Positions 1 through 64,000 of a DNA stretch of 64,000 bases are shown piece by piece. Made by a program: the position numbers and the translations under genes. Origin of the DNA: an uncultured Pelagibacteraceae bacterium (GTDB lineage: Bacteria > Pseudomonadota > Alphaproteobacteria > Pelagibacterales > Pelagibacteraceae). The stretch is from assembly GCA_902624075.1 (NCBI GenBank), contig CACNWC010000001.1:92120-156119 (forward strand). The letters run 5' to 3'. Within the stretch, counting starts at the first letter, position 1, and each line of letters begins with the position of its first letter. The notes under the pieces were generated by a model. That model had not been told where the DNA came from and searched no databases. It saw only the letters and a program-made list of their open reading frames with translations.

Positions 1-451
1 AAGATTTGCCTTTCATTATTTTTACTGCTTGTAATCTTTGGATTTCAGTTTCAGCTGTTATTAAATCAGCGATACTTTCTGCTTTTAATAAATTTATCTT
101 CCCATTTTGAAAAGCAAGCTTAGTGAATTCTCCAGGTTCCGCTAATCGACAATTTTTCATTTTTGAAATCTCATTTTGGACTGCTAAAACACCCGCCTTA
201 CCTCCATGAATATGGATTTCGGCCATATCTTCACCAGTATAGCTCTCAGGCCCAGGAAACCATAAAATTATACCTTCATCGATCAGCTCAGAAGTGTTGA
301 TATTGTTTATTTTCCGAAGGGTAGCCACTCTTGGCTCTGGAATTTCTTTTCCTGTGAGAGATTTAATCACTTTTGAAGCCTCTAATCCTGAAACTCTAAT
401 TATTGCAACGCCGGAAACACCAGGGCCTGATGATAGAGCAAAAATTGTCAT
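1..451 (-). CDS. mnmE: tRNA modification GTPase MnmE (5' part of gene; truncated by window edge)
   Basis: Reverse-strand translation begins MTIFALSSGPGVSGVAIIRVSGLEASKVIKSLTGKEIPEPRVATLRKI, typical MnmE N-terminus; continues off the left edge. Confidence 0.9.
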   Translation of the reverse strand, partial: MTIFALSSGPGVSGVAIIRVSGLEASKVIKSLTGKEIPEPRVATLRKINNINTSELIDEGIILWFPGPESYTGEDMAEIHIHGGKAGVLAVQNEISKMKNCRLAEPGEFTKLAFQNGKINLLKAESIADLITAETEIQRLQAVKIMKGKS

Positions 452-2097
452 CAAAGTGATCTTATAAGATTTGTAAAGTCTTTTGCAAATTGTTCTATAT
501 CAAACAAATATGATTTTAAAGCATTCTCTCTGAGTTTATCCCTATATTTTTTATCTACCTGGTTTCTACTTTTAATTAAAAGAGCTTTTTTGAGATAATC
601 TTCTTCATCTTGTGCGATAAAATCATCCAATTCTAAATTTTTATTTATGCTTTCTCCACATCTTGAATTGAAGTTAAATCCTTTCATTGTTAAAACTGGC
701 ACGCCCATTAAAATTGATTGAAAACTTGTAGTTACTCCAGGATAAGGAAACGTATCTAAAGATAAATCTATATTATTAAAACTTTCAATATGTTGTTGCG
801 CTGTTTTTGTTCTACTCAAAATTTCTATTTTATTTAAATCAACATTTTCTTTTGCAAATTTTTCTAATAAAATTTCATTAACTTTCTTTTCATTAAAATG
901 TAATGAATTTTTTAATATTAATTTTGAGTTACTTTTTTGTAAAATTTTACTCCAAATCTTTATGGTATCTAAAGAAATTTTTTGGAAATTATTAAATGAT
1001 CCAAATACAAAAGAACTTTTATCTTTTTTATTTATCTTAATCTCTGGTAAATTATCGGGTTTAGATAATGCATTCCAAATTTTTGGCATAAAAATGATTT
1101 TTTCAGAGTACAAATTTTCTTCTCCTTTTTTGATTAAATTTGGATCTGAAATTAAATAATCAATGTTTTTAATTCCCAATGAATTACAGTAACCTAACCA
1201 CGATATTTGTATTGGAGCACATCTTGCTTTTAATATATTAATTCTATTTTTATATGTATATCCATTCAAATCTATTAAAATATCTAAATCTAATGATCTT
1301 ATAAATTGAACTAATTTTTTATCATCAATTTGAAGAACATCGTGCCATTCATTAAAACTCAATTTTAAATCATTTGTCATTTGATCGTGCTGATGTGTTT
1401 CTAAATTACTAATTGCAATTAATTCAATTTCATCTTTATCAAGATTTTTAATTAAACCATCTAAAAAAAGGGCAACAGAATGATATTTAAAATCTGCGGA
1501 TAAAAAGGCAATTTTTAATTTTTTATTATTATTTTTAGTTTTTTTAAATTCATCTACATCTATTTTTAAAGTTTGATCAAAATTTTTACAAAAATCTAAA
1601 TATTTTTTTTGATCAATTTCACGATGATAATTCATGCCAGCTAAAAAACTTGACCAAATACCTACAAAATTTGGACTTATATTGACTAATTTTTCGTAAT
1701 AATAAGTTGATTCACGCATGTTGTTGTAAAAAAAATTCATTTTTGCTAATCCTTCTAATATTTTTGGATCATCATTATTTTTTTTATATTCACTAATGAG
1801 ATGTTTTTCTAAATACTCAAAATTTATTGCCTTTATGCTTACTAAAATTAAATTATAAAAAGCATCTCTATTAGATTGATCCTCAGAATAAATTTTGTTA
1901 AAGCAAAAAGCAGAAATTTTAAAATCTTTTATTGTGGAATTTTTATTTAAAGCTTTAGATACAGCGTAAATATTCAAAACATTAGTAGGTAATTCTTTAA
2001 AATCTCCAAGACTTTCAATAAAAAAATCTAATTCTGAAAATTTTTTTTCTTCGAAAAGTTTTTTTAATTTAATTTTTTGATCCGTTGATAAGATCAT
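451..2097 (-). CDS. TPR / SPINDLY-OGT-like glycosyltransferase (UDP-GlcNAc:peptide transferase family)
   Basis: ORF; motifs KIAFLSADFKYHSVALFLDGL, DILIDLNGYTYKNR, ISWLGYCNSLGIKNIDYLISDP, DTFPYPGVTTSFQSILMGVPVLTMKG typical of SPINDLY/OGT C-terminal domain. Confidence 0.8.
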   Translation of the reverse strand: MILSTDQKIKLKKLFEEKKFSELDFFIESLGDFKELPTNVLNIYAVSKALNKNSTIKDFKISAFCFNKIYSEDQSNRDAFYNLILVSIKAINFEYLEKHLISEYKKNNDDPKILEGLAKMNFFYNNMRESTYYYEKLVNISPNFVGIWSSFLAGMNYHREIDQKKYLDFCKNFDQTLKIDVDEFKKTKNNNKKLKIAFLSADFKYHSVALFLDGLIKNLDKDEIELIAISNLETHQHDQMTNDLKLSFNEWHDVLQIDDKKLVQFIRSLDLDILIDLNGYTYKNRINILKARCAPIQISWLGYCNSLGIKNIDYLISDPNLIKKGEENLYSEKIIFMPKIWNALSKPDNLPEIKINKKDKSSFVFGSFNNFQKISLDTIKIWSKILQKSNSKLILKNSLHFNEKKVNEILLEKFAKENVDLNKIEILSRTKTAQQHIESFNNIDLSLDTFPYPGVTTSFQSILMGVPVLTMKGFNFNSRCGESINKNLELDDFIAQDEEDYLKKALLIKSRNQVDKKYRDKLRENALKSYLFDIEQFAKDFTNLIRSL

Positions 2098-2104
2098 TTA
2101 GAAT

Positions 2105-3373
2105 TTAAGCAGGCTTATTCATGGAATTAAAAAATTCAGCATTATTTTTTGTATCTTTTAATTTAGAGCTGATAAATTCAATTGCATCCATTGTGCCCAT
2201 CGGAGCTATAATTCTTCTCAAAACATTCATTTTTTGAAGATCATTTTTATCAAACAACAATTCTTCTCTTCTGGTTCCTGATTTAGTAATATCTATTGCA
2301 GGATATATTCTTTTATCTGCAATTTTTCTATCAAGAACAGTCTCGCTATTTCCTGTTCCTTTAAATTCCTCAAAAATTACTTCATCCATTCTACTTCCTG
2401 TATCAATCAATGCAGTCGAAATGATAGTTAAAGAACCACCTTCTTCAATATTCCTTGCAGCACCAAAAAATCTTTTGGGTCTTTGTAGCGCATTAGCATC
2501 AACACCACCTGTTAAAACTTTACCCGAACTTGGTATAACGGCGTTATATGCTCTTCCCAATCTTGTTATTGAGTCCAAAAGTATTACTACATCTTTTTTG
2601 TGTTCAGTTAATCTTTTGGCTTTTTCAATAACCATCTCGGCTACTGCCACATGACGTTGGGCTGGTTCATCAAACGTAGAGCTTATAACCTCACCTTTTA
2701 CAGTTCTTTGCATGTCAGTAACCTCTTCGGGACGCTCATCAATCAACAACACAATTAAATAACATTCTGGATAGTTTTTTGCTATCGAGTTAGCAATACT
2801 TTGTAAGATCATTGTTTTTCCCGCCTTTGGTGGAGATATTATGATTGATCTTTGTCCCTTACCAATTGGGCTCACAAGATCTATCAACCTAGGTGTTAAA
2901 TCTGGTTTTTTTTCTGTTTTAGTGACCTCTACTTCCATTACTAACTGTTTGTCTGGATAAAGAGGAGTTAAGTTATCAAATGCAATTTTATGTCTAGACT
3001 TTTCTGGTTCTTCGAAATTAATTTTGCTTACTTGTAATAATGCGAAATATCTTTCACCTTCCTTCGGAGCTCTTACTGGTCCTTCTACAGTGTCTCCTGT
3101 TCTCAACCCAAATTTTCTTATTTGGCTTGGACTTACATAAATATCATCTGGTCCTGGCAGATAGTTAGATTCCATTGCTCTTAGGAAGCCAAATCCATCC
3201 TGTAACAATTGCAATACTCCGGCACCTGTAATTTCTTCCTTTTCAGCAACTTTTTTTAAAATTGCAAATAAGATTTCTTGTTTTCTGAGTGTACTAGCAT
3301 TTTCAATGCCAAGTTCCTCGGCCTGAGTAATAAGCTGTTCAGATGATTTTAGTTTTAGTTCTTGAATGTTCAT
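2105..3373 (-). CDS. rho: transcription termination factor Rho
   Basis: [67 protein letters not shown] motifs. Confidence 0.97.
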
Positions 3374-3497
3374 GATTTAAAATTATTAAGGACTTAATAA
3401 TGATGATAATATATATACTATTACAACTTTTACAAGAGTGTTCCAACAATTTTGAATAATCTAAAAATATAACGTTTTTAGCCTTTTTTAAGATAAT

Positions 3498-4016
3498 TTA
3501 GGTTAATTCTCGAGCAAATTCATCTACTTTTGACCAGTCTGTAAATTCGTAAGATTGTGATGTGTCTGTAGGACCGTTTGTTAAAAACATAATAAATTTA
3601 ATGACATATTTGTCAAAAAAACCATAATTTGGATAATCTACTCTACCAGCAAACACACCAATTTTTTTTGGTTTCCAATTAGAGATCTTTAGAAATTTTT
3701 TAATATAAGGATTGGTCTCAGGGGTATTTTTTTCTGGTTTTCTAGCAACAACATTTACTGAAAAAAAAATGCTTTGTTTTTGATCTAATACACTTTTATT
3801 AATGGTAATAAATTTATAAAGTTTTTTAGAATGTTTCCCATATCTAATACTTGCTCCAATAATGATTTTATTAAAGCTAGATAAATCAATCTTTGTTGCC
3901 TCATCCAAAGATATGATTTTAATGTCATTTTTGCTATTTAAAAAATTTGATATTCGTCTACAAATAGTTTCTGTATGGCCATCTGTTGTAGAATAAATTA
4001 TCAAAGTATTGCACAT
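3498..4016 (-). CDS. hemG: flavodoxin-type protoporphyrinogen IX dehydrogenase (HemG-like)
   Basis: ORF; IIYSTTDGHTETICRRI flavodoxin motif, IIIGASIRYGKHSKKL, FFSVNVVARKPEKNTPETNPY; next to hemH. Confidence 0.8.
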   Translation of the reverse strand: MCNTLIIYSTTDGHTETICRRISNFLNSKNDIKIISLDEATKIDLSSFNKIIIGASIRYGKHSKKLYKFITINKSVLDQKQSIFFSVNVVARKPEKNTPETNPYIKKFLKISNWKPKKIGVFAGRVDYPNYGFFDKYVIKFIMFLTNGPTDTSQSYEFTDWSKVDEFARELT

Positions 4017-4025
4017 ATAAAGATA

Positions 4026-5138
4026 CTAGGTTTTGTTCATTACTAGTTCTGGCATTTCTTGGTAATATTTATTATCAAGTTTATACTCTATGTCCTCTTT
4101 GTCCTGCGCTGAACCTTCTGCTTGAGTAAAAGTATACTTTGCAAAGTCTTTACACCAATTTTTGTTTGTATTTAAACATTCTACGGGATAAATATTGCCA
4201 CCTAAATCTTTTGCTTCATTTACTAGTTCATGGCCCAATTCATCAGTAGTCTCTAAACAATCAGCGACAAAGCTAGGCGAGTATATTGCGATTTCTTTTT
4301 TCCCCTCTGAAATTAATTTTTTAACCACATCTTCAGTATAAGGTGTTATCCATTCTTCAGATCCGAAACGACTTTGGAAACTCATAAAACATTGATTTGG
4401 TTTAATATTTTTTAAATTTTTGGTGATTAAACAAAAAGTTTCGAAGCAATGGCGGTAGTAATCGTCCCCTTTGTTTACAATTCTTCTTTTTTGCATTCCA
4501 TGAAAGGTTATTATTAAACTGTCAATATTCTTCCCTTTTTTTTTTAACTCCTCTAATTTAGCATCAACCTGATTAACTGAATTATCAATAAAAGCATGGG
4601 TTCTATGAAAGTTTGTTATTACTTCAAAAGTGGGTATCTTTACTCTTTTAGAAATTTCTTTTGCTAGCGCATCTATACCGGAAGCTATTGTGCTTTCAGA
4701 ATATTGTGGAAACATTGGTATTACTAAAAGTTTTGTAGCCCCAATACCTTTCTTTAAATCTTCCTCCCAGCTATCATAAACTTCATTCACATATGGAGGA
4801 GATAGCAAAAAAGCATGATTTACTTCGACATAACCTTCTGGGTCTATTTTTTTTAATTCTTCACTTACGTTGTTTGTAAAATCTCTTGTATTAGTAATTA
4901 ATGGAAAGCTTTCACCATCCCAAATTCTTGCATATAACTTTGCAGATTTGCGCGGTCTAAAAGGTAATACAAAACAATTTAAAATTATTTTCCAAAGCCA
5001 AGGATTAATATCAACAACTCTTGGATCTCCTAAAAATTTTCGAAGGTATTTTCTCAAAGCCTTAGGAGTAGGTTCTGATGGTGATCCGAGTTGTACAAAT
5101 ACCACCTTCGTTTTTCTTTTTGGGTGTGTATAATCCAT
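4026..5138 (-). CDS. hemH: ferrochelatase
   Basis: ORF; FVQLGSPSEPTPKALRKYLRKFLGDPRVV, LIITFHGMQKRRI, SPSFVADCLETTDELGHE. Confidence 0.95.
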   Translation of the reverse strand: MDYTHPKRKTKVVFVQLGSPSEPTPKALRKYLRKFLGDPRVVDINPWLWKIILNCFVLPFRPRKSAKLYARIWDGESFPLITNTRDFTNNVSEELKKIDPEGYVEVNHAFLLSPPYVNEVYDSWEEDLKKGIGATKLLVIPMFPQYSESTIASGIDALAKEISKRVKIPTFEVITNFHRTHAFIDNSVNQVDAKLEELKKKGKNIDSLIITFHGMQKRRIVNKGDDYYRHCFETFCLITKNLKNIKPNQCFMSFQSRFGSEEWITPYTEDVVKKLISEGKKEIAIYSPSFVADCLETTDELGHELVNEAKDLGGNIYPVECLNTNKNWCKDFAKYTFTQAEGSAQDKEDIEYKLDNKYYQEMPELVMNKT

Positions 5139-5139
5139 A

Positions 5140-6141
5140 TTAATAATCTTTCACCATTTTTACTAAATAATCCATTTTATCAGGTTCTGTCTCTGGTAAA
5201 ACTCCATGTCCTAAATTGAAAATATAAGGATGATCTTTAAATATATCCAGGTATCTTTTTGCCTCTTTTTTTATAATTTCTTTATCAGTTAATAGAATCT
5301 TGGGATCCAATCCTCCTTGAACTGGTATTTTTATTTCTTTTCTAATTATTAAAGGATCAACATCATAATCTATACAAATAGTGCTGGGTTTTATAATTTC
5401 ACAATAATTTTTGTAATCTTTAATTCCTCTAGGAAAACATATAACAGGAACATTAAGTGATTTAGTAAATTCTACTAAAGATGAAGTTGGATTATAGATA
5501 TATTTATAAAAATCTTTTTCTTTTAATAATCCTGCCCAACTATCAAAAATTTGAATAATTTGTGCTCCATTATCAACTTGATATTTAATATGAATCTTTA
5601 AAAATTTATCTAATATATTCAATGTTTCTCTGATCATTATTTCATCATCAAAAAAATTATCCACCAACTTCAATTTAGGAGATTGTCTATTAATCATATA
5701 AACCAATAAAGTCCAAGGTGCGCCCACGAAACCTATAGTATCTTTGTTTTTTACCATTTCATTATTACTAACTAATTTCAATGATTCATAAACTTCATAT
5801 ATATTTTTTACAAAATCGACTTCATTTAATTTTGAAATTTCATTCAAATTTAGTTCTCCTAACAGCGGTCCGAAATCCTTTTTGAATTCTACTTTTTGAC
5901 CCAAGCCATAAGGTAACATTAAAATATCAGAAAAAATTATAGCAGCATCTAATTCAAATCTTTTTAAAGGCTGAAGTGTAATTTCAGAAGATAACTTCTT
6001 GTTTAAACATAATTTTATAAAATCAGGATTTTTTTTTCTAATTTCTCTAAATTCTGGTAAGTATCTCCCAGCTTGTCTCATTATCCATATAGGATTAATG
6101 TTAGTTTTATTTTTGTATATTACTTCTCTTATTGGTGACAT
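5140..6141 (-). CDS. hemE: uroporphyrinogen decarboxylase
   Basis: ORF; PIWIMRQAGRYLPEFRE, AAIIFSDILMLPYGLG, IQIFDSWAG, FNLGHGVLPETEPD. Confidence 0.96.
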   Translation of the reverse strand: MSPIREVIYKNKTNINPIWIMRQAGRYLPEFREIRKKNPDFIKLCLNKKLSSEITLQPLKRFELDAAIIFSDILMLPYGLGQKVEFKKDFGPLLGELNLNEISKLNEVDFVKNIYEVYESLKLVSNNEMVKNKDTIGFVGAPWTLLVYMINRQSPKLKLVDNFFDDEIMIRETLNILDKFLKIHIKYQVDNGAQIIQIFDSWAGLLKEKDFYKYIYNPTSSLVEFTKSLNVPVICFPRGIKDYKNYCEIIKPSTICIDYDVDPLIIRKEIKIPVQGGLDPKILLTDKEIIKKEAKRYLDIFKDHPYIFNLGHGVLPETEPDKMDYLVKMVKDY

Positions 6142-6422
6142 ATTAATAATTAAATATAATTAATAGTATTAGTAGTATAAATTGTGAATAACGATAATTA
6201 AATTTTGTAAACATTTTATGAACTACTTGTTAACATTTAGAACTTAAAAATAACAAAATATATTAGATAAATTGAAGCTAATTAACGAAATCAACAAAAA
6301 CCATATAAACTTTATACAATGTTTAAAAATGTTAATAAAAGCCTTGTTTTACAATGTAAATTTTAAAATGTTAAAATATTAAAATATGATTTAAATAATT
6401 AAAGATTACCAACAGTTTATAC
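6142..6422. other. oriC: putative chromosomal replication origin (oriC) between hemE and ppsR
   Basis: 281-bp very AT-rich intergenic gap; exact DnaA-box consensus TTATTCACA (as TGTGAATAA, 6183-6191), several TTATACA near-boxes; hemE/ppsR flanks as at Caulobacter oriC; genes diverge from this point. Confidence 0.7.
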
Positions 6423-7247
6423 ATGAATTATACATATCAAATATATTTAATTTCTGATTCTACGGGTGAAACTCTAGATAGAATTTTTTTAGCTATAAAA
6501 GCACAATTTCAAAACATTGATTACAAAGTTCATACATATTCTTTTACAAGAACCGAAAATCAAGTTTTAAAAATTTTAGATGATGCTGAAAATAATAAAA
6601 ATTCAGTTATTTTATATTCAATAGTTGACACCAATTTAGCAAAATATTTAGCCAACACGAGCGATAACAAAAAAATTCCATGTTTTGGTGTATTAGGAAA
6701 TTTGATACTTAGTTTTTCAAAATTATTAAATCAAAAAGCGTCTCATCAGCCAAGTGGCCAACATGTTTTAAATGATGAATATTATAAAAGAATAGAAGCA
6801 ATACAATTTACGATGAATCATGATGATGGAAATTTGGTTAAAGAAATAAGTAAATCGGACATTATATTGCTAGGAGTTAGCAGAACCAGCAAAACACCAA
6901 CATCTATCTATCTGGCCAACAAAGGATTTAAAACATCAAATATACCTTTAGTTAATGAAAATTCTCTTCCTCAAACCCTTAAAGACAATCCTAAAATTTC
7001 ATGTGTTGTGGGACTAAATACAGAGCCAGAAAGGTTGGCTGACATTAGAAAAAATAGAATGAATTCATTAAAAGAAACTCAAAATAAATCTTATACCAGT
7101 TTAGAAAAAATAAAAAAGGAAGTGGAAGATGCCAAAAAAACTTTTAGAAAATATAAATGGCCAATGATTGATGTAACAAGAAAATCAGTTGAAGAAACGG
7201 CAGCTTCAATTATAAAAATTTACGAAATATACAAACAGAATGGTTAA
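6423..7247 (+). CDS. ppsR: pyruvate, phosphate dikinase regulatory protein (PEP synthase regulatory kinase/phosphatase, PpsR/PDRP)
   Basis: ORF; YLISDSTGETLDRI, ILLGVSRTSKTPTSIYLANKG, RKSVEETAASI. Confidence 0.92.
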   Translation: MNYTYQIYLISDSTGETLDRIFLAIKAQFQNIDYKVHTYSFTRTENQVLKILDDAENNKNSVILYSIVDTNLAKYLANTSDNKKIPCFGVLGNLILSFSKLLNQKASHQPSGQHVLNDEYYKRIEAIQFTMNHDDGNLVKEISKSDIILLGVSRTSKTPTSIYLANKGFKTSNIPLVNENSLPQTLKDNPKISCVVGLNTEPERLADIRKNRMNSLKETQNKSYTSLEKIKKEVEDAKKTFRKYKWPMIDVTRKSVEETAASIIKIYEIYKQNG

Positions 7248-7824
7248 AATTATTCTTGCCTCCAAAAGTAAAGTAAGAAAAGAAATACTTGATAAAAATA
7301 ATATAATCACTCAAGTTGAACCATCAAATGTAGATGAGAATGTAATTAAAGAAAGTTTATTAAAAGAGAAAGCTTCGCCTGAAATAATTTCAAAAAATTT
7401 AGCTGAATTAAAAGCAAATAAAATTAGTCAAAAAAATTATAATTCTTTAGTTCTGGGTGCTGATAGCGTAATTGATCTAGAAGGTGAGCTAATATCAAAA
7501 CCCAATAATAGAGAAGAAGCAATAAATATTTTAAAAAAATTAAATGGAAAAAAACACAATTTAGTCAGTTCAGTTTGTATCTCTAAAAATGGCTCTATGA
7601 TTTGGAACTATACTGATAAAGCAACATTAACAATGAAAAATATGTCAGAAAATGAATTAACCAATTATTTATCTAAAATAAGTGATGAAAAATTATATGC
7701 GTACAATGTTTATCAAATAGAAGGAGAAGGAAAAAATTTGTTTTCTAAAATTGAGGGAGATGAAAATACAATTATGGGCTTGCCAATTAAAAAAATAAGA
7801 GAATACTTGGATAATTTAATATGA
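7240..7824 (+). CDS. maf: Maf-family nucleotide pyrophosphatase
   Basis: ORF; IILASKSKVRKEIL, LGADSVIDLEG, KLNGKKHNLVSSVCI, AYNVYQIEGEG. Confidence 0.88.
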   Translation: MVKIILASKSKVRKEILDKNNIITQVEPSNVDENVIKESLLKEKASPEIISKNLAELKANKISQKNYNSLVLGADSVIDLEGELISKPNNREEAINILKKLNGKKHNLVSSVCISKNGSMIWNYTDKATLTMKNMSENELTNYLSKISDEKLYAYNVYQIEGEGKNLFSKIEGDENTIMGLPIKKIREYLDNLI

Positions 7825-8615
7825 AAAAGTATGCAGTCATTGGAAACCCTATAGAGCACTCTTTATCACCAATACTTCATAATTACTGGATAGATAAGAA
7901 TAAAATTGAAGCTTCGTACGAGAAAAAACTTATTTCTAAAGACGACCTAGTAAAAGTAATTAATGATGTAAAAGAAGAAAAAATCAATGGTTTAAATGTT
8001 ACCGTGCCTTTTAAAAAAGATGTTATTCCATTTTTAGATGAATTAAGTTTAGAGGCAACAAAGACCCAGTCTGTTAACACTATTTACTCGAAAAATAATA
8101 AAATTATTGGTCATAATACAGATATTAAAGGCTTTGAATTGAATATTAAACAAATCAAGTTTGATGTTGATGGAAAAAATATTTTCATTTTAGGAGCGGG
8201 CGGGGTTGTTCCATCTATTATATTCGCTCTTAATAAAATGGGAGCATCAAGTATAATTGTGAGCAATAGAACAAAAAATAAGGCTGAAAATTTAAAAAAC
8301 TTATTTAATAATATTACAGTTGTTAATTGGGGAGAGGTTCCAAATTTTGATATGGTTATTAATGCAACAAGCTTGGGATTAAAAACTGATGATAAGATAG
8401 GAATAGATTTTTCAAATATCGAAAAAAATAAACTGTTTTACGATGTAATATACAATCCAAAAAATACTAATTTCTTAAAAATAGGCAAAAAATTGGGTCA
8501 TAATACAGAAAATGGAAAATTGATGTTTGTTTATCAAGCTTTAGAAGCTTTTGAAATTTGGCACAATATAAAGCCCCAAGTAAATAATGAAGTTTTAGAG
8601 TTTCTTGATAAATGA
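7821..8615 (+). CDS. aroE: shikimate dehydrogenase
   Basis: ORF; YAVIGNPIEHSLSPILHNYW, GLNVTVPFK, GHNTDIKGF, NGKLMFVYQALEAFEIW. Confidence 0.95.
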   Translation: MKKYAVIGNPIEHSLSPILHNYWIDKNKIEASYEKKLISKDDLVKVINDVKEEKINGLNVTVPFKKDVIPFLDELSLEATKTQSVNTIYSKNNKIIGHNTDIKGFELNIKQIKFDVDGKNIFILGAGGVVPSIIFALNKMGASSIIVSNRTKNKAENLKNLFNNITVVNWGEVPNFDMVINATSLGLKTDDKIGIDFSNIEKNKLFYDVIYNPKNTNFLKIGKKLGHNTENGKLMFVYQALEAFEIWHNIKPQVNNEVLEFLDK

Positions 8616-9184
8616 TTAGAATAGGTATTTTAGGAGATATAGGATCTGGCAAAAGCTATGTTGCAAAAAAATTTGGTTATCCAGTATTTAATGCTGATTT
8701 AGAGGTACACAAATTATATGAGAACAACAAAATAATATTTAAAAAATTAAAAAAAAATTTACCAAATTATTTTCAATCATTTCCAATTAAAAAAAAACAA
8801 GTTTCTCAAGCGATATTAGATAATGAAGATAATTTGACAAAAATTGTCAAAATCGTTCATAAAGAAATAAGAAAAAAATTAAATATTTTTTTGATTAAAA
8901 ATAAAAATAAAAAAATTGTAGTTTTAGATATTCCTTTATTATTAGAAAATAATATTAATAAGAAGAAAGATATTTTAATATTTATAGAAGCAAAAAAATT
9001 CAATATTCTGAAAAGATTAAAAAATAGAAAAAATTTTAATAAAAAATTATTAGATAAATTTAAAAAAATTCAACTATCACTAGATTATAAAAGAAAAAAA
9101 TCAGATTTTATTATCAAAAATAATTTTACAAAAAAATCAGTAAAAGAAGATATAAACAAGATATTAAATAAATTATGTAAATGA
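8612..9184 (+). CDS. coaE: dephospho-CoA kinase
   Basis: ORF; IGILGDIGSGKSYVAKKFGYPVFNADLEVHKLY, VVLDIPLLLE. Confidence 0.9.
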   Translation: MIRIGILGDIGSGKSYVAKKFGYPVFNADLEVHKLYENNKIIFKKLKKNLPNYFQSFPIKKKQVSQAILDNEDNLTKIVKIVHKEIRKKLNIFLIKNKNKKIVVLDIPLLLENNINKKKDILIFIEAKKFNILKRLKNRKNFNKKLLDKFKKIQLSLDYKRKKSDFIIKNNFTKKSVKEDINKILNKLCK

Positions 9185-9846
9185 AGGAAATCGTACTAGA
9201 TACTGAAACAACTGGTATATCGGTGAAAGAAGGCCATAGAATAGTTGAGATAGGGTGTATTGAGCTTAATGATTTAATACCAACTAAAAAAAAATTTCAT
9301 TGCTTTTTAAATCCTGAAAGAAAAGTTTCTGAAAAAGCATTAGAAGTTCATGGTTATACTGATGAATTTTTATCAAAAAAAAAAAAATTCTATGAAATTG
9401 TAGAAGAATTTTTAGATTTTATTAGAGGTAAAAGATTAATAATTCACAACGCAGAGTTTGATCTTTCACACATTAATAATGAATTAAAAATATTAGGTAA
9501 AAATATTATTGAAAATGAAGTTGTTGATACTTTAATTTTAGCAAGAAATAAATTTCCAGGTTCATCAATAAGTTTAGATGCGCTCTGCAAAAAATATAGG
9601 ATTGATAACTCTAAAAGAACTCAACATACTGCTTTAATTGATTGCGATCTATTAGCTAAAGTTTATATAAATTTAATTGATCAAAAAGAACCTAAATTAG
9701 ATTTTCAGTCAAAAGAAATAGAAAGTAATTTCAAAGAAAATAGAAATATTTTATATTTTAAAAAAATTGTAAAAATAACAGAACAAGAAAGGCAAGAACA
9801 CGCAAATTTTTTAAAAAAGAATTTAAAAAAAAATTTTTTTAATTAA
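9181..9846 (+). CDS. dnaQ: DNA polymerase III epsilon subunit (3'-5' exonuclease)
   Basis: ORF; IVLDTETTGISVKEGHRIVEIGCIEL, LIIHNAEFDLSHIN, HTALIDCDLLAKVY. Confidence 0.93.
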   Translation: MKEIVLDTETTGISVKEGHRIVEIGCIELNDLIPTKKKFHCFLNPERKVSEKALEVHGYTDEFLSKKKKFYEIVEEFLDFIRGKRLIIHNAEFDLSHINNELKILGKNIIENEVVDTLILARNKFPGSSISLDALCKKYRIDNSKRTQHTALIDCDLLAKVYINLIDQKEPKLDFQSKEIESNFKENRNILYFKKIVKITEQERQEHANFLKKNLKKNFFN

Positions 9847-10267
9847 ATTTTCTATTATAAAGTTCTTCGAAATCAATTTTCTTTTCAAATTTGATTCCCG
9901 GATAACCTGAATTGTTAAGTAAATCTAAAAAGGCTTTTTCTAAATCTGGATAAATTTCTTTTTGAGCCTCACAAAGAATGATTTTTTCTAAATCTTTTTT
10001 ATCTTTTATACTTTCATCAACTTTTATAATTGTTGCAAAAATTATTTCAAAAAATGCTTTTTTTTTACTATTATTTTTGTCTTCAAACTTAAGAACTGTA
10101 TTAATCTCAACAATCTTATCTTTCAATGCTTTAGATGTTATTTCAATATTTAAATGATATTTTGAAATATTATCCTTTACAAATAAGTAAGTTTCAATGT
10201 CAGGAGTTTCGCTAGATAAATCTTTTACAAATTTACTTAAAATTTTATAATTTTTTGTCATTGTCAT
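9839..10267 (-). CDS. secB: protein-export chaperone SecB
   Basis: ORF; YKILSKFVKDLSSETPDIETYLF, divergent SecB; synteny beside dnaQ as in other alphaproteobacteria. Start may be internal ATG (10261). Confidence 0.8.
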   Translation of the reverse strand: MTMTKNYKILSKFVKDLSSETPDIETYLFVKDNISKYHLNIEITSKALKDKIVEINTVLKFEDKNNSKKKAFFEIIFATIIKVDESIKDKKDLEKIILCEAQKEIYPDLEKAFLDLLNNSGYPGIKFEKKIDFEELYNRKFN

Positions 10268-10667
10268 TTTCTATATCTTCAAACTCGCCATCTATAAAGT
10301 TTTCATTGTTTCTTTTTGGTTTAACATTTTTAGAAAATTTTTTTAGAAGAATTTTTCTTGTTATCGGAAATATAAGTAGAAATCCGATTGTATCTGTAAC
10401 AAATCCTGGCATCATTAACATTAAAGCAGCAAAGGCTATTGCTGCTCCAGATATAATCTCATAAGCAGGTAGCTCATTTTTGATAATTTGAGAAATACCT
10501 GATTTAATTGTATTTAAACCCTCATATCTTGCATAGAATACACCGACAATGGCAGTAATGAATATTAATGAAATTGTATAAAAAGCCCCAATCTGTGAGC
10601 CAATTTTTATAAAAAGGTAAATTTCAATTATTGGTATTAAAATTATGGAAAATATAACTGAGTTCAT
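10245..10667 (-). CDS. fxsA: FxsA family membrane protein
   Basis: ORF; IPIIEIYLFIKIGSQIGAFYTISLIFITAIVGVFYARYEGL, MLMMPGFVTDTIGFLLIFP. Confidence 0.88.
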   Translation of the reverse strand: MNSVIFSIILIPIIEIYLFIKIGSQIGAFYTISLIFITAIVGVFYARYEGLNTIKSGISQIIKNELPAYEIISGAAIAFAALMLMMPGFVTDTIGFLLIFPITRKILLKKFSKNVKPKRNNENFIDGEFEDIENDNDKKL

Positions 10668-10724
10668 TTGTCTTTAATGTAATTGTTAGTTGAAATTATT
10701 CAACATAGTAATTACTATAAATAT

Positions 10725-11321
10725 ATGAATTACAGTTTTGAGTATATTGACATTATTTTACTTGCAATGATTGCAGGATTTATTTTTTTAAGATTAAGAG
10801 GCATCCTTGGCAAAAGAACAGGTTTTGAGGGTAAAATTAACCCACAGTTCGAAAATGTTTTAAAAAATATTCATCCAGAAAAAGATATTAAAATCAAAGA
10901 CAATTTTGACGAAGAAGATCAAAAAGAATTTTTGAAAGGTGCAAGGATTGCTTATGAAACAATTATTACTGATTTTAGTGACAAGGATAACAAGTTAATA
11001 AAAAGTAAACCACTTTTAAGTAAAAAAATACATGACCAGTTTAATGAGGCTCTCATAGAAAGAGGAAACAAAGGTCATTATGCTGAAATAACATTTATTG
11101 GGCTAAATTCAGCAGAGATAAAAGATCATAAAAAAACTAATAATATATTAAAAGTCACTGTCGATTTTGTAGCCGAGGTAATAACTTGTATTAAAGATAA
11201 AGAAAAAAAAATTATATCTGGTGACCCAGAAAAAATAAAAAAAATATATGATACCTGGACATTCTCGAGAGATATGAGATCGAATAATCCTAATTGGTAT
11301 TTAGTAGATATATTAACTTAA
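10725..11321 (+). CDS. Tim44-like domain protein
   Basis: ORF 10683-11321 (TTG) with better ATG at 10725; LLAMIAGFIFLRLRGILGKRTGFE, EFLKGARIAYETIITDFSDKD, WTFSRDMRSNNPNWYLVDI. Confidence 0.8.
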   Translation: MNYSFEYIDIILLAMIAGFIFLRLRGILGKRTGFEGKINPQFENVLKNIHPEKDIKIKDNFDEEDQKEFLKGARIAYETIITDFSDKDNKLIKSKPLLSKKIHDQFNEALIERGNKGHYAEITFIGLNSAEIKDHKKTNNILKVTVDFVAEVITCIKDKEKKIISGDPEKIKKIYDTWTFSRDMRSNNPNWYLVDILT

Positions 11322-11741
11322 TTGATAAGTAAAATTTCAAAAAAAGATAAAAAAGATTGGGAAAATTTTTTATCAAAAAATGAAAATCTTCCTGATAAAG
11401 ATTCTAAATTAAAAAATAGAAAAACTAAAAAAGAATTAGTTTTTGATTTACATGGTTATTCATTGGATGAAGCTAATGAAAAAGTGAAAAATTTAATCCA
11501 AGACGCATACAATAATAATTTTAATAAATTAATAATTGTAACTGGAAAAGGATTACACTCTCAAAATGAAAAAGATCCTTATGTTTCTAAAGATCTTGGT
11601 ATATTGAAAAATTCAGTCCCTGAATTTATTAGAAATAATAATGAATTAATGAATATGATAAGCGATATTCAATCAGCGAATATAGATGATGGTGGTAGTG
11701 GAGCTTTTTATATTTTTTTAAAAAAAAAAGATAAATTATAA
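11322..11741 (+). CDS. Smr domain endonuclease-like protein
   Basis: ORF with TTG start; VFDLHGYSLDEANEKV, LIIVTGKGLHS, ANIDDGGSGAFYIFLKK. Confidence 0.85.
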   Translation: MISKISKKDKKDWENFLSKNENLPDKDSKLKNRKTKKELVFDLHGYSLDEANEKVKNLIQDAYNNNFNKLIIVTGKGLHSQNEKDPYVSKDLGILKNSVPEFIRNNNELMNMISDIQSANIDDGGSGAFYIFLKKKDKL

Positions 11742-11744
11742 TAA

Positions 11745-13118
11745 TTATAAAATAAACTTTGATAGATCTGTATCTTTTACTAAATTATCAAGGTTTTTAG
11801 TTATATATTCTTTATCTATTATTATTTTATCTCCCGATCTATCTGTAGCTGTAAAACTTATATCATCTAATATTTTTTCTATAATTGTGTGTAGTCTTCT
11901 TGCCCCAATATTTTCAACAGTAGCATTAACTTCTGAGGCAATTTTAGCTATAGCATCAATTCCATCTTCAGAAAATTCTAGATCCACATTTTCAGTTTTA
12001 AGTAAAGCTACATATTGTTTAATTAAACTATAATCAGGTTCTTTTAATATTCTTTTAAAATCATCACTTGTTAATGCTTCTAATTCTACTCTTATTGGTA
12101 ATCTACCCTGTAATTCAGGTAATAAGTCAGACGGTTTAGCTAGCTGAAAAGCACCAGATGCTATAAATAAAATGTGATCAGTTTTTATCGGGCCATATTT
12201 AGTATTAACTGTTGTTCCTTCAATTAATGGTAAAAGATCTCTTTGAACACCTTCTCTAGACACGTCTCCACCAACTCTATCAGTTCTGCCAGAAATTTTA
12301 TCTATTTCATCTAAAAAAACTATTCCATTATTTTCAGTAGAAATTTTGGCGGCCTTAATAATTTTATCTTGCTCTATTAACTTATCAGACTCATCATTAA
12401 TTAAAATTTCATGAGAATCTTTTACAGTCATTTTTTTCTTTTTTTCTTTAGACCCCATAGATTTACCCAACATTTCTCCAATGTTAATCATCCCAACATT
12501 AGCACCTGGCATTCCTGGAATCTCAAATGAGGTAGAATTACCTCCACTACTATCACTTACAGCAATTTCTATTTCGTTATTATCAAGGTCGCCATTTCTT
12601 AATCTTTTTCTAAAACTTTCTCTAGTAGCTAAACTTGCTTTTTTTCCAACCAATGCATCTAAAACTTTCTCCTCCGCTAACTTTTGAGCTTTTGCGTGAA
12701 CTTCTTTTCTTTTTTTTATTTTTTCCATTGAAATTGCTATCTCAATTAAATCTCTTATTATTTGTTCAACATCTCTTCCTACATAACCAACTTCTGTAAA
12801 TCTTGTAGCTTCAACTTTAACAAATGGTGCTTCTGCTAATTTTGATAATCTTCTGGAAATTTCTGTTTTACCAACACCAGTCGGTCCAATCATTAAGATA
12901 TTTTTTGGTAAAACTTCATTTCTCATTTCACCTTCTAATGCTTGTCTTCTCCATCTGTTTCTTAGAGCAACAGCAACAGCTCTTTTTGCTTTGTTTTGTC
13001 CAACTACAAATCTATCTAATTCTGAAACAATTTCTCTTGGGGACAGTGAACTTCCTAAGCCAGCTTCTTTTTTTGAATTTTTATCTTTTGGATGTAAGGG
13101 TGTAACGTTTGATTCCAT
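11745..13118 (-). CDS. hslU: ATP-dependent protease ATPase subunit HslU
   Basis: [57 protein letters not shown]. Confidence 0.97.
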
Positions 13119-13633
13119 TATATTTTTTCTACTTTAACATTATTGTTAGTGAATACGCATATTTCTGCTGCAACTTCTATTGCTTTTTTTGCAACTTCCT
13201 CAGCGCCCATTCCTGTCCCAATTAAAACTTTTCCAGCTGCAAGAGCGTAGTTACCTCCTGAACCAATACCAATGATATCACCTTCTGGTTCAAGAACATC
13301 ACCTGTACCTGAAATAATATAACTATTTTCTTTATCACCTATAGCCATCAAAGCTTCTAGTCTTCTTAAATATTTATCTGTACGCCAATCTTTAGCTAAC
13401 TCTACAGCAGCCCTTGATAAATTACCTGCGTGCTTTTCCAATTTTGCTTCTAACCTTTCAAATAAAGTTAATGCATCAGCTGTTGATCCTGCAAATCCTG
13501 CAACAACACCTCTCTTTTCAATTTTTCTGACTTTTGAAGCTGTACTTTTAACAACGGTATTACCCATGCTCACTTGACCATCACCAGCCACAACTACCTC
13601 TTTATTTTTTCTTACTAATACTATTGTTGTCAT
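13118..13633 (-). CDS. hslV: ATP-dependent protease peptidase subunit HslV
   Basis: [57 protein letters not shown]. Confidence 0.97.
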
Positions 13634-13725
13634 ACATGTTAAATGGATACTAATTTTAATAGTTCAAGACTAGGTTTAGTAATATTGCCATAATTGAATA
13701 ATATATGTATACCTGTTTTTAAATT

Positions 13726-14316
13726 ATGGCTCGTAAAGGTAAAATTAGTAGAAAAACTAAAGAGACAAGCATAAGTGTTGATCTAAATATTGACGGCAAA
13801 GGTAAATATAAAATTGACACTGGCATAGGCTTCCTTAATCATATGCTTGAACAATTATCAAAGCATTCATTGATTGATATGAACATCAAAGCAAAAGGAG
13901 ATACTCATATTGATCTTCATCATACGACTGAAGATACTGGAATTGCAATTGGAGAGGCATTAAAAAAAGCTTTGAACAAATCTATTGGCATAAGAAGATA
14001 TGCACATGCAATGATACCTATGGATGAAACCTTATCACGGGTTGCTATCGATATATCCAACAGGCCTTATTTAATTTGGAAGGTAAAACTTAAAGTAGAA
14101 AAACTAGGTGAAATGGATACAGAATTATTTAAAGAGTGGTTTCAGGCTTTTTCACAGGCAGCCGGAATTACTTTGCATGTTGAAAATATTTATGGTGATA
14201 ATAGTCACCATATTATCGAGTCTTGCTTTAAGGGATTAGCAAGATCTTTAAGAACAGCATTAGAAATGGACCCGAGGAATAAAAAATCAATTCCTTCTAC
14301 CAAAGGTTCTTTATAA
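13726..14316 (+). CDS. hisB: imidazoleglycerol-phosphate dehydratase
   Basis: [54 protein letters not shown]. Confidence 0.97.
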
Positions 14317-14321
14317 GTTTA

Positions 14322-14951
14322 ATGAAAGTTACAATTGTTGACTATAATTCGGGTAATATAAGCTCGGTAATAAACTCTTTTAGAGAAGTTGCTAATGACA
14401 AAGTAAGTATTATGGTGACTTCTGATCTAAATAAAATTAAATCAAGTGATAAAATAGTTTTACCAGGGCAGGGTTCATTTAAGAATTGTATGGATGCCTT
14501 AAACAAGATCAAAGGCCTCCCAGATACTCTTAACGAATTTGCAATAACTAATAAAAAACCTCTTCTTGGAATTTGTGTTGGTTTACAAATGTTTGCTGAT
14601 ATAGGTTATGAAGAAACTGAAACCAAAGGATTAGGCTGGATTTCAGGAAAAGTTTCGAAAATAAATAATCAAAATGGAAAGTATAAACTTCCTCATATTG
14701 GTTGGAATGAAATTAATATTGTCAAAGAGAGCAAAATTTTACAAAATATAAAAAATAATTCTCATATGTATTTTGTACATAGCTATGAATTTATACCAAA
14801 TGATAAAAACGTAATTTCAGCTACAACAGATTACTCATCAGATATTGTTTGTTCTATTGAAAAAGAAAATATTTTTGGAACTCAATTTCACCCAGAAAAG
14901 AGTGATAAAATTGGTTTAAATCTAATTAAAAATTTTTTAAATTTAAAATAG
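14322..14951 (+). CDS. hisH: imidazole glycerol phosphate synthase subunit HisH
   Basis: ORF; DYNSGNISSV, LPGQGSFKNCM, LGICVGLQMFADIG, FGTQFHPEKS. Confidence 0.96.
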   Translation: MKVTIVDYNSGNISSVINSFREVANDKVSIMVTSDLNKIKSSDKIVLPGQGSFKNCMDALNKIKGLPDTLNEFAITNKKPLLGICVGLQMFADIGYEETETKGLGWISGKVSKINNQNGKYKLPHIGWNEINIVKESKILQNIKNNSHMYFVHSYEFIPNDKNVISATTDYSSDIVCSIEKENIFGTQFHPEKSDKIGLNLIKNFLNLK

Positions 14952-15673
14952 TGAAAATATTTCCAGCCATAGATATTAAGGATAAAAAGTGTGTAAGATT
15001 AGTTAAAGGAGATTTTGACAATAAAAGGGAATATGAAATGTCTCCAATTGAACAAGCAGGAAAATACAATAATCTTGGTTTTAAAAATTTACATATTGTT
15101 GATTTAGATGGAGCTTTAACTGGTGAAACAGTTAATCAAGATATTATTAAAGACATAGTTGTTAAATTTAATCTTAAAGTTGAGATAGGTGGTGGTGTCA
15201 GAAATTTTGATAGTGTTCAAAAATATATCGATGTCGGTGTTGAGAAAGTAATTTTAGGAAGCGCTGCTATAAAAGACAAAAAATTCTTAAAAGAAGCATG
15301 TAAAAAATTTCCTAATAAAATTGCTTTAGGTTTAGATGCTAAAGATGGATATTTGTCAGTTTCAGGTTGGAAAGAAAGTTCTAATCAATTAACTTTAGAT
15401 TATTTGAAAGAAGTCAACGACTATGGTGTTAGTAGATTAATCTATACTGATATAAACAGGGATGGTACGAAACAAAGCCCAAATTTTGTTGAAACATCAA
15501 AAGTTGCTGAATTATCAAATTGTCCAGTGATTATTTCTGGTGGAGTATCATCAATAGATGATATTAAAAAAGCAAAGAATTTAAAAAATATTGAAGGTAT
15601 AATAGTTGGTAAAGCTATTTATGATGGTGATATTGAATTAGAGGAACTACTAAAAGAAGATGCTCAAAAATAG
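14951..15673 (+). CDS. hisA: 1-(5-phosphoribosyl)-5-[(5-phosphoribosylamino)methylideneamino]imidazole-4-carboxamide isomerase
   Basis: ORF (GTG start); [36 protein letters not shown]. Confidence 0.96.
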
Positions 15674-16415
15674 AATTATTCCTTGTTTAGATGTTAAGAA
15701 TGGCCGAGTTGTCAAAGGTATAAATTTTGTTGATTTAAAAGATGCAGGAGATCCCGTTGAACAAGCTAAAATTTATAGTGATGGTGGAGCAGATGAAATT
15801 TGTTTTTTAGATATTACTGCTTCAAATGAAAATAGAGATATTATTTATGATGTTGTAGAGAAAACTTCAAAAAAATGTTTTGTTCCTTTAACTGTAGGAG
15901 GTGGAATTAGGAGTGTAGAGGATATTAATAAATTACTTAATTGTGGTGCCGACAAAGTCTCAATAAATACTGCAGCAGTTGAAAATTCAAAAGTTGTTAT
16001 AGAAAGTTCAAAAAAGTTTGGGGCTCAATGTATCGTAGTTGCAATCGATGCAAAAAAAAATGGAGACAAATGGGAAGTATTCACTCACGGAGGAAGAAAT
16101 AATAGCGGTATTGATGCATTGGAGTATGCAAAAAAAATGGAAAAAAATGGTGCAGGAGAGTTGTTAGTCACTTCAATGGATCGTGATGGAACTCAAGTTG
16201 GTTATGATATTGATCTAATGTCAAAAATTTCATCTAAAGTAAATATCCCTGTTATTGCATCTGGTGGTGTAGGTAATTTAGACCATTTAGTTGATGGAAT
16301 TAAATTGGGAAAAGCTAGTGCAGTTTTAGCAGCTTCTATATTTCATTACGGAAAACACTCTGTAAAAGAAGCCAAGGATTATTTGGACTCAAAAGGAATA
16401 CCTGTTAGAATTTAG
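15660..16415 (+). CDS. hisF: imidazole glycerol phosphate synthase subunit HisF
   Basis: [47 protein letters not shown]. Confidence 0.97.
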
Positions 16416-16416
16416 T

Positions 16417-16689
16417 ATGTTCGATAGTCTAAATAATTTAATTCAAATTATTAGAGAAAGAAAAGAAAAACCTATTGAGGGTTCATATACAAACAAGTTA
16501 CTTAGGGATAATTCTTTAAGTAAAGCGAAAGTACTAGAGGAAATTAATGAACTTATTGAGGCTGTAGAAAAAGATACCAATAAGATACATGAATGTGCGG
16601 ACGTCCTTTATCATTTAATCGTTTACCTAGAAGCAAACGATATTAAAATTGAAGATGTAATGGATGAACTTAAAAAGAGGAGAAAATAG
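16417..16689 (+). CDS. hisE: phosphoribosyl-ATP pyrophosphatase
   Basis: ORF; SYTNKLLRDNSLSKAKVLEEINELIEAVEK, ADVLYHLIVYLE. Confidence 0.9.
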   Translation: MFDSLNNLIQIIRERKEKPIEGSYTNKLLRDNSLSKAKVLEEINELIEAVEKDTNKIHECADVLYHLIVYLEANDIKIEDVMDELKKRRK

Positions 16690-16701
16690 AAAGGATGACG
16701 T

Positions 16702-16917
16702 ATGAAACATGTTACCAAAAAGAGACATATTGCTAAGACCTTAACTTGGCGAATTTTAGCAACAACTGATACTTTTTTAATTGCTTGGTTTATAACTGGC
16801 GAATGGAATTGGGCTGGTGCTATAGCTGGCATGGAGGTTATTACTAAAATGTTTTTATATTATTTTCATGAAAGAGCTTGGTATAAATATATAAAGTTTG
16901 GACTAGAAGAAAAATAG
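16702..16917 (+). CDS. DUF2061 family small membrane protein
   Basis: ORF; KKRHIAKTLTWRILATTDTFLIAWFITG, FYYFHERAWYK-like C-terminus. Confidence 0.82.
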   Translation: MKHVTKKRHIAKTLTWRILATTDTFLIAWFITGEWNWAGAIAGMEVITKMFLYYFHERAWYKYIKFGLEEK

Positions 16918-16946
16918 TGTTATTTTTTATTTAATTAAAATCTTTC

Positions 16947-17312
16947 ATGAATTACGATAATAATAATATCTTCGCAAAAATTCTAAGAGGTGAAATACCT
17001 TGTAAAAAAATTTATGAAGATAATTATGTGTTATCATTTCATGACATAAATCCACAAAAAAAAATACATGCTTTAGTAATTCCAAAAGGTAAATACATTG
17101 ATCTTGATGATTTTAGTGAGAAAGCTTCGTCAGATGAAATGGTAGGACTTTTGAAAGGGATTAATATCGTTGCAAAAAAATTGGGCATCTCAGTTGATAA
17201 TGGTAAAGGTTATAGAACATTAACAAACATTAGTGAGCATGGAGGCCAAGAAGTTCCTCATTTGCACTTTCATTTGTTTGGAGGTGAAAGAGTTGGTAAA
17301 ATGGTTGAGTGA
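16947..17312 (+). CDS. HIT family protein (HinT-like)
   Basis: ORF; NIFAKILRGEIPCKKIYEDNYVLSFHDINPQ, HGGQEVPHLHFHLFGGE histidine triad. Confidence 0.93.
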   Translation: MNYDNNNIFAKILRGEIPCKKIYEDNYVLSFHDINPQKKIHALVIPKGKYIDLDDFSEKASSDEMVGLLKGINIVAKKLGISVDNGKGYRTLTNISEHGGQEVPHLHFHLFGGERVGKMVE

Positions 17313-17812
17313 GAAAAAAAGTAGATAGAAATTATTTGGAAATACAATCACTTGATGATTTAGTTGAATCAAAAAAACCTTCTAAAGAATTTTTCATAGA
17401 ATTAATTGATCCCGCAAATTTTCATTTAAATAAATTTTTTTATAAGAATATTGGAAAAAAACATCATTGGGTTGATCGACTTATTTGGACTGATAAACAG
17501 TGGACTGATTATACTGGCGATAAAAAAGTAAAAACATTTATTTTAAAAAAACACGAAGATCTTGTTGGATACTATGAGATTATTACACATTTAGATCAAA
17601 ATGAGACAGAAATAGCATACTTTGGAATATTAGAGGAATACCAAAATCAAAAGTTAGGTTCATTTCTTCTAACTTCAGCAATTAAAAATTCTTTTTCATC
17701 AAACCCCGATAGAGTTTGGGTTCACACATGCTCTCTAGATCATAAAAATGCTTTGAGCAATTATTTATCTAGAGGCATGAAAATTTTTAAAAAGGAAACG
17801 ATATCAATATAA
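17309..17812 (+). CDS. GNAT family N-acetyltransferase
   Basis: ORF (GTG start); GYYEIITHLDQNETEIAYFGILEEYQNQKLGSFLLTSAI. Confidence 0.8.
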   Translation: MRKKVDRNYLEIQSLDDLVESKKPSKEFFIELIDPANFHLNKFFYKNIGKKHHWVDRLIWTDKQWTDYTGDKKVKTFILKKHEDLVGYYEIITHLDQNETEIAYFGILEEYQNQKLGSFLLTSAIKNSFSSNPDRVWVHTCSLDHKNALSNYLSRGMKIFKKETISI

Positions 17813-18361
17813 TTAATTTTGTGTAGGTAAATTAAATATTTTTTTTTGAATTTTTTGATTTATTACTAAAGAGGATAAATAAGTTGAGCTTAAATTTTGA
17901 TACATATCAATAGTTTGCCAACCTATTAAATAATGACTTTTTCTATCAAAAAACATTTCAAAAATATTATCATTTTCAATGAATTGAAAACTTATGAAAG
18001 TATCTTCTATGGAATTTATCTTCATTTTGTTTATTTTATTTAGTAAAAAATCTTTATCTAGAATTAAATTTAAAGGTGTTTTCTTTAAAGGATAATTATA
18101 ATAACTACTTGTTGTTTTAATAACTAATGACTTTCCATTCGATACTAAAATTTTTTTATTTTTTAAATCATACTCACAAAAAATTTTCTTTGGATATTGT
18201 ATAATACAATTTCCTTTTTCAGATTTTCCGTTAATATTTTGTTCAAAATTAAAAGATAAATTATCTATTTTATTTAAATTATATATTATTTTTTTTTTTA
18301 CTGATGCAGAGCTCTCTGACGTTAGAAATATAAATATTATAAATAAATAAAATTTTTGCAT
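17813..18361 (-). CDS. lolA: LolA-like outer membrane lipoprotein carrier protein
   Basis: ORF; N-terminal signal peptide, LSFNFEQNINGKSEKGNCIIQYPKKIFCEYD; adjacent to ftsK as in alphaproteobacteria. Confidence 0.7.
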   Translation of the reverse strand: MQKFYLFIIFIFLTSESSASVKKKIIYNLNKIDNLSFNFEQNINGKSEKGNCIIQYPKKIFCEYDLKNKKILVSNGKSLVIKTTSSYYNYPLKKTPLNLILDKDFLLNKINKMKINSIEDTFISFQFIENDNIFEMFFDRKSHYLIGWQTIDMYQNLSSTYLSSLVINQKIQKKIFNLPTQN

Positions 18362-20484
18362 TAAAGTACATCACGTTTTCCAACATGATTTGCTTTACTT
18401 ACAATTCCCTCAGCTTCCATCATGTCAATAATTCTTGCCGCACGATTATAACCAATTTGAAGTTTTCTCTGTAAAAATGAAGTTGAAGCTTTTCCCTCTG
18501 ATTTAATAATTTCAACTGCTGTTCCATAGAGTTCATCTCTATCGCCTTGATTTTTAGAATTTTCATTAATTTCTCTCTCATCTGCAAAATTTAAAATTTC
18601 ATCAATGTAATCAGGTTCAGCTTGTGATCTTAGAAAATTATTTATTTTTTCGATTTCTTTTTCAGACACAAAGGGCGCGTGAATTCTTACAATTTTATTT
18701 GCTGATGACATGTAAAGCATATCACCTTTTCCTAATAACTGTTCTGCTCCTTGTTCTCCCAAAATAGTTCTACTATCTATTTTTGATGTAACTTGAAATG
18801 AAATTCTTCTCGGAAAGTTAGCTTTTATTGTACCTGTTATTACATCAACACTTGGTCTTTGAGTTGCCATTATTATGTGTATTCCAGCTGCTCTAGCCAT
18901 TTGTGATAATTTTTGAATGTAATTTTCAATTTCTTTACCTGCCACTAGCATTAAATCAGACATTTCATCAACGACAACAACTATGTAGGGCATAGGTAAT
19001 TTATGTTTTGCATTATACCCATCAATGTTTCTCACGCCTTCTTTCGTCATTAGCCTGTATCTGCTTTCCATTTCTTTAACAACCCAACCTAAAACGGAAG
19101 CTGCTTTTTTTGCCTCTGTAATCACGGGGCAAAGAAGGTGAGGCACTCCCTCATAGGTAGATAGCTCAAGCATTTTTGGATCAATTAAAATAAATTTACA
19201 TTTTTCTGGAGAATGTCGGAAAAGTAAAGATAAAATTATTGTATTAATACAAACTGATTTTCCAGATCCAGTCGTTCCAGCAATTAAAAGATGTGGCATT
19301 GATGCTAAATCTCCGATAATAGGTGTCCCTGATATACTTTTACCCAAAGCTATTGGCAATTTAATATCTTTTTTTTTGAAATCAGAATGATTCAATATTT
19401 CACTTAAATAAACATTCTCTCTAGATAAATTAGGCAGTTCTATACCCACGGTGTTACTTCCTGGAATAGTTGATATTCTGGCGGACTCCGAGCTTGTATT
19501 TCTAGCTATATCATCAGATAAATTAATTATTTTGGAAACTTTGATACCTGCAGCTGGTTCAAATTCATTTAATGTCACAACTGGGCCTTGACTTATTTTT
19601 TTAATAGTACCATCAACTCCAAAATCTAGAAGAATCTTTTCAAGGAATTCTGCATTATTATTTTCATTTTTTTCTAATTTAGCTTTATTATTTTTAGAGG
19701 GTTTTTCTAATAATTCAATCGAAGGTATTTTAAACTTTGTAGAATTTTGTGAAACACTTCTTTCTGTTTTTATAAAAGGTAAATCTTCTTGAATTAAATT
19801 TTTTATTTCTTCTTCAGGAATATATTCATTGATTACTTCATTTTTGTTTGTGTATATTTTATCATTTTTCTTAAATAAATAATGAATAAATTTTTTAATA
19901 TTTTGTATAAAAACTTTAATATTAAAATTAATACTTTTTAAAAAAATAAATGATATTATTAAAATTAAAATGTAATAAAAAATATTTTCATTTAAATTAA
20001 TTAATTCTCTTAATATACTTTGATTTAGAAAGTTTCCAACAAAACCACCATTTCCATTTATATATAAACTAAAAGTCTTTGTATAAAAATAATCAAAAAA
20101 AAGAGATCCTACCAAAGAATAAATTGTTATATAAAAGATATTTTCAATAAATAAAAAAATTTTTTTATTTTTAAAAATATTTATGCCAGTAAATATAAAA
20201 GTTAATGGTATTAAAAAGGAGACTAAACCCACAGATTGAAAAAAAAAATCAGATACGTAACTACCCTGAAATCCTAAAATATTCTTAATTTCAGTATTTT
20301 CTGGAAAAATGAAATTTGGATCTTCAGGAGAATATGAGATTAGAGATATTAGTAGTAAAATTCCTAAAATAGATATTAAGATACCTGAAATTTCAATTAA
20401 TCTTCTTAAAATAAAAATTAATATTGAATTAATTAGTTTTTTTATATCCATTTTTGATGAATCAAATTTACCACTTTGTATCAT
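18361..20484 (-). CDS. ftsK: DNA translocase FtsK
   Basis: ORF; N-terminal TM segments, HLLIAGTTGSGKSVCINTII, DPKMLELSTYEGVPHLLCPVITEAKKA, C-terminal winged-helix QIGYNRAARIIDMMEAEGIV. Confidence 0.96.
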   Translation of the reverse strand: MIQSGKFDSSKMDIKKLINSILIFILRRLIEISGILISILGILLLISLISYSPEDPNFIFPENTEIKNILGFQGSYVSDFFFQSVGLVSFLIPLTFIFTGINIFKNKKIFLFIENIFYITIYSLVGSLFFDYFYTKTFSLYINGNGGFVGNFLNQSILRELINLNENIFYYILILIISFIFLKSINFNIKVFIQNIKKFIHYLFKKNDKIYTNKNEVINEYIPEEEIKNLIQEDLPFIKTERSVSQNSTKFKIPSIELLEKPSKNNKAKLEKNENNNAEFLEKILLDFGVDGTIKKISQGPVVTLNEFEPAAGIKVSKIINLSDDIARNTSSESARISTIPGSNTVGIELPNLSRENVYLSEILNHSDFKKKDIKLPIALGKSISGTPIIGDLASMPHLLIAGTTGSGKSVCINTIILSLLFRHSPEKCKFILIDPKMLELSTYEGVPHLLCPVITEAKKAASVLGWVVKEMESRYRLMTKEGVRNIDGYNAKHKLPMPYIVVVVDEMSDLMLVAGKEIENYIQKLSQMARAAGIHIIMATQRPSVDVITGTIKANFPRRISFQVTSKIDSRTILGEQGAEQLLGKGDMLYMSSANKIVRIHAPFVSEKEIEKINNFLRSQAEPDYIDEILNFADEREINENSKNQGDRDELYGTAVEIIKSEGKASTSFLQRKLQIGYNRAARIIDMMEAEGIVSKANHVGKRDVL

Positions 20485-20515
20485 CTAATTTTTATTGTTA
20501 AAATTAAAATTTATT

Positions 20516-21583
20516 ATGGAAGTGTGTATATTAGGTAGTAGTTTAACAAGCTTAACTTTAGCAAAAACTTTAGTTAATCAAGGCATATATGTAGATATTT
20601 TTTCATCTAAAAATAATAAAGAGGCAGATAAAAATCGAACAATAGGAATTTCGAAAAATAACATAGAATTTTTTAATAAATATATTTTTAACATTAATAA
20701 GATTTTATGGAATATTAACAAAATTGAAATTTTTAGCGAAAATTTGAATGATGAAAATATTCTGAATTTTGTTGATAGAGAAAAGCTATTTTCAGTTGTA
20801 AAAAATTATAGATTAATGAATTTTTTAATTTCTGAGCTCAACAAAAATAAATTATGCAAGTTTAAAAAAAAAAAAATTACGAACAATATTTTAAAAAAAA
20901 ATTATAAAATAATTATTAATTGTGATTTAAATAACTTAATAACAAAAAAATTTTTTTATAAAAAAATAAAAAAAGACTATAACAGTTTTGCTTACACTAC
21001 AGTTTTTAAGCATAAAAAATTGAATAACTTTACAGCAAAACAATTTTTTACTTCAAGAGGTCCATTAGCTTTTCTACCTATTTCAGAAACAGAAACGTCA
21101 GTTGTTTATTCTGTGAGAGGAAAAGAAAAAATTGATTTAGATTACTTTATAAAAAAATATAATAATAATTATAAAATTATTTCTATTAATAAATCGTCTA
21201 GTATTGAATTAAAATCATCTAACCTAAGATCATATTATTATAAAAACGTACTTGCTTTTGGTGATTTACTTCACAAGATACATCCTTTAGCAGGTCAAGG
21301 TTTTAATATGACAATTAGAGATATTAAAGAGATTTTGAAATTAATAAAATCTAAAAAAGGAAATGGGTTAGATTTAGATAGTTCAATTTGTATTGATTTT
21401 GAAAAAAATATGAGACATAAAAATTATCTTTTTTCTAACAGCATAGATTTGATCTATGAATCTTTTAAATTAGAAAGTAAAATTAAAAAAAATTTATTTA
21501 GTAAATTAGTTAGACAAATGGGGAAAAATAAAACCTTAAATAATTTTTTCGTAAAAGTAGCTGATGAAGGATTTTTTATCTAA
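20516..21583 (+). CDS. divergent UbiH/COQ6-type FAD-dependent monooxygenase
   Basis: ORF 20495-21583, likely ATG at 20516; VCILGSSLTSLTLAKTLVNQG, RSYYYKNVLAFGDLLHKIHPLAGQGFNMTIRDI. Confidence 0.72.
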   Translation: MEVCILGSSLTSLTLAKTLVNQGIYVDIFSSKNNKEADKNRTIGISKNNIEFFNKYIFNINKILWNINKIEIFSENLNDENILNFVDREKLFSVVKNYRLMNFLISELNKNKLCKFKKKKITNNILKKNYKIIINCDLNNLITKKFFYKKIKKDYNSFAYTTVFKHKKLNNFTAKQFFTSRGPLAFLPISETETSVVYSVRGKEKIDLDYFIKKYNNNYKIISINKSSSIELKSSNLRSYYYKNVLAFGDLLHKIHPLAGQGFNMTIRDIKEILKLIKSKKGNGLDLDSSICIDFEKNMRHKNYLFSNSIDLIYESFKLESKIKKNLFSKLVRQMGKNKTLNNFFVKVADEGFFI

Positions 21584-21585
21584 AA

Positions 21586-22224
21586 TTATTGAATTGTGGT
21601 ATTATTATATTGATCAAAAGTATAGGTTTTTAAAATCTCTGAAATTTTATCTTTTCTTATATTTATATTTTTTGCTTCTAATAAAACTTGTTTTTCCTCA
21701 TCAGTAAATGGTGAAGTCATTGCTAAAGCATTGATTGCTTCATTTAAACTTTGTTTTTCTAATCCTTTCCAATTTATCATAAACCCTTTTTTTTCAAATA
21801 AAGCTTTAATATCTTTAAAAATTAACTCTAAATCTGAAAATTTTAACTCTTGCTTGTTTTCATTGAGGTCTTCTAAAAAACTAGAGGGATCTATTTCACA
21901 CTCTCTATATTTTTTGTTATTAATGTATTCTTTTATAATTTTAAATCTCACGATTCCCTTTACTTCAATTAAATATCTATTATCAGAAGTTTCCTTAAAA
22001 TTTATTATTTTACCAAGACAACCTATCTTATAAAGATTTGGTAAATCGCCTTCTAACTTATTAATATTTTTTGGTTGAATTATACCAATGTATCTATCTG
22101 CCTTCATGCTATCGTTTATCATCTCAATATATCTAGCTTCAAAAATGTTTAAGGGAACAGTTGTTTTTGGGAAAATAATAAAATTACTTAAAGGAAAAAC
22201 AGGAACTTTGTTTGGAAAATTCAT
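21586..22224 (-). CDS. Lon N-terminal (LON substrate-binding) domain protein
   Basis: ORF; KVPVFPLSNFIIFPKTTVPLNIFEARYIEMINDSMKADRYIGIIQP. Confidence 0.86.
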   Translation of the reverse strand: MNFPNKVPVFPLSNFIIFPKTTVPLNIFEARYIEMINDSMKADRYIGIIQPKNINKLEGDLPNLYKIGCLGKIINFKETSDNRYLIEVKGIVRFKIIKEYINNKKYRECEIDPSSFLEDLNENKQELKFSDLELIFKDIKALFEKKGFMINWKGLEKQSLNEAINALAMTSPFTDEEKQVLLEAKNINIRKDKISEILKTYTFDQYNNTTIQ

Positions 22225-22283
22225 AAAAAACGTTTAATTATTATATGATATTTTTTTTTTATAAAAAGTTTAAATAGTCACAG

Positions 22284-23135
22284 TTGATGATTTTTTGGAT
22301 TGCATCATACCCTAAGAATGGAAACACATGGCTAAGGTCTTTGCTTAGTGCTTATTATTTTACTAAAGATGGTTTTTATTTAGGTGATGCTCAATTGGAA
22401 AATATTGAACAATTTCCTCAAAAAAAATTTTTTAACAAATTTAATTATAAACCTGATATAGCAGGAGAAACATCAAAATTTTGGATTAAAGCTCAAGAAA
22501 TAATAAATTTAGATAAGAAAATAAGGTTTTTTAAAACCCATAATTTTCTAGGTAATTTAGGAGGTAATAATTTTACAAACATCAAAAATACCATAGGGGC
22601 AATTTACATAGTAAGGGATCCAAGAAATGTTGTTACCTCAATAAAAAACCATTTTGAACTTGATTATAATCAAGCATTAAAATTTATGAGAAATGAAAAA
22701 AAATTTACTTATGATAACACTAAAAATAATGACTATAGCGATTTTCAATTTATAAGTTCTTGGGAAAAAAATTATCAATCATGGATATATAATAAATATT
22801 TTCCAACTAAAGTAGTCAAATATGAGGAGCTCGAGAAAGAAACATTTTATATATTTAAAGATGTTATAAATTTTATAGATAAGATTTTTAAAAATAAATT
22901 AAAATTTAACAAACAAAAAGCTCAAAATGCAGTACAAAGTACCTCTTTTTCAAAATTAAAAAAACTTGAGAATGAAAAAGGTTTTTCCGAGTCAATGATT
23001 TCTAGAGATCTAAAAAAAAAAATTCCTTTTTTTAATTTAGGTCCAGAAAATAATTGGAAAAAACTTGATATCAATTTTCAAAATGATTTAAATAAAATTT
23101 TTCAAAAAAACTTAACTGAACTTAAATATAAATAA
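22284..23135 (+). CDS. sulfotransferase domain protein
   Basis: ORF; WIASYPKNGNTWLRSLLSAY (PAPS 5'-PSB loop), IYIVRDPRNVVTSIKNHF (3'-PB motif). Confidence 0.85.
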   Translation: MMIFWIASYPKNGNTWLRSLLSAYYFTKDGFYLGDAQLENIEQFPQKKFFNKFNYKPDIAGETSKFWIKAQEIINLDKKIRFFKTHNFLGNLGGNNFTNIKNTIGAIYIVRDPRNVVTSIKNHFELDYNQALKFMRNEKKFTYDNTKNNDYSDFQFISSWEKNYQSWIYNKYFPTKVVKYEELEKETFYIFKDVINFIDKIFKNKLKFNKQKAQNAVQSTSFSKLKKLENEKGFSESMISRDLKKKIPFFNLGPENNWKKLDINFQNDLNKIFQKNLTELKYK

Positions 23136-23145
23136 GAAATTCTAA

Positions 23146-23988
23146 TTAATTACACATTTGTAGTAATTTTTTTCTTGAATACTTATAAACAAAATCTGTG
23201 CAACCGTTCAAAAAAGATGAACACATATCTAATGAGTATTTGCTATTTATTTCATCTCTAAATAATATTTTATTATTATTTAAATTATCACCTCGTATTC
23301 CTGTAAAAACTAAATCATAACTTTTCAATGAAATTTTTAAGCTTTTCTTACTAATATCGTTCAAAGTACCATAAGTAAAAGCGAAAGTATTTATTTTTGT
23401 TTTTAAAGATTTGCTAAGTAATTTTTTACTTCCTTTTATTTCATTATAAAGTTTATTTTGATTCATAACTTTCTTAAGATTTGGATGACTTAGGGTATGT
23501 GATCCAACTACATGTCCTTTGTTAATCAAATATTTTAAATCCTTAAGCGTCAAATTTAATTTGTTGTAATTTTTTTTATTCAATTTTAATTTTTCTGAAC
23601 AAAATTCTTTTATATCTTTCTTATTTTTCATTTTTACAAATTCATATGGAACAAAAAAAATTGATTTTATGCCAAATTTACTTTCGAGTTTATTTGCAAA
23701 AATTTTATTAGATTTTAAACCATCATCAAATGTTATAATTAAATTTCTTCCCTTAAATTTTATATTTTTTTTTCTTTTACTGATAAATTTTTTTGGATCT
23801 AGAAATTTCCATCCATTTTTTTTGAGAAATCGTATTTGATTAAAATAAATTGAATGATCTTTTTTTGGAGTGTCATGTAACATCATAATTCTTAGAGAGT
23901 CTTTAGTAGAGTCAGGAGAACTTACTATATTCAAATTTTCTACTATTTTTTTTTTTAGAAAAAATCTAATTTTTAGTAAATTTACCAT
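23146..23988 (-). CDS. polysaccharide deacetylase family protein
   Basis: ORF; RNLIITFDDGLKSN, GHVVGSHTLSHPNLKKV, FAFTYG. Confidence 0.83.
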   Translation of the reverse strand: MVNLLKIRFFLKKKIVENLNIVSSPDSTKDSLRIMMLHDTPKKDHSIYFNQIRFLKKNGWKFLDPKKFISKRKKNIKFKGRNLIITFDDGLKSNKIFANKLESKFGIKSIFFVPYEFVKMKNKKDIKEFCSEKLKLNKKNYNKLNLTLKDLKYLINKGHVVGSHTLSHPNLKKVMNQNKLYNEIKGSKKLLSKSLKTKINTFAFTYGTLNDISKKSLKISLKSYDLVFTGIRGDNLNNNKILFRDEINSKYSLDMCSSFLNGCTDFVYKYSRKKLLQMCN

Positions 23989-25576
23989 TTTTAAAAATAA
24001 ATCCTAATTTTTTTAACATGATGAACATTGGTTTATTTTTTTTGCTATGTTGAAATTTAATTTCTATTTTTTTGTTTTTTTTTATAAAATTTTTGATTAT
24101 TTGATTTTCAACTTGTCTTCCTGTAATTCGACAACTCATTAAAAAATCGTTAATCTCAAATTTTTTTTTATTGTCTACAACAGTTGTTAATGCTGTCAAA
24201 CCATAATCTGCAAATTTATCACTGACATAATATAAATTAATTTTGGCTTTATTTTTTTTTAACCAATTTTTCAGCTCTTTTTCTGTAAGTCTTCTAGTAA
24301 TCGTATTTAATTGGTTTGTTTTGTTAAATAATTGTATTGTTCGTTTGAGATTATCTTTATTTAATTCCTTCTTAGAAATTTTCACGTTTAACTTTTTTAC
24401 CCAATTATTTAATTCTTTATCAGAAAGTTTTTTTGACTCTAAATTCTTAATCTCTTTTGATGCAAGATAGCTTGAAGTTCTATTCTTATCTTCTTTTGTA
24501 AAAGATGGATTATGAAACCACAATTCTTTAAAAAAATTTTCATTAGCTGTAAGAATATCGTCAAAGTATTCAGGACACTCAATCTCAGGAAAAATTTCTT
24601 TTATTCTCTCTCTTTCTATTTTGCTATCATCAATAAATACAACATGTGAACTTGTAATGTTTAAATTTTTAAGAATTTTATTTATATTTTTTGCTTTATC
24701 ATCCCAATTACATTTGATCTCTACAAAATCATCTAGAGATAAAATCATATTTTCATTTTTTTTAAATGCCTCTTCTACATTTTTAATTTCATTTTTAGAT
24801 GATATGGCTAGCATAATTCCTTGATTTTTAAGATACTTAAGAAATGTTTGTAGATCTCTATGTGCTTCACCAACTGAATCATGTCCACCAAGATTAATTT
24901 TTCCATAACCGATGTCACCTAAAATCCCACCCCATAGTGTGTTATCTAGATCACATATAATTAATTTTTTTCCATCACCTTTAATATTAATTATTCCATT
25001 AATCAGGCTGTTTGCAATATTTCTTAAATTATCAATTTCAATAGGAAATTTTGCAGTGTAATAGTTTGAATAATTTATTTTAATATTAGATAAATGAGAA
25101 TTATTAATTAAAAAAATATCCTCTGAATTATCAAAAAAATCAGAAACTATATTGTTAGCTGTATTTATCAGATATGAAGGACCCTTTTCTTTTTTGGAAT
25201 GCGTAAAAAAATTTAAAAATTTTGTTTTCTCATAAATTTCAAAATTAGAAATGAAAACTTTGGAAACTCTTTTTTTTAAAATATTTATTAATTTGCAATA
25301 ATTTTCAATTTCATTTTTGAACTTTTTAAAATTTACTTTTTCATTTTTGAGAGATTTTTTAAATTCTTCAGAAATATCATGTATATCTTCAATAATAAAA
25401 ATATAATCATTTTTTTTGACATTTTTTTCATTCATCAAAAAAATTTCTAAATTTCCATTAAAATTTGAGCATTCAATTTTATAATCTATAATTTTTTGGT
25501 TATTAAAAATTTGACGAACTAAATCTAAATTGTATTTTGAAATCAGTATTAATTTATCTTTTTTATTCAATCTCAT
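23966..25576 (-). CDS. FkbH-like protein (HAD-superfamily IIIC phosphatase domain plus GNAT-like C-terminus)
   Basis: ORF; KLIICDLDNTLWGGILGDIG, LQTFLKYLKNQGIMLAISSKNE, VFIDDSKIERERIKEIFPEI. Confidence 0.9.
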   Translation of the reverse strand: MRLNKKDKLILISKYNLDLVRQIFNNQKIIDYKIECSNFNGNLEIFLMNEKNVKKNDYIFIIEDIHDISEEFKKSLKNEKVNFKKFKNEIENYCKLINILKKRVSKVFISNFEIYEKTKFLNFFTHSKKEKGPSYLINTANNIVSDFFDNSEDIFLINNSHLSNIKINYSNYYTAKFPIEIDNLRNIANSLINGIINIKGDGKKLIICDLDNTLWGGILGDIGYGKINLGGHDSVGEAHRDLQTFLKYLKNQGIMLAISSKNEIKNVEEAFKKNENMILSLDDFVEIKCNWDDKAKNINKILKNLNITSSHVVFIDDSKIERERIKEIFPEIECPEYFDDILTANENFFKELWFHNPSFTKEDKNRTSSYLASKEIKNLESKKLSDKELNNWVKKLNVKISKKELNKDNLKRTIQLFNKTNQLNTITRRLTEKELKNWLKKNKAKINLYYVSDKFADYGLTALTTVVDNKKKFEINDFLMSCRITGRQVENQIIKNFIKKNKKIEIKFQHSKKNKPMFIMLKKLGFIFKNGKFTKN

Positions 25577-25856
25577 TTATAAATTCTATTAATGTTTTAA
25601 TAGACAATTTTTTAAAATCTTTTTTTTGTATTTCAAATAGTAGATTTTTTTTAAAATTTATTATTTTTAATTCCTTATCAAGAAACATTATAAAGGTTAC
25701 AAATGCAAGCGAATCAAATTTTGAATTTGATCCTAATATTTCAATTGAATTAATATCTTTTGTATCTTTATCGATTTTTTTATTTATTAGGTTATAATAT
25801 TTATTTAGAGCAATCTTGGTTGAATTATAAATATCTTCTTTACAATATGTTTTCAT
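25563..25856 (-). CDS. acyl carrier protein
   Basis: ORF; EILGSNSKFDSLAFVTFIMFLDKELKI with conserved DSL phosphopantetheine motif; overlaps the FkbH-like gene. Confidence 0.75.
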   Translation of the reverse strand: MKTYCKEDIYNSTKIALNKYYNLINKKIDKDTKDINSIEILGSNSKFDSLAFVTFIMFLDKELKIINFKKNLLFEIQKKDFKKLSIKTLIEFINEIE

Positions 25857-25872
25857 TTATTATGATTACTCA

Positions 25873-26007
25873 ATGCTATTTCATCATTTAAGTATATTCG
25901 TAAAATCAATTGACAAATCAACTATCATATTTTCTAGAGATCTTAAAGCGCAAAAAACAAGTAAGATAATAGTGGATAGAGCTTTAAATTTTATTATTGA
26001 AAATTAA
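25873..26007 (+). CDS. small ORF (44 aa), possible remnant
   Basis: ATG...TAA reading MLFHHLSIFVKSIDKSTIIFSRDLKAQKTSKIIVDRALNFIIEN; not in supplied ORF track. Confidence 0.2.
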   Translation: MLFHHLSIFVKSIDKSTIIFSRDLKAQKTSKIIVDRALNFIIEN

Positions 26008-26009
26008 AA

Positions 26010-27068
26010 ATGTTAATTAGAGATGCAAAAATTGAAGATTATAATCAAATATATGAATTAAATCTTAAACACAATTTGAGGACTCCTGATAAAAATGAAT
26101 GGCAAAAAATATGGACAAAAAATCCTAATTTTGATTTTACTCAAGATAAAATTGGATGGGTGATTGAGGACAAAAAAAATATAAAAGGTTTTTTAGGATA
26201 TATAAAAAAAAAATATATTGATGAAGAAGGGAACGAATATGATGGATTGATAAGTCATAATTGGGTTGTTGATAATGATTGTAGAAATATGTCACTTATT
26301 TTGCTTAATAAATTTTTCAATGATATAAAATCTGATTTTTACATTAATTCTACAGCAAGTTTAGAAGTTGCTAAAGTATGGGAGGCGTTTGGTGCAAAGA
26401 AAATACCTGTGGATAATATTAAGTCATCATTATTCATTCCGATAAATATTGAAAAAATATCTCAAATAGTATTCAAAAATTATTTACTTAAAAATTTTTT
26501 ATCTACTTTCTTAAAATATTTTATAAAATTTAAGATTCTATCGTTAAAGACAAATAATAATTATCAAATTGAAATAACAAATAAAATTGATAAAGAATTA
26601 AAAGAATTTAAATATATTTTTGAAGAAAAAAATTTTATTAAAGAAAAAAGTGAATATGATTGGTATCAAGAAATTCTTTCAAAAAATAATACCTTTGAAT
26701 TCCTAAAAATATACAAAGAAAATATATTTGTAGGACATTGTCTTTTAATTACATCAAATGATACAAAATTAAAAAAGACATATGTAAGTGAAATTAAGAT
26801 TTGTAAAAATTTCAGAGCAGATAAAGATTTGTATAAAATCGTTATTAAAAAAATTTTTGCTTACGCAAAAAATTTAAAAAGCGATTTGATTCAAATAAAA
26901 TATCTAGATGAAGAAGTATATAAAATCTTAAAAAAAATAATATTTTTAAATAAAAAATATAATTTTTGCAGTTTCTATTATTATTGTTCTGATCAAAAGT
27001 TAACATTGAAATTATCTAAAAAAAAATGGATTATTAGCATGTTATCTGGAGATACTTTTTTAATTTGA
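26010..27068 (+). CDS. GNAT-like N-acetyltransferase protein
   Basis: ORF; MLIRDAKIEDYNQIYELN, GDEYDGLISHNWVVDNDCRNMSLILLNKF-like region and second acyltransferase-like half. Confidence 0.6.
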   Translation: MLIRDAKIEDYNQIYELNLKHNLRTPDKNEWQKIWTKNPNFDFTQDKIGWVIEDKKNIKGFLGYIKKKYIDEEGNEYDGLISHNWVVDNDCRNMSLILLNKFFNDIKSDFYINSTASLEVAKVWEAFGAKKIPVDNIKSSLFIPINIEKISQIVFKNYLLKNFLSTFLKYFIKFKILSLKTNNNYQIEITNKIDKELKEFKYIFEEKNFIKEKSEYDWYQEILSKNNTFEFLKIYKENIFVGHCLLITSNDTKLKKTYVSEIKICKNFRADKDLYKIVIKKIFAYAKNLKSDLIQIKYLDEEVYKILKKIIFLNKKYNFCSFYYYCSDQKLTLKLSKKKWIISMLSGDTFLI

Positions 27069-27132
27069 TTATTTAATACATCTAATTATTTATTGTATTA
27101 TCAAATTCTATATTTATAATAGTTTGTATTAA

Positions 27133-27207
27133 GCGGGCGTAGCTCAGTGGTAGAGCGTCTCGTTGCCAACGAGAAGGTCGAGGGTTCGATCCCCTTTGCC
27201 CGCTCCA
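27133..27207 (+). tRNA. tRNA-Gly(GCC)
   Basis: gcgggcg acceptor pairs with tgcccgc; D-arm agctcagtggtagagc, anticodon loop ttGCCaa, T-arm gagggttcgatcccct, encoded CCA. Confidence 0.97.
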
Positions 27208-27219
27208 AGAAAAATTTTA

Positions 27220-27564
27220 ATGACTGATTTATTTAACAAAAAATGTGTTCCTTGTGAAGGTGGTGTAGCGCCTTTAGATATTTCAGAAATACACAAATAC
27301 CAAAAAAAAGTTGATGGATGGAATATTTCAGAAAATGAAAAAAAAATATTTTTTTTGAAAAAAAAATTTGAATTTAAGAACTTTTTAGAAAGTCAAAAAT
27401 TTGTAAATAAAGTAGGAGAAATTTCTGAAAATGAAGGTCATCATCCTGATATTAAATTTGGATGGGGTTATACAGAGATAAACATAACCACTCATGCAAT
27501 TGAAGGTTTATCTGAAAATGATTTCATTTTAGCTTCAAAGATTGATAAAATATCTAATGTCTAA
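27220..27564 (+). CDS. phhB: pterin-4a-carbinolamine dehydratase
   Basis: ATG at 27220 within ORF 27163-27564; GWNISENEKKIFFLKKKFEFKNFLESQKFVNKVGEISENEGHHPDIKFGWGYTEINITTHAIEGLSENDF. Confidence 0.93.
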   Translation: MTDLFNKKCVPCEGGVAPLDISEIHKYQKKVDGWNISENEKKIFFLKKKFEFKNFLESQKFVNKVGEISENEGHHPDIKFGWGYTEINITTHAIEGLSENDFILASKIDKISNV

Positions 27565-29110
27565 AATGTCTTGTTTTAGAAAATACAAGAATAGTGTTTG
27601 TTTGATTTGCAAATTTAATTATCTCTTTATCTCTAATAGAACCCGAAGGTTGAACTATAGCAGAAACACCTGATTGAATTAATTTTTCTATTCCATCTAC
27701 AAAAGGAAAAAATGCATCAGATGCAGCCACAATTTCATTTTTATTATTACTAAATTTTTTCATTTTACTAATAGCTATTTGACAGCTATCAAGTCTACTT
27801 GGTTGCCCAGAGCCAATTCCCAAGGTAGATTCATCACTAGCAATTACAATAGCATTAGATTTAACATATCGACAAATATTAAATGCGAATATCAAATTTT
27901 CAAATTGTGACTTATTAGGTTTTTGTTTTGAAACAACTTTAAAGTCTTTTTTTGAAAAAAAATTGTTATCTTCAGATTGTACAAGTATTGCATCATTATT
28001 AGAAACAAATCTGAAAGATTCATTTAATACAAAATTTTTAGAATTTACAATTCTAATATTTTTTTTTAATTTCAAAATTTTTAATGCATTTTCATCAAAG
28101 TCATTTGCTACCACAACTTCTAAAAAAATTTTATTAAGTTCCAAAGCAACATCTTTTGTAATCTTGAAATTACAAGAAACGATCCCACCAAAAGCACTAA
28201 CAGGATCACATGATAAAGCTGATTTAAAACTTTGTAATTTATTTTTTTTAATTGAAATCCCACAAGGATTTGCATGTTTGATGATTACAGTTCCTTTATT
28301 TTTAGGAAGAGATTTAGAAATTGTTAATGCAGCAAAAATGTCATTATAGTTATTATAACTTAAATGTTTTCCATGAAGTTGTTCTAATTGTAATTTGTCA
28401 TTTGTAGAGTAAATAGCACTTTCTTGATGGGGGTTTTCTCCATATCTTAATTTTTCAATTAAATTAGCATGGATAATCTTTTTTTTTGGAAAACGAACAT
28501 TACAAATTTTATTAAAATAATTTGTTATTAGAGAGTCGTAATAGGCAATATCTGCAAATGCTAACCTCGACATATTTTTTCTAAATTCTAAACAACTGAA
28601 ACCTTTATTATCATTTAATTCTTTAATTAAATTTCTGTAATATTGAGTTGATGTAATTACCACTACATCATTATAATTTTTAGCAGCTGCACGGACCATT
28701 GTAGGTCCACCAATATCAATGTTTTCAATAATTTTATCATGATTTTTTGTTCCTTTTATTGTTTTTTCAAAAGGATAAAAATTTACAATAACCAAATCAA
28801 TATTTTCATAATCATTTTTTTTTAAATCCTTTAAATGACTTTTATTTTTTCTTTTATTTAGAATACCTGCATATATTTTTGGATGCAGAGTTTTGACTCT
28901 TCCATTAAGTATTTCTTTTGATTGAGTAAATTCTGCTACTTCGACACAATTATAACCTAAGCTTTTTATTTTTTTAAATGTTCCACCAGAACTTATTATT
29001 TTAATTTTATATTTTTTAAGTAATTTTAAAACAGGTTTTAAGTTCTTTTTATCTGAAACAGATATTAAGGCAGTTTTTATTTTTTTCATTTCATTTTTGC
29101 TAGTTGCCAA
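27554..29110 (-). CDS. purH: bifunctional AICAR formyltransferase/IMP cyclohydrolase
   Basis: ORF; ALISVSDKKNLKPVLKLLKKYKIKIISSGGT, LNGRVKTLHPKIYAGIL, RYGENPHQESA, IGSGQPSRLDS. Confidence 0.97.
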   Translation of the reverse strand: MATSKNEMKKIKTALISVSDKKNLKPVLKLLKKYKIKIISSGGTFKKIKSLGYNCVEVAEFTQSKEILNGRVKTLHPKIYAGILNKRKNKSHLKDLKKNDYENIDLVIVNFYPFEKTIKGTKNHDKIIENIDIGGPTMVRAAAKNYNDVVVITSTQYYRNLIKELNDNKGFSCLEFRKNMSRLAFADIAYYDSLITNYFNKICNVRFPKKKIIHANLIEKLRYGENPHQESAIYSTNDKLQLEQLHGKHLSYNNYNDIFAALTISKSLPKNKGTVIIKHANPCGISIKKNKLQSFKSALSCDPVSAFGGIVSCNFKITKDVALELNKIFLEVVVANDFDENALKILKLKKNIRIVNSKNFVLNESFRFVSNNDAILVQSEDNNFFSKKDFKVVSKQKPNKSQFENLIFAFNICRYVKSNAIVIASDESTLGIGSGQPSRLDSCQIAISKMKKFSNNKNEIVAASDAFFPFVDGIEKLIQSGVSAIVQPSGSIRDKEIIKFANQTNTILVFSKTRHFRH

Positions 29111-30696
29111 GAAATATTCTCATTTTGCTTCTTAGAAATACCTGAAATAAAAATATTTTGATTTTCAGTATAAGAATTTTTTTTACCGAAATACAGACCA
29201 TTATCAATATTTATCTCAAAATTTTCGCAAGTAAACTTCCAACCTTCATTTAGTAATTCAATTAAAATATTTTTGTTATCTTGAGTTTTCATCAATTTTA
29301 CTCCAGGTTCCATATGAAATCTGATATCAAATTTTAAATTATAGTTTGTTTTTTTTTGAATAATCTTATCTATACCCTTAAATACCATTTGATCTGGATA
29401 AAATTCTATTTCTCTTTCATGAATTGAATTATATTTTTTTAGATAACCATCATGAGAAACTTTAATTTTCCAATAACTTTTTTCATATACAATATGTTTA
29501 TTTATAATTTTTAAACCTTTTTTAATATACCATGAGTTATTTATTTTATTAAAACTACACGATGATTGATCATCAATAACCAGTGTACTTTGCGTGGCTG
29601 TAGATCGTGATAATTTACAAAGTTTATCATTATCTTTATTATAAAAACCACAGTTGCTTATTAGTTTTTTTCCGTTCGAAATTATTTCAAAAGACGAAGC
29701 ACCAGATTGATAATGATTAGAAAATTTTAGATTTGGTGAAAAACCAGCATCTAATGATAAACAAATTTTTTTATTATTTAAAATAATATATCCACCTAAT
29801 TCATGATTTTCATTTTTAAATTTATATCCTAATCTTTTCAAATAATTATCAAATTCAAGGTTATTTGAAATATTATTACCATTAAATAACATATCCGAAT
29901 TTATATTTTGCCATGCAAAAGCGTATCCTTGTCCTAAATAATAAATTGTTTCGTCTATTTGTTCAGGGATAGGTCTCTGAGATTCTTTAAACCACTCTCT
30001 TATTAATACAAAATATTTTAGTTGAAAAATCAATTGTTTAATACTTCTTGATTTTGGAAAACCTATTTCATCTAAAGATGATTTTGAGATTTTCTTTAAA
30101 ATATTTAAACCATATGAGAGATAATTTTTTTCATTTTGATAACAGAGTCCAACTAATATGATTGCAGCACAGCCAACTAATTTATCATCAAATAATTTTG
30201 AATTTCTAATTTCATTAATAAGGTGGTTTGTTTGTTTTTTTATAATTTGATTAAATTCATCATTAAAATTCTCATCACTTCCCTCTAAAGTTAAACTATG
30301 ACAAGATAACCATGAAATTATTCTTTTCGCTGTTAAATCGAATTCCCAGTTGTCACTATTAAACTTATAATTAATTTTTATCCAATTTTTTAAAACTGAT
30401 TGAGTAATTTTTTTAGAAGACTTTAAATCTAAACTAAATAACCAATAAAAACTGTTTAATTTTTTTAATTCTCTAAAACTAGTTTTCTTATTTAACCATA
30501 TTTCATCAATTGCATAATCTTCAATTTTTACTTTCTTTTTATACTTAATAATTGAGAAAAGTAGATGTGGACTTGGTTTATATTTTAAATTTTGATTATC
30601 AATCTTAGAAATTTTTTTATTGTAAAAGGTAGAGTTTAAATAAATTTTTTTAAATTTTTTTAAAATATTAAAAAAAAATTGATTTAAATAAATCAT
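29086..30696 (-). CDS. heparinase II/III family protein
   Basis: ORF; DNWEFDLTAKRIISWLSCHSL, IILVGLC, SLDAGFSPNLKFSNHYQSGASSFEIISNGKKLISNCG, STATQSTLVIDDQSS. Confidence 0.83.
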   Translation of the reverse strand: MIYLNQFFFNILKKFKKIYLNSTFYNKKISKIDNQNLKYKPSPHLLFSIIKYKKKVKIEDYAIDEIWLNKKTSFRELKKLNSFYWLFSLDLKSSKKITQSVLKNWIKINYKFNSDNWEFDLTAKRIISWLSCHSLTLEGSDENFNDEFNQIIKKQTNHLINEIRNSKLFDDKLVGCAAIILVGLCYQNEKNYLSYGLNILKKISKSSLDEIGFPKSRSIKQLIFQLKYFVLIREWFKESQRPIPEQIDETIYYLGQGYAFAWQNINSDMLFNGNNISNNLEFDNYLKRLGYKFKNENHELGGYIILNNKKICLSLDAGFSPNLKFSNHYQSGASSFEIISNGKKLISNCGFYNKDNDKLCKLSRSTATQSTLVIDDQSSCSFNKINNSWYIKKGLKIINKHIVYEKSYWKIKVSHDGYLKKYNSIHEREIEFYPDQMVFKGIDKIIQKKTNYNLKFDIRFHMEPGVKLMKTQDNKNILIELLNEGWKFTCENFEINIDNGLYFGKKNSYTENQNIFISGISKKQNENISWQLAKMK

Positions 30697-30700
30697 TATC

Positions 30701-31360
30701 TTAACTTGATTTTAATAACTCAATATTTTTTTTTATATCTCCATTATTACTTTTAAAAATTGTCGTTCCTGAAACCAATATATTTGCGCCTGCTTGTATT
30801 GCTAATTTTGAATTTTCAAAATTAATTCCACCATCAATTTCAATATCAAAATTTAATTTTTTTTCTTCCCTAATTGTTTTTAACTTTTTAATTTTTTCAA
30901 GTACTTCAGGCATAAACTTTTGTCCCCCAAAGCCTGGGTTTACACTCATTATCAAAATTAGATCAATTTTTTTTAAGTAATTTAAAATTATATCAATTTT
31001 AGTTTCTGGATTAAGAGAGACACCAACCTTTCTTTTTAAATCTTTGATTTTTGAAATAGAAGCATCCAAATTATCTGTAGCTTCAGGATGTACAGTTATA
31101 ATATCAGCACCAGCATTGGAATAATCTTCAATGTATTTATGAACCGGTGAAATCATTAAATGTACATCAAATATTAATGAAGTATATTTTCTAAGTGCTT
31201 TAATTACAGGAGGGCCAATAGTCATGTTTGGAACAAAGTGTCCATCCATCACATCAACATGTATCATGTCAGCACCAGCTTCTTCTAGTCTCTTAATTTC
31301 ATTACCTAATTGACTAAAATCTCCAGATAAAATTGAAGGTGAAATTTGTATTTTTTTCAT
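30701..31360 (-). CDS. rpe: ribulose-phosphate 3-epimerase
   Basis: ORF; ISPSILSGDFSQLGNEIKRLEEAGADMIHVDVMDGHFVPN, ILIMSVNPGFGGQKF. Confidence 0.97.
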   Translation of the reverse strand: MKKIQISPSILSGDFSQLGNEIKRLEEAGADMIHVDVMDGHFVPNMTIGPPVIKALRKYTSLIFDVHLMISPVHKYIEDYSNAGADIITVHPEATDNLDASISKIKDLKRKVGVSLNPETKIDIILNYLKKIDLILIMSVNPGFGGQKFMPEVLEKIKKLKTIREEKKLNFDIEIDGGINFENSKLAIQAGANILVSGTTIFKSNNGDIKKNIELLKSS

Positions 31361-31388
31361 TGATTACTAAATTTACTAGTATCAATTT

Positions 31389-31745
31389 TTAAAATTTAAT
31401 TGAATTAAAAAATTGGTAAATTTGTCTCGAAATTTCACTTTCCAATGGAAAAGACAACATTCCCATAACTGAATAACCTAAAATCCATGGCATTAAGTAA
31501 AATCTTATCATAAAAAAAAACCATGCCACATATAAAGGTATTAAGGGTCCAATAATAAAAGATGGAGTAATTGGTTTAAATACAGTGATCAAAGGATTTG
31601 TAAACTTTACAAATACTTTCATAAAAAAAAATTGCGAGTCTTCTCTTTGAAAAATGTTCATAGCCACTCTTCCAATTAGTGTCCACATAATCACACCGAG
31701 AATATAGTCAATTATATAAACAAGAGGATGAAAATTAGCTGACAT
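31389..31745 (-). CDS. YggT-like membrane protein
   Basis: ORF; several TM segments, VKFTNPLITVFKPITPSFI resembles YggT core. Confidence 0.5.
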   Translation of the reverse strand: MSANFHPLVYIIDYILGVIMWTLIGRVAMNIFQREDSQFFFMKVFVKFTNPLITVFKPITPSFIIGPLIPLYVAWFFFMIRFYLMPWILGYSVMGMLSFPLESEISRQIYQFFNSIKF

Positions 31746-31778
31746 CTAAAATTTATATTGGAAAATTAGAAAAATTAA

Positions 31779-31802
31779 AAGGGGCGAAATTAATCGCCCC
31801 TT
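31779..31802 (-). terminator. probable Rho-independent terminator downstream of the SSS symporter
   Basis: aaGGGGCGAaattaaTCGCCCCtt stem-loop followed on the minus strand by ttttaattttt. Confidence 0.8.
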
Positions 31803-31814
31803 AATTAAGATTTT

Positions 31815-33626
31815 TTATTGTTTGCCAAGGATCGTACGACCTGATGGTACTCGAACCTCATCAACCATTTTTTGTGTCGCTGCGTTTGGTTCCGAAGTAA
31901 TTAAACTTACAACAACCATAGACACTAAGCTGACAGCTGAACCAAAGATACCAAACGTTAACTGTGTAATACCTAAGAATCCACTTCCGCCATTTCTTAC
32001 CCAAATTAGGTAACCAGCACCAGAAATTAATCCTAAAGCCATACCAGCTATAGCACCTTCTCTGTTAGCTCTTTTCCACCATACACCAAGTACAAGTGGG
32101 AAGAATAAACCAGACATCGCAAAGTCAAAAGCCCAGATTACTGAACCTAAGATACCTTGGATTTCCATAGCTGCAATAGTTGCTCCAGCAAAACCAATTA
32201 CTACAAGTAATACCCTTGCAACAACCAGTCGTTTTGCAGTTTCTGCTTTTGGATCAATGATCTTGTAATACAAGTCATGAGATAAAGCATTTGCAATCGC
32301 TAGAATCAAACCATCAGCTGTTGACATGGCAGCAGCCATACCACCAGCAGCAACTAGACCTGAGATTACATATGGTAACCCAGCTATCTCTGGAGTTGCT
32401 AATACAACGGCTTTACCACCCATAAAGAACTCGTTTAATTCAACAGTTCCATTTCCGTTAAAGTCGCTGATAAACATTAAGTTTGCTTGGTTCCAGTTTT
32501 GATACCAATCTATCGCTTGAACGTCTGCTACTGATTTACCGATTATACCAGTTGATAATGTCGGATCCATCAATGACAATTTAGACAGTGTCGCTAACAT
32601 TGGAGCAGAAGAATAAAGTAGGAAGATAAAGAATAATGACCAACCTACTGATTTTCTAGCTGCTTTTACACTTGGAGTAGTGAAATATCTCATCATCACG
32701 TGAGGCAATGAAGCTGTTCCCATCATCATCGCTAGTGCTAATGAAATAAATGCCCAAGGTGTAGCGTTAACCGCTGAGTGAGCTTTAGTTATTCCAGCTA
32801 AGCCTTTTGGTACCATCGCAAGATTCTCTTTCGAGTTTGCAACAAAACCAAACTGCTGTTCTAATTCACCAATTCTAGCTACTTCATCAGCTAACATAAA
32901 GTGTGGGAAGAATCCCGCCCCAATTTTGTTACTGATCCAGAATACTGGAAGTAAGTAAGCTATAATAAGTACGATATATTGTGCAACCTGTGTCCAAGTT
33001 ACTCCTCTCATACCACCTAACATTGAACATAGTAAGATACTTACTAACCCAACATAAACCGCGTATTGAAATGGAATATCTAGAGCAACAGATGCAATAG
33101 TACCTGTAGCGTTAATTTGTGCAGTCACATAAGTAAATGAAGCAACAGTTAATACTATTACCGCAAGCAACCTTGCTAAATTACCACCGTATCTTGTACC
33201 AATAAAATCTGGAACCGTGTAACAGCCAAATTTTCTTAAGTAAGGTGCTAATAAAGATGCAACCAATACATAACCACCAGTCCAACCAACAAGTAGCGCC
33301 ATATAACCATAACCTTTAAAGTAAATACCACCTGCCATTGCAACGAATGATGCACCAGACATCCAGTCTGCTGCGGTAGCCATTCCATTGAATACTGTTG
33401 GTACTTGCCTTCCAGCTACGTAATAAGCATCTGCTTGAGCTGTTCGTGATAGCCAACCAATTATCGCATAAATGGCTACTGTAAAAGCAACGAAACAAAT
33501 TCCTATTACTTTTGCAGACATACCCATTTGTTCTGCGATTGCCATAATAATTATGAAAGCTAAAAATCCACCTGTATAGATTCCATAAACTTTTGGCAAA
33601 TTGTCTATAAAATTACCTTTTATCAT
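31815..33626 (-). CDS. sodium:solute symporter (acetate/monocarboxylate-type, large subunit)
   Basis: ORF; many TM helices, YYVAGRQVPTVFNGMATAADWMSGASFVAMAG, MAAAMSTADGLILAIANALSHDLYYK. Confidence 0.92.
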   Translation of the reverse strand: MIKGNFIDNLPKVYGIYTGGFLAFIIIMAIAEQMGMSAKVIGICFVAFTVAIYAIIGWLSRTAQADAYYVAGRQVPTVFNGMATAADWMSGASFVAMAGGIYFKGYGYMALLVGWTGGYVLVASLLAPYLRKFGCYTVPDFIGTRYGGNLARLLAVIVLTVASFTYVTAQINATGTIASVALDIPFQYAVYVGLVSILLCSMLGGMRGVTWTQVAQYIVLIIAYLLPVFWISNKIGAGFFPHFMLADEVARIGELEQQFGFVANSKENLAMVPKGLAGITKAHSAVNATPWAFISLALAMMMGTASLPHVMMRYFTTPSVKAARKSVGWSLFFIFLLYSSAPMLATLSKLSLMDPTLSTGIIGKSVADVQAIDWYQNWNQANLMFISDFNGNGTVELNEFFMGGKAVVLATPEIAGLPYVISGLVAAGGMAAAMSTADGLILAIANALSHDLYYKIIDPKAETAKRLVVARVLLVVIGFAGATIAAMEIQGILGSVIWAFDFAMSGLFFPLVLGVWWKRANREGAIAGMALGLISGAGYLIWVRNGGSGFLGITQLTFGIFGSAVSLVSMVVVSLITSEPNAATQKMVDEVRVPSGRTILGKQ

Positions 33627-33886
33627 TAGTCGTCTCCTCTCTCACTGAAGCCGAATTCCTCATCAATTTTTTCTTGTCTATTCGCAAACCAGAAAATTAA
33701 GATTACGAAAATTCCAAGAGAACCCTGACAAGTGAACCAATAAGTTAACGGATAACCAAATGGTCCAGTAACTTCGTTCATTTCTGCTCCGAAAAGGAAG
33801 ATGCCAATTGAGAATACAAACCAAATTGCTAAAGTAACCATTAGCAATCCCCTGGTTTTTTCCCAGTGTTGTTCTTGTTTTGACAT
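33626..33886 (-). CDS. DUF4212 small subunit of sodium:solute symporter
   Basis: ORF; two TM segments, FGYPLTYWFTCQGSLGIFVILIFWFANRQEKIDEEFG; overlaps start of the large subunit. Confidence 0.88.
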   Translation of the reverse strand: MSKQEQHWEKTRGLLMVTLAIWFVFSIGIFLFGAEMNEVTGPFGYPLTYWFTCQGSLGIFVILIFWFANRQEKIDEEFGFSERGDD

Positions 33887-34011
33887 TATATACCTCTCTC
33901 TTTTAGTTATAACTGGCCGAAATCATAACCATTATGAAATAGATTCAAAGTATTAAAATTGTTAAAAATTAACGCTTTTTTGGGGTATAAATATGCAAAA
34001 GAGCGCATATT

Positions 34012-34635
34012 ATGTCAAAATATAAATTATCCTGGAAAGACTTAACTTGGAATGATTTTAAGGTTTATTTTTTTGCATTATTTAAAGCTTTTATTCCTAA
34101 AAAAAAAATTAAGAATGTAGATGATCTTGAGACATTCATTCAAGCAAGGTCAGCTTGGGTTTCACAAGTAACTCTATATGGGTATTTAAAGACAAGAATG
34201 GGAACAAGATATGTTCTTCATTTTGAAAATGATGAATTTATGTCCTCTGTTAATTTAGCTAAATGGAATATCTATGCAGTTGCCCTACAGGATCTTACTT
34301 TTTTTACATTTTCTTATTTGAAAGCTAACTATCATTACAATGAAACAAATAATGCTCAAGAAATATTTCTTAAAATTTTAGACGATGAAATATCAAATAA
34401 GATGCCTATAGATATCATAGAAAAAGCTAAAAAAAATTTTAGTGAAAGATTTCAAAAAATGAATTGGGAAAATTATTATAATGATCTTCCATTTAATCCA
34501 AGTGCGTTGTCTTTGTATGAATGGGCCCCCATTGCTGAGGATTTAAAAAAACTTGATCGTAAAATAGTTTTGAATTCCGTAATTTTAAAATGGGATATAG
34601 TAAAGAAGGAATTTAAAGAGAGAATAAATATTTAA
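34012..34635 (+). CDS. conserved hypothetical protein
   Basis: ORF, 207 aa, no recognised catalytic motif ([33 protein letters not shown]). Confidence 0.7.
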
Positions 34636-36749
34636 ATATTTTTTCTATTTTCTACAAGACTATCAACAACAGTCGGGTCAGCCAATGTAGTTGTGTCTCC
34701 CAATTGGTCCTGTTCGTTGGCAGCAATCTTTCTTAAAATTCTTCTCATTATTTTTCCAGATCTTGTTTTAGGCAGACCAGTAGTAAAATGAATTAAGTCT
34801 GGTGTAGCCAATGGTCCAATTTGCTTTCTAACCCAAAGTTTTAAATCTCTTTCTAATTCACCGGTTTCTATTTCTCCCGCATTTAAAGTGACGTAACAAT
34901 ATAAACCATTTCCTTTAATATCATGTGGATAACCAACAACAGCAGCTTCTGCTACTTTTGGATGTGCTACAAACGCACTTTCTATTTCTGCGGTACCAAG
35001 ATTATGACCAGAAACAATAATTACATCATCTACTCTTCCTGTGATCCAATAGTAACCATCTTTATCTCTTCTGCAGCCATCACCAGTAAAATATTTTCCA
35101 TCAAATTGTGAAAAATAAGTATCAATAAATCTTTGATGATCTCCATACACTGTACGCATTTGCCCAGGCCATGATTGAGAAATACATAATCTTCCTTCAC
35201 CAGCTCCTTTAATTTCTCTACCATCTTTATCAACAAGAGAAGGTTTAATTCCATAAAATGGTTTCGTTGCTGAACCTGGCTTAAGAGGTATAGCTCCTGT
35301 TTGAGGCGCAATTAAAATTCCACCCGTCTCAGTTTGCCACCAAGTATCAACAATCGGACATTTAGAGTTTCCTACAGTTTTATAATACCACATCCATGCC
35401 TCAGGATTTATTGGTTCACCAACTGTGCCAAGTAATTTTAAGGATTTTCTTGATGTTTTATTAACTGGTTCATCACCTTCTCTCATTAATGCCCTTATTG
35501 CAGTCGGAGCAGTATAAAATGTATTCACTTTATATTTATCAACTATCTGCCACCATCTTGAACTATCAGGATAATTCGGAACACCTTCAAACATTATGGT
35601 TGTTGCTCCATTAGATAGTGGTCCATAAATAATATAGCTATGGCCAGTAACCCAACCAATATCTGCTGTACACCAATAAATATCTTTTGGTCTATAATTA
35701 AAAATATATTGATGAGTCATAGATGCATAAACCATATAACCACCAGTTGTGTGTAATACGCCCTTAGGTTTTCCAGTAGATCCGGATGTATAAAGAATAA
35801 ACAAAGGATCCTCAGCGTTCATTTCCTCTGGATCACAATAATTTGAAACGTCTTTAATTAAATCGTGATACCAAACATCTCTCTCATTATCCCAAAAAAC
35901 ATAATTACCAGTTCTTTTGATTACAATACATTTTTTTACATTAGGGCAATTAGCAAGCGCTTCATCGGTAGTTGCTTTAAGAGGAATAGTTTTACCACCT
36001 CTCACGCCTTCGTCAGCAGTAATTATAAATTCAGACTCGCAATCATTGACTCTTCCCGATATAGACTCTGCAGAGAAACCTCCAAAAATAATTGAGTGAA
36101 TTGCTCCAATCCTTGCACAAGCTAACATTAAAATTGCTAGTTCTGGGATCATGGTCAAGTAAATTGTCACTCGATCACCTTTCTTAATTCCAAGCTTTTT
36201 AAGACCATTTGCTGCTTTAGAAACTTTTTGGTGTAATTGTTTATATGAAATTTTTTGAGTATCTTTTGGATCGTCTCCAACCCAAATAATTGCAGTTTTA
36301 TCTTTTTTATCTTTTAAATGTCTATCAATGCAGTTTGCAGATGCGTTTAATGTTCCATCTTCAAACCACTTAATTCTAACTTCATTTTTACTATATTTTA
36401 CATCTTTAATTTTTTTGTATGGTTTTATCCAAGTAATTCTTTTTCCTTCTTTTTTCCAAAAAGCATTATTATTTTTTATCGATTCATTATATTTTTTTTG
36501 ATATTGGGCCTTGTTTGCAAGACTGCTTTTTATCCACTCCGGTTTAGTTTTAAATATTAATTCTGAAGAAGTGGTGTCAGTTTTTTTTAATTCTTTTGAA
36601 ATTTTTTTTTTTGGTTTAGATTTTCTTTTATTTACTTTTCTTTTGTTTGAAGATCTTTTTTGTACTTTTCTTCTTCTTTTCTTTGAAGATCTCTTTTGTA
36701 TCTTTTTTCTTCTTTTTTTAGTCTTTGATTTTTTCTTTTTTTTTGGCAT
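34632..36749 (-). CDS. acs: acetyl-CoA synthetase with Lys/Arg-rich N-terminal extension
   Basis: [91 protein letters not shown]. Confidence 0.96.
36646..36717. repeat. two tandem imperfect 36-bp units inside the 5' end of acs
   Basis: tttgaagatcttttttgtacttttcttcttcttttc / tttgaagatctcttttgtatcttttttcttcttttt; translate to (K/R)-rich QKRSS units. Confidence 0.8.
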
Positions 36750-36763
36750 AAATAAATTTTATC

Positions 36764-37183
36764 TCAAACTTTACCCATGTTATTTAAAATTTTCCAGCTT
36801 TTAGAATCTATTGGCATAACAGATAATCGACTTTGTTTAATTAATGATAAATGGCTTAATTCCTTATTTTTTTTAATATTTTCAAGCGTAATAGGTCTTT
36901 CAAGTTTTTTAACAAATTTTACAGTAACTGCTACAAACCGACCAGATTGGTCTGTTTTATCTATGTAGGCCTCTTTAATAACTTTAACGATACCAACTAT
37001 CTCTTTACCAATGTTTGAATGATAAAAAAAACACTGATCGCCTCTTTTCATTGATTTTAAATTTTTAGCAGCTTGATAATTTCTAACACCATCCCACGCA
37101 GCCCCTTTGTTTCCAGTTTTTTTTTGTTGATCGATAGACCAAACATCTGGCTCAGATTTTAATAACCAATAATTTTTAGACAT
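36764..37183 (-). CDS. EVE domain protein
   Basis: ORF; YWLLKSEPDVWSIDQQ, GAAWDGVRNYQAAKNLKSMKRGDQCFFYHSNIGKEIVGIVKV. Confidence 0.93.
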   Translation of the reverse strand: MSKNYWLLKSEPDVWSIDQQKKTGNKGAAWDGVRNYQAAKNLKSMKRGDQCFFYHSNIGKEIVGIVKVIKEAYIDKTDQSGRFVAVTVKFVKKLERPITLENIKKNKELSHLSLIKQSRLSVMPIDSKSWKILNNMGKV

Positions 37184-37185
37184 AA

Positions 37186-38259
37186 TTATAGTTTAACTCC
37201 TGCACCTTTTAAAAACACAGCATCTTCATCTAACGGCCATCTTGGTTTTGCAGGATAATCTAATTTATTAAATTTTTTTAATTTATATCTTTCCAATCCA
37301 ACCATTGCGATCATCGCCGCATTATCTCCACAAAACTCAATGGGTGGGAAAATAGGCTTATAATTTTCTTCTTCACAGACTTTAACCAACATTTTTCTAA
37401 TTTCTTTATTTGCTGCAACTCCACCTGCAACAACAAATTTTTTTTCTTTTGTATTAACATGTTTTTCAAATTCTTTAAAAGCTATTTTTGTTTTTTTATT
37501 TAAAATTTCAATTATTGTTTTTTGAAAAGATGCTGCAAGATCAAATTTTTCTTGATCAGTTTTTATTTTTTTTACAATTTTTAATACTGCTGTTTTAAGT
37601 CCTGCAAAAGATAAATTACAACCTCCTTTGTTAAAAATTGGTTTTGGAAGATCATATTTACTTGGATTTCCTTTTTTAGCTAAAATTTCTATTTGTGGAC
37701 CACCGGGAAATTCTATATCTAAAAGTTTTGCAGTCTTATCGAATGCTTCTCCAATAGCATCATCAATAGTTGTTCCAAGTCTTTTATATTCACCTAAATT
37801 TTTTACACATAGATACTGAGAATGTCCCCCTGAAATTAGCAAAAGTAGATATGGATAACTTAATTCTGAATTTAACTTAGGGCTTAAAGCATGACCTTCT
37901 AAATGATTTACAGCAATAAATGGTTTATTCAAAGAAGCTGCAAATGCTTTTCCAAAACTTAATCCAACTGAAAGACAGACAATTAAACCAGGTCCGGCTG
38001 TTGAGGCAACAGCATCTAACTCTTTAATATTAATTCCACTATCATCAATTGCCTTTTTGACAATCCAGTCAATCTTTTCCATATGTGATCTCGCGGCTAG
38101 TTCAGGAACTACCCCACCAAATTCTTTATGAACATCGACTTGGCTAGATACAATATTAGATAGGACAACCGGATTACCTAGATCATTTTCTGATATTATT
38201 GATGCAGCCGTTTCATCGCAGCTTGACTCTATTCCTAGAATTAAGGGTTTTTTACTCAT
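37186..38259 (-). CDS. tsaD: tRNA N6-adenosine threonylcarbamoyltransferase
   Basis: ORF; LGIESSCDETAASII, AVNHLEGHALSP, LLISGGHSQYL, VAGGVAANKEIR. Confidence 0.97.
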   Translation of the reverse strand: MSKKPLILGIESSCDETAASIISENDLGNPVVLSNIVSSQVDVHKEFGGVVPELAARSHMEKIDWIVKKAIDDSGINIKELDAVASTAGPGLIVCLSVGLSFGKAFAASLNKPFIAVNHLEGHALSPKLNSELSYPYLLLLISGGHSQYLCVKNLGEYKRLGTTIDDAIGEAFDKTAKLLDIEFPGGPQIEILAKKGNPSKYDLPKPIFNKGGCNLSFAGLKTAVLKIVKKIKTDQEKFDLAASFQKTIIEILNKKTKIAFKEFEKHVNTKEKKFVVAGGVAANKEIRKMLVKVCEEENYKPIFPPIEFCGDNAAMIAMVGLERYKLKKFNKLDYPAKPRWPLDEDAVFLKGAGVKL

Positions 38260-38314
38260 TCAAATAGTTTTGAATAATTGTACAATCTCAATACAAAAAA
38301 GAAATAAATTTTTA

Positions 38315-39232
38315 ATGAGCAATAAAATAACAATAGGGACTAGAGGTAGTAAATTAGCATTACTCTATGCGCAGAAAGCGAAGAATACTATTCTTCAAAA
38401 CACAAACTTAAGTGACGAAGAAATTGTTATCAAAACAATAACAACTAAAGGTGATCAAATTAAAGATTCAAGGTTATCCGAGTTCGGTGGCAAGGGTTTA
38501 TTTTCAAGTAATATAGAAAGAGAGCTTCAAGAAAAGAATATTGATATAGCGATACACGCATTAAAGGATTTACCAGCGATTGAAACAGATGGTTTATTAA
38601 CTGATAATTTTTTAGAAAGAAACGATCCAAAAGAAATTTTAATTTCCAGAAATAAAAAAAAATTGAGAGATTTAGATACGAAAGCGATTGTGGGAACATC
38701 TTCATATAGACGAGAATTTCAAATAAAAAAAATTCGACCCGATGTTTATTGTAAACTTATTAGAGGCAATGTTGATACAAGAATAAGGAAATTAAAAGAT
38801 GGCTTGTATGATGCAATAATTTTGTCTTATGCAGGAATAAAATATTTAGAACTTGAAAACGAAATTTCAGAAATATTTAAAATTGAAGAAATAATTCCAA
38901 GTGCTGGCCAAGGTATTATTGCGCTTCAATGTAGAGAAGATGATTTGGAGATAATTTCTTTATTAAAAAAAATTAATCATAATGAAACTTATAAAAGAGC
39001 TCATGCAGAAAGAAATATTTTAAAAGTTTTAGAAGGAGATTGTGAAACAGCAATAGGTGCACATTCTGTAATTGATGGAAAAAATATTATTATTGAGGCA
39101 GAGCTATTTTCTTTAGACGGTTCAAAAAGGTTTTATGAAAAAAAAATTGAAAAAATTGAAAAATTCAGAGAAATTGGAAAAGAAATTGGTCAAATTTTAA
39201 AAACCAAATCAAATAATTCGTATAAAAGATAA
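38315..39232 (+). CDS. hemC: porphobilinogen deaminase
   Basis: ORF 38270-39232, likely ATG 38315; ITIGTRGSKLALLYAQ, GKGLFSSNIERELQ, IAIHALKDLPA, GDCETAIGAHS. Confidence 0.95.
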   Translation: MSNKITIGTRGSKLALLYAQKAKNTILQNTNLSDEEIVIKTITTKGDQIKDSRLSEFGGKGLFSSNIERELQEKNIDIAIHALKDLPAIETDGLLTDNFLERNDPKEILISRNKKKLRDLDTKAIVGTSSYRREFQIKKIRPDVYCKLIRGNVDTRIRKLKDGLYDAIILSYAGIKYLELENEISEIFKIEEIIPSAGQGIIALQCREDDLEIISLLKKINHNETYKRAHAERNILKVLEGDCETAIGAHSVIDGKNIIIEAELFSLDGSKRFYEKKIEKIEKFREIGKEIGQILKTKSNNSYKR

Positions 39233-39233
39233 T

Positions 39234-39932
39234 ATGCATATTTTATTAACTAGACCTCTGGAGGATTGTTCAGAATTGATTTTGAGATTCCAATCTTTAG
39301 GTCATCAAGTTTCTCATCTTCCTTTATTGACTATAGAAAAAACTAATTATGAGGAAATAAATTTCTTTGACTATGGTGGAATTATTTTTACGAGTGCAAA
39401 TGCAATAAAATTTATAGATTTAAAAAAAATAGATAAAAATATTACGTGTTTTTGTGTTGGAGATATAACTGAAAAGAAAGCAAGAACTGTAGGTTTTCAA
39501 AATACAGTTGCAGCTGAGGGAAATGTTTCAAATCTAAAAGAGTTAATTTTACAAAATTATGACACCAAAAATAAACCACTCCTTTATATAAGTGGAGAAA
39601 AGATTTCAACCGATTTAGATGAACAGCTTATTAGTGAGGGATATAAAGTTAAAAGAATTATTAATTATCGTGTGAGTTATAATCAAAAATTTGATGAAAA
39701 GTTTGTAAAGGAATTAAAAATTAAAATGCCAGATTTAGTCTATGTTTATTCTCAAAATAGTGCCTCTAGTCTATTAAATTTTATTAAAATTCATCAAACC
39801 GAAAATATATGGATGAATACCAATTTAATGTGTATAGGTGAAAAAACATCGTCTATATTAAATGAAATTAAATGGAAAAAAATATTTCTTTTTAATCCTG
39901 GAGAAGAGGAGTTTTTGTTATATAAAATTTGA
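39234..39932 (+). CDS. hemD: uroporphyrinogen-III synthase
   Basis: ORF; ILLTRPLEDCSELILRFQSLGHQVSHLPLLTI, GIIFTSANAIKFI; directly after hemC. Confidence 0.85.
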   Translation: MHILLTRPLEDCSELILRFQSLGHQVSHLPLLTIEKTNYEEINFFDYGGIIFTSANAIKFIDLKKIDKNITCFCVGDITEKKARTVGFQNTVAAEGNVSNLKELILQNYDTKNKPLLYISGEKISTDLDEQLISEGYKVKRIINYRVSYNQKFDEKFVKELKIKMPDLVYVYSQNSASSLLNFIKIHQTENIWMNTNLMCIGEKTSSILNEIKWKKIFLFNPGEEEFLLYKI

Positions 39933-39934
39933 TT

Positions 39935-41020
39935 ATGGAATTGATAAATAATTTTTCAGAAATATTTTTATCGGTATGGAATAAAGGAATTCTAGGAGTA
40001 GATATTTTTCAAATATTAATTGGAATTGGAATTTTCCTTATTTTTTTAATTTTTAGAGGTTTAATAAGTAAACTTATAATTAAAAAGTTAGAAATTATAT
40101 CTAAAAGGACTACAAATAAATTAGACGACACTTTTGTAAATGCATTAATTGGACCAGCAAGATTTTTACCAATCGTCTTAGGTTTTTTTATTGCAAGTTA
40201 CTATATGACATTTTCAATTGAAGGAAGAGAGGTTGTTGATACTATTAATAGAACTTTAATTACAATTTTAATTTTTTGGATCATTCATCAAATTATAGAA
40301 CCAGTATCATATATCTTAAGTGGGCTTGATAAACTTTTAACGAGAGAATTAATTGGTTGGATTATAAAATCACTTAAAGTTCTTATTTTTATTTTAGGCT
40401 TAGCAGCTGTTTTAGAATTATGGGGTATCAAAATTGGACCAATTATTGCTGGGCTTGGTTTATTTGGAGTGGCAGTGGCTTTAGGAGCACAGGATTTATT
40501 TAAAAATTTGATTTCAGGAATTTTAGTTCTTGTGGAAAAAAGATTTAGAATTGGTGATTGGATTTTAGTAGATGGAATTATCGAGGGCATCGTTGAAAAA
40601 ATTGGTTTTAGATCTACCACAATTAGAAAATTTGATAAATCTTTAGCTATTATTCCAAATTTTCAATTTGCAGAAAATGCGGTTATCAATATTAGCGAAA
40701 CCTCAAATTGGTTGATCAGTTGGATAATCACTCTACAGTACGACACTTCAGTTGATCAATTAAAAACTATAAGAAATCAGATTGAGGATCATATTAATAA
40801 GAGTGATGATTTTAATACGAGTATAGGTATTGCTGTGAGGGTGGATAAGTTTTCAGACAGTTCAATAGATATGTATGTTCGTTGTTTTACAAAAACAGAT
40901 AGTTGGAATGAGTGGCTATCAGTTAAAGAGCGTTTAGCGCTAGAAATTAAGCAAATTGTAGAAAGTAATAAAGCTTCTTTTGCTTTTCCAAGTCAGTCAA
41001 TTTATATCGAAAAAAAATGA
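39935..41020 (+). CDS. MscS family mechanosensitive ion channel
   Basis: ORF 39929-41020; GPIIAGLGLFGVAVALGAQDLFKNLISGILVLVEKRFRIGDWILVDGIIEGIVEKIGFRSTTIR. Confidence 0.92.
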   Translation: MELINNFSEIFLSVWNKGILGVDIFQILIGIGIFLIFLIFRGLISKLIIKKLEIISKRTTNKLDDTFVNALIGPARFLPIVLGFFIASYYMTFSIEGREVVDTINRTLITILIFWIIHQIIEPVSYILSGLDKLLTRELIGWIIKSLKVLIFILGLAAVLELWGIKIGPIIAGLGLFGVAVALGAQDLFKNLISGILVLVEKRFRIGDWILVDGIIEGIVEKIGFRSTTIRKFDKSLAIIPNFQFAENAVINISETSNWLISWIITLQYDTSVDQLKTIRNQIEDHINKSDDFNTSIGIAVRVDKFSDSSIDMYVRCFTKTDSWNEWLSVKERLALEIKQIVESNKASFAFPSQSIYIEKK

Positions 41021-41307
41021 TTGCTATTTTTTATTTGGTTTTACAGATATTAAAACTTTATTCTTACGTTGTGATTGCAAATGTTGTTGTAAGTTGGTTG
41101 ATTGCTTTTAATATTTTAAATACACAAAATAGATTTGTTTATTCAATTTTAGAATTAACCTATAGATTAACTGATCCTTTTTTAAATAGAATTAGACGAT
41201 TTTTACCCAATTTAGGTACATTAGATATTTCACCAATAATTTTACTTCTATTGATTTGGTTTGTAGAAATGTGTATGAAGCTCTACATTGCACCAATGAT
41301 TTTTTAA
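41017..41307 (+). CDS. YggT family protein
   Basis: ORF; VIANVVVSWLIAFNILNTQNRFVYSILELTYRLTDPFLNRIRRFLPNLGTLDISPIILLLLI. Confidence 0.92.
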   Translation: MIAIFYLVLQILKLYSYVVIANVVVSWLIAFNILNTQNRFVYSILELTYRLTDPFLNRIRRFLPNLGTLDISPIILLLLIWFVEMCMKLYIAPMIF

Positions 41308-41315
41308 AAAAATTT

Positions 41316-42161
41316 ATGATTTTGATAGACGGAAAAAAAGAGGCAGCACTTCTTAGGGAAGAATTAAAAAAAGAAGTATCTGAATTAAAGGCAAAACATA
41401 ACAAAGTACCTGGATTAACAGTAATCCTAATTGGTGATTTGACCCCAAGTCAGATCTATGTTCGAAACAAAGAAAAGTCAGCCAATGAAGTTGGTCTTAA
41501 GTCCGATGTTATAAAATATCCAGATTCGGTCGAAGAAAAGGTTGTTCTAAAAAAAATTGAGGAATTAAATAAGGATACGTCGGTCTCAGGTATTTTAGTT
41601 CAGTTACCTCTTCCAAAACATATAGATAAACAAAAAGTAATTGAAGCTATTGATCCTACCAAAGATGTGGATGGTTTTCATCCTATGAATGTTGGTAATC
41701 TTTCATCTGGTTATGAAAGTTCAGTACCTTGTACGCCATTAGGATGCTATTTGTTGATAAAGAAAATAGAACCCAATTTAAGTGGAAAGAAAGCAGTTGT
41801 AGTTGGAAGATCAAATTTAAATGGAAAACCTATGACACAACTTCTTTTAAAAGAAAATTGTACAGTAACAATTACCCATTCAAGAACGAAAGATTTAAAA
41901 GCCGAATGTCTTGAAGCAGATATTATTGTTGCAGCGGTTGGAATACCTGAACTTGTTAAAGGTGATTGGGTAAAAAAAGATACTATTGTAATTGATGTTG
42001 GTATTAATAAAACAGACAAAGGCATAGTTGGAGATGTAGATTTTGATGAAGTTTCAAAAAATGCAAAAGCTTTAACGCCAGTTCCGGGTGGTGTGGGTCC
42101 GATGACCATTGCTTGTTTACTTAAAAACACGATAGACTGTTTCAAAAGATCGCAAATTTAA
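41316..42161 (+). CDS. folD: methylenetetrahydrofolate dehydrogenase/cyclohydrolase
   Basis: ORF 41256-42161, likely ATG 41316; VGLKSDVIKYP, GILVQLPLPKHID, DVDGFHPMNVG, PVPGGVGPMTIACLLKNT. Confidence 0.97.
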   Translation: MILIDGKKEAALLREELKKEVSELKAKHNKVPGLTVILIGDLTPSQIYVRNKEKSANEVGLKSDVIKYPDSVEEKVVLKKIEELNKDTSVSGILVQLPLPKHIDKQKVIEAIDPTKDVDGFHPMNVGNLSSGYESSVPCTPLGCYLLIKKIEPNLSGKKAVVVGRSNLNGKPMTQLLLKENCTVTITHSRTKDLKAECLEADIIVAAVGIPELVKGDWVKKDTIVIDVGINKTDKGIVGDVDFDEVSKNAKALTPVPGGVGPMTIACLLKNTIDCFKRSQI

Positions 42162-42199
42162 TATTTAATCCATTAAATAATCTTTGATAAGTTTGGTTT

Positions 42200-42403
42200 A
42201 TGAAAAAACCTAAGTATCCATATAGAATTGTTATATTGATGGCCATACTTACTATTCCTCCAATTGGAGCTACACAATTGGGCTGGTATCTTTATGATCA
42301 GCAAACAGGATTTGATTATGGTATGATCATTGGTATATTTTCAGTTATATTAGCAGCTTGGTTAATGTATGAAAAAAACTGGAGAGAAGAGGATGAGGAC
42401 TGA
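42200..42403 (+). CDS. small membrane protein, unknown
   Basis: ORF, 67 aa with two predicted TM stretches. Confidence 0.55.
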   Translation: MKKPKYPYRIVILMAILTIPPIGATQLGWYLYDQQTGFDYGMIIGIFSVILAAWLMYEKNWREEDED

Positions 42404-42406
42404 TTT

Positions 42407-42670
42407 ATGGAAAAAATAATTTTTTTTAGTTTGGTTATTCCAATTTTTGCTTTTGTACTTTATTTAGGTGTAAGTGCGATAATGAAGGGGTCAGAGGCTA
42501 AAAGCGCACTTAAGGAAGAAGCAAATTTAAAAAATGATGAGAACGAAAATTCTTTTGATGATAAAAAAAATTTAAGCGAGGAAATTGATAAATTAAACAA
42601 TCTTTTGAAAGATGGTGTCTTAACTCAGGAAGAATTCGAAAAAGCTAAAAAAAAATTATTAGATAACTAA
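42407..42670 (+). CDS. small membrane protein with C-terminal SHOCT-like domain
   Basis: ORF; N-terminal TM, EEIDKLNNLLKDGVLTQEEFEKAKKKLLDN. Confidence 0.75.
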   Translation: MEKIIFFSLVIPIFAFVLYLGVSAIMKGSEAKSALKEEANLKNDENENSFDDKKNLSEEIDKLNNLLKDGVLTQEEFEKAKKKLLDN

Positions 42671-43740
42671 TTATAGTTAAGTAATTTCTTTATCGAACCA
42701 AACTCACCAATTTTATAAATAATAGCGTCTTCTTTTTTGAATCCATATTTCTCTGCATTAGCTTTGAATCTTAAAGGTGGTTCCATTATTGGCTCTAGGG
42801 ATAAAACGAATGTTCCCCAATGCATTCCAATTACTTTTTTACTTCTCAAATTTTTAGCAATTTCTAAAGCCTCTTCCGGGTTAGTATGATAAACTGATTT
42901 ATCTTTATAAGGCATTATTGGATAAAAATTATAGGCTCCTATATTTATAAATGTTAGATCAATCGGACCATATCTGTTACCGATATCTTTATAAATATCA
43001 CCAATTCCAGTATCACAGCCAAATAAAATTCTTTTTCCTTTATATTCAATTAAAAAGTTTCCCCACAAAGTTTTATTTGTATCTGTTAAACTTCTCTTAG
43101 ACCAGTGAATAGCTGGTAGAAATGTTATTTTTAAATTATCATTAATCTTAATTTCATCATACCAATCCATTTCATTAACATCTTTATATCTTTTAAAATA
43201 TTTACCTAATCTCAAAGGGAGTAAAACCTTTGCATTTTTATATGGAAATTTTCTAATCGTAGACATATCTTGATGATCATAATGATTATGAGTAAGTAAA
43301 AATAAATCTATTTTTGGAATTTCGTTAAGTGTTAATGCTGGCTCAGTAAACCTGTCTGGACCAAAAATTAATGGACCTGCATTTTTTGAGAATACTGGAT
43401 CAGTAATAATTGTTGTTTCTCCAAGTTTTATTAAAAAAGTAGCATGACCTATCCAGGCAATATAATCATCTTCTTGATACTTTTTTAGATTTGATAAAAC
43501 TTTTTCTTTTTCTACAACATGTTCTTTGGGTATTGTCATATCAAGCTTCTTTTTTTCTTGATTAAATATTTTATAAGACCATTTAACATTAGGGTCTCTT
43601 TTTGGAGAACCTTCTGGGTTTCTAAAAGTCCCATCTGGCAAATGATGATAAGGTTTTTCCATTGCAATACTTAAACAATTATAAAAAAAAATACCAATAA
43701 AAATTAATGAAATATTAATTAACTTTTTTCCATCAACCAT
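42667..43740 (-). CDS. MBL-fold metallohydrolase (NAPE-PLD/RomA-like)
   Basis: ORF; IAWIGHATFLIKLGETTIITDPVFSKNAGP, LLTHNHYDHQDMSTI, GMHWGTFVLSLEPIMEPP. Confidence 0.88.
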   Translation of the reverse strand: MVDGKKLINISLIFIGIFFYNCLSIAMEKPYHHLPDGTFRNPEGSPKRDPNVKWSYKIFNQEKKKLDMTIPKEHVVEKEKVLSNLKKYQEDDYIAWIGHATFLIKLGETTIITDPVFSKNAGPLIFGPDRFTEPALTLNEIPKIDLFLLTHNHYDHQDMSTIRKFPYKNAKVLLPLRLGKYFKRYKDVNEMDWYDEIKINDNLKITFLPAIHWSKRSLTDTNKTLWGNFLIEYKGKRILFGCDTGIGDIYKDIGNRYGPIDLTFINIGAYNFYPIMPYKDKSVYHTNPEEALEIAKNLRSKKVIGMHWGTFVLSLEPIMEPPLRFKANAEKYGFKKEDAIIYKIGEFGSIKKLLNYN

Positions 43741-44783
43741 AAACTATCTCCAGCTAAAAAATAAATTTTTCCATCATGTGGATGTACTTGAATATCTCTT
43801 ATTCTTCCTATTTTATTTTTAAAAATAATATTTTCTTTAACATTTGATAGGTCATCGAAAATTAGTTTTCTTAAAGATTGGTCTTTAAGTGAGGTAATTA
43901 ACGCATGTCCATTCCACTCACTAAATTCTTTGCCTTTGTAGATAGTTATTGCACTTGTTGCAATGGAAGGTACCCAATAGTGTATTGCTTTGGTAAAACC
44001 TGGTTTCCATTTAGGACCAATTGGAATACCAGAATAATTTGTGCCTCCCCAACCTAGAATTTTCCATCCATAGTTTTCACCTTTTTTTGCTTCACCAAAC
44101 CAATCACCACCTCTAGCACCATGGTTGCTCATATAAATTTTTTTATCAAATGAAGATAAAGTTAAACCTTGGGGATTTCTAATTCCTATTTGATAAATTT
44201 CTGGTAGCCAATCAGATTTTCCTTGAAATTTTGGGTTATCTTTAGGAATGCTTCCATCAATATTAATTCTTATAATACTTCCAGGATGTTTTGTTGGATC
44301 TTGTGCAATCATTCCTTCTCCTCTTTCACCAGCTGAAGCAAATAAGAAATTTTCTTGAATCGCTAACCTTGATCCAAAGTGATATCCTGAGTTAATGGGA
44401 GGGTTTGCTTGAAAAATATTTTTAAAATTTAATTTTTTTTCATCAAATTTTGCTTTAGCTATTGAAGTACTGGTTTTTCCACTTCCTCTATTTTCTGAAT
44501 AAGAAATATAAACAAAACTATTTTTTAACAGAATATCTAACAAGCCTCCCTGACCATGTTCTAGATAATTAAGATTATGATTAATTTCAGAGATTTTTTT
44601 AGAATTAAGATTAATCAACTTAATTTTTCCACTTTTTTCTGTAATTAATAGTTCATTATTGTTGACGAATGTAGAGCCCCATGGGTTATTTAAATTTACA
44701 ATTTTTTTGAAAATAAGATTTTCTGCAAATGAAACATTTATAGAAACCAAAAATAAGAATATGGAAATAAAAAATTTACTCAC
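43719..44783 (-). CDS. PQQ-dependent sugar (aldose/sorbosone) dehydrogenase-like protein
   Basis: ORF 43719-44894; signal peptide from GTG at 44783 (VSKFFISIFLFLVSINVSFA); NNPWGSTFVNNNELLITEKSGKI, IGIRNPQGLTLSSFDKKIYMSNHGARGGD. Confidence 0.87.
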   Translation of the reverse strand: MSKFFISIFLFLVSINVSFAENLIFKKIVNLNNPWGSTFVNNNELLITEKSGKIKLINLNSKKISEINHNLNYLEHGQGGLLDILLKNSFVYISYSENRGSGKTSTSIAKAKFDEKKLNFKNIFQANPPINSGYHFGSRLAIQENFLFASAGERGEGMIAQDPTKHPGSIIRINIDGSIPKDNPKFQGKSDWLPEIYQIGIRNPQGLTLSSFDKKIYMSNHGARGGDWFGEAKKGENYGWKILGWGGTNYSGIPIGPKWKPGFTKAIHYWVPSIATSAITIYKGKEFSEWNGHALITSLKDQSLRKLIFDDLSNVKENIIFKNKIGRIRDIQVHPHDGKIYFLAGDSLWLMEKS

Positions 44784-44784
44784 T

Positions 44785-45495
44785 TTAAGAAAGCTTTGAT
44801 CTACCACCATCAACGGCAATAATCTGACCAGTAACCCATGAACTATCATCAGTAATGAGAAATTTTGCAAGTGAAGCTGAGTCTTTCCCCTCACCCAATC
44901 TTTTTAAAGGATGAGCTTTTGCTATTCCATCTGCTAATGCTTTATTTTTCAACATTGGTTCCGCAATCTTTGAATTAGTTAAACTTGGTGCAATACAATT
45001 AACTCTAATATTTGGAGCAAATTCAGCTGCCAAGGAAACAGTTAATCCTTCGACGGCAGCTTTAGCAGAAGCAATTATCGCATGATTAGTAAATCCTCTT
45101 TGTGCCGCAACTGTAGAGAATAAAACTACCGAACCTTTATTTTTTTTTAAACTTTCTTGATAACCTTTAATAACTTCAACTGCCGAATAGAGATTTAATT
45201 TCATACATTTATTAAAATCATTTTCATTTACCATTCTCAAAGGTTTTAAATCTATTGAACCAACACAATAAGCAACACCTTTTATATCTGAAATGTCATT
45301 TTTAACTTTTTCCATAAATCCATTCTCTAAAACATTGGCAATTGTAAAAGTACAACCAAGTTGTTCGGAAATACTTTTTGTTTCATTTTCATTTCTTCCA
45401 ACTAAATGAACAGTATTTCCTGAATTTACTAATTGTTCGGCCAAACTAGACCCGATTGAACCTGTCGCACCAAAAATAAGATATTTTTCTGACAT
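44785..45495 (-). CDS. short-chain dehydrogenase/reductase
   Basis: ORF; LIFGATGSIGSSLAEQLV, VVLFSTVAAQRGFTNHAIIASAKAAVEGL, WVTGQIIAVDGGRS. Confidence 0.92.
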   Translation of the reverse strand: MSEKYLIFGATGSIGSSLAEQLVNSGNTVHLVGRNENETKSISEQLGCTFTIANVLENGFMEKVKNDISDIKGVAYCVGSIDLKPLRMVNENDFNKCMKLNLYSAVEVIKGYQESLKKNKGSVVLFSTVAAQRGFTNHAIIASAKAAVEGLTVSLAAEFAPNIRVNCIAPSLTNSKIAEPMLKNKALADGIAKAHPLKRLGEGKDSASLAKFLITDDSSWVTGQIIAVDGGRSKLS

Positions 45496-45522
45496 AAAAA
45501 ATTTTATTAGTTATATTTAATT

Positions 45523-47013
45523 ATGAAGTTATTTTTTATACTGGGTAATCAATTATTTCCATCAAAATACTTGGACCGCTTCAAAAAAGACCACCTATTT
45601 TTTATGGCAGAAGATTACCAATTATGTACTTATGAAAAACATCATAAACAAAAAATACTCCTTTTTTTATCATCAATGCGCTCACATGCGGATAGTCTCA
45701 AAAGAGATAAATTTAAATTAGAGTACATTAAAATAGAGGACAAAGAATTTAAGGATGATTATTTAAAAAAATTAAAAAAAATAATTGTCTCAAAAAAGAT
45801 AAAAGAGATTTCAAGTTTTGAGGTTGAGGATAAATTTTTTGAAAAAATAATAAATCAATTTCTTAAAAAAGAAAAAATCAAATGGAATGTTATACAAACT
45901 CCAATGTTTTTAAATTCAAGAGAACAATTTAAACAATATTTATCCAAATCAAAAAAACCTTTCATGGCAACTTTTTACAAAGATGTCAGAAAAAAATCAG
46001 GGATATTAATGGGATCGGATGGAAATCCTGTTGGAGGCAAGTGGAGTTTTGATGAAGATAATAGAAACAAATTACCAAAAAATATATCAATTCCAAAGTT
46101 TCCAAAAATAAATGAAACCAATCATACTAAAAAGTTAAAACCAATTATTGAGAAATTATTCAAAGATCATCCAGGCAAAACTGACAATTTTTGGTTTGCT
46201 ACTGAATATAATGACGTTATTAAGCTTTTAAATTTTTTTATTAAAGAAAAATCAAATTTATTTGGTGATTATGAAGATGCTGTTAATCAAAAAGATAATA
46301 TTTTATTTCATAGTGCATTAAGCCCATATATTAATTTAGGTTTGATTACGCCGGAATTTATTATCAAAAAGGTTTTAGAATTTCATAAAAGTAAAAAAAT
46401 AAGATTTAATTCATTAGAGGGTTATATACGTCAAGTAATCGGTTGGAGAGAATTTATGAGAGGAATTTATCAAAGTTATTCAAATGAAATGGAAACCGGA
46501 AACTTTTTTAAACAAAATAGAAAAATGAAAAAATCTTGGTACGAAGGTACGACTGGATTACCTCCACTAGATTATGCAATTAAGAATGCTCTAAATCATG
46601 GATGGTCTCATCACATTGAAAGGTTAATGATTTTATCAAACATCATGAATCTTTGTGAAATAAAACCAACTTTTGTTTACAAATGGTTTATGGAGATGTT
46701 TGTAGATTCTTCAGATTGGGTGATGGTACCTAATGTCTATGGAATGGGATTATTTAGTGATGGAGGAATATTTGCTACCAAACCTTATATATGTGGATCT
46801 AGTTATTTTATGAAAATGATGGATTTTAAAAGGGGCGAGTGGTGTAACACAATGGATGGACTTTATTGGAGATTTATTGATCGTAACAGAAAATTTTTTT
46901 TGAAAAACCCAAGACTTTCTATGATGGTTAGAATATTTGATAAAATGAAAACTGATAGAAAAAAATTAATTTTGTCAGCCGCAGATAGATTTATAAAACA
47001 AAATACAATTTAG
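45523..47013 (+). CDS. cryptochrome/photolyase family protein (deoxyribodipyrimidine photolyase-related)
   Basis: [82 protein letters not shown]. Confidence 0.9.
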
Positions 47014-47141
47014 TGAAAAAACAAAATCTCCCATCAAAAATTTGTCCGGTTTGTAAAAGACCTTTTGTTTGGAGAAAGAAATGGAAGTTGAATTGGGAAA
47101 AAGTAAAATATTGTTCTAAGAAGTGTTCTAAGCTAAACTAA
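47013..47141 (+). CDS. DUF2256 family small zinc-finger-like protein
   Basis: GTG start overlapping previous [45 protein letters not shown]; CxxC...CxxxC; missed by ORF track because of size. Confidence 0.85.
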
Positions 47142-47146
47142 GATTA

Positions 47147-47866
47147 TTGAATATAATTATATTACAACATATTAAAATTGAAGACCCTGGCTATATAAAA
47201 GATCTTATGTTAGCAGACGGATTAAATCTTACCACAATTGAGCTAGACAAAGGTGAGAAAATTCCAAATAATCTTAGTCAATTTGATGGCATGTTTTGTA
47301 TGGGTGGTCCAATGGATACTTATATGGAAAAAGAATACCCCTGGTTAATTGATGAAAAAAAACGAATTAAAGAGTTTGTTGTTGATCTAAAAAAACCTTA
47401 TTTAGGTTTTTGCTTAGGTTGTCAGTTATTGGGTGAGGTAGTTGGTGGTAAAGTTGTAAAGTCTACTCCTGCGGAGATTGGCATGATGGATATCAATTTT
47501 ACCAAAGAAAAAAATCAAGATAATTTATTTTCTAAATTTCCAGATAAAATTAAAAGTTTACAATGGCATTCATATGAGGTTCAAGGAATAGAAAATAATA
47601 AGGAGATTACTTTGTTAGCTTCATCTCCGGTCACTAAATTTCAAATTTTTAAATATCAAAATCATGCTTATGGTATTCAATTTCATATCGAAATAAAAGA
47701 TACGACAGTCAATGAATGGGGATGTATACCAGAATATAAAAAAGCATTGGAAGATCAATTAGGTAATGGAGCATTAGAAAAATTTGATCAATCTGCAAAA
47801 GATAATATGACAGATATGAATAATTATTCTAAGATTCTTTACAGTAATTTTAAAAAACTTTTATGA
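47147..47866 (+). CDS. class I glutamine amidotransferase (GMP synthase GATase-like)
   Basis: ORF (TTG start); FDGMFCMGGPMDTYMEKEYPWL, PYLGFCLGCQLLGEVVGGKV, YGIQFHIEI. Confidence 0.88.
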   Translation: MNIIILQHIKIEDPGYIKDLMLADGLNLTTIELDKGEKIPNNLSQFDGMFCMGGPMDTYMEKEYPWLIDEKKRIKEFVVDLKKPYLGFCLGCQLLGEVVGGKVVKSTPAEIGMMDINFTKEKNQDNLFSKFPDKIKSLQWHSYEVQGIENNKEITLLASSPVTKFQIFKYQNHAYGIQFHIEIKDTTVNEWGCIPEYKKALEDQLGNGALEKFDQSAKDNMTDMNNYSKILYSNFKKLL

Positions 47867-48084
47867 ACAATAAAATTTTTGAATGGGCAGGTGTTATTAC
47901 TGCAATATTGTACTCATTATTTGTAGCTATGAATATTGGTATAGAATTTTTTGGTTTTTGCTTATTACTAATATCTGCAATTTTAATTGGAATTTGGGCT
48001 TATAGGGGTGGGCATAGAGGAATATTATTTTTGCAATTCTTTTACGCAACAGCTGGTATTATTGGAATGTTCAGGTGGTTTTAA
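47863..48084 (+). CDS. small membrane protein, unknown
   Basis: ORF, 73 aa, hydrophobic; overlaps the amidotransferase stop. Confidence 0.6.
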   Translation: MNNKIFEWAGVITAILYSLFVAMNIGIEFFGFCLLLISAILIGIWAYRGGHRGILFLQFFYATAGIIGMFRWF

Positions 48085-49220
48085 TTTAAAGTTGAAATTA
48101 TTTTAGGTATATAATTTTTAAAATTAAAAAAACCTTTATTACAATATTGCCAAGAATACTGATCAAGTTTTCTATATAAAAATTTTATTTTTAAATTATT
48201 TAAATTCAAATAATCCAAGTTTTCACCTACAGTTGGATACAAACCATAACTATTTTCAATATTCTTTATTTCACTTATATTAATTACTTCACAATCAATC
48301 GACTTAGTTTTTAATCTTTGTTTTTGATCTTCGATTAGAAGGGATTTAAATTTCATTACTTTATCACCAAGTTTTATAGATCTATTTTCGTTTTCATTAG
48401 AAATTAAATAAATTTTTTTAAATTTATTATTTTGAAAATCAGTAATTTCAAAAGATAGATTATTTTCAAAAATTAAAAGATTCTTATCTTCAATATTTTG
48501 TGGATTATTAAAATCTTTTTTAATGATTGGGTAAGTTTTTTCAGATACTTTTGGAGGAGCATTTTCATTTAATTTTATATTATTAAATTTATTATCAGTG
48601 AATTTTTTGATATTCCATTCACTCGCTAAATAATGCTTTCCCTGAGTTTGAACACCAGCGACCCATCTCCATCCAAGGGTATTTGATGCAGCATCCCCAT
48701 CATAAAGATGTTGCATAAAAAACTCTGCACCTAATTGCCAAGGTAGTTCTAAAGTAAAAATCCAAATACTGGCAAACCACATTCTCGTGTGATTATGCAA
48801 ATAATTGTTTTCTTTAAGTTCATTTATCCATGCATTAAAACATTCAATATTTGTTTTACCCTTTATTGCATTAAGATAGTTTTGATTATTTTTAAATTCT
48901 TCTTTAATTTTATTTAATTCTATTAAATAGTCTGACCAAACATTTGGTCTTAATTCTAACCAGCCCTTCCAATATGTACGCCATAAAACTTCTTGTATAA
49001 ACTTTTCATTTTTTGAAAAAGAAAATTTACCAAGTGATTTTTTAATTACTTCTTTTTCATTAATAATCCCATGAGTAATGTAGGGAGATAAACAAGAAAT
49101 ATTGGATCTATTTTCTGGCCCAAAATCAAAATTTCTGAGTTTTGAATATTCTGAGAGATTATTTTCAACAAAATTATTTAATTTTTCAATGGCCTTAGCC
49201 CTCGATGATTCAAAGTTCAT
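48081..49220 (-). CDS. photolyase/cryptochrome FAD-binding-domain protein with the FAD domain at the N-terminus
   Basis: ORF; RSNISCLSPYITHGIINEKEV, EVLWRTYWKGWLE, NYLHNHTRMWFASIWIFTLELPWQLGAEFFMQHLYDGDAASNTLGWRWVAG. Confidence 0.88.
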   Translation of the reverse strand: MNFESSRAKAIEKLNNFVENNLSEYSKLRNFDFGPENRSNISCLSPYITHGIINEKEVIKKSLGKFSFSKNEKFIQEVLWRTYWKGWLELRPNVWSDYLIELNKIKEEFKNNQNYLNAIKGKTNIECFNAWINELKENNYLHNHTRMWFASIWIFTLELPWQLGAEFFMQHLYDGDAASNTLGWRWVAGVQTQGKHYLASEWNIKKFTDNKFNNIKLNENAPPKVSEKTYPIIKKDFNNPQNIEDKNLLIFENNLSFEITDFQNNKFKKIYLISNENENRSIKLGDKVMKFKSLLIEDQKQRLKTKSIDCEVINISEIKNIENSYGLYPTVGENLDYLNLNNLKIKFLYRKLDQYSWQYCNKGFFNFKNYIPKIISTLN

Positions 49221-49227
49221 TCTTTAA

Positions 49228-49608
49228 TTATTTTGATTTTTTTTTCTTTAATCCTAGCTTATCGCTATGTCTCAATCTTAGAATTACTATTGCTCCGGCT
49301 ATAAGTACTATAGCTACAGCTTCATAAACCAGCGCTGCAGGATCCATTTCTTTTCCTTGAAGAATGATAAATCGAGCTAAAGCCGTAATTGCAATTAATA
49401 AAGGCAGCGTAATACTAATTGATTGTTGGTCCCAAAAAACTCTTACCATTGCCAGTACTTCTAAGTATAGAAACATTAAAAGCAAATCTGCCAAAGTTAC
49501 TGATTGATTTAAAAACATTTTTTTTATCTCAATTCCAACAGCAATTACTGTGCTGACTAAAATTATACACATTAGAACTAACTGTAAATTTTTTGCTATA
49601 TTTTGCAT
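49228..49608 (-). CDS. PsiE family phosphate-starvation-inducible membrane protein
   Basis: ORF; LLMFLYLEVLAMVRVFWDQQSISITLPLLIAITALARFIIL. Confidence 0.8.
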   Translation of the reverse strand: MQNIAKNLQLVLMCIILVSTVIAVGIEIKKMFLNQSVTLADLLLMFLYLEVLAMVRVFWDQQSISITLPLLIAITALARFIILQGKEMDPAALVYEAVAIVLIAGAIVILRLRHSDKLGLKKKKSK

Positions 49609-50066
49609 TATTTATCCTTACTAAATGGTAACCATTTTTCAAATACTGATTTTGATGAACCTTCATAGGGTATTGAATAAGAATATGGGTTAGGACTTGT
49701 TAATACCTCAATTCCTTTAGAAAAGATAAATATAAATACTATTACAAAAACAAGAACCATTATTTTAAAAGGATCAAAATTTTTGGTTTTAAAAACACTT
49801 GCAGAATTCTCTTCAGCTCTATGAAAATGTTTAAATGTCATATACACGGCAAATATCAAGCCAATGTGAGCTAAAAAAAGTCCAGTCCAACCAAATACAA
49901 AAGTTGTATATGAAAATACGTATAAACTAAAAACAGTAGTCCAAATAAAACTTAAAACCAGTAGAATTTGTAATCTTACAGTTTTAGGAAGAGAGCGAAG
50001 ATCATTTTTGCTGTCATCAAACAAAATGTTTGCGGCGTCTCTCATCCAATTTTTTAACGATTCCAT
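49608..50066 (-). CDS. membrane protein, unknown
   Basis: ORF with three predicted TM helices; overlaps the psiE-like gene. Confidence 0.6.
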   Translation of the reverse strand: MESLKNWMRDAANILFDDSKNDLRSLPKTVRLQILLVLSFIWTTVFSLYVFSYTTFVFGWTGLFLAHIGLIFAVYMTFKHFHRAEENSASVFKTKNFDPFKIMVLVFVIVFIFIFSKGIEVLTSPNPYSYSIPYEGSSKSVFEKWLPFSKDK

Positions 50067-50127
50067 AGAATTAAATTATGTTTTTTTTTAAAAATAAACA
50101 ATCCTTAAATTGTCCTAAAATAAATAG

Positions 50128-51315
50128 CTAGTTTCTTAACTTTTTTTTGTGGAAATTAATAAATTTCTCCACATTTGATTTGTTAAATGATTTATTTTCT
50201 TCAAATGAAACTTTTTTCATTGAATAAGCCTCACTTTTGGTATCTCTAGATTGAATAATAATATTTCCTTTGTAAAGTTTTAGTTTAACGGATCCATTTA
50301 CTCTATTTTTTTTAAGATCTACAATTTTTTGAAGTTTAAATCTTTCTTTTGAGTACCAATAACCATTATAAATTAATTCTGCGTACCTAGACATAATAGC
50401 ATCTTTTTTGTGCATTGTTTTTTTATCTAATGTCACTGACTCAATTGCTCTATGTGCATGTATTAAAAGTGTTCCACCTGGAGTTTCATAAACTCCCCTT
50501 GATTTTATTCCTAGAAATCTATTCTCTACAAGATCAACTCTTCCGATTCCATTTTTCCCAGCTAATTGATTTAATCTTTCAAGTAATTTTGAAGGTTGTA
50601 ATTTTTTTCCATTGATTTCAATTGGATCTCCATTTTTAAAATTTATATTAACAAAAGTTGGTTTGCTAGGAGCTTTTTCTGGTGAAACAGTTCTTTGAAA
50701 AATAAATTCTGGAGCTGAATTTTTTGGATTTTCTAAAACTTTTCCTTCCGTTGAAGTATGAAATAAATTATCATCTACAGAAAAAGGAGGTGCACCTTTT
50801 TTATCTTTGGGTATAGATATTCTATACTTTTTTGCATAATTGATTAAGTCTGTTCTAGACTTTAAATTCCAAATTCTCCACGGCGCAATAACTTTAATTT
50901 TTGGACCAAAGTAATAATATCCGAGTTCAAATCTCACTTGGTCGTTTCCTTTCCCAGTAGCACCATGAGATACAGCGTAAGCTTTAAATTTTTTAGCAAC
51001 TTTAATTTGATCCTTTGCGATTAAAGGCCGTGCAATTGAAGTTCCCAATAGGTATACACCTTCATAAGTTGCGTGACCACGTATCATCGGGAAAACATAA
51101 TCTTTAACAAAAGTATCTTTTAAATCATTTATAATTATATTTTTTACTCCAAATTTTTTTGCATTTGATATAATTTTTTTTTTATCAATTTTTTGACCTA
51201 TGTCAGCAGTATAACAAATTACATCAGCATTATAATTTTCTTGCAACCATTTTAGAATTATAGATGTATCTAATCCACCAGAGTAGGCTAGAACAATTCT
51301 TTTTTTAGATTTCAT
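50128..51315 (-). CDS. argG: argininosuccinate synthase
   Basis: ORF; RIVLAYSGGLDTSIILKWLQE, SHGATGKGNDQVRFE, PWRIWNLKSRTDLINYA. Confidence 0.97.
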   Translation of the reverse strand: MKSKKRIVLAYSGGLDTSIILKWLQENYNADVICYTADIGQKIDKKKIISNAKKFGVKNIIINDLKDTFVKDYVFPMIRGHATYEGVYLLGTSIARPLIAKDQIKVAKKFKAYAVSHGATGKGNDQVRFELGYYYFGPKIKVIAPWRIWNLKSRTDLINYAKKYRISIPKDKKGAPPFSVDDNLFHTSTEGKVLENPKNSAPEFIFQRTVSPEKAPSKPTFVNINFKNGDPIEINGKKLQPSKLLERLNQLAGKNGIGRVDLVENRFLGIKSRGVYETPGGTLLIHAHRAIESVTLDKKTMHKKDAIMSRYAELIYNGYWYSKERFKLQKIVDLKKNRVNGSVKLKLYKGNIIIQSRDTKSEAYSMKKVSFEENKSFNKSNVEKFINFHKKKLRN

Positions 51316-51318
51316 TTA

Positions 51319-51831
51319 CTAACTGCATGCTTTTTTTGCAGTACTATATGCTTTTGTAAAACCTAGTAATGAATAATGGTCTATAGTTTGAGATCCTTTT
51401 TCATTATAGCCTGTTACCATAATTCTTGATCCTTTTTTCATTACTTTGACCATAATGTTTTCTTTTTTATTGCTAGTCATCCAGGCAAAACCTTGTTGTT
51501 TAATATCAAATTTAAATTTGTTATTTCCTGATGCAGCCAAAACAGAGTTATTCTTATTAAATTCATAACCTGCCGTTGTGCTAATTTCGTTGGAGATTTT
51601 TTCTCCTGGCCTAAAAGTTACAAATAATCTTGCATCTCTTTTATTTTTCTTTGGTGCTTGTAAAACAGGAATTGATTGTGCAAAACATACTTTACCTGAA
51701 GCTTCTGACATAACCATTACTTCCCAATCTTTAAATTTGCCAACTTTTTTCAGATTTTCTGCAAATGATTTTGAAAAAGTTATTAACAAAATAATTATAG
51801 ATAAAAATAAAGTTTTTTTAATTATGGACAT
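51319..51831 (-). CDS. invasion-associated locus B family protein
   Basis: ORF; signal peptide, FKDWEVMVMSEASGKVCFAQSIP, FAWMTSNKKENIMVKVMKKGSRIMVTG. Confidence 0.83.
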   Translation of the reverse strand: MSIIKKTLFLSIIILLITFSKSFAENLKKVGKFKDWEVMVMSEASGKVCFAQSIPVLQAPKKNKRDARLFVTFRPGEKISNEISTTAGYEFNKNNSVLAASGNNKFKFDIKQQGFAWMTSNKKENIMVKVMKKGSRIMVTGYNEKGSQTIDHYSLLGFTKAYSTAKKACS

Positions 51832-52859
51832 GGATTAGGATAAATTTTTTGTACCTCATTAATTTCATTTATAATTTCTTCAGTTAAATTTATATTTACA
51901 CTTTCTATATTAGTTTTCAACTGCTCCATTGTAGTCGCACCGATGATTACTGAAGTTACAAAAGATTGAGTTTCTAAAAACTTTAAAGACATTTGTGCTA
52001 AATCTAACTTGTATTTTTTGGATATTTTATAATAAGCTTCAATTGCTTTCTCCGCATTAGGCTTGTTATATCTAGTCCAGAAATCTTTATGAAGTGCTAT
52101 TCTAGACCCATTAGGTAATTGATTGTTTCTATATTTTCCCGATAGATATCCGCAGGCAAGCGGAGAATAGGCTAAAAGACCAGCATGTTCTCTTATTGAC
52201 ATTTCAGCTAGGCCCACTTCATAGGATCTGTTGAGTAAATTATATGGGTTTTGAACCGAAAGCATTCTCGGGAGATTATTATTTTTAGATATTTCTAAAA
52301 ATTTTGATAATCCCCATGGAGTTTCATTAGATAGACCCACGTATCTAATTTTACCTTGATCTATAAATTTTTTAAGATTTTCTAAAATATCTTCAAATTT
52401 AGTCCACTCGCTATTATCATCGTGGGTGTAACCTAATTTACCAAAAAAATTAGTATTTCTCTCTGGCCAGTGTAATTGATACAAATCAATGTAATCAGTC
52501 TTTAATCTTCTTAAACTGCCTTCTAAAGCTAAAGTAAGATTTTTTTTTCCAAATTGATTACCACCACCTCTAACATATTCTCTCATTGGTCCACAAACTT
52601 TTGAGGCAAGAATTACTTTGTCCCTTTTTTTTGTTCTTTTAAACCAATTACCAATAATTTCTTCTGTACTACCGAAAGTTTCCTCTTTTGGAGGTATAGA
52701 ATAAATTTCTGCTGTGTCCCAAAAGTTTACTCCTTTATCTAATGCATAATCCATTTGTTCAAAACCTTCGTCTTGAGTATTTTGTTCACCCCAAGTCATT
52801 GTACCGAGACAAATTGTACTTACATCAAGTTCAGTATTTCCTAATTTTTTGTAATTCAT
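51822..52859 (-). CDS. aldo/keto reductase
   Basis: ORF; KLGNTELDVSTICLGTMTWGEQNTQDEGFEQMDYALDKGVNFWDTAEIYSIPP, YIDLYQLHWPERN. Confidence 0.95.
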   Translation of the reverse strand: MNYKKLGNTELDVSTICLGTMTWGEQNTQDEGFEQMDYALDKGVNFWDTAEIYSIPPKEETFGSTEEIIGNWFKRTKKRDKVILASKVCGPMREYVRGGGNQFGKKNLTLALEGSLRRLKTDYIDLYQLHWPERNTNFFGKLGYTHDDNSEWTKFEDILENLKKFIDQGKIRYVGLSNETPWGLSKFLEISKNNNLPRMLSVQNPYNLLNRSYEVGLAEMSIREHAGLLAYSPLACGYLSGKYRNNQLPNGSRIALHKDFWTRYNKPNAEKAIEAYYKISKKYKLDLAQMSLKFLETQSFVTSVIIGATTMEQLKTNIESVNINLTEEIINEINEVQKIYPNPCP

Positions 52860-52928
52860 TCGGGCTTTTTGTGTTAATTTTTTAAGACATCTTGAATAAT
52901 AAATAAAAGACTATATATTTCTAACATA

Positions 52929-53690
52929 ATGGAATTTGATAAAAAAGGAATACTTGCAAGAGCAAAAGCAGCTGCTCAAGAAACTTCAGTAACTGATGAA
53001 GGTTTAAGAGCTTACATGCTTAAAGTTTATAATTACATGGCAACAGGAATATTATTAACAGGTATTGTTGCTCTTTTTACATTTAAAATGTCAGTGGTTA
53101 CAAGTGATTCTGGATCTATAATTGGTTTAACACAGATGGGTAATGCAATTTACATGTCGGGTTTAAAATGGATTGTTATGTTAGCTCCCCTAGGTATTGT
53201 TTTCTATATGAGTTTTGGAATTAATAAAATGAGTGCCTCAAAAGCTCAAACGACTTTTTGGGTTTTCGCAGCCCTAATGGGTTTATCTTTATCTTCAATA
53301 CTATTAGTTTATACAGGATTAAGTGTTACCAGAGTTTTTTTTATATGCTCTGCTACGTTTGGAGCTATGAGTATCTATGGTTATACAACCAAGAGAGATC
53401 TAACTAAGTTTGGTTCTTTTCTAATGATGGGATTAATAGGAATTATTATTGCCTCTTTAGTAAACATTTTTATGAAATCATCCATGATGTATTTTGTCAT
53501 TTCAGTTTTAGGTGTTTTAATTTTTGTAGGTCTTACTGCGTATGATACTCAAAAAATCAAAAATATGTATACAGTTAGTGACAGTGGTGAGATCATGGGC
53601 AAAAAAGCAGTGATGGGTGCTTTAACTCTTTATCTTGATTTCATAAATTTATTTATTATGCTTCTAAGACTTTTTGGTCAAAGAAGATAA
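52929..53690 (+). CDS. Bax inhibitor-1/YccA family membrane protein
   Basis: ORF; VYNYMATGILLTGIVALFTF, GLTAYDTQKIKNMY, LTLYLDFINLFIMLLRLFG. Confidence 0.95.
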   Translation: MEFDKKGILARAKAAAQETSVTDEGLRAYMLKVYNYMATGILLTGIVALFTFKMSVVTSDSGSIIGLTQMGNAIYMSGLKWIVMLAPLGIVFYMSFGINKMSASKAQTTFWVFAALMGLSLSSILLVYTGLSVTRVFFICSATFGAMSIYGYTTKRDLTKFGSFLMMGLIGIIIASLVNIFMKSSMMYFVISVLGVLIFVGLTAYDTQKIKNMYTVSDSGEIMGKKAVMGALTLYLDFINLFIMLLRLFGQRR

Positions 53691-53698
53691 TTATATTT

Positions 53699-54040
53699 TC
53701 AAAGCTTTTTCCAATTAGTATTTTTTAAAAGTTCACTTAAGTCAAATGAGTTCTTTAATATGTTTCCATTGGTATCAGTTATTAAATACTTAAGATTTTT
53801 GTTTTTTGGTTTAAAATTTTTACATATTTTATAGAGTTCATTTTCAGCAGTATTTTTAAAAACACTAAAGCCTACCTGTTTGCTTGATATATTAAGTCCA
53901 TAATCTTTCCAAGAACCCTCAGAAACCATTTTTGCATATAAATCTAAAATAACTTTTAGTTCATCTTTTTCAAAAAAATGTTTATTTTCTATTTTTTTAT
54001 CTTGAATATTATTTACTACTAATCGTAAGTTATTTTTCAT
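53699..54040 (-). CDS. DUF2794 family protein
   Basis: ORF; FEKDELKVILDLYAKMVSEGSWKDYGLNISSKQVGFSVFKNTAE. Confidence 0.82.
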   Translation of the reverse strand: MKNNLRLVVNNIQDKKIENKHFFEKDELKVILDLYAKMVSEGSWKDYGLNISSKQVGFSVFKNTAENELYKICKNFKPKNKNLKYLITDTNGNILKNSFDLSELLKNTNWKKL

Positions 54041-54584
54041 CAGTTTTATATTTGTTAATCAATCCTATTTGAAAACCTGTAAAAATAAAAGTAATAGGTA
54101 ATAAACCCCAAACTTTGAAATTTACCCATAATTCTTCCGATTGTGTTCTCCACACAAGTTCATTTAATATTGCAAGGCTAAAGAAGAAATATATCCATCT
54201 TCTATTCAAAATTTCCCAACCTTCATCAGTTAAAGAAATTGATTTACCCATTAATTTTTTTAGAACAGGTTCATTTGTAAAATATTTTCCGAATACTAAA
54301 GCTAAGCCAAATAAAATATTTATTATTGTAGGTTTAATATAAATAAATATTGGATTATCGAAATAAATTGTTAGTCCTCCAAAAAAAGTAATTAATATTC
54401 CACTAATTAAGGGAATTTTTGGAATTTTTTTTTCTAAAAACCACATTACTCCTAATGCTATTATTGTCGCAATTATAAAAGGAGGTATAGCAACCTTTAA
54501 ATCTTTATCACTATCGTAATAGTAGTAAAAAAAAATTACCAAAGGCCCAAAATCACAGAGAAACTTTAAAAAGGATTTATTCAC
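54030..54584 (-). CDS. YciB/septation protein A-like membrane protein
   Basis: ORF; FLCDFGPLVIFFYYYYDSD, NRRWIYFFFSLAILNELVWRTQSEELWVNFKVWGLLPITFIFTGFQ. Confidence 0.92.
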   Translation of the reverse strand: MNKSFLKFLCDFGPLVIFFYYYYDSDKDLKVAIPPFIIATIIALGVMWFLEKKIPKIPLISGILITFFGGLTIYFDNPIFIYIKPTIINILFGLALVFGKYFTNEPVLKKLMGKSISLTDEGWEILNRRWIYFFFSLAILNELVWRTQSEELWVNFKVWGLLPITFIFTGFQIGLINKYKTDEK

Positions 54585-54672
54585 TTTAAAGATATTAACA
54601 TAAATAATTTTTTAACAAAAATTATAAATTTTTCTTATTGATTTTTATTTTTAAATACCCATACTAAAATAA

Positions 54673-54993
54673 ATGGCAATTCAAAAAGCTAAATTCTCAA
54701 TTGGAGATATAGTCAAACATAAACATTTCGAGTTCAGAGGTGTTATTTATGATGTTGACTTTGAATTTAACAATTCTGAAGAATGGTATCAATCTATCCC
54801 GAAAAATGTGAGACCAAGGAAGAATCAACCATTCTATCATTTATTAGCTGAAAATGATGAAATTACATATGAGGCATATGTTTCAGAACAAAATTTATTA
54901 ATTGATGACTCTGATGAACCAATAAAACACCCTCTTATAGAGGAAATTTTTTCAGGCAAAAAAGGCTCAAGTTATTTTAAGCAATCTAACTAG
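54673..54993 (+). CDS. hspQ: heat shock protein HspQ
   Basis: ORF; AKFSIGDIVKHKHFEFRGVIYDVDFEFNNSEEWYQSIPKNVRPRKNQPFYHLLAEND. Confidence 0.95.
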   Translation: MAIQKAKFSIGDIVKHKHFEFRGVIYDVDFEFNNSEEWYQSIPKNVRPRKNQPFYHLLAENDEITYEAYVSEQNLLIDDSDEPIKHPLIEEIFSGKKGSSYFKQSN

Positions 54994-55058
54994 ATATCAT
55001 TTTTTAAACACATTTAGCTCAAATCTTAGACACACCAGAGATCTAAATTAATGTTAAT

Positions 55059-55123
55059 TCTGATCAAGGATGTAAATTATTTACCCTTCGTTCTTGTTAT
55101 CTCCCTCTACATTCTTGATCGGA
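55059..55123 (+). ncRNA. candidate structured RNA / 5' leader upstream of the ccm cluster
   Basis: 16 consecutive base pairs (55059-55074 with 55108-55123), including two pairs that form only as G.U on a + strand transcript; 33-nt loop. Confidence 0.45.
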
Positions 55124-55177
55124 TAATTTTTCACATTAATTTAAATAAATTTCATATTAAGGTATAAATAAAATTGT

Positions 55178-55885
55178 ATGTTTAAATATTTTGAACCAAA
55201 TAAAATTTTCTCAGTAACATCTAAAGCACCAAAGTATGTACTAATATTATTCATAATTGTTTTGACTATAGGTTTAACTGAGTCCTTGATATTTTCTCCT
55301 GAAGATTACTTACAGAGTCATTCAGTGAGAATAATGTATGTGCATGTTCCAGCGGCATGGATTACTCTCGGGATTTTTTCTACAATTACTTTTTTATCTG
55401 TAGTTGGATATATTTTTAGATTAAAAAATTTTTTTTTGATTTCTAAAAGTTTAGCTCCTTCAGGACTTATTTTTAATATTATAGCATTAGTAACAGGTTC
55501 AATCTGGGGGAAACCAACCTGGGGAACGTGGTGGGCATGGGATGCAAGAATTACCTCAATGTTAATTCTTTTATTATTTTATATAATGTATTTGTTAGCT
55601 TGGAGAATATATGAAAACAATAATCAGGTATTCAAAATAACTTCAATAATTACAATTTTTGGAATAATAAATGTCCCAATAATAAAATATTCAGTTGATT
55701 GGTGGAATACATTACATCAACCAGCTTCAATCAATATTTTATCAAAGTCTACTATTCATGAGTCTATGCTTATACCATTAATGATAATGACTGCGGCATT
55801 TACACTATTTTCACTATTAATTTTTTTAATGAAATATAATACAGAACTGATAAAGATTAAAAATAAAGGTTTAGATAGATTATGA
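55178..55885 (+). CDS. ccmC: heme exporter/transporter protein CcmC
   Basis: ORF; RIMYVHVPAAWITLGIF, GSIWGKPTWGTWWAWDARITSMLIL, YSVDWWNTLHQPAS. Confidence 0.96.
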   Translation: MFKYFEPNKIFSVTSKAPKYVLILFIIVLTIGLTESLIFSPEDYLQSHSVRIMYVHVPAAWITLGIFSTITFLSVVGYIFRLKNFFLISKSLAPSGLIFNIIALVTGSIWGKPTWGTWWAWDARITSMLILLLFYIMYLLAWRIYENNNQVFKITSIITIFGIINVPIIKYSVDWWNTLHQPASINILSKSTIHESMLIPLMIMTAAFTLFSLLIFLMKYNTELIKIKNKGLDRL

Positions 55886-56109
55886 TAACAAACATACTTT
55901 TTATGAACGGATATGGACTTTATGTTTGGTCTGCATTTACGTTTACTCTTTTTAGCTTTGCTTTACTTTATATAATAATAAAAATTCAGTTTATAAAAGA
56001 AAAGAAAAAATTCATAGCTAAATATGGAACTTTAAATCCAAAAAGAGCATCCTTTGCAAAATCACAAAGTATTATTAAAGATATATTATCTAATACGTCA
56101 AATATTTAA
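55882..56109 (+). CDS. ccmD: heme exporter protein CcmD
   Basis: ORF; FMNGYGLYVWSAFTFTLFSFALLYIIIK; position between ccmC and ccmE. Confidence 0.85.
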   Translation: MITNILFMNGYGLYVWSAFTFTLFSFALLYIIIKIQFIKEKKKFIAKYGTLNPKRASFAKSQSIIKDILSNTSNI

Positions 56110-56119
56110 ACTTTAAGCC

Positions 56120-56539
56120 ATGTATGGTAAAAAAGTTAAATTAAGATTTTTTTTTATAATATCAATTATAATTGTCTTAGTTTTATCTGTCTTTCTTATT
56201 CTAAAATCACTTGAGGAGAATGTAGTATATTTTCAATCACCGTCCGAAATAAATAAATTTAGTGAATTTGAAAAAAAAAAGATAAGAATTGGAGGAATGG
56301 TAAAAGAAGATTCTATTAAAGCTAATTCGAATGAAATCAGTTTTGTGATTACTGATTTTAAAAATGAAATAAATGTAGTCTATTCTGGTGTGGTGCCAAA
56401 TCTTTTTGAAGAAGGCAAGGGAGTTGTTGCTGAAGGATTTTTAAAGGATAAAAATTTTTTTTTAGCATCAAAAATTTTGGCAAAACATGATGAAAACTAT
56501 ATGCCACCTGAAGTAAAGGCTGCATTGGGGGAGAACTAA
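56120..56539 (+). CDS. ccmE: cytochrome c maturation protein CcmE
   Basis: [70 protein letters not shown]. Confidence 0.96.
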
Positions 56540-56542
56540 GTT

Positions 56543-58420
56543 TTGGCAAGCCTAATTGGATACTATTCTCTTATAGTTGGTGGATTTTTATCTTTTTTTA
56601 TAATTATTTTTTCTGTAAAAAATTTTAAAAGTTCTGAAACACTTGATAATAGAATTATCTTTTTTTCTTTTCTTCAATTACTTTTGGTTTTTATAAGTTT
56701 TTTGGGACTTATAATTTCTTTTATTAATTCTGATTTTAGTAATGAGACTGTTTTTAATCATTCACATACCACGAAACCATTACTATATAAAATTGCTGGA
56801 ACATGGGGCAATCATGAAGGAAGCTTATTATTGTGGTTACTTGTACTGACATTATTCATTTTTTTATTTATTTTAAAATCGAAAAAACAACCAACAAAGT
56901 ACGTAATTTTAACTTTACTATTTCAACAAATAATAATTGTTGGATTTTTCATTTTTATATTAAAAACATCCAGTCCATTTAATTATATATTTCCAGTTCC
57001 CAAAGAGGGTCTTGGTCTTAATCCAATATTACAAGATCCAGCTTTGGCTATTCATCCTCCAATTTTATATTTAGGATATGTTGGCTCCTCGATTATTTTT
57101 TCCTCAACTCTTTCTGCGGTAACTTTAAATTACATAACAAAAAAATGGGCTTCTCATATTAAACAGTGGGTTTTAATTTCCTGGATTTTTTTAACTTTAG
57201 GAATTCTTCTTGGATCGATTTGGGCTTACTATGAGTTAGGCTGGGGTGGATTTTGGTTTTGGGATCCAGTTGAAAATGTATCTTTAATGCCCTGGCTTGC
57301 ACTGACCACATTAATACATTGTATTTTAGTTTTAGAAAAAAGATCGTTTTTAACCTCCTGGGTAGTCATTTTATCTATTTCAACATTTACTTTGAGCATG
57401 AGTGGTACTTTTTTAGTAAGATCTGGAATATTAAATTCAGTTCATACTTTCGCAAATGATCCTGAGAGAGGATTATATATTTTACTTTTTTTATTTTCAC
57501 TTATTTTTTTATCTTTATTTATTTTCTTTTTTTTTCATAAACAAAATGAAAATTTTAAAATTTCTTTATCTTTTTTAAGCAAAGAAACATTTATTTTGAT
57601 AAACAATTGGTTTATGATGTATTTTCTTTCAGTAGTTTTAATTGGAACAATTTACCCAATATTCCTAGAAGTTATTTTATCGGAAAAAATATCTGTTGGA
57701 CCACCATTTTACCATAAATTGATTGTTCCATTTTTGATTCCTTTTTTATTTTTTATGACCATAGGGCCAAAGTTAAAGTGGATGAAATCAGATTTATCAA
57801 AAAAAATTAATTTAATTGTATTTTTTATAATTTCTCTTTTAGTTGCATCTTTAATAGTAAAAAATTTAAAAATTGAATTCTTATTAAATACTATCTTGAT
57901 CACATTTTCGTTTTACTTATTTTTTGTCACGCTTAGTGATTTCGTAAGTAAAAAATACAAAAATTTACCTCAAAATATTGCACATTTTGGATTTAGTTTA
58001 TTCATAATTAGTATCTTATTTAATAATATTTTTACAACCGAAATAATAACAAATTTAAAAGTTGGCGAAAAATTTGAGTCTGAAAATTATAAAATAAAAT
58101 TTGAGAATTTATATCAAAAAGATAAAAAAAACTTTAAATCAATAATAGGTAAATTTAAAATAGAAAATTCTCAAGGTGATGTTGAAATTATGGAACCAGA
58201 ATTGAGAATTTATAATCAGCCCAACATTTCCACGAGCGAGGCAGATATAAGAACCAACTTATTGTCAGATAAATTTATAACTATGAATATTGTTCAAAAT
58301 CAGGAATATTTTAATATAAGATATCAAACTAAACCATTCATGATGTGGATTTGGTTGTCGGTTTTATTAATTACCATAAGTGGATTTGTAAGTTTTTTTA
58401 AAAAAAAATATGAAAATTAG
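56543..58420 (+). CDS. ccmF: heme lyase CcmF/NrfE family subunit
   Basis: ORF (TTG start); [40 protein letters not shown]-like WWD motif, [24 protein letters not shown]. Confidence 0.96.
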   Translation: [625 protein letters not shown]

Positions 58421-58928
58421 GATTTTTCCCGTATCAATAATTTTTTTATTTATAGTTATTTTTATAGTTTTTTTAAAAGGATTGAAAAATCCAAATATTT
58501 ATAAACCAAAAACTGATGTAAAAAAAAATATTCCATTATTAAATTTTGAACTATTTGAATCAAATAAAAAGATAAATTCTAATGAAATTTTTGTAGATGA
58601 TGAATTTTATTTAATGAACATTTGGTCATCTTGGTGCGCTCCTTGTAGAGATGAACATGTTTTCCTAATTAAATTAAGTAAAGAAAAAAACTTAAAACTT
58701 GTAGGTCTCAACTATAAAGATAATTTTATTAATGCTAAGAATTTTTTAGATGAGCTAAACAATCCTTATGAGATAATAATAACAGATAAAGATGGTTTAG
58801 TAGCAATTGAATGGGGAGCTTATGGAGTTCCAGAAACCTTTTTAATTCATAAAAAAAAAATTATAAAAAAAATCATTGGTCCTTTAAATATTGATTTAGT
58901 TTTAGAAATAAAGGAATTAGTAAAATAA
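58410..58928 (+). CDS. ccmG: thiol:disulfide interchange protein CcmG/DsbE
   Basis: ORF; LMNIWSSWCAPCRDEHVFLIKL, WGAYGVPETFLI. Confidence 0.94.
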   Translation: MKIRIFPVSIIFLFIVIFIVFLKGLKNPNIYKPKTDVKKNIPLLNFELFESNKKINSNEIFVDDEFYLMNIWSSWCAPCRDEHVFLIKLSKEKNLKLVGLNYKDNFINAKNFLDELNNPYEIIITDKDGLVAIEWGAYGVPETFLIHKKKIIKKIIGPLNIDLVLEIKELVK

Positions 58929-59293
58929 TGAGATTTGTAAATTTATTTTTTGTGATTTTTTTCATTTTTTCATTAAAAGTTTCTTTTGCACAAGAAGGTA
59001 ATTTAAAAAATAAAATAACAAAAAATTTAAGATGTTTAATTTGTCAAGGGCAATCTGTTTATGATTCAGACTCTGAATTTGCAAATAGTGTAAAAATTTT
59101 AGTTGATAAAAAATTAAATGAGGGCTTTTCAGAAAAAGAAATTTATGTTTTTTTAAAGGAAAGATATGGTGAATGGATTTTATATGATCCAGAATTCTCT
59201 AAAATTACTTATTTTCTTTGGTTATTACCTATAATCTTATTCTTAATAGGGGGTGCAATTATTTTAAAAATATTTAATATAAGAAAAAATTAA
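58928..59293 (+). CDS. ccmH: cytochrome c-type biogenesis protein CcmH
   Basis: ORF; NLRCLICQGQSVYDSDSEFANSVKILVDKKLNEGFSEKEIYVFLKERYGEWILYDPEF. Confidence 0.95.
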   Translation: MRFVNLFFVIFFIFSLKVSFAQEGNLKNKITKNLRCLICQGQSVYDSDSEFANSVKILVDKKLNEGFSEKEIYVFLKERYGEWILYDPEFSKITYFLWLLPIILFLIGGAIILKIFNIRKN

Positions 59294-59312
59294 GTATATT
59301 TCATTTTACTTT

Positions 59313-59822
59313 ATGATTAGAATTATTGTTATAGCACTTTTTATTTTAATAAATTGTTTTTCAGTAAATTCCGAAGAGAAAATACTGAATGATAATAATA
59401 CTGAATTTAATGTTTTTTCAGGAATGTTTGATTTTAGTGACGATGGTAAAAGGTCAAGTTTAATTGGTATACAACATAAAAATGAAAATTTAAATCGAGA
59501 TACTTTTTTTGGAAATTTGTCACCCATAACTGGAGCAATGATTACAGCTGATAATGCAACTTATTTTTATACAGGCGTTCAAGCTCATTACAAAATTGGG
59601 GCTTTAAACTTTACTCCAAGCTTTACTCCTGGATATTATAACGAAGGTGATGGAAAAGATTTAGGACATGCACTTGAATTTAAGAGTGAACTACAACTTT
59701 CATTAGAATTACCAAAAGACAGTCAATTAGGTTTTTCATATAACCATTTATCTAACGCGAGTTTAGGTGATAAGAATCCTGGGGCAAATAGTTATATGTT
59801 TAATTTCTTCAAAAAATTTTAA
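59313..59822 (+). CDS. PagL-like lipid A 3-O-deacylase (acyloxyacyl hydrolase)
   Basis: ORF; signal peptide, beta-barrel pattern, C-terminal SYNHLSNASLGDKNPGANSYMFNFFKKF with HxSN motif and terminal Phe. Confidence 0.82.
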   Translation: MIRIIVIALFILINCFSVNSEEKILNDNNTEFNVFSGMFDFSDDGKRSSLIGIQHKNENLNRDTFFGNLSPITGAMITADNATYFYTGVQAHYKIGALNFTPSFTPGYYNEGDGKDLGHALEFKSELQLSLELPKDSQLGFSYNHLSNASLGDKNPGANSYMFNFFKKF

Positions 59823-59831
59823 ATTAAAGTT

Positions 59832-60983
59832 GTGAGATTAAATAATTGTCATAATTTTCATGATTTTAGAAAACTGGCAAAAAAAAAGTTGCCGTCTCCT
59901 ATTTTTCATTACATAGATGGTGCCGCTGATGATGAAATTACTTATAATAGAAACACAAGCTCATTTAATGATGTTGATTTAGTTCCGAACGTGCTTAGAG
60001 GTGTAGAGAATGTAGATTTATCTACTACTATTTTTGGCAAGAAATTAGATTTACCTTTTTATTGTTCACCAACGGCGTTACAAAGACTTTTTCATTATGA
60101 CGGAGAAAGAGCAGTTGGTAAAGCGGCACAAAAATTCAATACTATGTTTGGTGTTTCAGCTTTGGCCACTGTAAGTGTTGAAGAAATATCTTCAATAATT
60201 GATACTCCAAAAATGTTTCAGTTTTATTTTCATAAAGATAGAGGATTGAATGATTCTTGTTTAGAACGTGCTAAAGCTGCAAAATTTGATGTTATGGCTT
60301 TGACAGTAGATACTATTACTGGCGGAAATAGAGAAAGAGACTTAAGGACTGGCTTTACATCACCTCCAAAGCTTACATTGTCAAGTTTATTTAGTTTTGC
60401 CGTAAAACCGATGTGGGGAATAAATTATCTAACAAAAGGAAAATTTGAATTACCTCATCTCCAAGATTATGTAAAAGAAGGGACCAGTACAAACACCTCA
60501 ATTGGAAACTATTTTTCAACAATGTTAGATCAATCTATGAATTGGAAGGATGCTGAAAAACTTTGCTCTCAATGGGGTGGTCATTTTGCTTTAAAAGGAG
60601 TTATGAGTGTTGAAGATGCAAAAAAAGCTGTTGATATTGGATGTACTGGCATCATGGTATCAAATCATGGCGGTAGACAGCTTGATGGTTCTAGATCACC
60701 CTTTGATCAATTGGCTGAAATAGTAGATGCAGTTGGTGATAAGATAGATGTTATTTGTGAAGGAGGTTTTCAAAGAGGAACTCATATGCTTAAGGCATTA
60801 TCACTGGGTGCCAAAGCATGTGCAGGTGGTAGACTTTATCTTTATGCTTTAGCCGCAGCTGGACAGCCAGGTGTTGAAAGAGCATTAGACTTATATAAAA
60901 AAGAACTTGTAAGAGATATGAAACTTATGGGATGTACAAAAATTTCGGATTTGAGCAGAAATAACTTGAGATTTAAAAAATAG
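59832..60983 (+). CDS. FMN-dependent alpha-hydroxy-acid oxidase/dehydrogenase, paralog 1
   Basis: ORF (GTG start); FHYIDGAADDEITYNRN, FALKGVMSVEDAKKAVDIGCTGIMVSNHGGRQLDGSRSPFDQL. Confidence 0.93.
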   Translation: MRLNNCHNFHDFRKLAKKKLPSPIFHYIDGAADDEITYNRNTSSFNDVDLVPNVLRGVENVDLSTTIFGKKLDLPFYCSPTALQRLFHYDGERAVGKAAQKFNTMFGVSALATVSVEEISSIIDTPKMFQFYFHKDRGLNDSCLERAKAAKFDVMALTVDTITGGNRERDLRTGFTSPPKLTLSSLFSFAVKPMWGINYLTKGKFELPHLQDYVKEGTSTNTSIGNYFSTMLDQSMNWKDAEKLCSQWGGHFALKGVMSVEDAKKAVDIGCTGIMVSNHGGRQLDGSRSPFDQLAEIVDAVGDKIDVICEGGFQRGTHMLKALSLGAKACAGGRLYLYALAAAGQPGVERALDLYKKELVRDMKLMGCTKISDLSRNNLRFKK

Positions 60984-62134
60984 TGGATTTAAAAAATTGT
61001 TATAATTTTAAAGATTTTAGAAATCTTGCAAAAAAAAAATTACCTTCGCCAATATTTCATTATATTGATGGTGGCGCAGACGATGAAATTACCCTTAAGA
61101 GAAATACAATCTCATTTGATGATTGTGATTTAATACCCAACATCTTAGCTAGCGTCGGAAAACCTGATTTATCAACAACAATTTTTGGTAAGAAAATTGA
61201 TATGCCGATTTTTTTATCACCGTGCGCAATGCAAAGACTTTACCATCATGACGGCGATAAAGCTTCCGCAAGAGCGGCTGATAAATTTGGAACATTTTAT
61301 AGCATGTCTACTATGGCTAATAATACTATAGAGGAAATATCAAATATTTCTGGCGGTCCAAAATTATTTCAACTTTATGTTCACAAAGATCAATCTATAA
61401 CTAATGATTTAATTGATCGTTGCAAAAGATCAGGATTTGATGGGTTGTGTTTAACAGTGGACACGTTAGTGGCAGGCAATAGAGAAAGGGATCACCGAAC
61501 AGGATTTACAACTCCTCCGAAATTAACTTTAAATAGTCTTATGAGCTTTGCGCTTCATCCTATCTGGGTATTTAATTATTTTACACATGGAAAATTTAAA
61601 TTGGCAAATGTGGCTACAAAAACAGAAAAAGGTACAAATATTGCAAAGTCAGTAATTGAATATATTAATGAACAGTATGATCCCGCAATGAATTGGAAAG
61701 ATGCAGAGTATTGTGTGAAAAAATGGAACGGACCATTTGCTTTAAAAGGAGTTATGTCTGTTGAAGATGCAAAAAGAGCAATTGATATAGGATGTACAGC
61801 AATAATGATATCAAATCATGGTGGTCGTCAACTGGATGGATCTAGGTCACCTTTTGATCAGGTAAAAGCAATTTCAGATGCAGTAGGTGATAAATTAGAA
61901 ATCATATTAGATGGAGGAGTGAGAAGAGGAACACACGTTTTGAAAGCTTTAGCGGCAGGTGCAAAAGCCTGTAGCTTTGGTAAAATGTTCTTATTTTCTT
62001 TAGCAGCAGGCGGTCAGGAAGGTGTAGAACACTTATTACAAAATATGCGTGACGAAATAAATCGAAATATGGTTTTGATGGGATGCAAAAATTTGAAGGA
62101 ATTAAACAGTTCAAAATTAATTTATAGAAAATAA
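60983..62134 (+). CDS. FMN-dependent alpha-hydroxy-acid oxidase/dehydrogenase, paralog 2
   Basis: ORF (GTG start overlapping previous TAG); FHYIDGGADDEITLKRN, FALKGVMSVEDAKRAIDIGCTAIMISNHGGRQLDGSRSPFDQV, ILDGGVRRGTHVLKAL. Confidence 0.93.
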   Translation: MDLKNCYNFKDFRNLAKKKLPSPIFHYIDGGADDEITLKRNTISFDDCDLIPNILASVGKPDLSTTIFGKKIDMPIFLSPCAMQRLYHHDGDKASARAADKFGTFYSMSTMANNTIEEISNISGGPKLFQLYVHKDQSITNDLIDRCKRSGFDGLCLTVDTLVAGNRERDHRTGFTTPPKLTLNSLMSFALHPIWVFNYFTHGKFKLANVATKTEKGTNIAKSVIEYINEQYDPAMNWKDAEYCVKKWNGPFALKGVMSVEDAKRAIDIGCTAIMISNHGGRQLDGSRSPFDQVKAISDAVGDKLEIILDGGVRRGTHVLKALAAGAKACSFGKMFLFSLAAGGQEGVEHLLQNMRDEINRNMVLMGCKNLKELNSSKLIYRK

Positions 62135-62207
62135 ATTCATTTACTTATAAAAACTAGATATAAAAAAAATAAATTAATCAGTTGAATAAAAATATTAGGA
62201 TGAAAAT

Positions 62208-63374
62208 ATGAAATTAGCTAAAAACTTAGAAAACCTTGGAACCGAGTCAGCATTTGCAGTTTTAGCAGAGGCAAAAAAGTTAGAAGCTCAAGGTAACCCA
62301 ATGATTCACATGGGGTTAGGACAACCTGATTTTAAAACGCCTAAACATGTTGTAGAGGCTGCAAAAAAAGCTCTAGATGACGGACATCATGGATATGTAA
62401 TGTCCAATGGTATTCCCGAGTGTAGACAAGCAGTTACAAGATGGATTAAAAAAAGATATAATGTTGAGGTAGATTTTGAGAGAATTTTAATAATGCCTGG
62501 CGGAAAACCAACTATGAGTTATGCGATTCAATGCTTTGGTGAACCAGGAGCAGAAATTATTCATCCAACGCCAGCTTTTCCTATTTATGAGTCTATGATT
62601 AATTATACAGGCTCAACCTCTGTTCCTTATGATTTAACTGAAGATAAAGATTTAAAATTTAAAGCAGATAAAATTCTTTCTTTAATAACAGAAAAAACAA
62701 GATTACTAATATTAATCAATCCAAATAATCCAACAGGAAGTTTTGTTGAAAAACCAGAAATAGATAAATTAGCAGAAGGTCTAAAGAAACATCCTCATGT
62801 TACAATTTTAAGTGATGAAATATATAGTAGACAAATATTTGATGATAAGGAAATGCCATCATTTTTTAATTATCCAGAACTAAGAGAGAGATTAATTGTA
62901 TTAGAAGGTTGGAGTAAAGCCTATTCTATGACAGGATGGAGATTAGGTTGGAGCTTTTGGCCTAAAGATTTAGTTCAACATGTTAATAAACTTTTAATAA
63001 ACAGTGTATCATGTGTTAACGCAGCTGCTCAATTTGCTGGAATAGCAGCATTAGACGGTCCTGATGACTCAATACATGAAATGATGAAAAAGTTTACTGA
63101 AAGAAGAAAGTTAATCCATGAAGGATTAAATAGTTTACCAGGCGTTGAATGTAGTTTACCAGGTGGGGCCTTTTATGCATTTCCAAAAGTTATTGGAACA
63201 GGAATGAATGGAGCTGAATTTTGCAAAAAAGCAATGCATGATGCAGGAGTTGCAATTGTTCCTGGTACAGCATTTGGTAAAACCTGTAATGATTATGTAA
63301 GATTTAGTTTTGCATGTTCACAGCAAAATATTTCTGATGCACTGGATAATTTGAAAAAAATGCTGTCTAAATAG
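62208..63374 (+). CDS. class I/II pyridoxal-phosphate aminotransferase
   Basis: ORF; MGLGQPDFKTPKHVVEAAKKALDDGHHGY, INPNNPTGSF, GWSKAYSMTGWRLGW. Confidence 0.95.
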   Translation: MKLAKNLENLGTESAFAVLAEAKKLEAQGNPMIHMGLGQPDFKTPKHVVEAAKKALDDGHHGYVMSNGIPECRQAVTRWIKKRYNVEVDFERILIMPGGKPTMSYAIQCFGEPGAEIIHPTPAFPIYESMINYTGSTSVPYDLTEDKDLKFKADKILSLITEKTRLLILINPNNPTGSFVEKPEIDKLAEGLKKHPHVTILSDEIYSRQIFDDKEMPSFFNYPELRERLIVLEGWSKAYSMTGWRLGWSFWPKDLVQHVNKLLINSVSCVNAAAQFAGIAALDGPDDSIHEMMKKFTERRKLIHEGLNSLPGVECSLPGGAFYAFPKVIGTGMNGAEFCKKAMHDAGVAIVPGTAFGKTCNDYVRFSFACSQQNISDALDNLKKMLSK

Positions 63375-63412
63375 GCTATATTTTCCTATAAAACTCTAAT
63401 AATATTTGTCTT

Positions 63413-64000
63413 ATGAATGAGCAAGTTCAATTAGAATTAAAAAAAATCTTTAATGCAAGATTCTCAACCTCTGAGTCAACAAGAGCTAATTATGCAAGAG
63501 GAGAAGATACTTATGATCCTGTTTTATCTAAAGCTGTAGTTTTTCCTGAGACAAATGAGGAAGTTTCCAAAGTATTAAGATTGTGCAATGAACATAAAAT
63601 TCCAGTAGTGCCCTTCGGAACAGGAACTTCGTTAGAAGGAAATGTAGTAGGTAACGAAAAGGGAATAACTATTTGCCTAGAAAAAATGAATAAGATTTTA
63701 AGTGTAAACGTTGAGGATTTTGACTGCAGAGTTCAAGCTTGTGTGACCAAAGAACAATTAAATGAATATTTAAGAGAAGATGGGGTTTTTTTCCCAATTG
63801 ATCCTGGAGCTAATGCAGCAATCGGGGGTATGGCTTCAACCTCGGCTTCGGGAACAATGGCTGTAAAATATGGAACAATGAAAACAGTTATAAGTGGTCT
63901 TACAGTAGTTTTGCCTAATGGTGATATTATAAATACTGGTAGCAGAACTAAAAAAACTTCTGCTGGATATAATTTAACAAATCTTTTTATTGGTTCCGAG
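63413..64000 (+). CDS. FAD-linked oxidase (GlcD / D-lactate dehydrogenase-like), truncated by window edge
   Basis: ATG at 63413, open to the window end; VVFPETNEEVSKVLRLCNEHKIPVVPFGTGTSLEGNVV, IDPGANAAIGGMASTSASGTMAVKYGTM. Confidence 0.9.
   Translation, partial: MNEQVQLELKKIFNARFSTSESTRANYARGEDTYDPVLSKAVVFPETNEEVSKVLRLCNEHKIPVVPFGTGTSLEGNVVGNEKGITICLEKMNKILSVNVEDFDCRVQACVTKEQLNEYLREDGVFFPIDPGANAAIGGMASTSASGTMAVKYGTMKTVISGLTVVLPNGDIINTGSRTKKTSAGYNLTNLFIGSE

Follow-up and report, generated by a model that had tools for sequence, protein, structure and literature searches.

The hemE-ppsR intergenic gap as the very probable replication origin of a Pelagibacteraceae (SAR11) genome

At which point does chromosome replication begin in SAR11 bacteria, whose cells rank with the most abundant in the ocean? 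Estimates of growth from metagenomes (peak-to-trough ratios) require a known origin. A literature search, beyond whose reach most subscription papers lay, found no paper that names a SAR11 oriC; in one study the terminus was inferred from coverage, and neither dnaA nor hemE turned up when the main text was searched for these terms (PMC9589681). The origins of Caulobacter crescentus (Cori) and Rickettsia prowazekii (ori) lie between hemE and a gene of the COG1806 family (PMC1914354), in agreement with the original prediction for the locus analyzed here, which pointed to a Caulobacter oriC beside hemE and a ppsR-type gene and proposed that the gap between these genes is the oriC of a streamlined lineage. 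We examined this gap in a 64-kb window, i.e., the whole stretch of DNA analyzed (C1:92120-156119), which belongs to a draft Pelagibacteraceae genome of 1.02 Mb in 34 contigs (~87% complete).

Results

The longest ORF-free stretch of the window lies between hemE and ppsR

The gap and its two flanking genes are as follows.

5140..6141, minus strand: hemE, uroporphyrinogen decarboxylase, flanking the gap (TIGR01464 above cut-off)
6142..6422, no strand: hemE-ppsR intergenic gap, the very probable oriC region, 281 bp, 84.0% AT
6423..7247, plus strand: ppsR-type regulator of the COG1806 family, flanking the gap (NF003742 above cut-off)

The AT-rich gap, which had been described as one of the largest in the window, measures exactly 281 bp and is the largest of all, the runner-up being 184 bp; its AT content compares with 72.2% for the window as a whole. 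NCBIfam matches at the locus comprise hemE, hemH, the ppsR-type regulator, a Maf-family protein, coaE and dnaQ. The ORF strands bear out the predicted divergence, in that all six ORFs to the left of the gap point leftward and ppsR, maf, aroE, coaE and dnaQ point rightward, and two leftward genes (9839-10667) follow the rightward series. The hemE product is at most 81% identical to those of Pelagibacteraceae and Candidatus Pelagibacter single-cell and isolate genomes, and the source genome encodes an intact DnaA. An Rfam search of positions 6000-6600 returned zero matches.

Two further observations concern the neighborhood. One gene between rho and hemH (3498-4016, minus strand) encodes a flavodoxin-type protein whose domain, PF12724, is of the HemG type; it occupies the place that corresponds to HemJ in a Sinorhizobium meliloti record, and it is possible that one protoporphyrinogen oxidase was swapped for another at the rho-hemH locus. 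In addition, a short frame of ~190 aa with an OmpR-type DNA-binding domain (G000:C1:75756-75965) is situated ~22 kb from the gap, and its counterpart is found 12-20 kb from hemE in most complete relatives.

The gap and its DnaA boxes are conserved among relatives

Among 104 hemE loci of the family, 102 included both hemE and ppsR and were used as the gap set. The two genes are divergent in every one of these, and the gap is 261-289 bp long (median 282, sd 5.3) with an AT content of 79-88%. Its length is constant although the identity of hemE drops to ~54% among the relatives; the median spacing of genes in the complete relative G003 is 2 bp. Alignment of the family gaps defined four box positions, which are listed with an adjacent site.

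6183..6191, minus strand: DnaA box 1, TTATTCACA (TGTGAATAA on the plus strand), the sole exact copy in the window
6192..6200, plus strand: CGATAATTA, directly behind box 1, at the position of CGGGGAT(TA) in other alphaproteobacteria
6227..6235, plus strand: box 2 position, degenerate in this genome (TTGTTAACA), relatives' consensus TTATTAACA, from the family alignment
6330..6338, minus strand: DnaA box 3, TTATTAACA, with TGTTAATAAAA conserved in the family alignment
6406..6414, plus strand: box 4 position, degenerate in this genome (TTACCAACA), relatives' consensus TTATTAACA, from the family alignment

Two of the four conserved boxes are therefore intact in this genome. By the standard of this one sequence, the evidence from boxes is weak: shuffling gives P values of 0.015 for the single exact TTATTCACA, 0.028 for the two copies of TTATN[CA]ACA, and 0.009 for the three copies of TTATACA (6312, 6417 and 6428, the last inside ppsR), and the source genome as a whole shows no enrichment of the box motif. 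The evidence gains its strength from the relatives, in whose 102 gaps TTATTCACA occurs 61 times against 1.3 expected and TTATN[CA]ACA 317 times against 21; the boxes are kept in both number and place, where a lack of conservation would have spoken against the original prediction. The exact box that it had noted at 6183-6191 is thus real, present once in 64 kb and conserved. The TTATACA near-boxes do lie at the three predicted positions, but the importance attached to them mostly falls away, since this motif reaches just 74 copies against 38.8 expected (1.9x) in the same gaps. The conserved site at 6330-6338 had been overlooked, as had the triplet array at 6155-6178 described below. As for the site behind box 1, ATTA within 6192-6200 is conserved in the family alignment, the class sequences at the corresponding place read TGTGGATAACGGGGAT, and the site, ranked 15th on contig C1 by a class-derived PWM, might be a weak second DnaA box.

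Two conserved elements other than boxes were also observed. A second block in the middle of the gap (6262-6282; consensus AAAATTgAAGCTTaTTa) matches no DnaA box and is a putative protein site, and TTTATACATG at 6415-6425, directly before and over the start of ppsR, is conserved only within the genus, not elsewhere in the family.

The gap was then compared with the other intergenic regions that measure 120 bp or more. With the pattern TTATN[CA]ACA, which was widened after the alignment had been inspected, the gap of G003 holds four boxes, while none of the other 149 regions holds more than one; on contig C1, which carries dnaA, the gap has two boxes and the other 27 regions have none; and the gap ranks first, with four, three and four boxes, in the 400-kb samples taken from G026, G078 and G063, respectively. 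With the strict pattern TTATNCACA, the gap of G003 ties with one other region.

A strand-specific triplet array adjoins box 1

On the hemE side of box 1, separated from it by a 4-bp spacer, the plus strand carries a TATAATAATAGTATTAGTAGTAT-like array.

6155..6178, plus strand: DnaA-trio-like array, TAT GAT GAT TAT GAT AAT TAA TAT, read 3' to 5' from the box

The array consists of eight NAN triplets, three of which are GAT, and its trio score of 10.5 compares with 6.0 for the 99th percentile of shuffles. The family alignment shows AGTATTAGTA.TATA to be conserved in this region. The shuffle 95th percentile of the score is reached by 65% of the 102 relatives' gaps, and a strict call of three trios fails in 16 of them. 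Runs of at least four TA[GT] triplets occur on the array strand in 30% of the relatives, on the other strand in 0% and in 1.7% of shuffles. In the R1/DUE region of Escherichia coli, the box and the unwinding region have the same relative orientation. The arrangement resembles the basal unwinding system (BUS) of Bacillus subtilis and other bacteria in having a box, a short spacer and at least three adjoining NAN triplets (PMC6669920, PMC8287927). The rules given for the BUS allow up to two mismatches in the box and a spacer of up to 16 bp, and ask for at least three NAN trios (PMC8287927); here TTATTCACA has one mismatch to TTATCCACA, the spacer is 4 bp as opposed to the commonest 10-13 bp, and there are eight trios.

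In two lineages, namely G009 of the same family (L235) and the distant class member G199 (L262), a rho-like gene rather than hemE faces ppsR, and triplet-plus-box elements nevertheless persist beside ppsR (TTAGTTTTGTTATTAG..TGTTTATAATGGGGTTAATTA and TAAGTAGTAGGTACGGGGGATAACGGGGATTAA, respectively), which argues that the element is not a hemE promoter. This finding bears on the rival explanation that the gap merely serves hemE and ppsR as a bidirectional promoter region, its length kept by regulation. The genes do diverge, their promoters necessarily lie within the gap anyway, promoter-like matches number nine against 4.5 expected, and among the divergent gaps of G003, 15 of 157 equal or exceed it in length. 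A promoter region would, however, leave the enrichment of boxes, the strand-specific triplets and the skew switch described below unexplained as well as the persistence of the element where rho replaces hemE, and we consider it very improbable that the gap is nothing else. The best match to hemE elsewhere in the genome of G009 is only ~31% identical, and part of haem synthesis was possibly lost in its SAR11 genus.

Strand-corrected skews switch at or near the gap

Raw cumulative GC skew was tried as a locator and given up because it is too gene-driven: on contig C1 the gap does not coincide with a clear extremum, and in G003 the minimum, at 97.9 kb, is ~31 kb from the gap toward dnaA. In its place, third-position GC and TA skews of ORFs were modelled as the sum of an effect of gene strand and an effect of replication arm, in a joint fit of G003 as a whole and samples of G026, G078 and G063 (20 x 20 kb each, ~30%). 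The sign was fixed, because an unsigned fit could swap origin and terminus, and that of TA was taken from the data. The joint optimum for the four relatives is at +10 kb, on the ppsR side of the gap, a distance not resolved by the fit; the gap itself is 2.4 lnL units below the optimum, dnaA (about -60 kb) 15, -100 kb 21 and +100 kb 37. GC skew by itself puts the origin at 0 to +10 kb. A skew minimum elsewhere in the genome had been named as evidence that would contradict the original prediction; the strand-corrected switch falls between 0 and +10 kb relative to the gap, and dnaA is rejected. The cumulative GC-skew maximum of G003, at 675 kb, is nearly opposite the gap, whose antipode is at 667 kb, and 60-67% of genes are co-oriented with the inferred forks.

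The position of the joint optimum might be taken to indicate that replication starts at another site within ~20 kb on the ppsR side. The 10-kb displacement is, however, no larger than the resolution of the fit (~10 kb), none of the other intergenic regions compared on C1 (120 bp or longer) has a box, and the class-wide synteny described below is centered on the gap, all of which makes such a site even less probable than a promoter-only gap. Least probable of all is an origin beside dnaA with the gap as its relic, for which dnaA-linked origins are common in other bacteria and the raw skew minimum of G003 falls between hemE (67 kb) and dnaA (130 kb), but which fits the joint skews ~12 lnL units worse than the gap and finds no box on C1, where dnaA resides, in any intergenic region of at least 120 bp besides the gap. 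The distance between dnaA and the gap is consistent across genomes (61-64 kb).

The gene context extends across the class

Of 28 ppsR loci that come from the class's other families, 27 have a divergent hemE next to ppsR, and a Sphingomonas record reads hemE // ppsR-maf-aroE-coaE. The gaps at these loci are mostly 340-570 bp long, with a GC content below that of the surrounding locus. Their hemE-side end often has a run of TNG triplets adjoining a CCTGTGGATAACGGGGAT-like sequence. Four or more such triplets in a row are found in 30% of 27 class gaps, as opposed to 0% for the opposite strand and 0.6% of shuffles, and, in a later check of 18 further genomes of one order, in 78% (opposite strand 0%, shuffles 0.7%), with A, T or G as the middle base in 24, 23 and 16 cases, respectively. 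Unlike the NAN triplets of the BUS, those of many alphaproteobacteria outside SAR11 are TNG (3'-GNT-5') with a middle A, T or G.

A profile HMM built from the class sequences of the trio-box core was tried as a detector and did not recover the SAR11 gap, and an 18-mer PWM ranked the site in the gap third in G003, second in G078, fourth in G026, eighth in G063 and 15th on C1. These results make homology of the SAR11 core sequence to that of the remaining class no more than suggestive, and it is the gene context that carries the link.

Discussion

The gap at 6142-6422 is very probably the oriC of this SAR11 genome, of the hemE-ppsR type, and the original prediction was right about both its place and its meaning. 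The basis of this verdict is observed, namely position, conservation, box enrichment, triplet geometry and the skew switch, and from it we infer that DnaA binds the gap, that the DNA opens there and that firing is bidirectional. In the mechanism that we propose, DnaA would occupy as many as four conserved boxes, of which this genome has two intact, and would be loaded from box 1 onto the adjoining triplet array (6155-6178), stretching that strand. The AT-rich duplex beside hemE would then open, with the opening predicted to start at 6155-6178, and two forks would depart, one along hemE-rho and the other along ppsR-dnaQ.

The DNA-opening element of the origin appears to be conserved across the class, in a form that is slightly unusual. 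In B. subtilis, the middle adenine of the trio contacts Asn187 of DnaA; cytosine substitutes for it better than guanine or thymine, either of which impairs the origin as the middle base, and the authors who described the BUS suspected that trios without a middle adenine exist (PMC8287927). Alignment to B. subtilis DnaA (8btg) places Tyr at the position of Asn187 in SAR11 DnaA, whereas the positions that serve the outer bases carry the same or a conservatively replaced residue (Asn196 to Asn, Arg202 to Lys and Glu228 to Glu). The residue at the Asn187 position is Tyr also in Paracoccus, Trp in Sinorhizobium and Shinella, Phe in Sphingomonas, Gln in E. coli and Asn in Bacillus. It is conceivable from these sequences that alphaproteobacterial origins, including that of SAR11, carry a class-specific DnaA-trio, which would be the deviant trio suspected in PMC8287927: outside SAR11, 3'-G..T-5' would be kept around a middle A, T or G and read by a DnaA with an aromatic residue (Tyr, Trp or Phe) at the Asn187 position, and SAR11 would keep the middle A with G relaxed to G/T. 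Because the sample is small and phylogenetically uncorrected, the Rhizobiaceae examined have no clear TNG run, the DnaA proteins of Paracoccus and Sphingomonas have Arg at the Asn196 position, and SAR11 retains the middle A, we put this forward as a tentative hypothesis whose chances are slightly short of even. The class-wide triplet array makes the existence of trios without a middle adenine directly testable.

The hemE-ppsR origin type is already known, and the SAR11 gap is an added member. The conserved hemE-ppsR anchor provides a fixed origin even in fragmented SAR11 genomes, in which tools that equate the origin with dnaA would be ~62 kb off. The gap shares with Caulobacter Cori and Rickettsia ori its hemE and COG1806 flanks and an AT-rich sequence with DnaA boxes, but it is 281 bp long, as compared with the >400 bp stated in PMC1914354, and the SAR11 boxes read TTATTMACA instead of the TGATCCACA of Caulobacter. 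Pairs of CtrA half-sites (TTAAN7TTAA) occur 0.45 times per SAR11 gap against 0.30 in shuffles, an excess that is not significant. S. meliloti (CP090106) shares the order rho-hemJ-hemE // ppsR-maf-aroE, and its record begins just past hemE; its gap is 405 bp long, the hemE end of the gap is without a clear TNG run, and dnaA is 412 kb away. That record and two others (NZ_CP104131 and NZ_CP069303) are listed as plasmids and resemble main chromosomes, being 3.5-4.6 Mb in size and carrying dnaA and hemE-ppsR.
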